DNA from: Candidatus Chryseopegocella kryptomonas
GTDB lineage: Bacteria; Bacteroidota; Ignavibacteria; Kryptoniales; Kryptoniaceae
Length of the DNA stretch: 44,542 nucleotides
Assembly (NCBI RefSeq): GCF_001536065.1
Contig: NZ_CZVW01000017.1
Location: forward strand, 1-44,542
Reading direction: 5' to 3'
The notes beneath the pieces were generated by a model, which saw nothing but the letters and a program-made list of their open reading frames with translations, searched no databases and had not been told where the DNA came from. This document shows positions 1 through 44,542 of the stretch, piece by piece. Each line of letters opens with the position of its first letter. Positions within the stretch are counted from its first letter, which is position 1. A program made the position numbers and the translations under genes.

Positions 1-2705
1 AAATTGAGGAAGTTCATTCAAAAATTGAAGCAAGGACGAGAGATTTAAATTTAATGGAGCAGGAAATTGCACTTTTAAAAGAGAGAAAGAAAGCATTTAT
101 TGAGAAAATTGAAAAGGCATCACGGGAGAAACTTGATTTGCAACATCAACTTTTTGAATTAACGGAGAAAGAGAACGAAAAGAAATTAACGCTTGAAATT
201 TTGAGGTCTGACTTGTTTAATTTGCGTGAAATTTATTCTCAAAGGAAACAAAATCTTGATGAACTTGCTCGTTTGCTTGATGAAAAAAGAATAAGCGTGA
301 AGAATTTGAACGAGTATTTAATTGAAAAAATGAATGAGATAACTGCGAAAAGAGGCGAGGTTGAAAAGATGAGAGCAAGGATGGAAAATTTCAAGGGTAG
401 GATTGAACTTTTAACGGAGGAGAAACGCTCTTATGAAGATGAGATAAAAAATGCGGATGTTGAACTTAACACTTTGCTTGAAAAGAAGGCAATTCTTTTA
501 AATGAACTTGCAAGTGCGGAGAAAATTTTGAGGGAGAAAGAATCTTTAAAGGAAAGTTTGAGAGTTGAAATTGAGGAACTTCAGAAGAAATCTTTTGCAA
601 TTCAAAGTGAGATAGGGAAAAAGGTTTCAAAAATTGATTTTCTGAAAGATTTAATTGAAAAGCATGTTGATTTATCCGAGGGGGCGCAATATCTTGTTCA
701 AAATTATAATCCTAATTTTAAAAGCGTTTCTGATGTGATTGATGTTGATCCAGAGTATTCTCACGCAATTGAGTCGGCACTTGGTGAATCGGCGGGATAT
801 TTGATAGTTGACACTGTTGATGAAGCGGAAAAGGCAATTGAAATTTTAAAAGCGCAAAACAAAAGCAAGGTCACATTTATCTGTCTTGAAAAAATTCCAG
901 AAAATTACGCAACAAATTTGCCAGTTAACGGAAGTGGTGTTATCGGTTGGGCAAATGATTTAATAAGTTGCGAAAAGAAATTTAAAAAAGTTGTTGACCT
1001 TCTTCTTGATGAATTTCTCGTCGTGAGAGATAAAAATTCGGCGATTGAAGCGTTGAAAAATTACGGCAATGTTAAATGTGTTACGCTTGAAGGAGAAATT
1101 TTCACTGATGAAGGATTGATAAAAGGCGGGAGCACAAATGGCTCAACACAAAGCGTGATAGGTAAAAGGAAACAAATTGAAATACTTGAGAACGATGTCA
1201 AAAAGTTGAGAGAAGAACTTAACAATGTCCAAAATTTGATTGATGAAAAGAATCGTGAGGTTGAGGCGATAAATTTAAAGGAACTTGCAGATATTGTGAG
1301 AAACATACAGGTTTCAATTGCAGAGGTTGAGAAGATGATAAATCAATCTGAATACAAGAAGACGAGAGCGATGGAGAGCATTGCAGAAATTGAAAGAGAA
1401 AAATTTGAACTTGAAAATGAAATAAAAACGCTTGATGAAATTTTGACAAAACTTGAAGATGAAATCATCACGCTTGAAAAAGAGAAAGAAGATATTGAAT
1501 ATAAACTTTCAATGGTGACATCTGAATTTGAAACGCTTGAAAGTGAATGGAACGAAAAAGCAAGTTATGTTTCAGAGTTGAACATCAAGATAATTTCGCT
1601 TGAAAACGATGAGAAAAACACGGAATCGGAGATAAAGAGAATTCAGGATGAGATGTTGAGAATTTCAAGAAAGATAAGCGAGTATGAAACAGAAATTGAA
1701 GAGAGCAAAATTAAAATTGAAGAGATAGAACTTAACCTTGTTGAGTTGAATGAGAAAATTGTTATTCTTGAAAATGAGGTTTTAATGCTTCGTGAAAGAT
1801 TGAAGGAGGTTCAGGCACAACATAGCGATAAACTTGTTGAAATTCAGACGCTTGAGAGAAAGATAAAAGAAGAACGGGCAAGATATGAAGAGTATGTAAG
1901 TGCGATGCACGATCTTGAAATCAAGATAAACGAGATAAAATTTAAAATGCAAACTTTAAAAGAAAGAGCAAGGGAAGAGTATCAGGTTGAGATTGAGTAT
2001 AAAGATTTTCCAGATCAGGACACATTTAACATTGCTGTTTTAAGGGAGGAGGTTGAAAATTTGAAGGCGAAACTTAAATCTCTTGGACCTGTGAATCTTC
2101 TTGCGTTCAGCGATTATCAAGAGGAAAAGAAACGGCTTGAGTTTTTGATCTCTCAAAGGGATGATTTGATTGAGTCGGAGAAGACATTGACGGAGACGAT
2201 TGACGAGATTAACACGACAGCACAGAGGAAATTTATGGAGACATTTGATAAGATAAGGGAAAATTTCAAAAAGACATTTGAGACGCTCTTTGGTCCAGAA
2301 AGTGAAGCAGATATTAAACTTATTCCAGATGAGAATGGGAGAATTGATCCGCTTGAATCAAAAATTGAAATAATGGCGAAACCAAAGGGAAAAAGATTAC
2401 AATCAATTGATCTACTATCTGCTGGTGAAAAGACATTAACAGCAATTGCTTTGCTATTTGCAATTTATCTTGTTAAGCCAAGTCCTTTCTGCGTGCTTGA
2501 TGAGGTTGATGCTCCGCTTGATGATGCGAACATTGAAAGGTTTATAAATCTTTTGAAGACATTTTCAAAGGATACGCAATTTATCATAGTTACGCACAAC
2601 AAGAAAACGATGGAATCTGCCGACACTCTTTATGGCGTGACGATGGAAGAAGAAGGCGTTTCAAAAATAGTTTCAGTTAGATTTAAACAAGAAATTGAGC
2701 AATGA
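1..2705 (+). CDS. smc: Chromosome segregation protein SMC, C-terminal part (5' end outside window)
   Basis: The reading frame is open from base 3 through the first in-frame ATG at 54, so this is the 3' part of a longer gene whose N-terminal ATPase half lies before the window. Counting from that ATG, a coiled coil runs to about residue 215. A hinge domain follows at about 218-370 (SDVIDVDPEYSHAIESALGE), then the returning coil to about 690, then the C-terminal ATPase lobe. The ABC signature reads LLSAGEKTLTA near residue 786, and Walker B is FCVLDEVDAPLDD near 812. SMC dimers with ScpA and ScpB compact and segregate the chromosome. The signature has Ala where many SMCs have Gly (LSGGEK). The stop lies just before the HAD gene, which suggests co-transcription. 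Confidence 0.95.
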   Translation, partial: IEEVHSKIEARTRDLNLMEQEIALLKERKKAFIEKIEKASREKLDLQHQLFELTEKENEKKLTLEILRSDLFNLREIYSQRKQNLDELARLLDEKRISVKNLNEYLIEKMNEITAKRGEVEKMRARMENFKGRIELLTEEKRSYEDEIKNADVELNTLLEKKAILLNELASAEKILREKESLKESLRVEIEELQKKSFAIQSEIGKKVSKIDFLKDLIEKHVDLSEGAQYLVQNYNPNFKSVSDVIDVDPEYSHAIESALGESAGYLIVDTVDEAEKAIEILKAQNKSKVTFICLEKIPENYATNLPVNGSGVIGWANDLISCEKKFKKVVDLLLDEFLVVRDKNSAIEALKNYGNVKCVTLEGEIFTDEGLIKGGSTNGSTQSVIGKRKQIEILENDVKKLREELNNVQNLIDEKNREVEAINLKELADIVRNIQVSIAEVEKMINQSEYKKTRAMESIAEIEREKFELENEIKTLDEILTKLEDEIITLEKEKEDIEYKLSMVTSEFETLESEWNEKASYVSELNIKIISLENDEKNTESEIKRIQDEMLRISRKISEYETEIEESKIKIEEIELNLVELNEKIVILENEVLMLRERLKEVQAQHSDKLVEIQTLERKIKEERARYEEYVSAMHDLEIKINEIKFKMQTLKERAREEYQVEIEYKDFPDQDTFNIAVLREEVENLKAKLKSLGPVNLLAFSDYQEEKKRLEFLISQRDDLIESEKTLTETIDEINTTAQRKFMETFDKIRENFKKTFETLFGPESEADIKLIPDENGRIDPLESKIEIMAKPKGKRLQSIDLLSAGEKTLTAIALLFAIYLVKPSPFCVLDEVDAPLDDANIERFINLLKTFSKDTQFIIVTHNKKTMESADTLYGVTMEEEGVSKIVSVRFKQEIEQ

Positions 2706-2709
2706 GATT

Positions 2710-3420
2710 ATGAACATAAAAGTATTCTGCGACTTTGACGGGACGATAACAAAGAATGATGTTGGGGATTTGTTTTTTGAAACATTCGGAGATAAAAATT
2801 TTTATCGCTGGCTTGTTGAGAGGTGGAGAGATTATGAGATTTCTTCAAAGGAGATGCGGGAGAAAATTGCTGAAAAAGTGAAGGTTGATAAGGACGAAAT
2901 GGAAAAGTTAATTCTTTCACAGGAAATTGATCCGTATTTTATTGATTTTGTGAAGTTGTGCAGGGATAATGGGATTGAAATTTTTATCGTAAGCGATGGA
3001 TTTGATTTTTATATCAAAAAAATTCTTGAAAAGAATGGATTGGACAATGTTAAGTTTTTCTCAAATAAATTATGGATTGAAGATGGCAAAGTCGTGCTTG
3101 ATTTCCCATATCCAGATTCAGTATGTCGCATTTGTGGGAATTGCAAACGAAATCATATGCTAACTCTTTCTGCGGATGAAGATATCATCATTTACATAGG
3201 CGATGGTTATTCGGATAGATGTCCTGCTGAATATGCAGATGTCGTCTTCGGGAAAAAAGAACTTTTGAAATTTTGCAGGGAGAGAAATATACCTGTTTAT
3301 GAGTTTGAGACATTTAAAGATGTGATTGAGCAGTTTCAAAGATTTTTAAGCGGGAAGAAAAAGTTGCGAAAGAGATGGCAGGCGGAGTTGAAAAGAAGAG
3401 AAGTTTTTATGAGGGAGTGA
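2710..3420 (+). CDS. MtnX-like HAD-family phosphatase
   Basis: This is a HAD-superfamily hydrolase of the phosphoserine phosphatase/MtnX type. Motif I is VFCDFDGTIT with the nucleophilic Asp near residue 8. Motif II Ser sits in IFIVSDGFDFY, and motif III is YIGDGYSDRCPAEYAD. A cysteine cluster, CRICGNCK, lies in the middle, as in MtnX-like proteins. MtnX dephosphorylates an intermediate of methionine salvage, but no other mtn gene is visible here, so the substrate is open. I chose the ATG at 2710 because it puts the catalytic motif at the very N terminus. An in-frame TTG at 2695 overlaps the smc stop and is the alternative start. Confidence 0.8.
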   Translation: MNIKVFCDFDGTITKNDVGDLFFETFGDKNFYRWLVERWRDYEISSKEMREKIAEKVKVDKDEMEKLILSQEIDPYFIDFVKLCRDNGIEIFIVSDGFDFYIKKILEKNGLDNVKFFSNKLWIEDGKVVLDFPYPDSVCRICGNCKRNHMLTLSADEDIIIYIGDGYSDRCPAEYADVVFGKKELLKFCRERNIPVYEFETFKDVIEQFQRFLSGKKKLRKRWQAELKRREVFMRE

Positions 3421-3450
3421 AATAAAAACAAAAAATAAAATTCTTGAATT

Positions 3451-4035
3451 GTGACCGATTTAAGGCAAAAAATTTTTTCCTACAGAAGTTATACGCCAAT
3501 ACCTTTTTTGATAGTTATGATTTTATTTGCGAAGCCAAGTTTGTGGAGTTTGGCAATTGGTTTTATAATTGCGTTAATTGGTGAATTGATAAGGATTTGG
3601 GGAGTTGGGTATGCTGGTGGAGAAACGAGGACAACTGGACCTGTTGGGGGTAGCAAACTTGTGACAAATGGACCTTATGCTTATGTGAGGAATCCACTTT
3701 ACATTGGAAATATGCTGATTTATCTTGGTTTCGGGATAATGTCAATGGCTCTTTTTCCGTATTTTCAAATTTTGGGTTTGATTTATTTTTTTGTTCAGTA
3801 TTATTTGATCGTGACGCTTGAAGAGGAGTATTTGAGTGGGAGATTTGGAGATGAGTATAAACTTTATTTTGAGAATGTGCGAAGGTTTATACCGAGATTG
3901 AGAAGATATAAGTTTGCTTCAAATTTTAAGTTTGACATCAAAGAGGCGTTGAGGTCTGAGAAAAGAACTTTACAAGCATTTTTTGGGGTTACTTTGCTCA
4001 ACATTTTGATTTTCTTTTTCAGAAACAAATTTTGA
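3451..4035 (+). CDS. Isoprenylcysteine/phospholipid methyltransferase-like membrane protein
   Basis: A 194-residue integral membrane protein with a GTG start. It has about four or five hydrophobic segments and the ICMT/PEMT signature: a conserved block TNGPYAYVRNPLYIGNML around residues 70-90, then LEEEYLSGRFGDEYKLY near 125-140. In the family these elements bind S-adenosylmethionine and place the methyl acceptor in the membrane. Bacterial members have poorly known acceptors (phospholipids, small thiols or lipids), so the substrate is not assigned. It precedes lpxB with its stop at 4033-4035, which suggests a link to envelope lipid metabolism, though this is context only. Confidence 0.75.
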   Translation: MTDLRQKIFSYRSYTPIPFLIVMILFAKPSLWSLAIGFIIALIGELIRIWGVGYAGGETRTTGPVGGSKLVTNGPYAYVRNPLYIGNMLIYLGFGIMSMALFPYFQILGLIYFFVQYYLIVTLEEEYLSGRFGDEYKLYFENVRRFIPRLRRYKFASNFKFDIKEALRSEKRTLQAFFGVTLLNILIFFFRNKF

Positions 4036-4049
4036 GCGTTGGGAGGGCG

Positions 4050-5198
4050 ATGTCAAAAAAGATAATGGTTGTCGCTGGTGAAGCGTCGGGTGATTCGCAC
4101 GCTGGCAAAGTTATATGTGCGTTGAAAAAAATTTCGCCTGAAATTGAAGTGTTTGGCGTTGGTGGGGAGAAGATGAGAAAGTGTGGGGCTGAGATTATTT
4201 ATGACATATCAAAAATTTCGTTTATAGGTTTTATTGATGTTTTGAAAAATTTAAAACGAATCTCGGGGTTTAGAAATTTTTGCGCTAAAACTTTGCTTGA
4301 ACGAAAACCTGATGCAGTTTTGCTTGTTGATTATCCGGGGTTTAATTTGAGATTTGCAAAATTTGCAAAGCAAAATGGTTTTAAAGTTTTTTATTACATC
4401 GCACCACAGGTTTGGGCGTGGGGTAGGGGAAGAGTTAAAGATTTAAAAAATTATGTTGATAAACTTTTTGTGATATTTGAGTTTGAAGAAGAATTTTTCA
4501 GGAAATTTGGAGTTGATGCGGAGTTTGTTGGGCATCCGCTTCTTGAAGATTTGAAAAATGTTGAGAGCGCAAGTGAAGAAGATTTTTTTGATAGGTATGG
4601 AATAAGTCGCAAAGAAGTAATTTCATTTTTTCCGGGAAGTCGGGTGCAGGAGGTAAAATCAATGCTTGGGACAATGCTCAAAGCGGGAAAAAAGTTACAA
4701 GAAAATTTTGATGTTGAAATTGTTTTCAGCAAAGCAAAAACGATTAGCGATTCTGAAATAGAAAAAATTGGTGGTGATGAGATAAGAAATTTTAAATTTG
4801 TTGATGACTCACATTTACTTCTTCGTTTTTCTAAAATTGCCATTGTGAAAAGCGGGACAACATCTCTTGAAGCAGGTATTTTGGGTGTTCCGATGGTGGT
4901 TTGTTATAAGACATCGTTTTTGAATTATCTAATCGGGAGAATGCTTATAAAAACGGATGTGGTAGATAGCATCTCTTTGCCAAATATCGTGTTAAGAAAA
5001 AAACTTGTAGCGGAGTTAATTCAGAATGATTTCAACGAGTGGAAAATTTTTGAAGAGGTTCGCAATCTTTTAACAGATGAGGAAAAGTATAAAAACTTTA
5101 GATCAGAACTTTTGAAGATAAAAGATTTGCTTTCATTGAAGAACTCTAATAAGTCAACATCAGAGATTGTAGCGGAAAAAATTATCTCAAATTTATGA
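4050..5198 (+). CDS. lpxB: Lipid-A-disaccharide synthase
   Basis: LpxB joins UDP-2,3-diacylglucosamine and 2,3-diacylglucosamine 1-phosphate into the lipid A disaccharide at the cytoplasmic side of the inner membrane. The protein starts with the family motif KIMVVAGEASGDSHAG. It also contains DAVLLVDYPGFNLRFAK, YYIAPQVWAWGRGR, FVGHPLLED, FFPGSRVQEVK and AIVKSGTTSLEAG, all in the usual order over about 380 residues (GT19 family). The ATG at 4050 follows a GGGAGG ribosome-binding site at 4041-4046; the in-frame TTG at 4032 overlaps the previous gene and is less likely. Its stop overlaps the lpxK start by four bases (ATGA), so the two are translationally coupled. Together they show that the organism makes lipopolysaccharide. 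Confidence 0.95.
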   Translation: MSKKIMVVAGEASGDSHAGKVICALKKISPEIEVFGVGGEKMRKCGAEIIYDISKISFIGFIDVLKNLKRISGFRNFCAKTLLERKPDAVLLVDYPGFNLRFAKFAKQNGFKVFYYIAPQVWAWGRGRVKDLKNYVDKLFVIFEFEEEFFRKFGVDAEFVGHPLLEDLKNVESASEEDFFDRYGISRKEVISFFPGSRVQEVKSMLGTMLKAGKKLQENFDVEIVFSKAKTISDSEIEKIGGDEIRNFKFVDDSHLLLRFSKIAIVKSGTTSLEAGILGVPMVVCYKTSFLNYLIGRMLIKTDVVDSISLPNIVLRKKLVAELIQNDFNEWKIFEEVRNLLTDEEKYKNFRSELLKIKDLLSLKNSNKSTSEIVAEKIISNL

Positions 5199-6247
5199 GG
5201 GTAAAACTTTTTAATCTTTGGCGAAAATTTTCTTTTTTTCTCCTGCCGTTTTCTTTTCTCTATGGAATTGTTGTTGTGTTAAGAAATTTTCTATATGACC
5301 ATAGGGTTTTTAAAATCAAAAGGTTGCCAAAACCAGTTATATCTGTTGGGAATATAATTGCTGGTGGTACAGGGAAAACGCCATTTGTTGAATGGCTTGC
5401 AAAATACATTTCAAGTTCGGGGAAGAAAGTTGGCATTTTAAGTCGTGGATACGGAAGAAAGACAAAAGGTTTTTTTCTTGCTACTGATGGAAAACGGATT
5501 TTGGCGACGCCAGAGGAGTGTGGAGATGAACCATTTCAGATGGCTTTGAAATCAGTTGAGAAAAATTTTGGATGGATAGTTGCAGTTTGTGAGGATAGAT
5601 TTGAAGCCGGAATTAAAGTTCTTGAAAATTATGATGTTGATGTTTTCATACTTGATGATGGTTTCCAGCGTCGGGATTTGCATAGGGATATTGATATAGT
5701 TTTGTTTTCAGGAGATGAGATAAATGAGTTTTTAATTCCAGCGGGATTGAAGCGAGAACCGTTGTTCTCAATCAAAAGGGCAGATGTTGTTTGCTTTCGC
5801 AACTTTGATGATAAAGAAAGTTTCAAAAAGTATTTTCCTCGTGAAGATTGGATTATTTGCAATTTTGGATACAAACTTCTTGAAATACGGAAATTTTTTG
5901 ATTATATTTTACTTGAAAAACCGTTTGAAGGAAAAAAAATTCTGGCTTTTTCAGGCATCGGAAAACATACAAGTTTTATAAAGTTATTGAAAGACAATAA
6001 TTTTGAAATTGTAAAAAATTTTGAGTTCCCAGATCATTACAATTACAGTGGAAAAGACATAGCGAGGATAATGGAGGAATTTAATTCAAGTGGTGCTGAA
6101 TTTGTGATCACGACGGAAAAAGATTATGCGAGGTTATATGGGATGAAAGAGTTAAGAAATTTTCCTTTTTTTTATGCGGAAATTGAAGTTGAATTTTATG
6201 AAGGGGAGGACGAACTTAAACAAAAGATCGCAGAGGTTGTGAGATGA
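5195..6247 (+). CDS. lpxK: Tetraacyldisaccharide 4'-kinase
   Basis: LpxK phosphorylates the 4' position of the lipid A disaccharide, the step right after LpxB. An N-terminal membrane anchor (residues 9-28) is followed by the Walker A motif SVGNIIAGGTGKTPFVEWLA around residues 52-70. Further family landmarks are GILSRGYGRKTKG, GDEPFQMA and DVFILDDGFQRRDLHRDIDIV. The C-terminal half holds FSGIGKHTSFIKLL, FPDHYNYSGKDI and ITTEKDYARL. At 350 residues the length is normal. It starts on the ATGA overlap with lpxB and ends four bases into the next gene, so lpxB-lpxK and the amidotransferase form one transcript. Confidence 0.95.
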   Translation: MRVKLFNLWRKFSFFLLPFSFLYGIVVVLRNFLYDHRVFKIKRLPKPVISVGNIIAGGTGKTPFVEWLAKYISSSGKKVGILSRGYGRKTKGFFLATDGKRILATPEECGDEPFQMALKSVEKNFGWIVAVCEDRFEAGIKVLENYDVDVFILDDGFQRRDLHRDIDIVLFSGDEINEFLIPAGLKREPLFSIKRADVVCFRNFDDKESFKKYFPREDWIICNFGYKLLEIRKFFDYILLEKPFEGKKILAFSGIGKHTSFIKLLKDNNFEIVKNFEFPDHYNYSGKDIARIMEEFNSSGAEFVITTEKDYARLYGMKELRNFPFFYAEIEVEFYEGEDELKQKIAEVVR

Positions 6248-6924
6248 TAAAAGTTGGAGTTTCATATTGTGATAGCAAACTTGAAAATTACATAAATTGG
6301 TTAAAGAGAGCAAATGTATCTGTTGAGCCGGTGATTTTATCTTATAAAGAACTTAACGCTGATGATTTGAAAAAGTGTGATGCTCTCTTGCTTACGGGTG
6401 GAGATGATGTGCATCCGGAGTTTTATGGCGAGCCAGAAAGAGAAGGCGATAAATACAATCGTGATAGGGATTGGTTTGAGTTTAAACTTCTTGACATTGC
6501 TTTTGCGAAGGGAGTTCCAATTCTTGGAATTTGCAGAGGATTGCAGATTACAAATGTATATCTGCGTGGGAGTTTGGTTTTTGATATTCAAACTGTGATT
6601 GGAACAAATCATCGTAAGGATGAGACAACTGGCGAAGATAGGTTACACAATGTTTTTGTTCTTGAAGATTCAAATCTTTTCAAGATCGTTGGTCAAAGAG
6701 AAGGAGTTGTAAACAGCAGTCATCATCAATCTGCGGATAGGATAGGTGAGAATTTGCGTGTAAGTGCAAAGTGCGATGATGGAGTTATAGAAGGTCTTGA
6801 ATGGGACGGGGATGAGAGATTTGTTTTGCTTGTTCAGTGGCATCCGGAGAGGATGAGAAATTTTGAGAGTTCATTTTCAAAAAATTTGCTTGAGGCGTTT
6901 ATCAATGCAATTGTTCAAAAATAA
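6244..6924 (+). CDS. Class I glutamine amidotransferase-like hydrolase (peptidase C26, PuuD-like)
   Basis: A 226-residue C26-family hydrolase. The nucleophile elbow is ILGICRGLQ with Cys near residue 97, and the His/Glu partners are in LVQWHPERM near the C terminus. The block VNSSHHQSADRIGENL is typical of gamma-glutamyl-GABA hydrolase (PuuD)-like proteins. Family members cut gamma-glutamyl bonds of small metabolites in the cytoplasm. No polyamine catabolic genes are nearby, so the exact substrate is unknown. The start ATG overlaps the lpxK stop (ATGA). Confidence 0.85.
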   Translation: MIKVGVSYCDSKLENYINWLKRANVSVEPVILSYKELNADDLKKCDALLLTGGDDVHPEFYGEPEREGDKYNRDRDWFEFKLLDIAFAKGVPILGICRGLQITNVYLRGSLVFDIQTVIGTNHRKDETTGEDRLHNVFVLEDSNLFKIVGQREGVVNSSHHQSADRIGENLRVSAKCDDGVIEGLEWDGDERFVLLVQWHPERMRNFESSFSKNLLEAFINAIVQK

Positions 6925-6942
6925 ATCAGGAGGTAAGAAGTA

Positions 6943-9747
6943 ATGGCGAAAAAATATGTTTATTTTTTTGGTGGTGGCAAAGCAGAAGGAACAGCGGAAA
7001 TGAAAAAATTGCTCGGTGGTAAAGGTGCAAATCTTGCGGAGATGACGAACATCGGTTTACCTGTGCCACCTGGATTTACGATCACAACCGAAGTTTGTAG
7101 TTATTACTATAAGCATAATCAAACATATCCAAAAGGTCTTGAAGAACAGGTTAAAAAAGCACTTGCAAAAGTTGAAAAACTTGTTGGAAGAAAATTTGGA
7201 GACCCGAAAAATCCACTTCTTGTTTCCGTCAGATCAGGTGCACCTGTTTCAATGCCAGGAATGATGGATACGATTTTAAATCTTGGTTTAAACGATGAAA
7301 CTGTTAAGGGTTTGATTGAGCAGACACAGAATGAGAGATTTGCGTGGGATGCTTACAGAAGATTTGTTCAGATGTATGGAGATGTTGTTCTTGGTTTGAA
7401 GCCGGAGTCAAAAGAAGAGAGAGATCCGTTTGAGGTTTTAATTGAGGAAAAGAAGAAAGCAAGAGGAGTTGAGCAAGATATTGAGTTAACAGCGGAAGAT
7501 TTGAAAGAACTTGTTTATGAATTTAAAGAGTTGATTAAGAAGAAAAAGGGTGTTGATTTTCCGGAAGATCCTTGGGAGCAACTCTGGGGTGCAATTGGTG
7601 CAGTTTTCAGATCGTGGATGAATCCGAGGGCAGTTGCGTATAGAAAAATTTACAATATCCCGGATGATATGGGGACTGCTGTAAATGTTCAAACTATGGT
7701 ATTTGGGAATATGGGCAATGATTCAGGAACTGGGGTTGCGTTTACAAGAAATCCAGCGACAGGAGAAAATGAGTTTTATGGAGAATTTTTGATGAATGCG
7801 CAAGGTGAAGATGTTGTCGCAGGGATAAGGACACCGCTTCCAATTTCAAAGTTAAAAGAGGTTATGCCACATGTTTATGAGCAACTTCTTGAAGTAAGAA
7901 AAATTCTTGAGAGCAGGTTGAAGGATATGCAGGATATTGAATTTACGATAGAGCGTGGAAAACTTTACATGCTACAAACAAGAGCTGGAAAAAGGACAGG
8001 TTTCGCAGCTGTAAGAATTGCAGTTGATATGGTTGAAGAGGGTTTAATCACAAAAGAAGAAGCACTTTTGAGGATTGAGCCGGATGCGTTAAATCATCTT
8101 TTGAGACCAATTTTTGATGCTGTTGAGAAAGAGAAAGCAATTAAAGATGGTCGTCTTCTTGCAAAAGGGCTTCCTGCTGGACCTGGTGCAGCAACCGGAA
8201 GGGTTGTCTTCCATTCCGAGGATGCAGAAGAATGGGCAAGGCGTGGTGAGAAGGTGATACTTGCGAGAATTGAAACATCGCCCGAAGATATAAAAGGAAT
8301 GTATTCAGCAGAGGGAATTCTTACATCTCGTGGGGGTATGACATCACACGCTGCCCTTGTTGCAAGGCAGATGGGTAAGGTTTGCGTCGTCGGATGTGGA
8401 GCTCTTGACATTGATTATGTTAAGAAGGAAATGAGAGTTAATGGTCAAGTGATAAAAGAAGGGGATTATATTTCAATTGATGGCTCAACGGGTGAAGTTA
8501 TACTTGGTAAAATAACGACGAAGCCAAGCGAAGTTTTGCAAGTTCTCGTTGAGAAAACGCTTGATCCGGAGAAAGCGCCGGTTTATAAGCAATTTGAAAA
8601 GTTGATGAAATGGGCTGATGAGGTGAGAAAATTAAGAATTAGAACAAATGCAGATTTACCGAATCAGGCGCAGGTTGCCGTCGCATTCGGAGCTGAAGGA
8701 ATTGGGTTGACAAGAACTGAACACATGTTTTTTGAGGGAGATAGAATTATATCAATGAGAAAGATGATTCTTGCGGATACAAAGGAAGAGAGAGAAGCAG
8801 CGTTGAATGAGCTTTTACCACTCCAAAGACAAGACTTTTACGGGCTCTTTAAAGTTATGGGTGATAGACCTGTTACGATAAGAACGCTTGACCCGCCTTT
8901 ACACGAATTTTTACCACATACCGATGAAGAAATAAAGGAATTTTCTGAGAAAACGGGAATTCCGGAGGAGAAAATACGCAGACGTCTTGCCGAGTTGAAG
9001 GAGTTTAATCCAATGCTTGGTTTCAGAGGTTGCCGTCTTGGGATTGTGTATCCGGAGATAACGGCTATGCAAACAAGAGCAATTATTGAAGCAGCCTGTG
9101 AGGTGGCAAAAGAAGGAATAAAAGTAAAACCTGAAATAATGATCCCGCTCGTTGGACATGTGAATGAGCTTAAAAATCAAGAAAAAATAGTTCGTGAGGT
9201 TGCTGAAAAAGTAATGCAGGAAAAGGGGATAAGGGTTGAATACTCTGTTGGAACAATGATAGAAGTTCCACGCGCTGCTATTACTGCTGATGAGATTGCA
9301 ACTGTTGCTGAATTCTTCTCATTTGGGACAAATGACTTAACACAAATGGGAATGGGGCTTTCAAGGGATGATTACGAAAAGTTCATCTACAAATATCTTG
9401 ATCTTGGAATTTATGATAAAGACCCATTCCAGACAATTGATGTAAAAGGTGTTGGTGAGTTGATGCGAATTGGCGTTGAAAAAGGTCGTTCTGTGAGACC
9501 GAATTTGAAAGTTGGAATTTGTGGAGAGCACGGTGGTGATCCTGCAACGATTGAATTCTGCCATAAAATTGGACTTGATTATGTGAGTTGTTCTCCGTAT
9601 CGTGTGCCAATTGCACGACTTGCTGCTGCAAGAGCTGCTCTTTTGTATAACGGTGTAAAGAAAAAATTGGAAAAGACGGATAGGAAACCGTCTAAAAAAG
9701 TGAGACAAAAAACAAAAGCGAAGTCAAAAGTTAAACGAACGAAATAA
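6943..9747 (+). CDS. ppdK: Pyruvate, phosphate dikinase
   Basis: PPDK interconverts pyruvate + ATP + Pi and phosphoenolpyruvate + AMP + PPi, and serves glycolysis or gluconeogenesis in many anaerobes and thermophiles. The N-terminal nucleotide-grasp domain is followed by the swivelling phosphohistidine domain, [18 protein letters not shown] with the catalytic His near residue 469. The C-terminal PEP/pyruvate TIM barrel carries [10 protein letters not shown] with the active-site Cys near 860. A strong AGGAGGT site at 6928-6934 precedes the ATG by 8 bases. The last 30 or so residues form an unusual Lys/Arg-rich tail beyond the usual end of the enzyme. An intrinsic terminator follows directly. 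Confidence 0.97.
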
Positions 9748-9752
9748 AAAAG

Positions 9753-9780
9753 AGCGGGGGATAAAATTCCCCCGCTTTTA
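9753..9780 (+). terminator. Rho-independent terminator after ppdK
   Basis: A perfect 8-bp stem (9753-9760 with 9769-9776) has five consecutive G-C pairs and an 8-base loop, and is followed by a short T run. It starts 6 bases after the ppdK stop and separates it from queA. Confidence 0.85.
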
Positions 9781-9807
9781 AATTTAACAATAAAATTTTC
9801 GGTGATC

Positions 9808-10848
9808 ATGAAGCTTTCAGATTTCAATTATCAGCTTCCGAAAAATTTGATCGCAAAATATCCGGTTGAGCCAAGGGATAGTGCGCGTTTGCTTGTTCTT
9901 GACAGAAAAAATAAAACGATTGAGGACAAAGTTTTCACAGACATAATTGATTATCTTGAAGAAGGAGATTCGCTTGTCTTGAACAAGACGAAAGTTTTTC
10001 CTGCGAGATTAATTGGGAGAAAGGAGAAGACGGGTGCGAAAATTGAAATTCTTTTGCTTCGGGAATTAAATCCTGAAGAGCATCTCTGGGATGTACTTGT
10101 TGAGCCAGCTCGGAAGGTGCGAATTGGGAATAAAATTTATTTCGGCGATAATAACGAGGTTTATTGTGAAGTCATTGACAATACAACATCTCGCGGTAGA
10201 ACATTGAAGTTTCATTATGAAGGTGATTTCTTTAAATTCATTGAAAAATATGGACAGGTTCCACTTCCACCTTACATAAAGAGACAGCCTGAGGAAGGCG
10301 ATAAAGAATGGTATCAAACTGTGTATGCCGAGGTCGTGGGCTCGGTTGCAGCTCCTACGGCGGGGTTGCACCTTTCAAAAAAAATGCTAAAAAGAATTGA
10401 AAAGGAAAGGGTTAAAAATGTTCCAATAGTTCTTCATATTGGGATCGGGACTTTCAGGAAAGTTGAAGTTGAGGATTTAAGCAAACATAGAATGGATTCG
10501 GAGTATTTTGAAATTCCTGCGGAAAGCGCTCGTTTGATAAATGAAACGATTGATAAAAAGAAAAGCGTCGTTGCTGTTGGGACAAGCGTTGTGCGAGCTC
10601 TTGAATCAAGCGTGAGCGCAGATGGGCATGTTAAACCGTATAAAGGATGGACGGATAAATTTATTTATCCACCGTATGAGTTTAAAATTGTGAATAAACT
10701 TATAACCAACTTTCACGCTCCTGAGTCAACACCGCTTATGCTTGTTGCTGCATTTGCTGGTCTTGATTTTCTTATGCAGGCATATAAACATGCAATAAAA
10801 AACGGGTATAGATTTTTAAGCTACGGCGATGCAATGCTTATAATCTAA
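9808..10848 (+). CDS. queA: S-adenosylmethionine:tRNA ribosyltransferase-isomerase
   Basis: QueA transfers and isomerises the ribosyl moiety of SAM onto preQ1-modified tRNA to form epoxyqueuosine in the wobble position of GUN anticodons. The N terminus LSDFNYQLPKNLIAKYP is the family signature. It is followed by LVLNKTKVFPARLIGRK, GQVPLPPYIKRQ, SVAAPTAGLHLSKKML and VLHIGIGTFRKVEVED, then NFHAPESTPLMLVAAFAG near the C terminus. The length of 346 residues is typical. I chose the ATG at 9808 because it matches the usual N terminus; a GTG two codons upstream (9802) is possible. It lies alone after the ppdK terminator and heads toward the permease and ispD. Confidence 0.96.
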   Translation: MKLSDFNYQLPKNLIAKYPVEPRDSARLLVLDRKNKTIEDKVFTDIIDYLEEGDSLVLNKTKVFPARLIGRKEKTGAKIEILLLRELNPEEHLWDVLVEPARKVRIGNKIYFGDNNEVYCEVIDNTTSRGRTLKFHYEGDFFKFIEKYGQVPLPPYIKRQPEEGDKEWYQTVYAEVVGSVAAPTAGLHLSKKMLKRIEKERVKNVPIVLHIGIGTFRKVEVEDLSKHRMDSEYFEIPAESARLINETIDKKKSVVAVGTSVVRALESSVSADGHVKPYKGWTDKFIYPPYEFKIVNKLITNFHAPESTPLMLVAAFAGLDFLMQAYKHAIKNGYRFLSYGDAMLII

Positions 10849-10874
10849 ACTAACTTACCCAATCCTTTCAACCT

Positions 10875-12731
10875 ATGAAAACATCAATTTTTATCGCTGT
10901 CAATCTCTTAATTTTTTTGATTTTTCTCAATTTGCTCCGAAAAAAGAACCTTTTGAGTTATTTTGAAGCTGGAAGATGGTGGATAACTTGGTTTGCGGTT
11001 TCAATTATAACTTTGATGGACGAACTCACATCAATTTATTATGCACCTTTTGAAGCATACAGGTTTATCGGGATCAAGGCAATTGTTTATATTGCTTTGA
11101 CATCACTTTTCATTCGTTTTCTTTCAACGAGGATGGTTGAGATAGCTGAAATTCTTGAAGTTCATAATATAAAAGGTGGCGGGGTTTATTCGTTTTCATA
11201 TCTTGTCCTTGGTCCAAGCGTTTCATTTATCGCTGTTGCATCAATTCTCGTTGTGTATATATTAACAGCTTCAATCTCAACTGTCAGCGCCGTTGAAAAT
11301 GGTCTTGCCTTCCTTTCAATGCCCGAACATTTAAAATTCTTTTTGAAGATTCTTGTCATCTGGTTAATTGCTGGGCTTAACATTCTCGGGATAAGAGAAA
11401 ATGCAAAGTTTACATTTGCAATTTTCATTTTTGCTTCATTTGTGCTTTTGAATTTAGTCATTGGTGGAATTTTCAATTTTGATTCATCAGCTGCGTCAAA
11501 GGTAAAGGAAAGTTTCTCTCTTTTTGTTTCTGATTTAAACGATTCGTCAATTTTTAAATCATACGCAAATCTTGTCACTGGAATTGGAAGTTGTATCCTC
11601 GCTTATTCGGGAATTGAATCCGTTCTTCAAACTGCATCACTTGTCAAAAGTTGGCACGATATCAGAAAAGCATACATTTTCCTTGCTCTTACAGTTGGCA
11701 TCTTCACGCCGTTAATTGCTCTTTTCGCTCTTTCATCAAACATAGAACTTGAAAAGCACGAAACAGATTTAATCCCGACATTTGCGGAAAAAGTAAATGG
11801 ACCCGCATTTGGTTTAGTTGTCAGTGTTCTTGCAAGCATTACTTTGATAATGGCTGTAAATACAGCAATGGTTGCTTCATCTGAATTGATAGAAAAAATA
11901 TGCGAAAGATACAATTTCCAGTGGCTTATAAAGTTAAATCGCCGTGGTTCGCTTTACCGCGTTCATATTTTGAATGCGACATTTTATTCAATCATACTTT
12001 TGATAACAAGTGGAAGCCAAGCAATCCTTGCAGAAATGTATGCTGTTGGGCTTGTTGCAAGTTTCACAATTAACATTGGATCGCTCATAATTTACAGATA
12101 TTTGATGGGGACAAAAGAGATAACTTATCACACATCCAGAACTGGAACTTTGGTTCTTTTCATCATCACATTTAGCATATTTATTTACATTGTCCTGCAC
12201 AGATTGTATGGTGCCTTGCTTTGGCTTTTTATGACATTATTTTTCCTTATCGCTGGATTAAAAATTTCAAGGACGAAGGCGCCGGAAATCCCCGTGCGAA
12301 GAATTACCGATAGCCCGATGGATGTTGTTTTTGCGATTGCAGAAATTGATTCCAATGAAGTTCACATTCACTTTAAAAGACCAAAAGAAAACATTGAAAA
12401 CCTTGATGACAATTCAATCTATGTAAGCTTTTACTCTCCACGACTTGATAGACCTGAGAAAAAATTTCCGAGACATTTCTGGATATCAATTCAACCAAGA
12501 ACGAATTTATTTGATATGATTGTTGGACTTTTGAAAACGATTAAGTATGAACTTCCGGCTGATAAAAAGATTCACATACACTTTGGCTGGCCACTTTCTT
12601 CCTGGCTTGATAGAATGTCAACTGGAATAATGGTTTACAACATCATAAGTTTGCCGAGGAAATTTCCAGAGTTTATATTTCATATTGATTACACCGGAAT
12701 TGAAGAACAAAATAGGGGAAATAAATCTTGA
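10875..12731 (+). CDS. APC-superfamily amino acid permease-like transporter with C-terminal soluble domain
   Basis: A 618-residue membrane protein with about 12 hydrophobic segments over residues 1-470, arranged as in the amino acid-polyamine-organocation (APC) superfamily. The region containing VHNIKGGGVYSFSYLVLGP and the helix ILGIRENAKFTFAIF are typical of APC permeases. The substrate cannot be read from the sequence. About 140 residues follow the last membrane span (from PEIPVRRITDSPMDVVFAIA) and look like a soluble alpha/beta domain, longer than in ordinary permeases. The stop overlaps the TTG start of ispD, so the two are coupled. Confidence 0.8.
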   Translation: MKTSIFIAVNLLIFLIFLNLLRKKNLLSYFEAGRWWITWFAVSIITLMDELTSIYYAPFEAYRFIGIKAIVYIALTSLFIRFLSTRMVEIAEILEVHNIKGGGVYSFSYLVLGPSVSFIAVASILVVYILTASISTVSAVENGLAFLSMPEHLKFFLKILVIWLIAGLNILGIRENAKFTFAIFIFASFVLLNLVIGGIFNFDSSAASKVKESFSLFVSDLNDSSIFKSYANLVTGIGSCILAYSGIESVLQTASLVKSWHDIRKAYIFLALTVGIFTPLIALFALSSNIELEKHETDLIPTFAEKVNGPAFGLVVSVLASITLIMAVNTAMVASSELIEKICERYNFQWLIKLNRRGSLYRVHILNATFYSIILLITSGSQAILAEMYAVGLVASFTINIGSLIIYRYLMGTKEITYHTSRTGTLVLFIITFSIFIYIVLHRLYGALLWLFMTLFFLIAGLKISRTKAPEIPVRRITDSPMDVVFAIAEIDSNEVHIHFKRPKENIENLDDNSIYVSFYSPRLDRPEKKFPRHFWISIQPRTNLFDMIVGLLKTIKYELPADKKIHIHFGWPLSSWLDRMSTGIMVYNIISLPRKFPEFIFHIDYTGIEEQNRGNKS

Positions 12732-13420
12732 AGGTAACCGCTATAATTCCGGCTGGAGGATATGGTAAGAGAATGAATGCGGGCATACACAAGCAATTGA
12801 TAGAGATAGAAGGAAAACCAATTTTAATTCATACGCTTGAAAAGTTTCAAAACTGCGATTGTATTGACGCTATAATAATTGCAACCGCGCCGGAGATTTT
12901 TATTGAAGTTGAAAATCTCGTTAAAAAATTTGGCATAACCAAAGTTGTTGAGGTCACCGTTGGCGGGAACGAGAGGCAAGATTCTGTTTATAACGCACTG
13001 CAAATGATGGTTTATCATCACACTGAAATAGTTGTTGTTCACGATGCAGTTAGACCTTTTATAACTTGTGATAAAATTTGTGAAGTTATTTCTGCTTGTA
13101 AAGAAACTGGCGCAGCAATACTTGCGGTAAGACCAAAGGAGACAGTTAAACTTGATGCTGGGAATGGATTTGTTGAAAAGACGCTTGATAGAAATTCGCT
13201 TTGGCTTGTTCAGACACCGCAAGCGTTTTATTACACTGTTTTACAGCAGGCGTATAAAAAAGCTTACACAGATTCATTTTACGGGACGGATGATGCATCA
13301 CTTGTTGAACGTCTTGGCGTCAAAGTGAAAATTGTTGAAGGACTTTACGAAAACATAAAGATAACGACGCCAGAGGACATTGAATTTGCGAAGATGATTT
13401 TGAGGGAAAATAAATTTTGA
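12728..13420 (+). CDS. ispD: 2-C-methyl-D-erythritol 4-phosphate cytidylyltransferase
   Basis: IspD makes CDP-methylerythritol from MEP and CTP in the non-mevalonate isoprenoid pathway. The nucleotide-binding start motif is AIIPAGGYGKRMN, followed by GGNERQDSVYNAL, VVVHDAVRPFI, DRNSLWLVQTPQAFYY and GTDDASLVERLG. The start is a TTG whose last two bases overlap the permease stop (TTGA). It is the only start that keeps the nucleotide-binding motif, since the next ATG lies inside that motif. A GGGGA site about 10 bases upstream supports it. The usual partner ispF is not adjacent. Confidence 0.95.
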   Translation: MKVTAIIPAGGYGKRMNAGIHKQLIEIEGKPILIHTLEKFQNCDCIDAIIIATAPEIFIEVENLVKKFGITKVVEVTVGGNERQDSVYNALQMMVYHHTEIVVVHDAVRPFITCDKICEVISACKETGAAILAVRPKETVKLDAGNGFVEKTLDRNSLWLVQTPQAFYYTVLQQAYKKAYTDSFYGTDDASLVERLGVKVKIVEGLYENIKITTPEDIEFAKMILRENKF

Positions 13421-13437
13421 TGTAAATTTTAAAAAAG

Positions 13438-13510
13438 GCGCCTGTAGCTCAATGGACAGAGCAGCGGACTTCGGATCCGCGGGTTGGGGGTTCAAGTCCC
13501 TCCAGGCGCG
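13438..13510 (+). tRNA. tRNA-Arg, anticodon UCG
   Basis: A 73-base cloverleaf with a 7-bp acceptor stem (13438-13444 with 13503-13509). The D arm is GCTC/GAGC, the anticodon stem is GCGGA/TCCGC with loop CTTCGGA (anticodon TCG, reading CGA), and the T loop is TTCAAGT. The discriminator is G and the CCA end is not encoded. It lies 17 bases after ispD and abuts the stop of the convergent DUF4097 gene. Confidence 0.95.
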
Positions 13511-14503
13511 CTAAATCCCCTTATCTCTTTTTCTTAACTCTATATCTCCACCTGATGTCGTCGCTTTAATCTTTACACCTGAATCTTCTTTACCAATCCA
13601 TCCTTTTATCTTTGAACTTGTCTTCATCTCCGTTTTAATCGGGAAATCAAAGTTTATATCTCCGCCAAAAGTTTCAAAATCAACATAAGCATTTAAATCC
13701 GATGGAGCAAAAATTTTTATATCCCCGCCAGATGAAGTTAAATTCGTTTGCATTTCAATTTTTATAAATTCAACTTCTATATCCCCACCAGATGAAGATG
13801 CAACAACCGAGCCAGAAATTTTGTTAATTCTCACATCTCCGCCAGCTGATTTTGCTTCAATTATACCGGAATGATTGCTAACAAACACATCGCCACCAGA
13901 TGTTCTTGCTGTTCCAGTTCCAGAGCAATTTTTAAATCTGATATCCCCACCAGCCGAAGATGCGTTGATAGTCCCATCAATTCCTTCGCAATAAATATCT
14001 CCACCAGATGATGAAAGTGTAAAAGTTCCTGTGAATTTTTCAACTTTTATATCCGCGCCAGCGGTCTTAATATCCCCGTTCAAAAACCCCGGCGCATATA
14101 CAACAAGTTGTGCGGTTTCAATCTTGCTTCCCTCAATTAAGTCAAAAAGTTTGAAAAAGTTATACCATTTGAACTCTCTTTTGTGTTTGATCTTGATTTT
14201 AAAGAAACCATTTCCCTCTTCAAATGAGACATCAAAATTTTTCAGTTGGTCTGCTGAACCTCTTGCGGAAAAATCAATTTTTATATTTTTCTCTTCATGT
14301 GGTTTTAAAATGACATCTGCGATGCTTGCTTCAATCATAAGGATGCCCGGAGTTATGTTGAAAGATTTGGAGATTTTTAATTCTTCGGTTTGTTCAGGTT
14401 GAATTTCAAATTTAATTTCACCGGTTTTTATATTTGAGCAAAGAAGCAAACCGCCGGCAAAAAGTAAACCCGTGATAATAAAAATGAGAAACTTTGTCTT
14501 CAT
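13511..14503 (-). CDS. DUF4097-family beta-repeat protein, secreted
   Basis: The N terminus (MKTKFLIFIITGLLFAGGLL) is a signal or anchor segment, so the protein is probably exported. The second half is a ladder of short beta rungs with eight GGD[IV] turns (SSGGDI, SAGGDI, TSGGDV and similar), mostly spaced about 17-20 residues, as in DUF4097 putative adhesin/beta-helix proteins. The molecular function of the family is unknown; envelope or surface roles are usually assumed. I chose the ATG at 14503 because it places the signal segment at the N terminus. A TTG at 14566 that overlaps the upstream stop (TTGA) would add 21 residues and is the alternative. Confidence 0.75.
   Translation of the reverse strand: MKTKFLIFIITGLLFAGGLLLCSNIKTGEIKFEIQPEQTEELKISKSFNITPGILMIEASIADVILKPHEEKNIKIDFSARGSADQLKNFDVSFEEGNGFFKIKIKHKREFKWYNFFKLFDLIEGSKIETAQLVVYAPGFLNGDIKTAGADIKVEKFTGTFTLSSSGGDIYCEGIDGTINASSAGGDIRFKNCSGTGTARTSGGDVFVSNHSGIIEAKSAGGDVRINKISGSVVASSSGGDIEVEFIKIEMQTNLTSSGGDIKIFAPSDLNAYVDFETFGGDINFDFPIKTEMKTSSKIKGWIGKEDSGVKIKATTSGGDIELRKRDKGI
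13540..14075 (-). repeat. Degenerate internal repeat encoding GGD[IV] rungs
   Basis: On the coding strand a motif close to TCTGGTGGGGATAT recurs about eight times inside the DUF4097 gene. Each copy encodes S/T-x-G-G-D-I/V. Spacing is about 50-60 bases but irregular, which fits a coding repeat for beta-helix rungs and not a DNA-level element. Confidence 0.7.
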
Positions 14504-14562
14504 ATTAGAAAAATTTTTTGTTTTTCTAATTTCGTAAATACGCAGGTCTGTGAATAGATGTT

Positions 14563-15642
14563 TCAATGTGAAGCAATTTCCCCTGAGCCAGCGGTTTTGA
14601 AAGTATGAAGGAGCGCATCAATCTGAATCACGAGTTTTTTCTTCTCGTATCTTGGCGCAAAGATTGAACCGTCAATAAAATAAATTCGCTTTTGATTTTC
14701 ATCGTAAAAAACATACGAGATGAAAGGTCCTCCCCCTGTAAAATCGTTAAATCTCCATAAACCCTGAACCCTTATTGCATATCTTCCGTTGAAATTCACT
14801 GGGAAAAAGTAAAGATATTTTATGCTTTCCGGATCATCTGCTATCACGACCCAAGCGTCATCTCGTGTTGTCCTGTAAAATTTTCGCGTCAATTCGTTTC
14901 TTTTCTCTGCTATCCATACTTGATTGAAAAATTTATACGGATTTTCAACCGAGTCAATCCAGTGAATGAAGATAAATCTTTCCATATCTTCGGGAGTTCT
15001 TCTTCTGAGCCAGACGAATTTTTCTTCCGCTGAATCTTTTGCGATATAATAATCGTGCTGAACAAAAATTGTCCACCCATATTTTTTAAGAAAATATCTC
15101 TCAATGTCCTTTTTGTTGTGACCTTCGGAATAAATTGCGTCAAGTTCTCTTTTGAAAAATTCGTCGCGAAAGTAAAGATAAATTTCGTTTCTATCTTTCG
15201 TTAGATGTTTTAAAAGAGTTTCTTTATCTTTTGAAACCAAAACGACAATGATTTGTCCTTTGCTCCAAAGGTCTTTCTTTATGAAAAGAAATGCAGAATC
15301 TTTTTCAACGAGTTCTCTTGAAGCTGGGTCAAGCATATTTGAAACATAAAGTCCGATGTCGCTCTTATTATCAAGCGTTGAGACAAACATAATGTTTTTT
15401 CGCGTTTTGAGATTGTCAATTGAATAAATTTGAAATTCTGGCTTTATGATAAATAAACTTTCTGGTTGTGGGGTGTAAAGAAGTCGCTGAAATGTTGATT
15501 TCAACGGGTCTTGAATTTGAGTGTAAAGAAGTGAATCAACGTAGGTTATGATCTCTGTCTCGTCTCCGGTTGCTTTGGGTTTTAGCTGAGTGCAGGAGAT
15601 TAGAAAGAGCGAAATTATTGCGATTGAAAAAAATTTTTTCAT
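14563..15642 (-). CDS. DUF4837-family lipoprotein
   Basis: A 359-residue exported lipoprotein. The N terminus MKKFFSIAIISLFLISCTQL is a type II signal peptide with lipobox LISC, and the mature protein would begin at Cys17. The C-terminal block with GRYAIRVQGLWRFNDF, GGPFISYVFYDE and IDGSIFAPRYEKKKLV is what I recall for DUF4837, a Bacteroidota lipoprotein family of unknown function. It starts 14 bases after the kinase-like gene and its stop overlaps a possible TTG start of the next gene, so it is the fifth gene of the tilS-hpt-ftsH transcript. Confidence 0.75.
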   Translation of the reverse strand: MKKFFSIAIISLFLISCTQLKPKATGDETEIITYVDSLLYTQIQDPLKSTFQRLLYTPQPESLFIIKPEFQIYSIDNLKTRKNIMFVSTLDNKSDIGLYVSNMLDPASRELVEKDSAFLFIKKDLWSKGQIIVVLVSKDKETLLKHLTKDRNEIYLYFRDEFFKRELDAIYSEGHNKKDIERYFLKKYGWTIFVQHDYYIAKDSAEEKFVWLRRRTPEDMERFIFIHWIDSVENPYKFFNQVWIAEKRNELTRKFYRTTRDDAWVVIADDPESIKYLYFFPVNFNGRYAIRVQGLWRFNDFTGGGPFISYVFYDENQKRIYFIDGSIFAPRYEKKKLVIQIDALLHTFKTAGSGEIASH

Positions 15643-15656
15643 CTTTTGCTCTCTTT

Positions 15657-16403
15657 TTACTTTAAAAAGTAGAGGTCAAGATTGGGGTAAAAAATTGAAT
15701 ATAAAATCCACATCGTCGCGCCTATGCTGACGGGGATGGAAAGATTATCATCAACTTTGAGATCAATTGAGGCAGCTTCAATGATTCCGCCGACGATTGC
15801 AGCGATCATCGTTATGATGTATTCACCCGGCAAATTCTGAACTTTCGGGGCAAGAAATACAACAGGGATTGCAGCAATTATAAAAGCGATCGTTCCCTCA
15901 AGTGATTTCTTGAAAAATTTATGTTTCCCGAATTTTCGCCCGAAAACAGCTGCGCTTGCATCGGAAAGGATTAAAATTGCAAACGCATTTATGACGATAA
16001 ATTTAGGAAAAATGATGACACAGACGAGCGCTGAAATGAAAACCCAGGTTGCACCGTTCAAGTTTTTTGCTTTATGATCTCTTTCGTGATGTCTGAGGAT
16101 AAAGCCAAAAAATTTATAAAAGAGTTTTTGCGCAGTTGGACTGTAATATCTTGCGATATCAACTGCGACGAACCCAAATGTTAGGATGATTAAAATTTTT
16201 ATTGCGAGATCACGGGGTGTGAAATAGTAAATCACCGGTATTAACATTGAAAACTGATGTATCGCCTTGCGGATGTATTCTGCCTTGTAATTTCGGTCAA
16301 TGTTTTTGCTAAAATCAATGAGTATTTCTGAATAATCTGGTGATTCAAATCGTCCGTTAATTTTTTGGTTCAGGATTTGCAGATACTCTTGGAGTTGCTT
16401 CAT
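15657..16403 (-). CDS. Dolichol/phytol-kinase-like CTP-dependent lipid kinase, membrane
   Basis: An integral membrane protein with about six or seven hydrophobic segments, resembling the dolichol kinase/VTE5/diacylglycerol kinase family, which uses CTP to phosphorylate lipid alcohols. Conserved-looking blocks are AIHQFSMLIPVIYYF, ILILSDASAAVFGRKFGKHK and KKSLEGTIAFI near the middle, and the Glu-rich loop GGIIEAASIDLKVDDNLSIP near the C terminus. A lipid alcohol such as undecaprenol or phytol is a reasonable substrate, but this is inference. I chose the ATG at 16403, inside the 3' end of ftsH (47-base overlap). An upstream in-frame start at 16445 would overlap ftsH even more. Confidence 0.75.
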   Translation of the reverse strand: MKQLQEYLQILNQKINGRFESPDYSEILIDFSKNIDRNYKAEYIRKAIHQFSMLIPVIYYFTPRDLAIKILIILTFGFVAVDIARYYSPTAQKLFYKFFGFILRHHERDHKAKNLNGATWVFISALVCVIIFPKFIVINAFAILILSDASAAVFGRKFGKHKFFKKSLEGTIAFIIAAIPVVFLAPKVQNLPGEYIITMIAAIVGGIIEAASIDLKVDDNLSIPVSIGATMWILYSIFYPNLDLYFLK

Positions 16404-18381
16404 CTTGACCGTTGGCTTTCTTTTGGATGGCGGGCAAATCTTCACCTTTGATGATTTTATCTATTTCTTCACCCGTTAGCGTTTCTCTTTCAAGCAAAGC
16501 ATTCGCAAGACGATGTAAAGCGTCAATGTTTTCGCGCAGGATGTTTTCTGCTCTTTCCATACAGGTGGTGACAATTCTTTTAACTTCTTCATCTATCAAA
16601 ATCGCGGTTTGCTCGCTATAATTTTGCTGTCTTGTAATCTCTCTTCCAAGGAAAATTTCTTCTTCTTTTGTTCCATAGGTCAAAGGTCCAAGGCGTTCGC
16701 TCATTCCCCATTCACAGACCATTTTTCTTGCAATTGTCGTTGCCTTTTCAAGATCGTCAGCTGCTCCGGTTGTGAGAGAGTTGAAAATTAATTTTTCAGC
16801 TGCTCTTCCACCAAGAGCATAAGTTATCATCGCTTCAAGATATTCTTTTGAGTAAGTGTGCCTTTCATCAATTGGAAGATATGTTGTCACTCCAAGAGCT
16901 CTGCCACGTGGGATAATCGTGACTTTGTGAACTGGATCAGCTTCTGGCAACATCTTTGCAACGAGAACATGTCCGGATTCGTGATAAGCAGTAATTCTTT
17001 TTTCACGCTCTGAGATAGCAACATTCTTTCTTTGTATTCCCATCATAACTTTGTCTTTTGCTTCTTCAAAGTCCTGCATCGTCACAAGGTCGTGATTTTT
17101 GCGCGCAGCTAAAAGTGCAGCTTCATTTACAAGATTTGCAAGGTCTGCTCCAGAAAATCCCGGGGTTGATTTTGCAATTATTTCAAGATTAACATCCGGG
17201 GCAAGAGGCAACCTTCGTGTATGGACTTTTAAAATTTCAAGTCGTCCTTTCACATCGGGTCTATCAACAACAATTTGTCTGTCAAATCTTCCGGGTCTCA
17301 AAAGTGCTGGGTCAAGTATGTCAGGTCTATTTGTTGCAGCAATTACGATTATTCCGCTGTTTTCTTCAAAGCCATCCATTTCAACGAGAAGTTGATTTAA
17401 AGTTTGTTCTCTCTCATCGTGACCTCCGCCAAGTCCAGCGCCCCTGTGTCTTCCAACAGCGTCAATTTCGTCAATAAAAACTATACACGGTGCAAGTTTT
17501 TTCGCCTGTTCAAAAAGATCACGCACTCTGCTTGCTCCAACTCCAACGAACATTTCAACAAATTCAGCTCCACTTATTGAGAGGAAAGGCACACCAGCTT
17601 CACCAGCAACTGCTTTTGCAAGCAATGTTTTTCCTGTTCCCGGGGGTCCAAGTAGTAGAACACCTTTCGGAATTTTTCCACCAAGACGCTGAAATTTTGC
17701 AGGATCTTTGAGAAATTCTATGATCTCTTTTAATTCTTCTTTCGCTTCTTCAACCCCAGCGACATCGTTAAATGTAACTTTCGGAATGTTGTTGGTTATA
17801 ACTCTTGCTCTGCTTTTTCCGAATGTGAATATATTTTTCGTCGTCGTCCCTTGCATTCTTCGCATAATCAAAAACCAGATAAAAATCAAGAGAACCCACG
17901 GAATTATGCTCAAAAGAGCATTCAACCATTGATCGCTTTCTTTAACGAAGTTAAATTTAATCCCTCTTCTCGTCCATTCATCTATCACCCTTGAATCGGA
18001 AGCATTCGGCAGAAAGACAACAAATTTATCACCGCGGACTTTTTTCCCGTCAACCGTTATCATTTCTTCTGGCTCTTTGAGAACGCCGTGGAAGTCAAAA
18101 TTATTTACATCCGTTTTCTTGACGATTGCTTCTTTTATTTTTCCAGCTTTCAAAAATTGTTGATATTGGTCAAATGTAATTTCATATTCAAGTTTTTGAT
18201 TTCCTCTGAACCAGACCATAAGTGCAAAAACTGCGGAAATAATGATAAGCCAGCTTAAAATCACTCGCATTGCTCTTCCCCAGTTGAAATCGTCGTTATC
18301 GCCATTGTCAAATTGAGGTTTCCTCATTTTTCTATCGTTCTTTTTGAATTTATCACTTGAATTTAAGAATTCTCTGAACAT
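16357..18381 (-). CDS. ftsH: ATP-dependent zinc metalloprotease FtsH
   Basis: A membrane-anchored AAA+ protease that degrades short-lived and misfolded membrane and cytosolic proteins. There are two transmembrane helices, at residues about 39-58 and 152-173, with an extracytoplasmic domain between them. Walker A is GPPGTGKT (about 245-252), Walker B is IVFIDEID (about 300-307), and the second region of homology contains [20 protein letters not shown]. The zinc site is HESGH (about 467-471), with the third ligand probably the Asp in [12 protein letters not shown]. An AGGAGG site at 18391-18396 precedes the ATG by 9 bases. The gene follows hpt by 23 bases, the conserved tilS-hpt-ftsH order. The C-terminal tail is polar and disordered-looking. 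Confidence 0.97.
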
Positions 18382-18404
18382 TTTTCAAAACCTCCTCAAC
18401 AAGT

Positions 18405-18953
18405 TTATTTTTGTGTATCAATCACATAAATTCCTTTCAAATTCCTTCCTTTCTGCGCATAGTCAAGCCCGTAGCCAATCACGAACTCATCTCCTATCTC
18501 AAAACCAATATAATCAATTTTGAAATCAATCTGAACTCTGTTCTTTTTATATAACAATGTAACTATCCTTAAAGATTTCGGGTTTTTGAGCATAATTAAG
18601 TTTTTGATGAATTTGATTGAAAGTCCCGAGTCAATTATATCTTCAACCACGATTATATCTCTGCCCGTAACCTGACAGTCAAGATCTTTGAGAAGTTTTA
18701 CATGTCCTGATGAAATTTTTTCATCTCCATAACTTGATAGTTTGAGAAAGTCAACTTCGCAATCAATTTTCACCTCACGAATTAAATCTGCAAAAAATAT
18801 AACCGAGCCATTTAAAACGCCTATAAAAATTGGAACACTACCTTGATAATCACGACTTATTTGTTCACCAAGTTCCTTGACTCTTTCTTTTATTTTTTCT
18901 TCTGGAATTAAAATTTTGAATCTTTCTCCGTTGATGTAAACTACATCACTCAT
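18405..18953 (-). CDS. hpt: Hypoxanthine phosphoribosyltransferase
   Basis: This enzyme salvages hypoxanthine and guanine with PRPP to make IMP and GMP. The 182-residue protein has the flexible-loop SSYGDEKISSG, the PRPP-binding motif DIIVVEDIIDSGLS near residue 97, and the C-terminal purine-binding FEIGDEFVIGYGLDYAQKGR. It overlaps the end of tilS by 8 bases, so the two are coupled. In other bacteria Hpt and TilS encoded next to ftsH have been linked functionally to it. Confidence 0.95.
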   Translation of the reverse strand: MSDVVYINGERFKILIPEEKIKERVKELGEQISRDYQGSVPIFIGVLNGSVIFFADLIREVKIDCEVDFLKLSSYGDEKISSGHVKLLKDLDCQVTGRDIIVVEDIIDSGLSIKFIKNLIMLKNPKSLRIVTLLYKKNRVQIDFKIDYIGFEIGDEFVIGYGLDYAQKGRNLKGIYVIDTQK

Positions 18954-20346
18954 TTATCCGCGAAATTTGTTTTGGATGAAATTCAATTTTCAAAATTTTA
19001 CTTGTTGAATCTGTTATTTTAAATCTATCATCAAGTCGCAGACCGCAAACCCATACGATTTTACCTTCGGATTCAAGAACAAGGATTTTTCTTTTCTCGT
19101 AAATTGGAATTTTAAGATCAATTAAAAAATCGCTTATCTTTTTCCTGCCTTTCATACCGAGTGGGACAAACCAATCTCCGGGTTGCCAGTTTCTCAAAAT
19201 AAGTTCATCGGCAATTAAATCGGCGTCAATATATTCAACCTGTGAATCGCGATGGAACTGAACATCTTCTCTTTTGACAAATTCAGACGAGAAAACGAAT
19301 GAATCAGTTTCATATTTTTCTCCGGGATGAACATATAAAAATATCTCGGTCTCAAAAAATTCCGGCTTGCGTAAAAATACAAGATGTTGTCTATCTCTGT
19401 AAACAAACAAATCACCTGAGATCATCACAGAACTTCCGGGTGTTGAATCAATCAAATTTAAAATTGATAGAACTCTTGCGAAATCAATTCTTTCATTAAA
19501 GAATGTTTCGGCAATTGAAATTATCACACTTTCCTGAATGAAATAAAGATAACTTTTCAATCTTTGTATATCAACGAATACCTTTCCGGGGCTTTCTTCT
19601 ATTGCCACGAATTTAATTATTTTTGAAACCTCGTGTCGTATAAACTCGCTTAGTTCAGAAAATATCTGCGCAGTTCTGTTTAATGTTTCAATTATTCCCG
19701 GGTTTATATTTTCGCTTATCAATGGCAAAAGTTTAAGTCGGATGTAATTTCGGCGATATGATGTTTTTAAATTTGATGAGTCAATTCTATAAGAGAGACC
19801 TTTCTCGTTTGCATATTCTTCAATTTCATCTCGCGTTGCAAAAAGAAGAGGTCTTATGATGCTTCCTCTTTTAATTTGAATTCCGGCAAGTCCATTTACA
19901 CCTGAACCGCGGAAAAGATTTAAAAGAACGGTTTCTGCATTATCATTTGCGTTATGAGCAGTTGCTATTTTATCAAAGCCCTTTAACAATCTCAATGTTT
20001 CAAAAAAGTTATATCTTAACTCGCGAGCTCCCTCTTGAATTGAGATTTTTTTTGCTTTGCAATATTCTTTTGTGTTTTCGCTTCGGACATAACAATCAAT
20101 CCCCAGTTCTGCTGAAAATTTTCTGACAAAATTTTCATCCTCGTCGGATTCAGCGCCTCTTAATTTATGATTAAAGTGTGCTACAATGAGTTCAAGTTTG
20201 AGTTGATTTTTAATCTCATTTAAGACATCAAGTAAGACAATTGAATCAACTCCACCACTTACTGCAACAACTATTTTATCGCCGGGATTTATAAGGTTGT
20301 TTTTTTGAGTGAATTCACGGAAGCGATTTATGAAGTCCTTTACCAT
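18946..20346 (-). CDS. tilS: tRNA(Ile)-lysidine synthase
   Basis: TilS attaches lysine to C34 of tRNA-Ile(CAU), changing both its decoding (to AUA) and its charging. The N-terminal PP-loop ATPase has VVAVSGGVDSIVLLD (about residues 26-40), then VAHFNHKLRGAESDEDE, TAHNANDNAETVLLNLFRGS and RPLLFATRDEIEEY. A C-terminal TilS domain is present (LRNWQPGDWFVPLGMKGRKK), giving the long form of 466 residues. The ATG at 20346 lies only 26 bases past the terminator of the upstream tRNA gene, so a separate promoter or read-through must feed it. Confidence 0.95.
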   Translation of the reverse strand: MVKDFINRFREFTQKNNLINPGDKIVVAVSGGVDSIVLLDVLNEIKNQLKLELIVAHFNHKLRGAESDEDENFVRKFSAELGIDCYVRSENTKEYCKAKKISIQEGARELRYNFFETLRLLKGFDKIATAHNANDNAETVLLNLFRGSGVNGLAGIQIKRGSIIRPLLFATRDEIEEYANEKGLSYRIDSSNLKTSYRRNYIRLKLLPLISENINPGIIETLNRTAQIFSELSEFIRHEVSKIIKFVAIEESPGKVFVDIQRLKSYLYFIQESVIISIAETFFNERIDFARVLSILNLIDSTPGSSVMISGDLFVYRDRQHLVFLRKPEFFETEIFLYVHPGEKYETDSFVFSSEFVKREDVQFHRDSQVEYIDADLIADELILRNWQPGDWFVPLGMKGRKKISDFLIDLKIPIYEKRKILVLESEGKIVWVCGLRLDDRFKITDSTSKILKIEFHPKQISRINE

Positions 20347-20371
20347 AAGGTTTTAGTTTATGTCTTTATAC

Positions 20372-20410
20372 AAAAAAACCTTCCAGCCACGCTCGGGACT
20401 GAAAGGTTTT
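20372..20410 (-). terminator. Rho-independent terminator downstream of tRNA-Met
   Basis: Arms 20375-20386 and 20399-20410 pair over 12 positions with a single mismatch. On the minus strand the hairpin is followed by seven T (20378-20372). It starts 8 bases after the tRNA 3' end and ends 26 bases before tilS. Confidence 0.85.
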
Positions 20411-20417
20411 AAATTAG

Positions 20418-20490
20418 TAGCGGGTGAGGGACTCGAACCCCCGACACGCGGATTATGATTCCGCTGCTCTACCACCTGAGCTAACCCGCC
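20418..20490 (-). tRNA. tRNA with anticodon CAU, probably elongator tRNA-Met
   Basis: A 73-base cloverleaf on the minus strand. The acceptor stem is GGCGGGT/ACCCGCT with a G1-U72 wobble. The D arm is GCTC/GAGC, the anticodon stem is GCGGA/TCCGC with loop ATCATAA (anticodon CAT), and the T loop is TTCGAGT. The CCA end is not encoded. The paired first base and the anticodon stem argue against the initiator. Elongator Met is most likely, but tRNA-Ile2, which also has a CAU anticodon and is the substrate of TilS encoded next door, cannot be excluded by eye. Confidence 0.85.
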
Positions 20491-20622
20491 ACAGGTATTT
20501 GAATTCATTAAAAATATACAAATCTGACATGAAAAAATCAAACTTTGGAAATTTGATTTTCAATCGCAATGTATTAAATTTTTAAAAGTGAATTTGCTCT
20601 TGATAAATTGCGAATTTGAATT

Positions 20623-21432
20623 ATGAGATTTCTTGATAAACTAAAAAAGTGTATTTCAAAAAACAACTCTCTGCTTTGCATAGGGCTTGACCCGAATTTG
20701 AATAAACTACCGCATATATTCCCAAGGGAGAAAAAATCAATTCTTGAGTTCAACTGCAGTATAATTGAAACAACTTATGATGTCGTCTGTGCCTATAAAC
20801 TTAATTCAGCGTTTTATGAGGCTCTTGGAGCGCGTGGTTTTGAAATTTTGAAGAAAACAATTGAAAATATACCTGATGAAATTCCAGTTATACTTGATGC
20901 AAAGCGAGGTGATATAACTTCAAGCGTTGAGATGTATGCCCAAAGCGTTTTCGTTGAATTTGGAGCTGACGCGGTTACTTTCAATCCTTATTTTGGAGTT
21001 GAAACGATTGAGCCGTTTATTCAATTTGATGATAAATTTGTTTTTGTTGTTGTGTTAAGTTCAAATCAAGGTGCTTTTGACTTTCAGTATCTAAGATGTG
21101 GCGATAAATTTTTGTTTCAAATAATTGCGGAAAAGTTTTTGGGCGAAAAATTTGCAAATGTCGGTTTTGTCGTTGGTGCAACAAGGGGAGAGGATATTTC
21201 ACTTGTTCGGAATTTGTCAGACGAAAAATTATTTTTAATTCCGGGCATAGGAGTGCAAAAGGGAGATCTTGAAATTGCTTTGAGATATGGAATCAACAGA
21301 GATAAAATTTGCTTGATAAATGTCGGTCGTGAGATAATTTATGCGTCCGACTCGGGAGATTTTAAACAAAAAGTTCGTTTGAAAGCGATTGAATTTAGAG
21401 ATAAAATAAACAAAATTGTTGAAAGGTTATGA
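20623..21432 (+). CDS. pyrF: Orotidine 5'-phosphate decarboxylase
   Basis: PyrF converts OMP to UMP, the last step of pyrimidine synthesis. It is a TIM-barrel enzyme of 269 residues. LLCIGLDPNLNKLP lies near the N terminus, the catalytic Asp/Lys motif VILDAKRGDITSS near residue 90, then FNPYFGVETIEPF, VGATRGEDISLVR and LIPGIGVQKGDLE. The length and the DAKRGD form fit the longer type-2 bacterial/mycobacterial-like branch. It is divergent from tRNA-Met across 132 bases. Its stop overlaps the ATG of a tiny membrane protein (ATGA). Confidence 0.95.
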   Translation: MRFLDKLKKCISKNNSLLCIGLDPNLNKLPHIFPREKKSILEFNCSIIETTYDVVCAYKLNSAFYEALGARGFEILKKTIENIPDEIPVILDAKRGDITSSVEMYAQSVFVEFGADAVTFNPYFGVETIEPFIQFDDKFVFVVVLSSNQGAFDFQYLRCGDKFLFQIIAEKFLGEKFANVGFVVGATRGEDISLVRNLSDEKLFLIPGIGVQKGDLEIALRYGINRDKICLINVGREIIYASDSGDFKQKVRLKAIEFRDKINKIVERL

Positions 21433-21560
21433 GACAATCATTTGCTGAAATCTGGAACTTGTTTAAAGAATTCTTTTCAAACTTCGTTTACATACTTTAC
21501 ATTATTTTCACGCTTGCGCTTCTTTACATTGTTTGGTATCTACAGACGAAAATTGGTTGA
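21429..21560 (+). CDS. Small single-span membrane protein, 43 residues
   Basis: A short frame of 43 codons that starts on an ATGA overlap with the pyrF stop. It encodes a polar N terminus (MRQSFAEIWNLFKEFFSNF), one hydrophobic segment (VYILYIIFTLALLYIVWYL, about residues 20-38) and a short charged end (QTKIG). I do not recognise the family. The start overlap and the clean single transmembrane span argue that it is a real gene. Function unknown. Confidence 0.6.
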   Translation: MRQSFAEIWNLFKEFFSNFVYILYIIFTLALLYIVWYLQTKIG

Positions 21561-21619
21561 GCAGTTTGATTTTTTCAATTTGATTGAGTAAAATTTTAAA
21601 AATTTTTGTTTTTCGCATT

Positions 21620-22027
21620 ATGGCGAAGGGAACGAGAAATAATGATTTTGAGCATTACATTCGTGAAGCGAGAAGATATCTTGCAAATGCGAAAAATGTT
21701 TTGAAAAATTCAAGAGTTGAAGATGGTTTCTATCGCGATGTCAAATATGTTAAGATGGCTTGTGGAATTGCGTATAGCGCTGTGCTTCTGGCTGTTGATG
21801 GATATTTGCTTAAAAAGGGCAGAGAAATAAAAAAGAAAGGAAGAAAAAGCGTTGAGGATTACCGACGTGAACTTGGTAAATTGAACAAAAAAATGCTTGA
21901 TTATTTTAATGCTGCGTATAACATACTTCATCTTTCTGGTTATTATGATGGAACAAATAGAGTTAGTGTTGTGTCAGATGGTCTTGAAGTTGCGGAGGAG
22001 ATCATAAGAATGGCAGAGGAAAGATAA
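21620..22027 (+). CDS. DUF5618-family protein
   Basis: A small all-helical, basic protein of about 135 residues, very like the DUF5618 family known mainly from Bacteroidota. Typical segments are YIREARRYLANAKNVLK, YRDVKYVKMACGIAYSAVL and LDYFNAAYNILHLSGYYDG. Such families often resemble HEPN-like four-helix bundles, but I see no clear RxxxxH catalytic motif, so no nuclease activity is claimed. The ATG at 21620 is preferred over an in-frame TTG at 21584. It lies between pyrF and proS. Confidence 0.75.
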   Translation: MAKGTRNNDFEHYIREARRYLANAKNVLKNSRVEDGFYRDVKYVKMACGIAYSAVLLAVDGYLLKKGREIKKKGRKSVEDYRRELGKLNKKMLDYFNAAYNILHLSGYYDGTNRVSVVSDGLEVAEEIIRMAEER

Positions 22028-22053
22028 TTTAAAAACAAAAGATAAATTCCGTA

Positions 22054-23751
22054 ATGAGATTATCCACTGGCTTTGTGCCGACTTTGAAGGAAGATCCATC
22101 AGATGCAATTATGCCAAGTCATAAACTTATGATAAGAGCTGGGCTTGTCCGACCGCTTGCAGCAGGCGTGTATTCTTTCTTGCCACTTGGATGGAGAGTT
22201 GCAAAAAAAGTTATGCAAATAATTCGTGAGGAAATGGACGCAATCGGCGGGCAGGAGTTTCATCTTCCTGCGCTAAATCCAGTTGAACTCTGGGAAGAAA
22301 CGGGAAGATTGCGAGATTTTGGAGATGTGATTTTTCAGTTGAAAAATAGACCATTGGTTTTAGCTCCAACACACGAAGAGGTTATATGCCACATAGCAAA
22401 ACATCACATAAAATCATACAAAGATTTACCTCAAATCTGGTATCAAATTCAAACAAAATTCAGAAATGAACCAAGACCAAGAAGCGGAGTTATAAGAGGT
22501 AGACAATTCATAATGAAGGATTCATATAGTTTGGATGCATCATGGGAAGGGCTTGATAGATCTTACGAACTTCACAAACAGGCGTATATAAAAATTTACA
22601 CAAGATGTGGTTTGAAATTTTTCATCGTTGGTGCATCAACTGGGGCAATGGGTGGCTCCGCATCAGAAGAATTTATGGTTGAATCGCCTTATGGCGAAGA
22701 TACAGTTGTTATTTGCGATAATTGTGGGTATGCAGCAAATACCGAAATAGCACAATCAAATGTTCCACCTGCGAAAAGGTATCCCGAAAGCAAACCGCTT
22801 GAAGAAATTTACACTCCAAATGTCAGAACGATAAACGAACTTGCTGAATTTTTGAATGTATCAACTGAAATACTTGCGAAGTCGCTTGTTTATAAACATA
22901 ATGGTCAACCGGTTTTAATTTTAATGCTTGGCAACGATCAACTTGTTGAAGCCAAACTTTTGAAGGCACTCGGCGGTGGAGAGATCGCACCTATGGAGCC
23001 GGAAGAACTTAAAAAATTAACAGGTGCAAACGCAGGTTCAATTGGTCCAATTGGATTGAAAAATTTCAAAATCATTGCGGATAATCGCCTAAAAGGAGCA
23101 AATAATTTGATAAGTGGTGCAAACAAAGATGATTATCACATTGCCAACATTGATATGGAAAGAGATGTTAAAGTTGATGGATATTTTGATTTGAGAAAGG
23201 TTGAAGAGGGAGAACCCTGCATTAATTGTGGCTCGCCTTTGAGAATTGTAAACGCTATTGAAATAGGTCATATTTTCAAGCTTGGGACAAAGTATTCCGA
23301 AGCAATGAAAGCGACTTTTCTTGATGAAAATGGTCAGGAGAAACCAATCATAATGGGAAGTTATGGGATCGGCGTTGAAAGGATAATTGCCTGCCACATT
23401 GAGCAAAATCACGACGAGAATGGAATAATTTGGGATAAAGCGATAGCCCCGTTTCATGTTCATTTAATTTCGGTCAATACAGAAAATCCCGATGTTGTCT
23501 GGACAGCTGATAAACTTTATGAGAAATTCAACTCTGAAAAGATAGAAGTTATTTACGATGATAGAGTTGATGTAAGCCCTGGGTTTAAGTTCAAAGACGC
23601 TGATTTACTTGGTATGCCATTGCAGGTTATTGTAAGCGAGAGAAATTTGAAAAATAATCGGGTTGAAATCAAAGTCAGAAAAACAGGTGAAAGAATTCTC
23701 GTTGGAATTGAAGATGTTGTCTCAAAAGTGAAAGAGATGCTTGAATTATAA
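22054..23751 (+). CDS. proS: Prolyl-tRNA synthetase (bacterial type with editing insertion)
   Basis: A class II aminoacyl-tRNA synthetase that charges tRNA-Pro. The catalytic core has RAGLVRPLAAGVYSFLPLGW, APTHEEVICHIAKHHIKSYK, FRNEPRPRSGVIRGRQFIMK and the late class II block IMGSYGIGVERIIACHIEQN. Between them is an insertion of about 150 residues, roughly 250-400, that matches the YbaK-like editing domain and hydrolyses Ala-tRNA-Pro. The C-terminal anticodon-binding domain begins near IAPFHVHLISVN. At 565 residues it has the normal size of the bacterial form. Confidence 0.97.
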   Translation: MRLSTGFVPTLKEDPSDAIMPSHKLMIRAGLVRPLAAGVYSFLPLGWRVAKKVMQIIREEMDAIGGQEFHLPALNPVELWEETGRLRDFGDVIFQLKNRPLVLAPTHEEVICHIAKHHIKSYKDLPQIWYQIQTKFRNEPRPRSGVIRGRQFIMKDSYSLDASWEGLDRSYELHKQAYIKIYTRCGLKFFIVGASTGAMGGSASEEFMVESPYGEDTVVICDNCGYAANTEIAQSNVPPAKRYPESKPLEEIYTPNVRTINELAEFLNVSTEILAKSLVYKHNGQPVLILMLGNDQLVEAKLLKALGGGEIAPMEPEELKKLTGANAGSIGPIGLKNFKIIADNRLKGANNLISGANKDDYHIANIDMERDVKVDGYFDLRKVEEGEPCINCGSPLRIVNAIEIGHIFKLGTKYSEAMKATFLDENGQEKPIIMGSYGIGVERIIACHIEQNHDENGIIWDKAIAPFHVHLISVNTENPDVVWTADKLYEKFNSEKIEVIYDDRVDVSPGFKFKDADLLGMPLQVIVSERNLKNNRVEIKVRKTGERILVGIEDVVSKVKEMLEL

Positions 23752-23772
23752 AAAACTTAACATTTAACAGCC

Positions 23773-25197
23773 ATGGTCCCGGAATATAAATTTTTCATCA
23801 ACGGCGAGTGGAGAACCTCACCAAGAAAATTACAGGTCAAAAGTCCATTTAATGGCGAAATTGTTGGGGAAGTTTACCTTGCTTCACCTGACGACCTTGA
23901 AGATGCTGTGATTTCAGCTCAGAAAGGATTTGAGGAGACGAGAAAACTTCCATCTTATCGCAGGGCTGAAATACTTGAATTTATTTCAAATGAGATAGCA
24001 CGACGCCGTGAGGAATTCAGCCAGATGATAACGAAAGAGATGGGTAAGCCGATTTTATTTTCTCGTGCAGAAGTTGATAGAGCAATTTTTACATTTAAAA
24101 TTGCAAGTGAAGAAGCAAAAAGAATTAACGGCGAAATCATCCCACTTGACCTCGCTTCACACTCTGAAAGAAGATTCGGACTTGTCAGAAGATTTCCAAT
24201 CGGTGTTATACTTGCTATAACTCCGTTTAATTTTCCGCTCAATCTTGTCGCCCATAAAGTTGCGCCAGCTATTGCAAGTGGGAATTCAATAATTTTGAAA
24301 CCATCCTCACAAGCTCCAATTGTAAGTGTAATGCTTACGGAGATAATTGAGAAATCTGGATATCCAGCTGGCGGATTTAACCTTGTGCCTTGTAAAGCAG
24401 ATGAAATTGAACTTCTCGTAAGAGATGAAAGAATTAAAATGGTTACATTCACAGGTAGCGGTGATGTCGGTTGGAGATTAAAAAATATCGCTGGGAAGAA
24501 AAGAGTCACACTTGAACTTGGTGGAAACGCAGCTGTGGTCGTTGAACCAGATGCAAATCTTGATTACGCTGTCAAAAGAATCGCTCTCGGGTCTTTTGGT
24601 CAGGCAGGGCAATCGTGCATAGCAGTTCAAAGAATTTATGTCAACAAAGAAATTTATGATGAATTTGAGAGAAAATTTATTGATGAAACGAAAAAATTAA
24701 AAGTTGGAAACCCATTTGAGCCAGATACAATAGTTGGACCGATGGTTGACGAAAACGCAGCAATTAAAACAGAAAACTGGGTCAATGAAGCAGTTCAAAG
24801 TGGAGCTAAAATTCTAATAGGTGGAAAAAGAAACGGGACTTTTTACGAGCCAACGATACTCGTTGATGTCAAGCCAGATATGAAAGTAAGTTGTCAGGAG
24901 GTTTTCGCTCCCGTTGTCACGCTTGAAAAATACGATTCTTTTGAGGAAGCAATTGAAAAAGTTAACAATTCAAAATACGGTCTTCAAGCGGGTGTTTTTA
25001 CCACGGATTATAGAAAAATCTTTTATGCTTTTGAAAAAATTGAAGTTGGCGGGGTGATAATAAACGATTACCCAACTTATAGAATTGACCACATGCCTTA
25101 TGGTGGAGTAAAAGATAGCGGTTTCGGAAGAGAAGGTTTAAGATATGCGATTGAGGAAATGACAGAGTTAAAACTTATGGTTTTAAATTTTGTTTGA
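23773..25197 (+). CDS. NAD(P)-dependent aldehyde dehydrogenase
   Basis: A 474-residue member of the aldehyde dehydrogenase superfamily. The Rossmann and catalytic landmarks are in order: ITPFNFPLNLVAHKVAPAI, IILKPSSQAPI, TFTGSGDVGW, the Glu-bearing LELGGNAAVVV (about 250-260), the catalytic Cys in GQAGQSCIAVQR (about 275-286) and QEVFAPVVTLEKYDSFEEA. It resembles the lactaldehyde/non-phosphorylating glyceraldehyde-3-phosphate dehydrogenase group of thermophiles, but the substrate cannot be fixed. It follows proS by 21 bases and ends three bases from the convergent PspC gene. Confidence 0.9.
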   Translation: MVPEYKFFINGEWRTSPRKLQVKSPFNGEIVGEVYLASPDDLEDAVISAQKGFEETRKLPSYRRAEILEFISNEIARRREEFSQMITKEMGKPILFSRAEVDRAIFTFKIASEEAKRINGEIIPLDLASHSERRFGLVRRFPIGVILAITPFNFPLNLVAHKVAPAIASGNSIILKPSSQAPIVSVMLTEIIEKSGYPAGGFNLVPCKADEIELLVRDERIKMVTFTGSGDVGWRLKNIAGKKRVTLELGGNAAVVVEPDANLDYAVKRIALGSFGQAGQSCIAVQRIYVNKEIYDEFERKFIDETKKLKVGNPFEPDTIVGPMVDENAAIKTENWVNEAVQSGAKILIGGKRNGTFYEPTILVDVKPDMKVSCQEVFAPVVTLEKYDSFEEAIEKVNNSKYGLQAGVFTTDYRKIFYAFEKIEVGGVIINDYPTYRIDHMPYGGVKDSGFGREGLRYAIEEMTELKLMVLNFV

Positions 25198-25200
25198 GCA

Positions 25201-25851
25201 TCAAGCAGGCTCTTCTGGAACAATTATCGCCATTATGAGATAAAGCAGGATCGCTATCCCAAGCGAAGAAATTGCAAGTATAACCCAAAGGATTCTAATG
25301 ACCGTTGGATCTGTGTTAAGATATTCACCAAGCCCACCGCAGACGCCAAATATCATTCTGTTTTTCTTTGATCTAAATAAACGCTTCACCTGTTCCCCTG
25401 TTTCTGATTTTGTTTCTTCTGATTCAGTTTTTATCTCCTTCAAAATTTCCGACTTTTTAGTGAAGTATGAAATTATCAAAAATAACCCTATTGCGATAAA
25501 TAGAGCTGGCAGAAGATAACTAAAAGCAGATTTCAAAAAGTGCCAAAATGCAAAACCAAAATTTTCTAATAACAATCCAACCCCGATGAGAATAAGCAAT
25601 AAACCAAGTATGAAAAGTATCCCTTTACCAGACGTGGGCTTTGTTTGTGTTTCTTCTGCTTTTCTATGTTCTGGATTTGGCGGAATTATCAACATTCCGG
25701 CTATGTAAAGCAAAAGTCCCACTCCACCCATAAAAAACAAAAGAACAAAGATAACTCTTACGATCGCCGGGTCAATGCCAAGATATTCTGCGATTCCACC
25801 GCAGACGCCATCAATTATCCTATTTTCTCTTGATTTATAAAGCCGTTTCAT
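25201..25851 (-). CDS. Tandem PspC-domain membrane protein
   Basis: A 216-residue protein with two PspC domains. The first, residues 1-58, is KRLYKSRENRIIDGVCGGIA followed by a hydrophobic hairpin ending IPPNPEHRK. The second, about 150-216, is KRLFRSKKNRMIFGVCGGLG, also followed by a hydrophobic segment. Between them lie about three transmembrane segments separated by a short charged region rich in Lys, Glu and Ser. PspC acts at the inner membrane in envelope-stress signalling, with PspB in Enterobacteria. Here no other psp gene is visible. Confidence 0.85.
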   Translation of the reverse strand: MKRLYKSRENRIIDGVCGGIAEYLGIDPAIVRVIFVLLFFMGGVGLLLYIAGMLIIPPNPEHRKAEETQTKPTSGKGILFILGLLLILIGVGLLLENFGFAFWHFLKSAFSYLLPALFIAIGLFLIISYFTKKSEILKEIKTESEETKSETGEQVKRLFRSKKNRMIFGVCGGLGEYLNTDPTVIRILWVILAISSLGIAILLYLIMAIIVPEEPA

Positions 25852-25918
25852 TCCTCAATTCGGTTTTGTTTTTCAAATAGGTTCGCAAACTTTAATACGA
25901 AATTAACTCGCTTGTGTT

Positions 25919-26488
25919 TCATTCTCTAACCTCTATAATTTCACTTTCTGTTATGATAAAATCAACAGGGACATCACCCGGCGATGGATTTATTTTCTCA
26001 ACAACTTGAAAATCATATACAAGGGCAACTTTTGGGCATTTCACTTGACTTAAAAATTTATCATAATATCCACCGCCAAAACCGATGCGATTTCCAAATC
26101 TATCAACTGCGATTGCAGGAACAAGAACGATGTCAATTTCTTCAATCTCAACTTTTCTTATCTCCACGGGTTCAAGAATTCCGAATGTAGATTCTTTTAA
26201 CTCGCTTAAATTTTTTAATTCAGAATGAATGAGAATTTTATTTATCCTGTCAACGACGGGGACGACCACTTTTTTGTTGATTGAAAAAAGATAGTTTATG
26301 ATTTCAATTGTGTCAACTTCGTTTTTCTTTGAAGAAACATAAGTGTGAATTGTTTGGGCTTTCTCAAATACGGATAATTTTTTTAGGTTTTGGAAAATAA
26401 GTTTGCTTCTTTTCTTTGCTTCTTCGGGTGAAAGTGAATTTCGGAGTGATAAAATCTTTTGTCTTATTGCTTCTTTCTCTGGATTCAT
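25919..26488 (-). CDS. 5-formyltetrahydrofolate cyclo-ligase
   Basis: This enzyme uses ATP to convert 5-formyl-THF to 5,10-methenyl-THF, which returns the storage folate to the one-carbon pool. The 189-residue protein has the N-terminal RQKILSLRNSLSPEEAKKRS and VDTIEIINYLFSINKKVVVP. The C-terminal nucleotide motif RFGNRIGFGGGYYDKFLS is diagnostic. It follows frr by 9 bases and is the last gene of the rplM-frr cluster. Confidence 0.92.
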   Translation of the reverse strand: MNPEKEAIRQKILSLRNSLSPEEAKKRSKLIFQNLKKLSVFEKAQTIHTYVSSKKNEVDTIEIINYLFSINKKVVVPVVDRINKILIHSELKNLSELKESTFGILEPVEIRKVEIEEIDIVLVPAIAVDRFGNRIGFGGGYYDKFLSQVKCPKVALVYDFQVVEKINPSPGDVPVDFIITESEIIEVRE

Positions 26489-26497
26489 TGAACGATG

Positions 26498-27070
26498 TTA
26501 AAAGCTCATTATCTCTTTCTCTTTTTGCTCCAAAAGAAGGTCAATTTCTTTTATGTATTTATCTGTTAACTTTTGAACTTGATCTTCAGCTCTTTTTCTC
26601 TCATCTTCGGAAATATGTTGTTCTTTTTCAATGCGTCTCAAATGCTCATTCGCATCCCTTCGCACATTCCTAATTGCAATTTTGCCTTCTTCTCCAAATT
26701 TTTTGACAAGTTTTACAATTTCTCTTCTTCTTTCCTCTGTAAGTGGAGGAATTGGAATTCTTATCACATTCCCGTCATTTGTCGGATTAAGACCGAGGTC
26801 AGAGCTTAATATGGCTTTTTCAATCACAGGAATAAGTGATTTGTCCCACGGGGTCACAGTTAAAGTATGTGGATCGGGGACGCTTACGGTGGCGACTTTG
26901 TTAATTGGTAAATGCTGTCCGTAGTAATCAACTTTTATTCCGTCAAGCAAAGCTGTCGTTGCCTTGCCAGTTCTGATTCTTGCTAATTCTTGTCTTGTTA
27001 TCTCAACTGATTTTTTCATTCTTTCTTCTGCATCTTTGAGTATTTCCGGGATTGTTGATGGCACTGTCAT
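26498..27070 (-). CDS. frr: Ribosome recycling factor
   Basis: RRF splits post-termination ribosomes together with EF-G. The 190-residue protein has the expected three-helix-bundle and wing pattern: EERMKKSVEITRQELARIRTGKATTALLD, VDYYGQHLPINKVA, VTPWDKSLIPVIEKAI, NDGNVIRIPIPPLTEERRRE and NVRRDANEHLRRIEKE. I chose the ATG at 27070, 22 bases after the pyrH stop. The upstream extension that reads into pyrH does not match the family. Confidence 0.95.
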   Translation of the reverse strand: MTVPSTIPEILKDAEERMKKSVEITRQELARIRTGKATTALLDGIKVDYYGQHLPINKVATVSVPDPHTLTVTPWDKSLIPVIEKAILSSDLGLNPTNDGNVIRIPIPPLTEERRREIVKLVKKFGEEGKIAIRNVRRDANEHLRRIEKEQHISEDERKRAEDQVQKLTDKYIKEIDLLLEQKEKEIMSF

Positions 27071-27092
27071 AGTTTTAAAACCATTTTGTTTT

Positions 27093-27833
27093 TTATCTAT
27101 TTGATAAAACTTCGCTTGAATGGACAACCTTTGTTCCTACATTTTCGCCGAGAATTATTCTTTTCAAATTTCCCGGGACATTCATATTAAAGACGATTAT
27201 CGGGAGATTGTTTTCCCGACACAATGTTATCGCTGTTAAGTCCATAACTTTCAAATCAAGCTTTAAGACATCAAGATAAGATATTTGCTCAAATTTAACC
27301 GCAAGAGGATTTTTTTCAGGGTCTGAATCATAAATGCCATCAACTCTTGTGCCTTTTAAAATCACATCTGCTTTTATTTCAATTGCTCTCAAAGCAGCTG
27401 CTGTATCCGTCGTAAAATACGGATTTCCCGTTCCAGCTGCGAAGATCACAACTCTTCCTTTTTCAAGATGTCTTATGGCTCTTCTTCTTATGAATGGTTC
27501 TGCGATTTGTTCCATAACGATTGCGGTTTGAAGTCGTGTCATCACGCCTTTTTTCTCAAGAACACTTTGCAAAGCAAGCGCATTTATAACTGTTGCAAGC
27601 ATTCCCATTTGATCGCCGACGACTTTGTCAATTCCTTCAGCCACGGCATCAACACCCCTGTAAATGTTTCCCCCGCCTATGACAATTCCGATTTGAACCC
27701 CAAGCTCATGAACTTCTTTTATTTCATCCGCAAACCTGTTCAAAACAACTGGGTCAATCCCATAGCCACGCTCTCCCATCAAAGCTTCCCCACTGACTTT
27801 AAGAAGAATTCTCTTATAAATTGGCTGGTTCAT
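27093..27833 (-). CDS. pyrH: UMP kinase
   Basis: PyrH phosphorylates UMP to UDP and links pyrimidine synthesis to RNA and DNA precursors. It is an amino-acid-kinase-fold protein of 246 residues with [20 protein letters not shown] at the start. Other family blocks are [49 protein letters not shown] and [18 protein letters not shown]. It starts about 40 bases after the terminator behind tsf, so pyrH-frr may be expressed separately from rpsB-tsf. Confidence 0.96.
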
Positions 27834-27865
27834 TTTATTGCAAGTTTTTGTTTTATTTCGTCAGA

Positions 27866-27900
27866 ATATAAAAAAAGGTCTCAGAAACCTGAGACCTTTT
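27866..27900 (-). terminator. Rho-independent terminator after tsf
   Basis: A perfect 12-bp stem (27873-27884 with 27889-27900) with loop AAAC at 27885-27888. On the minus strand it is followed by a T run. It begins 5 bases after the tsf stop (27905) and separates rpsB-tsf from pyrH-frr. T tracts on both sides mean it could also work on the plus strand. Confidence 0.9.
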
Positions 27901-27904
27901 TCTT

Positions 27905-28510
27905 TTACTTTTCAATATCCTCCCCAAGGTAATATCTTACAAATCTTCTTATGACGATGTTCTCTCCAAATTTAGCAGCTGCTTCGTGAATTAAATCTCT
28001 TATCGTCTTGCCCTGATCTTTGATAAATGGTTGATCAAGCAAGCATACTTCCTCAAAGAACTTTTCAAGTTTGCCTTGCGCTATTTTTTCTGCAATCTCC
28101 TCGGGTTTACCTTCAGCAAGTGCCTGTTCTTTATAAATTTCAAATTCTTTTTTCACAACCTCTTCTGGAAGTTGTTCTCTGCTCACAACTTTTGGGTTCA
28201 TCGCCGTTATCTGCATTGCTATATCACGAGCTAACTGTTTGAACTCATCTGTTCTGGCGACGAAATCAGTTTCACAATTTATTTCAACAATTGCCCCAAC
28301 TCTTCCACCAGCGTGAATGTAAGCTTCAATTAATCCTTGTTTTGTCTCTCTATTTGCGTGTTTTTCAAGAACAGATGCGCCTTTCTTGCGGAGATATTCT
28401 ATAGCTTTTTCAATATCTCCATTTGTCTCCATAAGTGCTTTTTTGCAATCCATTACGCCAGCGCCCGTTTTCTCACGAAGTGTTTTTATTTGTTCAAGAG
28501 TTATTTCCAT
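27905..28510 (-). CDS. tsf: Translation elongation factor Ts
   Basis: EF-Ts exchanges GDP for GTP on EF-Tu. The N-terminal UBA-like region LEQIKTLREKTGAGVMDCKK is followed by GDIEKAIEYLRKKGA and the core domain NCETDFVARTDEFKQLA. The C terminus holds LLDQPFIKD and IVIRRFVRYYLGED. At 201 residues it is the short form that lacks the second core subdomain of E. coli EF-Ts, as in Thermus. It follows rpsB by 24 bases and ends just before a strong terminator. Confidence 0.96.
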   Translation of the reverse strand: MEITLEQIKTLREKTGAGVMDCKKALMETNGDIEKAIEYLRKKGASVLEKHANRETKQGLIEAYIHAGGRVGAIVEINCETDFVARTDEFKQLARDIAMQITAMNPKVVSREQLPEEVVKKEFEIYKEQALAEGKPEEIAEKIAQGKLEKFFEEVCLLDQPFIKDQGKTIRDLIHEAAAKFGENIVIRRFVRYYLGEDIEK

Positions 28511-28534
28511 TTTTACGACCTTTAAATTTTGTTT

Positions 28535-29257
28535 TTATTTTCTTTCAGCTTCAACTAATGATTTTTCAGATTCAAGAACTGCTTTTGCTTCAAGGATAGC
28601 ATCCGTGAAAACACGTGTTATAAGTTGAATTGATTTAATTGCATCATCGTTTGCTGGAATTGGGTAATCAACAAGGTCAGGGTCGCAATTTGTATCAAGC
28701 ATTGCGAAGACAGGTATATTTAATTTTCTTGCTTCGGATACAGCAATATGCTCTTTCTTTATATCAACGATGTAAACAGCTCCTGGAAGCGTCGTCATAT
28801 CTCTTATGCCACCAAGGATTTTCTGATACTTTTCTTTCTCACGCAAAATTTTCAATCTCTCTTTTTTCGTCAATTCATCAATCGTTCCATCTGCTTCCAT
28901 TTTTTCAATGTTTTGAAGCTTCTTAACACTTTTTCTTATAGTCACAAAATTCGTCAAAGTTCCACCAAGCCATCTTTCAATCACATACGGCATCCCAGCT
29001 CTTTCGGCTTCAGTTCTTATGATTTCCTTCGCTTGCTTTTTAGTTCCAACATAAAGAATTTGCTTCCCCTGCAAAACTATTTTCTTAACCTCTTCACAGG
29101 CGATGTCAAGATATTCTTGCGTCTTTTTCAAATCAATGATGTGAATGCCGTTCTTTTCCATAAAAATGAACGGCTTCATCTTTGGATTCCATCTGCGTGT
29201 TAAATGTCCAAAATGGACTCCCGCTTCAAGCAGTTGCTGAAGTTCTACTCTTGGCAT
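28535..29257 (-). CDS. rpsB: 30S ribosomal protein S2
   Basis: S2 of 240 residues with the start [21 protein letters not shown], then [50 protein letters not shown] and [27 protein letters not shown]2 binds the head-body junction of the 30S subunit late in assembly. A GGAGGAG ribosome-binding site lies at 29266-29272. Between this gene and rpsI lies a strongly structured RNA (29295-29384), probably its leader. S2 is known to repress its own rpsB-tsf mRNA in E. coli. Confidence 0.97.
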
Positions 29258-29294
29258 AAAAATTTCTCCTCCGTTTTAGTTTTGGTTTAACCTC

Positions 29295-29384
29295 TACTCT
29301 CCTCACATCTTCGCAAGATTCGGGTTAAATGACCCGAACACCCTTGCGAAGATTATCCCGATTTTACACGGGACTCGGAGAGTA
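29295..29384 (-). promoter_or_regulatory. Candidate ribosomal-protein leader RNA of rpsB (three-way junction)
   Basis: The minus-strand RNA folds into an 8-bp closing stem (29295-29302 with 29377-29384) that encloses two hairpins. One has an 11-bp stem (29307-29317 with 29343-29353), topped by a 7-bp stem (29319-29325 with 29332-29338) and a 6-base loop. The other is a 5-bp stem (29356-29360 with 29369-29373) with an 8-base loop. There is no U run, so it is not a terminator. It ends 37 bases before the rpsB ATG. Only 15 bases separate it from the rpsI stop, so it is probably reached by read-through from rplM-rpsI or by a promoter inside rpsI. Confidence 0.75.
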
Positions 29385-29399
29385 TGTGTGATAGAAAAA

Positions 29400-29792
29400 T
29401 TATCTCTTTGAGAATTGGAATCTTTTTCTCGCTTTTGGTTGACCGTATTTCTTGCGTTCAACCATACGTGGATCTCTTGTCAAAAGTCCATATTGACGCA
29501 AAATTTTTCTATATGTCTCATCAACTTTTAAAAGAGCTCTTGCTATCCCAAGCCGAATTGCACCAGCTTGACCTGTTAAACCACCGCCTTCAACTCTCGC
29601 TATAACATCAAATTGCCCAAGTGTATTTGTCACAACGAATGGTTGAAGTATATCAACTCTGTGTGCTTCAATAGGGAAATAGTTTTCAAAATCTCTCTTA
29701 TTCACGGTGATTTTCCCAGTTCCCGGGATAAGTCGCACTCTTGCAACTGATGTTTTTCTTCTTCCAACCGCATCATATGAAATTACAGCCAT
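29400..29792 (-). CDS. rpsI: 30S ribosomal protein S9
   Basis: S9 of 130 residues: [20 protein letters not shown] at the start, [32 protein letters not shown] and the basic C terminus [17 protein letters not shown], which reaches the P-site tRNA in the ribosome. It follows rplM by 23 bases, the nearly universal rplM-rpsI pair. Confidence 0.97.
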
Positions 29793-29815
29793 TGTCGTTT
29801 AAGTCCAATTTTGTT

Positions 29816-30289
29816 TTACTTTAAAAGCAATTCTTCCGGAATTGGTTCAGGCTTTTGCGCTTGATGTGGATGGTTTGGACCAGCGTAAATTTTAAGTTTG
29901 CGAATTATTCTTCTCGCAAGGCGATTTTTGGGCAACATAAGTTTAACCGCATGCCAGAGAACCCATTCCGGCTTTCTCTTGAGAAGGTCTTTCAAACTTT
30001 CAAATTTTTCTCCACCCGGATACCCAGAGTGGCTGAAATATAATTTTTTCTCCTCTTTCTTTCCTGTGACTTTGATTTTTTCAGCGTTTATAACTACGAC
30101 AAAGTCCCCACAATCAACATGCGGTGAAAAAATGGGCTTATGCTTTCCTCTTAAAATTCTGGCTATGTTGCTTGCCAATCTACCAAGCGTTTGTCCTTCT
30201 GCATCAATCAGATACCATTTCCTCTGATTGAGAACTTCTTCTTTCTTTGGTGAATATGTCTTATTTGCAATTACATCAAGACGAGCCAT
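29816..30289 (-). CDS. rplM: 50S ribosomal protein L13
   Basis: L13, an early-assembly protein of the large subunit. The family blocks are [66 protein letters not shown] and [20 protein letters not shown]. At 157 residues it carries a short N-terminal extension and a Pro-rich C terminus beyond the minimal family size. It is the first gene of the rplM-rpsI-rpsB-tsf-pyrH-frr cluster. The 77 bases in front of it are AT-rich with no clear hairpin. Confidence 0.96.
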
Positions 30290-30366
30290 ATCAGGAAACC
30301 TGCCTTTAAATTTTCAATTTTTTGTTTGTAAAAATAACATTTTCGGCTTTAAAAAACAAATTTTTT

Positions 30367-31767
30367 TCACTCCCGCAATTTTCCAGCAATATAAACCAAA
30401 AGTGATGCTAAAAGCCCCGGAAACATCGGCTCAAGACCAAATGGATATGATGGCGTCCCATCTGATGATTTGAAAATATAACCAAGAACAAACGAAAGAA
30501 GCGAAAACAAAAAACCCGAAAGCATCGTCAGAAAAGCAACTCTTGGCGTCGGTGTCAAATTTTCAAAATATGTTGTGATGACAGGAATCAAAAGCCCCGG
30601 AATTGTCAATGTCCCAATTATATACCACAGGTCAACCACGGACGGAAAATATATCGCAAAAAGAATTGATGTTATCAAGGTTATCAAAAGTCCAATCCTT
30701 GTGTAAAAATTTATCTTTGCTTCGTTGTTATGTGTCTTTTTTAATTTCCAGATTATATCATTTCCAATCGTAACAGCAGATATAAATGTTAATGTGTTAA
30801 GTGTTGACATAATCGTTGCGAGCATCCCGATGTAAAATAAACCTTTGGCAACCTTTGGCAAAACAACTTCCGCAAGCGATGGATAAGCCATAATTGGTTG
30901 ATCAAGATTTGGTAAAATTGCTCTTGCGTAAAGACCAGCGGTCATAGTCATAAAATCAAAAATCATCCAAAATAAAATTGCTATTAAAATCCCATATTTT
31001 GCGGTCTTCCCATCTTTTGCTGCATAACATCGCTGATAAAATCCCGGATCAACGAGCGTCCATATCGCAATCAAAAACCATGCAATTATATATTGAATTG
31101 AATTTCCACCCGTTAAACTCAACGCTTGATCTGGCAGATTTGAAAGCAAAAAATCAATCCCACCAAATTTTGCACTCGCAAAAGGAATTATCAAACCGAA
31201 ACCAGCAAACATCAAAAAGAACTCAAAAATATCTGTGTAAACATCTGATCTAAATCCACCAGCGAAAAGATAACTTACGGATAAAATCGTGCTTAAAACT
31301 ATGCTCAATTTTAAATCAAGATTGAATATCATCTGGAATAAAACACCAAGCATCAAAAAGTAAGGTGCTGGCGTTACAAGGATTAATGTGAGAATCGTTC
31401 CGAGAAACGAGGTTTTTTTATCATAGACCTGTGCAAGACGATCTGGAATAGTGAAAAGTTTTGATTTGCGAACTTTCTCCGCAAGAAGAAAAGCAAACAA
31501 TGCTCCAAAGATGTAATAAGGTAACCCAAACACAAGCCACACCGAGATTCCATACTTGTATGTAAATTCTCCAACACCGAGAATTCCACCATACCAAGTT
31601 GAAACAAGCGTCGCAACAAACATCGGAAGCGTTATGCTTCTGCCAGCAAGGAGATACTCTTCAACTGCGTCATTATCTTTTTTCTTTGCTCTAAATCCAA
31701 TGAAAAGAACGCTCGCAAAGTAAAGAACTATTAAAATTATGTCCTCTATCGCAAGATTTGCTCTCAT
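30367..31767 (-). CDS. Sodium:solute symporter (SSS family), candidate thiamin transporter
   Basis: A 466-residue inner-membrane protein with about 12-13 hydrophobic segments and the SSS/PutP-like pattern. VEEYLLAGRSITLPMFVATL precedes STWYGGILGVGEFTYKYGIS in the first helices, and GLFYIGMLATIMSTLNTLTF lies in the sodium-site region. SSS proteins couple sodium influx to uptake of sugars, amino acids or vitamins. Its ATG overlaps the stop of thiamin pyrophosphokinase (ATGA), and the same direction holds a TPP-riboswitch-controlled TonB receptor. From this I infer thiamin or a precursor as the substrate. The membrane family is clear, the substrate is inference. Confidence 0.85.
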   Translation of the reverse strand: MRANLAIEDIILIVLYFASVLFIGFRAKKKDNDAVEEYLLAGRSITLPMFVATLVSTWYGGILGVGEFTYKYGISVWLVFGLPYYIFGALFAFLLAEKVRKSKLFTIPDRLAQVYDKKTSFLGTILTLILVTPAPYFLMLGVLFQMIFNLDLKLSIVLSTILSVSYLFAGGFRSDVYTDIFEFFLMFAGFGLIIPFASAKFGGIDFLLSNLPDQALSLTGGNSIQYIIAWFLIAIWTLVDPGFYQRCYAAKDGKTAKYGILIAILFWMIFDFMTMTAGLYARAILPNLDQPIMAYPSLAEVVLPKVAKGLFYIGMLATIMSTLNTLTFISAVTIGNDIIWKLKKTHNNEAKINFYTRIGLLITLITSILFAIYFPSVVDLWYIIGTLTIPGLLIPVITTYFENLTPTPRVAFLTMLSGFLFSLLSFVLGYIFKSSDGTPSYPFGLEPMFPGLLASLLVYIAGKLRE

Positions 31768-32402
31768 AATTCAGGCGAAGTTATTTTTCTAATCACAAAC
31801 AATCCACCTCTTTTAATTTCAATTGAAACTCGTTTTCCCATTGCAACATTGCTCACACCTCTACCGCTGAAAATTAATGTCTCGTTGTTAAGTTTAAATT
31901 TCAAACCTTTCGTTTTGACTCCATCTGCTTTTAATCCAAGCGGTATGAGTGAAATTGAATCACCTTTGTTTGTTTTAAAAGTTATTTTATCTTTCGTGAA
32001 AAATATCTCCATTGTTTCGTCAATAATTTTCAACTTTGCTTTTGCATAGAAATTTACAAGCACACTTAAATTCCCAAGGTTATGGTCAATTCTGTCGCCA
32101 ATTGCGGAGGCAATATCAATTTGAGTAAATCCCCGAGATAAAAGAAACTTTACGGATTTTTCTATATCAGTGCTATCTTGATCTGTGTCGTGAATTATCT
32201 TGACATTTTTACGCTCAAAAAATTTTTTAACATCCTGCTTTATTGAATCAAGATCGCCGATGATAAAATCGGGCAAAATTCTGAATTTGAATGCTATGTT
32301 TGCACCACCATCGGCACAAGCGATCGCATCATAATTTTTGATGATACTTCGCAAAAATTTCGCTTTCGGGACATTGCCATTGCAGATTAAAAGAGATTTC
32401 AA
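31764..32402 (-). CDS. thiN: Thiamin pyrophosphokinase
   Basis: This enzyme transfers pyrophosphate from ATP to thiamin to give TPP, so it serves salvage of the imported vitamin. The 212-residue protein has AIACADGGANIAFKF, FIIGDLDSIKQDV, the acidic motif HDTDQDSTDIEKSVKFLLSR and AIGDRIDHNLGNLSVL in the family order. The C-terminal beta domain holds LIPLGLKADGVKTKGLKF and IFSGRGVSNVAMGKRVSIEI. The start is a TTG at 32402 with a GAGG site about 5 bases upstream; there is no nearby ATG that keeps the N-terminal strand. It overlaps the SSS symporter by four bases and follows the TonB receptor behind a terminator. Confidence 0.93.
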   Translation of the reverse strand: MKSLLICNGNVPKAKFLRSIIKNYDAIACADGGANIAFKFRILPDFIIGDLDSIKQDVKKFFERKNVKIIHDTDQDSTDIEKSVKFLLSRGFTQIDIASAIGDRIDHNLGNLSVLVNFYAKAKLKIIDETMEIFFTKDKITFKTNKGDSISLIPLGLKADGVKTKGLKFKLNNETLIFSGRGVSNVAMGKRVSIEIKRGGLFVIRKITSPEL

Positions 32403-32435
32403 GACGACCTCAATTTTCTGGAAAATCGTGGGAAA

Positions 32436-32462
32436 AAGAAGGGGGTGAAATCAATCACCCCC
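32436..32462 (-). terminator. Rho-independent terminator after the TonB-dependent receptor
   Basis: An 8-bp GC-rich stem (32441-32448 with 32455-32462), a 6-base loop, and on the minus strand a tail of mostly T. It lies 8 bases after the receptor stop and about 38 bases before the thiN start, so thiN and the symporter depend on partial read-through or on their own promoter. Confidence 0.8.
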
Positions 32463-32470
32463 TATATAAT

Positions 32471-34990
32471 TTAAAGGTCAAACCCAATACTTACAAAGTA
32501 ATTTCTCTCTGCACCAGGATAAAAATCATCCCCAACTCCAGAACCAGCATAAAGTGCGTTGAAGAGATTATTTACCTGCAACTTCAACTCAATGTTTTTC
32601 AAGCCCAGAATCTTTTCAAATCTATATGCAATGGTTAGATCAAAAACAGTATAAGCATCAACTTTTCTATCTTTCCTTGCGACATTGTTTGATGGGACGA
32701 GATTAAAATTATCTGTGTAAAATTCACCAACATATTTCCCGAGAAGTGAAATCAAAAATCCATAATTTCTATAACTTACCCTCGCCGAGCCAATGTAATC
32801 TGGAAATCCTGCAATCTTCTTCCCATCAAGCGAAATTCTCTGCGGAGTTGAATAACTTTCTCCTGTATATGGATTTTTCCAGACATATTCACCGTGTTTG
32901 ACTATTCTGTTTCTGCTTATCGTTGCATTTCCAGTGAATTCAAGTCCATTTATTAACAAATTTTTAATCTCCGCTGTTAATTCAACTCCAAGATGTCTTG
33001 TTCTTTCAGCATTTCCAATGATTGGATCACCGAAGATATTTAATTGTCCGCTTTTGACGAGTTCATTTCTAAAGTCCATATAATAAAAGTTCGCTGTGAA
33101 TTTGTAATCATCGCTAAAATATCCAGCGCCAAGTTCAAGGTCAAAAAGACGCTCTGGTTTTACAAGTGGCTTCGTGAAATCAAAAGTTCCATCTGGTTTA
33201 ACTTCAAAATTCGGTCTTTTCCCCCATGGATACCAATGTCCATCGCTTGCATCGTATAAATCTCTTCTGCTTGGCTCACGATTTGTGATTGAGAAACTTC
33301 CAAATATGTTTATGTTCTGCGTTAAATCATAACTTATCCCAATTTTTGGATTCAAAAAGTAATACGGCACTGAAAATTCATTGCTTACCCATTTACCAGT
33401 GTCATAGTCATAAAATTCTTTCTCATCGTAAACCCTGTATCTGTTATAAACAAACTGCAAACTTGCCATCAATCTTAAATTTTGTTTCAGACGCCAGAAT
33501 TCGTGGATATAAAACGAAATAATATCTTTTGCGCCCTTATACTCATAAAATCTGTAATCACTTGGCAAACCTTTTGGCAGGTTTTGAGCCCAGACGATTT
33601 TGCCCCAATGAAATCCTCTATGGATTCTGAATTCAGCCCCAATCGTTAGTTCGCCATTTTGATGTTTGAGGGTTAATCTCGGTAGCCATCCATACTGGTT
33701 TAGGTCAATGAAATATCTTGCGATTGCTTCGCCAGGGTTTTCAGATGGAATAGCAAAGTTAAATTTTTCTGCATATGGCTTTGATAAACGAAAATAAACT
33801 GTATCTCCCCAAGAAGCATCCATATCCCAGAAACCAACACCACGAATATAAAACAAAGTATTGTTAAGTGTTAGGTTCTCTCCAAATCTCCATTCGTGCA
33901 AAAGTTCATAATGTGGCTGACTGAAATTTTCAATCTCATCATCTCTTGTCGTCACATCCATATAGTTCAGGTTTGCTCTTCTTTTTGTTTTGTCTTTCAC
34001 CCATTCCTTTGGAATTCCACGATATACGAGGTGATCTTCAAACGGACCACCGTAGAGATTTATCTGCGTCGTCATATTGTCGTCGTATCTAATTGCACTG
34101 AAAAAGTATGATGGGAATTTAGCCCATGATTTTTCTCTATAACCGTCTGTTGCTATGTATGAGAGACGGCTGTAAAGTGAATATCTGTTTGCGATCAAGC
34201 CAGAATTGATTGCTATGGAATGTTTTTTTGTGTTGTAACTTCCGTAACCTGTAAAAAGTGAAATTTTTGGTTCAAGTGAAAAGTTTGAAGTTATGATGTT
34301 AACAGAACCACCGATAGCGGGAGGTCCGTAGAATGCACTTCCAGCGCCCCGTTGAATTTGCACAGCGTTGGAACTTGCAAGAAGGTCGGGCATATCAAGC
34401 CAGTAAACGCCGTGATCCTCTGGATCATTTTGAGGTATTCCATTTACAAGAACAGAAATTCGCCTTTGATCAAATCCACGAATGTTTAAGTAATTATATC
34501 CAATTCCGTTTCCAGACCATGAATATGATAAAACCGAGGGGAGTTCAGAAAGTAGGATTGGGACATCTTGGGTTGTGTAAAAATCTTTTATCTGCTGTTT
34601 ATCAAGATTTGAAAAGACAACAGGTGATTCTCTTTCACTTGCAATAAGTGCAGTTACAACGATTGTTTGTGAAGGCAAAGCAGTCGGTTTGAGATAGAAA
34701 TTCAAATTTATTTCTTCACCCGGGCTTAAATCAATTTGTTTTTTTTGCTTTTCATAACCAACAAAGCTTGCTACAACATTTATTTTTCCAGCTGGGACAT
34801 TGTTTATCTCAAAATATCCATTTTGATCAGTCGCTGAGCCAAGTTTTAAATTTTCTATATAAACATTCGTCCCCGGAAGCGGTTTATCTGTTTCTGCGTC
34901 AAAAACATAACCTTTGATTTTGCTTTGTGAGAGCAAATTTAAGAATAGAATTGAAACAAGCGATAGAGTCAAAACTAATTTTTTAAGCAT
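32471..34990 (-). CDS. TonB-dependent outer-membrane receptor, probably for thiamin
   Basis: An 839-residue protein. A signal peptide (residues 1-22) is followed by a carboxypeptidase-D-like beta domain (about 25-100, GYVFDAETDKPLPGTNVYIE). A possible TonB box is QTIVVTA near 107. The plug domain then shows YLNIRGFDQRRISVLVNGIP and IQRGAGSAFYGPPAIGGSVN, and the rest is a long beta-barrel ending in an aromatic-rich strand (NYFVSIGFDL). Such receptors import scarce nutrients through the outer membrane using the energised TonB-ExbBD system. A GGAGG site lies at 34998-35003. The TPP riboswitch with terminator in its leader strongly suggests thiamin or a thiamin precursor as the ligand. Confidence 0.95.
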   Translation of the reverse strand: MLKKLVLTLSLVSILFLNLLSQSKIKGYVFDAETDKPLPGTNVYIENLKLGSATDQNGYFEINNVPAGKINVVASFVGYEKQKKQIDLSPGEEINLNFYLKPTALPSQTIVVTALIASERESPVVFSNLDKQQIKDFYTTQDVPILLSELPSVLSYSWSGNGIGYNYLNIRGFDQRRISVLVNGIPQNDPEDHGVYWLDMPDLLASSNAVQIQRGAGSAFYGPPAIGGSVNIITSNFSLEPKISLFTGYGSYNTKKHSIAINSGLIANRYSLYSRLSYIATDGYREKSWAKFPSYFFSAIRYDDNMTTQINLYGGPFEDHLVYRGIPKEWVKDKTKRRANLNYMDVTTRDDEIENFSQPHYELLHEWRFGENLTLNNTLFYIRGVGFWDMDASWGDTVYFRLSKPYAEKFNFAIPSENPGEAIARYFIDLNQYGWLPRLTLKHQNGELTIGAEFRIHRGFHWGKIVWAQNLPKGLPSDYRFYEYKGAKDIISFYIHEFWRLKQNLRLMASLQFVYNRYRVYDEKEFYDYDTGKWVSNEFSVPYYFLNPKIGISYDLTQNINIFGSFSITNREPSRRDLYDASDGHWYPWGKRPNFEVKPDGTFDFTKPLVKPERLFDLELGAGYFSDDYKFTANFYYMDFRNELVKSGQLNIFGDPIIGNAERTRHLGVELTAEIKNLLINGLEFTGNATISRNRIVKHGEYVWKNPYTGESYSTPQRISLDGKKIAGFPDYIGSARVSYRNYGFLISLLGKYVGEFYTDNFNLVPSNNVARKDRKVDAYTVFDLTIAYRFEKILGLKNIELKLQVNNLFNALYAGSGVGDDFYPGAERNYFVSIGFDL

Positions 34991-35032
34991 GTTTTTACCT
35001 CCGTTTTTTATTTTTTGGGATTGAGATTCAAG

Positions 35033-35060
35033 CCCGTGGGGGTGAGGGAAGGTCGGGAGG
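35033..35060 (-). promoter_or_regulatory. Candidate anti-aptamer segment downstream of the TPP-riboswitch terminator
   Basis: In the minus-strand RNA this segment, between the terminator and the ribosome-binding site, is complementary in order to the 5' half of the aptamer. The pairs are 12 bp perfect (35033-35044 with 35221-35232), a 4-bp block, and 8 bp perfect (35053-35060 with 35201-35208). It would compete with P1 and the neighbouring aptamer helices. Confidence 0.5.
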
Positions 35061-35074
35061 GATTAAGAAGAGAA

Positions 35075-35123
35075 CAAAAAAGCCGTTTTTCCACAGAGAA
35101 ATCAGCATAGGGAAAAACGGCTT
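35075..35123 (-). terminator. Intrinsic terminator of the TPP riboswitch expression platform
   Basis: A 13-bp stem (35080-35092 with 35111-35123) followed on the minus strand by a run of T. Its 5' arm can instead pair with the 3' side of the aptamer (35148-35156), giving a classic antiterminator. With TPP bound, P1 holds that aptamer strand and the terminator forms, which lowers receptor expression. Confidence 0.85.
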
Positions 35124-35143
35124 AACAGAAATTCTGTAGTCGC

Positions 35144-35235
<92 letters not shown>

Positions 35236-35298
35236 CAAAAAGTTAAAGAACGAAATTTTGCATTTAAAATTTAACGCCCGTGAGATTAAAAAACAAAT

Positions 35299-36363
35299 TT
35301 ACCATTCAATCGTTTCACCGTGCTTGAAAACTTTGAAGTTCTCTTTATCAAGTTTTAAACTGTCAACATAACTTAACAATTTTTTCGGTGGCTCATCACA
35401 TTTCTCATCTGAAAGATCAAATGTTCCCCAGTGCATTGCGCAGAAAATTTTGCCACGCAAATCAAGATAGGCTTTTACCGCTTCATCTGGATTCATATGA
35501 ACAGGTCTCATCATCTCAGCTGGCTCGTATGCACCTATTGGAAGGCAGACAACATCAATTGGACCAAATACATCGCCGATCAATTTGAAACCAAAGAAAT
35601 ATCCCGTATCACCCGCAAAATAAAATTTTTTGGTCCCGATTATCACATATCCACCCCAAAGTGTCTCATTTGAATCGTTTATCCAACGACCGGAGAAATG
35701 TTGCGTCGGCGTAAAAATTATCCGCAAACCTTTAAATTCAACCTCATCCCACCAATCAAGTTCAACCGTATTTTCGCCAAGTCCTTCTCGTTCAAGAAGT
35801 TTTTTAACTTTCAACGGAACAAAAATTTTTACATCGGGATTCAAAGTGTGTATCTTTTTCAGCGTCGTTATATCAAGATGGTCATAGTGATTGTGTGAAA
35901 TTATGATGAAGTCAATTTTTGGAAGATTTTCAATTTCAAAGGGCGGAGGCGTATATCTTTTTGAGCCAATTTTATTCCCGAAAGGACCTGCCTTAGCACT
36001 GAAAATTGGGTCAGTTATGAAATTAACACCATCCATCTGGACAAGAAAAGTTGAGTGTCCAATCCAAGTTATCTTGTTTGATGGATTTCTTTTATCGTAA
36101 ATTCTCCTGTCAAATTTATCAAATTCAAATTTACACATCCTTCTTTCATCTCCGCCACCGAATAACATCTCAAAAATTCTTTTCACTATGAATGGAAATG
36201 CCACAGAGAATTTCCCACGTTTGAAATTTGGATCAAGGTTGTAAAACTTCCCGTTTATGTTTATGCTTCCGTATTCGGTTTTTAAACGATTTATTTTATT
36301 TTCGTCTATGCTAAAGATTCCAAGCAATATCGGGAAAATTGCAGTAATTAGCATCATCTTCAT
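35299..36363 (-). CDS. MBL-fold metal-dependent hydrolase, NAPE-PLD-like
   Basis: A protein of about 354 residues with an N-terminal hydrophobic signal or anchor (MKMMLITAIFPILLGIFSI). The metallo-beta-lactamase metal motif is IISHNHYDHLD. It is preceded by TWIGHSTFLVQMDGVNFITD and followed by TPTQHFSGR, YFAGDTGYF and FCAMHWGTFDLSDE, all features of the NAPE-phospholipase D/RomA-type branch. These enzymes hydrolyse phosphodiesters such as N-acylphosphatidylethanolamine; the bacterial substrate is unknown. I chose the ATG at 36363, at the start of the signal segment; a TTG at 36426 would add 21 polar residues. It is divergent from the UbiA fusion gene and runs toward the TPP riboswitch. Confidence 0.85.
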   Translation of the reverse strand: MKMMLITAIFPILLGIFSIDENKINRLKTEYGSININGKFYNLDPNFKRGKFSVAFPFIVKRIFEMLFGGGDERRMCKFEFDKFDRRIYDKRNPSNKITWIGHSTFLVQMDGVNFITDPIFSAKAGPFGNKIGSKRYTPPPFEIENLPKIDFIIISHNHYDHLDITTLKKIHTLNPDVKIFVPLKVKKLLEREGLGENTVELDWWDEVEFKGLRIIFTPTQHFSGRWINDSNETLWGGYVIIGTKKFYFAGDTGYFFGFKLIGDVFGPIDVVCLPIGAYEPAEMMRPVHMNPDEAVKAYLDLRGKIFCAMHWGTFDLSDEKCDEPPKKLLSYVDSLKLDKENFKVFKHGETIEW

Positions 36364-36441
36364 CTTGTTTTTTGTTGGTTGTTTTATTTTTGAGACATTG
36401 CTAAATTTAAATGAGTTCCCAAACAAAATATCAAGCCCGAT

Positions 36442-37797
36442 ATGATTGAGAAATACAAACCATATCTTAAAACTGCTAAAAAAGTTTTTGAGGAAAATAA
36501 GACGCTAACCCTTGTGAGTAACGGTAAAAACGGAGTTTGGGCGGGGAAAGTTTATTTCGGTGAAGAAGATGGCTACATTTATGTTGCGCTTGAAAAAGGA
36601 AGAAACTATCAAAATGTAATTGAAAATCCACATGTGTTTTTTGTGATTGAACACGGCGTTCCGGATAGATTTATTCAAGGTGAGGGAATTGCCGAAAAAC
36701 TTGGAGATATAACGGAAAGACCAGAGCGAAGCATAATTTTCAGAAAAGCAATTGAACTTGTTGTCTATGCGAAAAAAATCCCGGGTGTCACATTGTTCAG
36801 AATAAGACCAACAAAACTTTACATTTCAGATTTTACAGAGGAATGGAAACCAAGAGCGGAGATTGAGGTGACGGATGAAGTTTTAAAAGTTTTTCAAACC
36901 GAATTGAAGACAAAATATAGTTTCTGGAAAGTTGCTTACAGGGCAATTAGACCTTTTGCATTTCCTGCAACTATTGCTCCTGTTTTGCTTGGGACATTTA
37001 TAAGTCCATCTATTTCAATTCCTTTGTTCATTCTTGTTTTCTTTGGGCTTTTGCTTGCTCATTCTGCGGTTAATGTTTTGAGCGATTATTTTGATTACAT
37101 AAGAGGAGCGGATACATGGCGAGTTTTAGGTTCAAGTCGTGTCCTCGTTGATGGCTTGATGAAACCAAAACATCATCTTGCGCTTGGAATCGCACTTCTT
37201 CTAATTTCGCTTGCGATTGGACTTTATTTTGTTTTTGAAATTGACTACAAAATTTTATACTTCATAATTCCGGGTTTAATTCTCGGTGTGTTTTACACAG
37301 CACCTCCTCTTGGATTTAAATACAGATCTCTTGGAGACCTTGCTGTGTTTTTAGCATTTGGTCCAATTATGACAGCAGGTGTTTATTATATTCAAACGAG
37401 AGAGTTTTCTTGGTTGCCTGTCGTTCTTTCAATTCCAATTGGACTTTTGACGACTGCTATTTTACACGGAAATAATTTCAGGGACATAAAAGAAGATTTT
37501 GAGGCAGGTTATAAAACTTTTGCTGGTTTAATTGGTGTGAAAGCATCAAGTTATTATTACGCTTTGCTTGTTTTATTTGCTTATCTTCTCATCCTTTACT
37601 TTGCTTTTAGAGGTTTATTGCCTTTTTCTGGGTTGCTTGCACTTATTAGTTTGCCTGTTGCAATTAAAAATATAAAGGTGTCCTTTAATCAAGCGCTTGT
37701 TAATTTTACATTTCTTGACCTTTTAACGGCAAAACTTCAACTTTATTTCTCAGTGCTTCTCATCATAGGTTTGATAATTGAAAAATTCTTAACTTAA
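36442..37797 (+). CDS. FMN-binding split-barrel domain fused to UbiA/MenA-type prenyltransferase
   Basis: A 451-residue two-domain protein. Residues about 10-150 look like a pyridoxamine 5'-phosphate oxidase-type split barrel (TLVSNGKNGVWAGKVYFGEE, NVIENPHVFFVIEH, FIQGEGIAEKLGD). Residues about 165-451 are a UbiA-superfamily membrane prenyltransferase with eight or nine hydrophobic segments. Both Asp-rich motifs are present, VNVLSDYFDYIRGADT and GNNFRDIKEDFEAGYKTFA. The spacing and the GNNFRD form resemble MenA, which prenylates 1,4-dihydroxy-2-naphthoate in menaquinone synthesis. The acceptor is inferred, and the flavin domain is an unusual addition. The next gene, a CDP-alcohol transferase, follows by 13 bases. 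Confidence 0.85.
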   Translation: MIEKYKPYLKTAKKVFEENKTLTLVSNGKNGVWAGKVYFGEEDGYIYVALEKGRNYQNVIENPHVFFVIEHGVPDRFIQGEGIAEKLGDITERPERSIIFRKAIELVVYAKKIPGVTLFRIRPTKLYISDFTEEWKPRAEIEVTDEVLKVFQTELKTKYSFWKVAYRAIRPFAFPATIAPVLLGTFISPSISIPLFILVFFGLLLAHSAVNVLSDYFDYIRGADTWRVLGSSRVLVDGLMKPKHHLALGIALLLISLAIGLYFVFEIDYKILYFIIPGLILGVFYTAPPLGFKYRSLGDLAVFLAFGPIMTAGVYYIQTREFSWLPVVLSIPIGLLTTAILHGNNFRDIKEDFEAGYKTFAGLIGVKASSYYYALLVLFAYLLILYFAFRGLLPFSGLLALISLPVAIKNIKVSFNQALVNFTFLDLLTAKLQLYFSVLLIIGLIIEKFLT

Positions 37798-37810
37798 TTT
37801 CTATTTCAAA

Positions 37811-38347
37811 ATGCGAATCACATTAAGTTTAAAATTTGCAGCGGACCTTTTGACAAGTTTAAGATTCTTTCTTGGGCTTTACATTATTCATTTTTCTGTT
37901 TATGAAACAACGCAGGGTGTGGCAAGCGCATCAACTTTGCTCTGGATCGCATGGGTTACTGATTTACTTGATGGACCAATTTCACGGCTTGATCCGAGAA
38001 AAGTTCAAACATGGATCGGAAGACATGATTTAACCGCTGATGTTACGGTTGCTTTGGGTTGCTGGTTGTTTTTGACATTTTCAGATTTAATTCCAATGTG
38101 GATTGGGCTTGGATATATTTTGTTAAGTGCTTTACTTCTTCTTTATTTCAAATCAGAACATCTTGCTTGGGGATTGCAGGCGCCTCCGTATGGACTGATG
38201 ATTTTGAATGCTTTAAAATATGCACCAACTTATGGGATGCTTTTAATCGTCTGGATTGCGTTTGTTGTTATCGTCACCTGGCCAAGGTTTCCAAAGCATA
38301 CACTACCGGAATTTCTCAACGGAATGAAAGCGCTGTTCAAACGATGA
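37811..38347 (+). CDS. CDP-alcohol phosphatidyltransferase-like membrane protein
   Basis: A 178-residue protein with about five or six hydrophobic segments. The motif DLLDGPISRLDPRKVQTWIG followed by RHDLTAD matches the CDP-alcohol phosphotransferase signature (D-x2-D-G-x2-A-R, then G-x3-D-x3-D), with small departures: Ser replaces Ala, and the spacing after Arg is shifted by one. The family transfers phosphoalcohols from CDP-linked donors in phospholipid synthesis at the membrane. The alcohol is not predictable. The 3' end overlaps the end of the convergent lutC by 11 bases. Confidence 0.75.
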   Translation: MRITLSLKFAADLLTSLRFFLGLYIIHFSVYETTQGVASASTLLWIAWVTDLLDGPISRLDPRKVQTWIGRHDLTADVTVALGCWLFLTFSDLIPMWIGLGYILLSALLLLYFKSEHLAWGLQAPPYGLMILNALKYAPTYGMLLIVWIAFVVIVTWPRFPKHTLPEFLNGMKALFKR

Positions 38348-38942
38348 TAAGATAAACTTTTTGAGGTCCGTGCACACCCTGAACTATGACTTTTTCTATG
38401 TCTGCGGTTCTGCTTGGTCCAGTTATCAAAAATATGGAGTCAAAATTTCCACCAGAAATTGAAAAAACTTCTTCAAGCGTCCCAACAATTTGTTTCTCCT
38501 TTGCTATGATAATATGAACGCGCGGAAGCAAAACCGCACTTTTAAATTTTTCATCTCTGTGTATGAAAACAATCGTTCCAGTTTCAGCAATTAAAAAATC
38601 GCACGAGGTTATTGACGCATCAACGATTGAAATTTGTCTGTATGAGTGTGGTTGAGTGATGATTTCGTCAACCTGAAGATTTTTTATGATAGCGTTAATT
38701 TCGTTGTCAAAATTTTCAGCGTAAATTTTTCTCAAATTTTCCGTTGTTATGATTTTTGAAATCTCATCAAAAATTCTATTAAACGCCGTTTTTATGAAAA
38801 TCCCGCCGACCCTTTCAAATTCAAATTTAAATTTCTCAACGAGATTAACATTAAGCAATGCTGTTGTATCAATTTTCGGCAATGGAGTTTTATTAGTTTG
38901 ATGCTGTTTCAAAAGTTTGAGTATTTGTTCTCTTGAATTCAT
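38337..38942 (-). CDS. lutC: LUD-domain protein LutC
   Basis: The third subunit of the LutABC L-lactate oxidase system, which oxidises lactate to pyruvate. A 201-residue LUD-domain protein with ITSCDFLIAETGTIVFIHRD in the middle, VLLPRVHIIIAKEKQIVGTL and the C-terminal FLITGPSRTADIEKVIVQGV with HGPQKVYLIIV. It starts on an ATGA overlap with lutB. The partners of this complex are encoded directly upstream, so the assignment is firm. Confidence 0.9.
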   Translation of the reverse strand: MNSREQILKLLKQHQTNKTPLPKIDTTALLNVNLVEKFKFEFERVGGIFIKTAFNRIFDEISKIITTENLRKIYAENFDNEINAIIKNLQVDEIITQPHSYRQISIVDASITSCDFLIAETGTIVFIHRDEKFKSAVLLPRVHIIIAKEKQIVGTLEEVFSISGGNFDSIFLITGPSRTADIEKVIVQGVHGPQKVYLIIV

Positions 38943-40330
38943 TTGAAATCGTTTTTTAGTTCTTTACGCCAAATTTCTCTGAAAGATTTTTCAGCAAGTT
39001 GAGGGAAATCGCGCGTTTTCGTCCAGTTTTTAAATTTTGGTTGTAAACCAATTTTTGAAACAAATCTCATTAGCGACGCACCAAGTTCATATAACTTGAC
39101 ATTTCGCATTGATATTGTCCAAAGTTTGAAAACAATTTTTTCAAGTTTTGATGTTAAATTTTTTTGAACAGCTTCATGTCTCAACCATAGCAAAATGTGA
39201 TGAATTTCAATTTTGACGGGGCAAATTTCATAACATCTGCCACATAGAGATGAAGCAAACGGTAAAACTTTCGCTTCGTTGAAACCGAACATCGTTGGAG
39301 TGAGAACAGAACCAATTGGTCCAGGATAGATTGAACCGTATGTGTGCCCACCTACTCTTTGATAAACTGGGCAGGCAAGCATACAAGCGCCACATTTTAT
39401 GCAGTAAAGTGCTGGTTTTAATTTTTCCGACTTTAAAAGTTCCGTTCGCCCGTTGTCAAGTAAAATTATGTAAATTTCTTCCGGTGAATCTGGTTTGTTT
39501 TTTCTTGGTGAGTTTATAATTGAAACATAACTTGTAAATCTCTGTGCGGTCGCACTTCGTCCAAGAATTTTGAAAAAAATCGTCAAGTCAACAAGTCGTG
39601 GTATAACTTTTTCTATCCCAGCGATTGCAATGTGAATTTTTGGAAGAGTTGTTGTAAGACCAGCATTTCCTTCGTTTTCAACTATAACGATTGAACCTGT
39701 TTCAGCAACGAGAAAATTCGCACCCGATATTCCAATGTCTGCATTTAAAAATTTTTCTCTCAAAATTTTTCTGGCTATCGCAGTTAATTTTTCGGGTTCT
39801 GTCGTCAATTCAACTCCAAGTTTTTCAGCAAAAAGTTCCCCAATTTCATCTCTGGATTTATGCATTGCTGGAGCTGTTATGTGCGATGGCATTTCATTTG
39901 CAAGTTGAACGATGAATTCGCCAAGGTCTGTTTCAACAGTTTCAATTCCGTTTTCTTCAAGGAATTCTCTTAACCCAATTTCTTCTGTCACCATTGATTT
40001 TGACTTAACACATAATTTTGCTTTTGCTTTTTTAGCAATTTCAATTACAAATTCCCTCGCTTCATTTCCATCTTTTGCCCACAAGACATTTATCCCATTC
40101 TCAATTGCTCTTTTTTCAAAAAGTTCAAGATAATAGCCGAGGTTTTCAATCGTGTGTTTCTTTATATCGTGTGCAAGTTGGCGTAATTCTTCCCAATTTG
40201 ATAATTCAGATACGACTTCGGTTCTTTTGGTGAGCGTGTGTTTGATTGCACGTGTTAAGTTCGCTCGTAATTTTTCGTTTTCAAGAGCTCTTTTGGCGTT
40301 TATTGAAAATTTTTGCGGAGTATAATTCAT
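38939..40330 (-). CDS. lutB: Iron-sulfur protein LutB
   Basis: A 463-residue fusion of an N-terminal LUD domain (ISGANFLVAETGSIVIVENE near residue 210) and a C-terminal ferredoxin-type domain. Two 4Fe-4S motifs are seen, CIKCGACMLACPVYQRVGGH (about 310-330) and CGRCYEICPVKIEIHHILLW (about 365-385). LutB passes electrons in lactate oxidation. The gene lies between lutA (18 bases upstream) and lutC (4-base overlap). Confidence 0.92.
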   Translation of the reverse strand: MNYTPQKFSINAKRALENEKLRANLTRAIKHTLTKRTEVVSELSNWEELRQLAHDIKKHTIENLGYYLELFEKRAIENGINVLWAKDGNEAREFVIEIAKKAKAKLCVKSKSMVTEEIGLREFLEENGIETVETDLGEFIVQLANEMPSHITAPAMHKSRDEIGELFAEKLGVELTTEPEKLTAIARKILREKFLNADIGISGANFLVAETGSIVIVENEGNAGLTTTLPKIHIAIAGIEKVIPRLVDLTIFFKILGRSATAQRFTSYVSIINSPRKNKPDSPEEIYIILLDNGRTELLKSEKLKPALYCIKCGACMLACPVYQRVGGHTYGSIYPGPIGSVLTPTMFGFNEAKVLPFASSLCGRCYEICPVKIEIHHILLWLRHEAVQKNLTSKLEKIVFKLWTISMRNVKLYELGASLMRFVSKIGLQPKFKNWTKTRDFPQLAEKSFREIWRKELKNDFK

Positions 40331-40348
40331 TTTGAAAAATAAATTTTT

Positions 40349-41047
40349 TTAAAAGTTTGCGAGAATTTCAGCGATATGGATTATTTTGACTTTGAAATTT
40401 TTTCTCTTTGCATAGCCAAAAATATGCATAAGACAGCTTGAATCGGTTGATGTGACAAATTCAGCACCAGAGTTGACTATGCTTTTGACTTTATCTTTTA
40501 CCATCTCGGTTGATATTTCAGGAAACTTAACAGAGAAAGTTCCACCAAATCCGCAACAATCTTCGGAGTTTTCAATTTCAACGAGTTTTAATTTCTTGAC
40601 ATTTCTTAAAAGTAATCTTGGCTCGTTTTTAATCCCAAGCTCTCTCAAAGCGTGGCAAGAATCGTGATATGCGACTGTGTGTGGAAATTCAGCACCTGTT
40701 GAATCAACGCCGAGAACATTTACAAGAAAATCGCTCAATTCAAAAGTTTTATTTTCCCAATCATTTGAATCTTGTAAAATCTCTGGATAAAAATTTTTTA
40801 CCATACTTGTGCAAGAGCCAGATGGAGAGACGATATAATCAAAATCGGAAAATATATTTTTAAAGTTTTCTGCAATTGTTTTTGCTTCTTCCCAGTATCC
40901 AGTGTTGAATGCGGGCTGACCACAGCAGGTTTGATTTAAGGGATAATCAAATTTAACGCCCAATTTTTTTAAAATTTTAACCGTTGCAACTCCAACCTGT
41001 GGATAAATCTGATCAATATAACAGGGTATAAACAAGCCAATTTTCAT
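40349..41047 (-). CDS. lutA: CCG-domain (Fe-S)-binding protein LutA
   Basis: A 232-residue protein with two cysteine-rich CCG domains: LNQTCCGQPAFNTGYW (about 58-75) with SPSGSCTSMV, and EDCCGFGGTFSVKFPE (about 165-180) with TSTDSSCLMHI. The same architecture occurs in heterodisulfide reductase B and GlpC. In LutABC it is the first gene of the operon. A possible promoter on the minus strand, TTGAAA (41110-41105) and TATTTT (41087-41082) with a 17-base spacer, lies between it and the divergent ArsR operon. Confidence 0.92.
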   Translation of the reverse strand: MKIGLFIPCYIDQIYPQVGVATVKILKKLGVKFDYPLNQTCCGQPAFNTGYWEEAKTIAENFKNIFSDFDYIVSPSGSCTSMVKNFYPEILQDSNDWENKTFELSDFLVNVLGVDSTGAEFPHTVAYHDSCHALRELGIKNEPRLLLRNVKKLKLVEIENSEDCCGFGGTFSVKFPEISTEMVKDKVKSIVNSGAEFVTSTDSSCLMHIFGYAKRKNFKVKIIHIAEILANF

Positions 41048-41180
41048 TTGCGATTACAATGTTTAAGTTTAACACAAAGTAAAAATAAATTTAAAATGTC
41101 ATTTTTTCAAGTTGAGCAAATTTCGTGGTTTTAAAAGTTTTTAATAGTCATTGGTTTTTTGCGTTTAAATGATGTTTGTC

Positions 41181-41235
41181 TGTCAAAGTGTCTCTTGACA
41201 AAGACGAAAAAATTTATTATATTTGTATTGCAATA
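41181..41235 (+). promoter_or_regulatory. Promoter and candidate ArsR operators of the redox operon
   Basis: A near-consensus sigma-A promoter: TTGACA at 41195-41200, a 17-base spacer, and TATATT at 41218-41223. The -35 element is the right half of a perfect inverted repeat, TGTCAA at 41181-41186 and TTGACA at 41195-41200. A 10-base palindrome TATTGCAATA at 41226-41235 covers the expected start of transcription. Such palindromes are typical ArsR-family operators, so autoregulation is likely. Confidence 0.6.
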
Positions 41236-41258
41236 TAAAGATATTTGAATGTTTGAAT

Positions 41259-41558
41259 ATGGACATAAAGAAAGCAAAGAACATAAGTTTTGAAGAGGAA
41301 GCGGAGATATTTAAAATTCTTGGACATCCGATGAGGTTGAAGATTGTTTGTGGATTGCTTGGTGAGGGATTGTGTGTAAGCGATATTGAAGATTGTCTTG
41401 GTGAGCCACAGCCGAAAATTTCGCAACATCTTGCCATTTTGAGGGCAAAAGGCATTGTCAGAGCTGAACGAGAAGGTCAAAATATAAGATACAGAGTTGT
41501 TCATCCGCTTGTGATAAAAATTGCGAAACTTTTGGAGCGTGAAAAGTTAAAAGATTAA
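41259..41558 (+). CDS. ArsR-family transcriptional regulator with three cysteines
   Basis: A 99-residue winged-helix repressor. IFKILGHPMRLKIVCGLLGE is followed by the recognition helix region EPQPKISQHLAILRAKGIVR and the wing AEREGQNIRYRVVHP. Cys residues sit near 31, 39 and 46 (IVCGLL, GLCVSDIEDCLG), in the place where ArsR-type metal sensors and thiol sensors carry theirs. It probably senses a metal or a sulfur/redox signal. The ATG at 41259 was chosen over an in-frame TTG at 41223 because that one lies in the promoter. Confidence 0.88.
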   Translation: MDIKKAKNISFEEEAEIFKILGHPMRLKIVCGLLGEGLCVSDIEDCLGEPQPKISQHLAILRAKGIVRAEREGQNIRYRVVHPLVIKIAKLLEREKLKD

Positions 41559-41563
41559 AAATT

Positions 41564-41848
41564 ATGGCAAAAAATAAGATGAACGACTATGTTAACATAG
41601 CGGAGATTTTGAAGGTTTTGGGGCATCCGATAAGGTTGAAGATAATTGGTGAGCTTATAGATTCGGATAAGACGGTTTCGCAGATATGGAGAGCGGTCGG
41701 GCTTTCGCAGGCACTTGTGTCCCAACATCTTGCGGTGTTAAGGCACAATGGCATCATCAAAAGTGTTAGAAAAGGTAATACGGTTTATTACTCAATTATA
41801 AATCCAATCGCAATTGAAATTTTGAAACTAATTCAAAAACAAAATTAA
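41564..41848 (+). CDS. Second ArsR-family transcriptional regulator, without cysteine
   Basis: A 94-residue winged-helix protein, clearly paralogous to the preceding gene (ILKVLGHPIRLKIIGELIDS, GLSQALVSQHLAVLRHNGII, SVRKGNTVYYSIINPIAIEI), but with no cysteine anywhere. It starts 5 bases after the first regulator, so the two are made together and could heterodimerise. It probably does not bind metal or thiol ligands itself. Its own ligand is unknown. Confidence 0.88.
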   Translation: MAKNKMNDYVNIAEILKVLGHPIRLKIIGELIDSDKTVSQIWRAVGLSQALVSQHLAVLRHNGIIKSVRKGNTVYYSIINPIAIEILKLIQKQN

Positions 41849-41865
41849 ATAAGGAGGAAAAAGCT

Positions 41866-42540
41866 ATGTTTCTTGACGCAGATGATAGGGAAGAATTGAG
41901 GAAAAGATTTGAACAAAATCTTGTGAACAAGGTTAGGTTAATTCATTTCACAAGGGAACTTGATTGTCAATATTGTAGGGAGACGAAACAACTTTTAACA
42001 GAACTTGCGGAGCTTTCGGACAAGATTCAACTTGAGATTTATAACTTTTATACTGATGAAGATAAAGTTGCAGAATTCAAGATAGATAAAGTTCCTGCAA
42101 CTGTCATTGCAAGTGAAACAAAGGATTATGGGATAAGATATTTTGGAATTCCGTCGGGTTATGAATTTGCGTCGCTACTTTCGGACATTGAAATGGTTTC
42201 AAGAGGGACATCTGGATTAAGTCAAAGAAGCATTGAGAAGATAAAAGAGATTGATGTTCCTGTTCATATTCAGGTTTTTGTGACGCCTACATGTCCGTAT
42301 TGTCCGAGTGCGGTTCATCTTGCGCATCAGCTTGCGATGGAAAATGATTTAATAACTGCGGATATGGTTGAAGCCATAGAATTTCCAGACCTTGCGGAAA
42401 AGTATATGGTTATGGGTGTTCCAAAAGTTGTGATGAACGATATTTATTATTTTGAAGGGGCGTTGCCGGAAAGACATTATGTTGATAAAGTTCTTGAAGC
42501 AGCGAGAAAGACAAAAGAAATGATTAAAGAACAAAGTTAA
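41866..42540 (+). CDS. Protein disulfide oxidoreductase (two thioredoxin folds)
   Basis: A 224-residue PDO with two thioredoxin/glutaredoxin folds, each with a CxxC site: CQYC at residues 34-37 and CPYC at 143-146. The cis-Pro loops are present (KVPATVIAS and GVPKVVMND). PDOs are the main disulfide formers and isomerases in the cytoplasm of many thermophiles. An AAGGAGG site lies about 8 bases before the ATG. It is the third gene of an operon with two ArsR regulators and two further thiol-redox genes. Confidence 0.93.
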   Translation: MFLDADDREELRKRFEQNLVNKVRLIHFTRELDCQYCRETKQLLTELAELSDKIQLEIYNFYTDEDKVAEFKIDKVPATVIASETKDYGIRYFGIPSGYEFASLLSDIEMVSRGTSGLSQRSIEKIKEIDVPVHIQVFVTPTCPYCPSAVHLAHQLAMENDLITADMVEAIEFPDLAEKYMVMGVPKVVMNDIYYFEGALPERHYVDKVLEAARKTKEMIKEQS

Positions 42541-42549
42541 GCACTTGAC

Positions 42550-43911
42550 ATGACAGAGCGACTTGTTGTCATAGGAGGAGTTGCTGCGGGCATGAGCGCA
42601 GCAAGTAGGGCAAGAAGATTAAGACCCGATCTTGAAATACTTGTTTTTGAAAAAAGTGGGTTCGTGTCATACGGCTCCTGTGGTTTGCCTTATTTCGTTT
42701 CGGATATAATTAAAGCACCTGAAAATCTTGTCGTATACGATGCAAAATTTTTCAAAGAGAAAAGAAACATTGATGTTTTCACACATCACGAGGCATTGAA
42801 AATTTTTCCGGCGAAAAGAACTTTACTTGTCAAAAATTTAGAAAACGATAAAGAATTTGAAGTTCAATACGACAAGCTTGTAATCGCAACTGGCGCACGT
42901 GCTGTTAGACCAAATGTTAAAGGAGTTGATTTGAAAGGAATTTTCACGATAAGATTTCTTGAAGATGGAATTGAGATAAAAAGTTTCATCAAAGAAAATT
43001 CCCCAAGGAAAGCATTAATTGTTGGCGCAGGTTATATCGGCATGGAAATGGCTGAATCTCTTGTTTCGGTTGGGATGGATGTTTTAATAGTTGAGCAAAT
43101 GCCAAACATACTTGGGACGATGGATGATGAGATAAACGAGGTTGTTGAACAGGAGCTTCAAAGAAATGGTGTAAAACTTTTGAAGTCAACTTCTGTTGAT
43201 GAGTTTATTGGTGAGAATGGATATGTCAGAAAGGCAAAATTGAGCAATGGTGAAATTGTTGACGCTGAACTTGTTTTGATTGGTGCAGGGATAAAACCGA
43301 ATTCTGAAATTGCGAAAGAAGCTGGAATTGAAATCGGGCGCACGGGAGCAATCGCAGTAAATCAAAGAATGGAGACGAACATATCGGGGATTTATTCAGC
43401 TGGCGATTGTGCTGAGGCATTTCATCTCGTATTGAATCGCCCGGTTTACATTCCGCTTGGAACGACGGCAAATAAACAAGGTAAAGTTGCAGGTGAAAAT
43501 GCAGCTGGTGGAAATGCTATCTTCAAAGGAATTGTTGGAACTGCGGTTTTTAAAGTTTTTGATCTTGAAGTTGCACGAACTGGTTTATCCGAAAAGCAGG
43601 CGAAAGCCGAGGGTTTTGATTATGTTTCTACGGTGATTGAGCACGGTTCAAGAGCTCACTATTATCCCGGCGGTAGCAAGATAAGGGTTAAGCTTATTGC
43701 TGATAGAAAAACTGGGCGATTGCTTGGAGCTGAGATGGTTGGAAGAGATGGGGTTGCGAAAAGAATTGATGTTTTTGCAACAGCTCTTCATGCGAAGTTA
43801 ACAATTGATGAAATCGGTCAACTTGATTTAAGTTATGCTCCACCTTTTGCGCCAGTTTGGGATCCAGTTTTAATCGCTGCAAATGATCTTGAAAAGAAAA
43901 TAAAAAAATGA
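42550..43911 (+). CDS. CoA-disulfide reductase-like FAD/NAD(P)H oxidoreductase
   Basis: A 453-residue flavoprotein of the pyridine-nucleotide-disulfide reductase class with a single catalytic Cys. The FAD motif VVIGGVAAGMSAASRARR lies at the N terminus, the active-site Cys near residue 44 in FVSYGSCGLPYFV, and the NAD(P)H motif ALIVGAGYIGMEMAES near 154. The C-terminal dimer domain ends with LSYAPPFAPVWDPVLIAAN. This pattern is that of CoA-disulfide reductase/NADH oxidase; thermophile relatives also reduce polysulfide or sulfur. No rhodanese domain is attached. It lies 9 bases after the PDO gene and overlaps the glutaredoxin start (ATGA). Confidence 0.9.
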   Translation: MTERLVVIGGVAAGMSAASRARRLRPDLEILVFEKSGFVSYGSCGLPYFVSDIIKAPENLVVYDAKFFKEKRNIDVFTHHEALKIFPAKRTLLVKNLENDKEFEVQYDKLVIATGARAVRPNVKGVDLKGIFTIRFLEDGIEIKSFIKENSPRKALIVGAGYIGMEMAESLVSVGMDVLIVEQMPNILGTMDDEINEVVEQELQRNGVKLLKSTSVDEFIGENGYVRKAKLSNGEIVDAELVLIGAGIKPNSEIAKEAGIEIGRTGAIAVNQRMETNISGIYSAGDCAEAFHLVLNRPVYIPLGTTANKQGKVAGENAAGGNAIFKGIVGTAVFKVFDLEVARTGLSEKQAKAEGFDYVSTVIEHGSRAHYYPGGSKIRVKLIADRKTGRLLGAEMVGRDGVAKRIDVFATALHAKLTIDEIGQLDLSYAPPFAPVWDPVLIAANDLEKKIKK

Positions 43912-44165
43912 AAACGATGGAGCAAAAACAACCAAAAGTTATAATCTTTACAACCCCAACCTGTCCATGGTGCAGAGCAGCAAAGCAGTATCTTATGCAG
44001 AAAAAGATAAAATTTACAGAAGTTGATGTAACCCGAGATCAGAGAGCAGTTAAAGATTTGATACGCCTTACTGGACAAACAGGCGTTCCAGTTATTTTGA
44101 TAAACAACAGACCTGTCGTTGGATTTGATAGAGCAAAAATTGACCAATTACTTGGTTTGAAATAA
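43908..44165 (+). CDS. Glutaredoxin-family protein (NrdH-like)
   Basis: An 85-residue thioredoxin-fold protein with the redox site TTPTCPWCRAAK (Cys19 and Cys22), the cis-Pro turn TGVPVILIN and the glutaredoxin GF motif RPVVGFDRAKIDQLL. It probably gets electrons from the flavoprotein encoded just upstream or from a thioredoxin reductase. Its ATG overlaps that gene's stop by four bases. Confidence 0.92.
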   Translation: MKTMEQKQPKVIIFTTPTCPWCRAAKQYLMQKKIKFTEVDVTRDQRAVKDLIRLTGQTGVPVILINNRPVVGFDRAKIDQLLGLK

Positions 44166-44198
44166 AAAATTAAAAACAAAACAAATTGAGGAGAAAAA

Positions 44199-44534
44199 AT
44201 GAAGATAAAACCACTTGATGACAGAGTCCTTGTTGAACCGCTTGAAGAAGTTGAATCAAGAACAAGTTCTGGTATCATAATCCCCGACACTGCAAAAGAA
44301 AAACCAAGAATTGGGATTGTGATAGCAGTTGGAACAGACGAAGATTTGCGTGAAAAGGTTAAAGAAGGTGATAAAATTTTGTTCGCAAAGTATGGCGGTG
44401 AAGAAATTGAAATGACTGGTAAAGAAAAAAAGGTTATTTTCATAAAAGGAATTCTTTCTTTGTTTGTAAAATTCTCATACCGTCTCCGCCAATTAAAAAC
44501 TTTCCAATTTGACCATTCCCTGCTCCGCCCATAG
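44199..44534 (+). CDS. groES: Co-chaperonin GroES with atypical C terminus at window edge
   Basis: A 10-kDa chaperonin homologue: MKIKPLDDRVLVEPLEEVES, the mobile loop TSSGIIIPDTAKEKPRIGIV, AVGTDEDLREKVKEGDKILF and KYGGEEIEMTGKE all match. A GAGGAG site lies about 6 bases upstream. After about residue 77 the sequence departs from the family: instead of the usual acidic end near DDILAV the frame continues for about 33 unrelated residues (VIFIKGILSLFVKFSYRLRQ onward). Either the 3' end is disrupted by a frameshift or join, or the window ends in unrelated or misassembled sequence. groEL would be expected next and is not seen. Confidence 0.85.
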   Translation: MKIKPLDDRVLVEPLEEVESRTSSGIIIPDTAKEKPRIGIVIAVGTDEDLREKVKEGDKILFAKYGGEEIEMTGKEKKVIFIKGILSLFVKFSYRLRQLKTFQFDHSLLRP

Positions 44535-44542
44535 TAATAAAT

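Follow-up and report, generated by a model that had tools for sequence, protein, structure and literature searches.

The window analyzed here, a 44,542-nt stretch of the genome of Candidatus Chryseopegocella kryptomonas, carries on its minus strand a group of translation-associated genes in the order rplM-rpsI-[spacer]-rpsB-tsf. The first of these, rplM (30289-29816), is followed by rpsI, encoding uS9 (29400-29792; NF001099, 191.4 bits), and a 142-nt spacer (29258-29399) that contains the leader RNA described below. Directly behind the leader lies rpsB, encoding uS2 (28535-29257; TIGR01011, 343.4 bits, and PF00318, 329.4 bits), and then tsf, encoding EF-Ts (27905-28510; TIGR00116, 211.5 bits), the co-regulation of which is presumed. 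A terminator scan detected no terminator-like site within the rpsI-rpsB spacer, and a promoter scan detected no promoter-like site on its minus strand. The preliminary description of this DNA had rpsB-tsf ending at a strong terminator of its own; an inverted repeat is indeed present just past the tsf stop codon (27872-27901), but the scan scored it as terminator-like on the plus strand only, and the T run on its minus strand forms part of the stem. Transcription of rpsB-tsf as a unit of its own, in line with the separate control proposed in that description, is a possibility.

Across the whole window, an Rfam search at gathering thresholds returned a thiamine pyrophosphate (TPP) riboswitch and two tRNAs and nothing else, while a match to snoR35 at 29105-29168 (E 4.4, 12.8 of the 40 bits needed) was dismissed as noise. 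The TPP riboswitch (RF00059, 75 bits) heads a minus-strand gene group at 30367-35237, behind which are encoded a TonB-dependent receptor, a thiamine diphosphokinase (TIGR01378) and a sodium:solute symporter family protein (PF00474). This gene group is likely a thiamin-uptake operon, and its symporter may represent the inner-membrane thiamin transporter.

Read on the minus strand, the leader folds between 29384 and 29295. Its basal stem, P1, is formed by a 5′ arm, UACUCUCC (29377-29384), which pairs with a 3′ arm, GGAGAGUA (29295-29302), over 8 bp. P2 pairs 29343-29353 with 29317-29307 over 11 bp, and P3 pairs 29332-29339 with 29325-29318 through seven Watson-Crick pairs and one G-U pair, the two being separated on the 5′ side by the bulge GGU (29340-29342). 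Inserted in the internal loop between P1 and P2 is an accessory hairpin (29355-29374), whose arms, GUCCCG (29374-29369) and CGGGAU (29360-29355), form five Watson-Crick pairs and one G-U pair. The helices of 8, 11+7 and 5 bp of the preliminary description were thus recovered on the minus strand, and the distance from the 3′ end of P1 (29295) to the start of rpsB (29257) leaves the 37 intervening bases that it had counted. The 90-nt segment has a minimum free energy (MFE) of -46.9 kcal/mol (z-score, -7.7), a value matched by none of 200 dinucleotide shuffles and by none of 2,964 90-nt pieces sampled from the whole window (step of 30, both strands); the next most stable piece (-36.3) overlapped the TPP riboswitch. 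The shuffles and the window-wide stability scan rule out a chance hairpin. The empty terminator scan of the spacer rules out a terminator, in agreement with the terminator tail having been reported as missing.

To place this structure in an evolutionary context, two sets of rpsB loci were assembled. An rpsB match was obtained in 58 of the 61 genomes searched, the window's own included, 30 of which were turned into loci, and a contig search added a further 80 loci, being the best 80 of 500; as the two sets overlap in part (L009/L032 and L014/L040, for example, lie on the same contig), the resulting 110 loci do not equate to a species count. The rpsI-rpsB spacer is at least 60 nt long in 78 of these loci and measures 5 to 32 nt in the other 32. 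In an author-chosen alignment of 34 sequences, A4, 92.9% of the cells are paired, as opposed to 71.5% in shuffles, and two-sided changes occur at 24 of 26 pairs; the covariation score of 0.665 compares with 0.241 for shuffled alignments and was reached by none of 500 shuffles, and sliding the partners by one to three columns as a control lowered pairing to 43 to 52%. In A4, P1 has two-sided changes at all seven modeled pairs and 100% of cells paired. A second alignment, A3 (49 hits, 48 of them distinct), was fitted to the covariance model R1 introduced below and is hence biased toward it; here 25 of 26 pairs covary, and all three helices covary across A3 and A4. In the distant sequence set, the P2 columns aligned poorly.

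Compensatory change among close relatives, the lack of which the preliminary description had named as a refutation, was likewise found. Among six sequences from the same genus, 97.0% of cells are paired and two-sided changes occur at 9 of 35 pairs, namely, at 4 of the 11 pairs of P2 and 5 of the 8 pairs of P3; within these six sequences no such change was detected in P1, which is almost invariant within the genus, or in the five counted pairs of the accessory hairpin, and the number of further pair types did not exceed that of shuffles (15 versus a mean of 15.9). The RNA of the rpsI-rpsB spacer is confirmed as a real structure with a strongly conserved fold.

The conserved core consists of P1, the internal loop, P2, a 3-nt xGU bulge and P3, and the common pattern in relatives, with variation, may be written CAUAC-P1-GAU-P2-xGU-GU-P3-P2′-AnnAUGA-P1′-UAGARG. 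The hairpin at 29374-29355 is accessory and of limited distribution. It is present in the window and in L002 to L005 and is missing from the same-genus locus L006, the flanks of which are otherwise alike; in A4, an insert occupies this site in 10 of 34 rows, five of which belong to family f2 and carry larger inserts, and the remaining 24 rows, L006 among them, have none. These absences are the reason for regarding the hairpin as an accessory element. A three-way junction, by which the preliminary description had characterized the RNA, does exist in the window, but it was rejected as a defining feature, since without the accessory hairpin the element is a bulged hairpin that lacks such a junction. 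Five genomes of family f33, from the same phylum (L122 to L125 and L141), have an insert of their own in the P1/P2 internal loop, at the position occupied in the window.

A further component, overlooked in the preliminary description, is a pseudoknot in which the bulge GGU (29342-29340) pairs with ACC (29286-29284), a strand that begins 8 nt after P1. It is followed, 11 nt downstream, by the Shine-Dalgarno-like sequence GGAGGAG (29266-29272). In relatives, the xGU bulge is complementary to an ACx′ strand located mostly 8 to 12 nt after P1′, with GGU/ACC, AGU/ACU and UGU/ACA as alternative versions and with 5-bp forms such as CCUGU/ACAGG. When the first 45 nt of the 3′ extension were scanned in 72 distinct rows (left from 75 once duplicates and a single row with an unreadable bulge had been removed, the bulge having been placed by hand-picked strings in 26 of the 75), a 3-bp complement to the bulge was found in 65 sequences, against a mean of 38.7 and a maximum of 51 in 5,000 permutations. 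The corresponding counts in 5,000 permutations were 43 of 72 against a mean of 13.6 for a 4-bp complement and 16 of 72 against a mean of 3.3 for a 5-bp complement. When the 3′ base was assigned by a fixed rule, complementarity held in 64 of 73 sequences and was lacking in 9. Placed on an S2 tree, the pseudoknot base changed at least 10 times; depending on the coding, one to four of these changes are independent and well supported, a number too small for a sign test to reach 0.05, and in them the partner base followed or stayed and never did the opposite. Within the genus, the pseudoknot comprises 3 to 4 bp and is nearly invariant.

The 3′ strand of the pseudoknot lies close to the ribosome binding site. 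Both this strand and a Shine-Dalgarno sequence could be read in 65 sequences. The strand stops 0 to 13 nt short of the Shine-Dalgarno sequence in 53 of these, and in 9 the two overlap, with two of the overlaps resting on a questionable Shine-Dalgarno call; several relatives, among them L041, L048, L059, L063 and L076, have a strand that takes in part of the Shine-Dalgarno sequence itself. In five loci from the same order (L016, L024, L025, L028 and L030), the linker between P1′ and ACC appears by eye to be longer and to hold a further hairpin, and ACC still adjoins the Shine-Dalgarno sequence, as if spacing to the latter rather than to P1 mattered. Inspection of L084 (approximately positions 1185 to 1500) and L087 (approximately 1161 to 1500), which represent one Rhodothermaceae and one Salinibacteraceae contig, revealed a long coding-like stretch that runs from an ATG between the leader and the aligned S2 start, which suggests that S2 is N-terminally extended in these two loci.

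These conserved features bear on the view that the structure is a processing or stability element, that is, an RNase III-type hairpin that splits the rpsI and rpsB messages and has no protein ligand. Long, near-perfect stems (P2 and P3, 18 to 19 bp) in an intercistronic spacer, combined with the empty terminator and minus-strand promoter scans, are what such an element would present; a cleavage hairpin, however, would need neither the conserved unpaired letters (GA and xGUGU) nor the complementary strand that most sequences carry at a comparable distance, and the related leader of E. coli is described as a uS2 operator (PMC10931766). A processing element is, accordingly, considered very unlikely.

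The gene order raises a second alternative, according to which the leader is the autoregulatory site for the product of an upstream gene, either L13 or S9, within an rplM-rpsI-rpsB transcript. Both rplM and rpsI lie directly upstream of the leader, and the genes listed for the L13 leader of Bacteroidia are rplM, rpsI and also rpsB (Eckert and Weinberg, PMC7247131). Against this stands the association of the element with rpsB in other gene contexts: the t44-matching leader of E. coli precedes rpsB with map, and not rpsI, upstream, and the SAR11 rpsB motif is placed between dnaE and rpsB (PMC2704228). In addition, the 5- to 32-nt spacers of 32 of the 110 loci (some of them duplicates, and many titled Sphingobacterium or other Bacteroidia) leave no room for such a leader between rpsI and rpsB. 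We, therefore, judge an L13 or S9 site to be exceedingly improbable, and the evidence is read below in terms of a leader that responds to uS2.

The distribution of the leader was assessed with two covariance models. R1, constructed from 19 sequences with no member of the same genus, was run against 75 long spacers and matched 63 of them as well as the window. It scored 49.1 bits for the same-genus locus L006 and 29.6 bits (E 0.0017) for the window, where the match starts inside the accessory hairpin (29357), which puts its 5′ end out of register. No R1 match was obtained in 15 of 79 sources. These comprise the E. coli leader L111; three loci that match the Rfam t44 model instead (L052, L064 and L095); two with spacers of only 32 and 18 nt (L071 and L098, respectively); eight in which the core is visible by eye only (L026, L037, L051, L062, L068, L078, L080 and L108); and L049, in which no core was seen. 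A second model, R2, was trained on sequences that include the window, and the 67.2 bits it assigns to the window are, for that reason, not independent evidence. Under strict filters, by which weak matches are lost, R2 gave a single hit in each positive genome; at E ≤ 1 these were 105 of the 197 genomes from the same class, and at E ≤ 0.1 they were 46 of the 296 from the same phylum. All 54 hits checked for position, that of the window among them, sit 15 to 82 nt upstream of rpsB on the same strand; rpsB was already placed for 41 of them and the other 13 were fetched, and at least 18 of the 54 had served to train R2 (17 via loci, plus G125, the contig of L031).

A comparison with Rfam ribosomal protein leaders, also proposed in the preliminary description, connects the element to t44 (RF00127). 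The t44 model matches the rpsB leader of the same-genus genome G006 with 43.0 bits (E 4.7e-8; gathering threshold, 44) and that of the same-class genome G102 with 44.9 bits, above the gathering threshold. Even at E ≤ 10 it misses the copy of the genome to which the window belongs, as well as those of G001, G002 and G004, and the sole match in G003 is at chance level (E 6.5) and located on a contig other than that of rpsB. The window copy does not reach the Rfam gathering cut-off and so gives no t44 hit, the cut-off being a detection threshold rather than a biological criterion; 20 related loci likewise returned nothing from Rfam at gathering. It is perhaps the inserted hairpin that causes the t44 model to miss the window copy. 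Among 11 loci scanned with t44, the rpsB spacer was matched in 4 (L064, L054, L095 and L052; E 2e-4 to 0.03), of which only L064 is titled candidate division KSB1, the other three being titled "bacterium," while 7 gave no match, including the KSB1-titled L062 and L068. Matches in L132 and L133 (E about 0.2, no rpsB in the fetched stretch) were taken as noise. The t44 model also matches the control genome of Thermotoga maritima; this match presumably lies under the cut-off, as a single control passes and E. coli is that one.

These searches also speak to the possibility that an S2-binding leader evolved in this phylum independently of that of E. coli. R1 misses the E. coli leader, and t44 misses the window copy and most relatives, with matches at E ≤ 1 in only 9 of 100 same-class genomes, 7 of which are at rpsB. 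Conversely, t44 exceeds its gathering threshold in G102 and nearly does so in the same-genus G006, it matches another three loci with E values between 2e-4 and 4e-4, always at the rpsB leader, and similar letters are apparent by eye around the stem foot, the bulge and the 3′ extension. We consider such convergence unlikely, if less so than the two alternatives above. Membership of the leader in the t44 family, as favored here, rests on a chain of relatives, because R1 misses L111. By these sequence criteria, the leader is assigned to the known S2 leader family (rpsB motif/t44, RF00127), to which it adds an accessory hairpin, and the core does not appear to be lineage specific: it corresponds to the known motif and recurs in many relatives of the class and in some members of the wider phylum, contrary to the lineage-specific type that had been suggested.

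Taken together, we regard it as highly probable, judging from sequence comparison, that the spacer RNA is an autogenous uS2 operator of the rpsB-motif/t44 type that also carries a hairpin of restricted occurrence. The S2-type autoregulatory leader foreseen in the preliminary description is, as a prediction, well supported, both by its resemblance to the family and by covariation. Autoregulation by uS2 is known in E. coli, where the t44-type leader is the uS2 operator and bS1 acts as a co-repressor (PMC10931766). In the present leader, uS2 in excess over 30S subunits would bind the bulged hairpin and prevent the pseudoknot from opening next to the ribosome binding site, or over it in some relatives, and translation of rpsB would thereby be blocked; expression of tsf would be lowered along with that of rpsB, through coupling or mRNA loss. 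According to PMC10931766, the E. coli operator excludes the ribosome binding site, which speaks against simple occlusion, and its mechanism is unclear. bS1 could help repression in this lineage also. Near full-length rpsA matches (positions 11 to 515 of 516; 568.5 to 569.3 bits, just below the 577-bit cut-off) were found in the same-genus genomes G001, G003 and G004, and a search for rpsA in the window's own genome, the assembly of which is about 79% complete, yielded two short S1-domain matches only.

A more elaborate scenario, to which we attach a low probability, is that the inserts in the P1/P2 loop seen in the window's genus, in the sister family f2 and in f33 constitute a recurrent add-on that makes the S2 leader a two-input device, and that the pseudoknot of some relatives titled Ignavibacteriaceae or Melioribacteraceae acts as a direct Shine-Dalgarno-sequestering switch (CCUGU with ACAGG, of which AGG is part of the Shine-Dalgarno sequence). 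The inserts could, for instance, provide another ribosomal protein site or tune how the pseudoknot closes.

The leader is, in summary, a genuine element with strong support and of an ordinary kind. Its interest lies partly in its range: most E. coli ribosomal protein leader structures reportedly lack a wide distribution (PMC4647458), and a covarying S2 leader carried by roughly one in two of the genomes sampled from the class (105/197) would rank among the more widespread ribosomal protein operators. The location of the pseudoknot strand near or over the Shine-Dalgarno sequence in relatives suggests a mechanism, in that its closing could hinder ribosome entry. As the t44 model overlooks most of these leaders, a broader model would allow their annotation.

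Among known systems, the L13 leader of Bacteroidia resembles the present element in occurring in the rplM-rpsI(-rpsB) gene group of the same phylum (Eckert and Weinberg 2020, PMC7247131). It differs in its ligand and is listed there for rplM, whereas the window element follows rpsI and precedes rpsB and is not located upstream of rplM. No description of an S2 leader in these lineages was found in the literature searched, a search outside which Fu et al. 2013 falls. The rpsB motif, as described by Meyer et al. in 2009, comprises a long stem, variable capping stems and junction nucleotides that pair with a 3′ extension, and its reported range covers most Alpha- and Gammaproteobacteria, a few other Proteobacteria, Cyanobacteria and some Firmicutes (PMC2704228). 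The window element shares with this motif its location 5′ of rpsB, the long stem and the apical stems of variable length, and in both the motif and the sequences studied here the pseudoknot with the extension after the basal stem comprises 3 to 5 bp. Two differences emerge when descriptions are compared: Bacteroidota, from which the present leaders derive, are absent from the motif description in PMC2704228, and the optional helix of the motif, termed P2 there, is placed at the top junction, whereas the extra hairpin of the window lies in the lower internal loop. The t44 RNA (RF00127) is the rpsB leader of E. coli, typed as an sRNA in Rfam, and its Rfam structure line, unlike the leader presented here, is drawn without a pseudoknot. 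It nevertheless shares with this leader the basal stem, one-sided loops and an apical hairpin, has a 4-nt bulge with GGUG, and in the E. coli leader carries GUGGAGGC-UAAC after the stem. By our reading of its sequence, the E. coli leader L111 follows the same plan, with GGGGU facing ACCCC.
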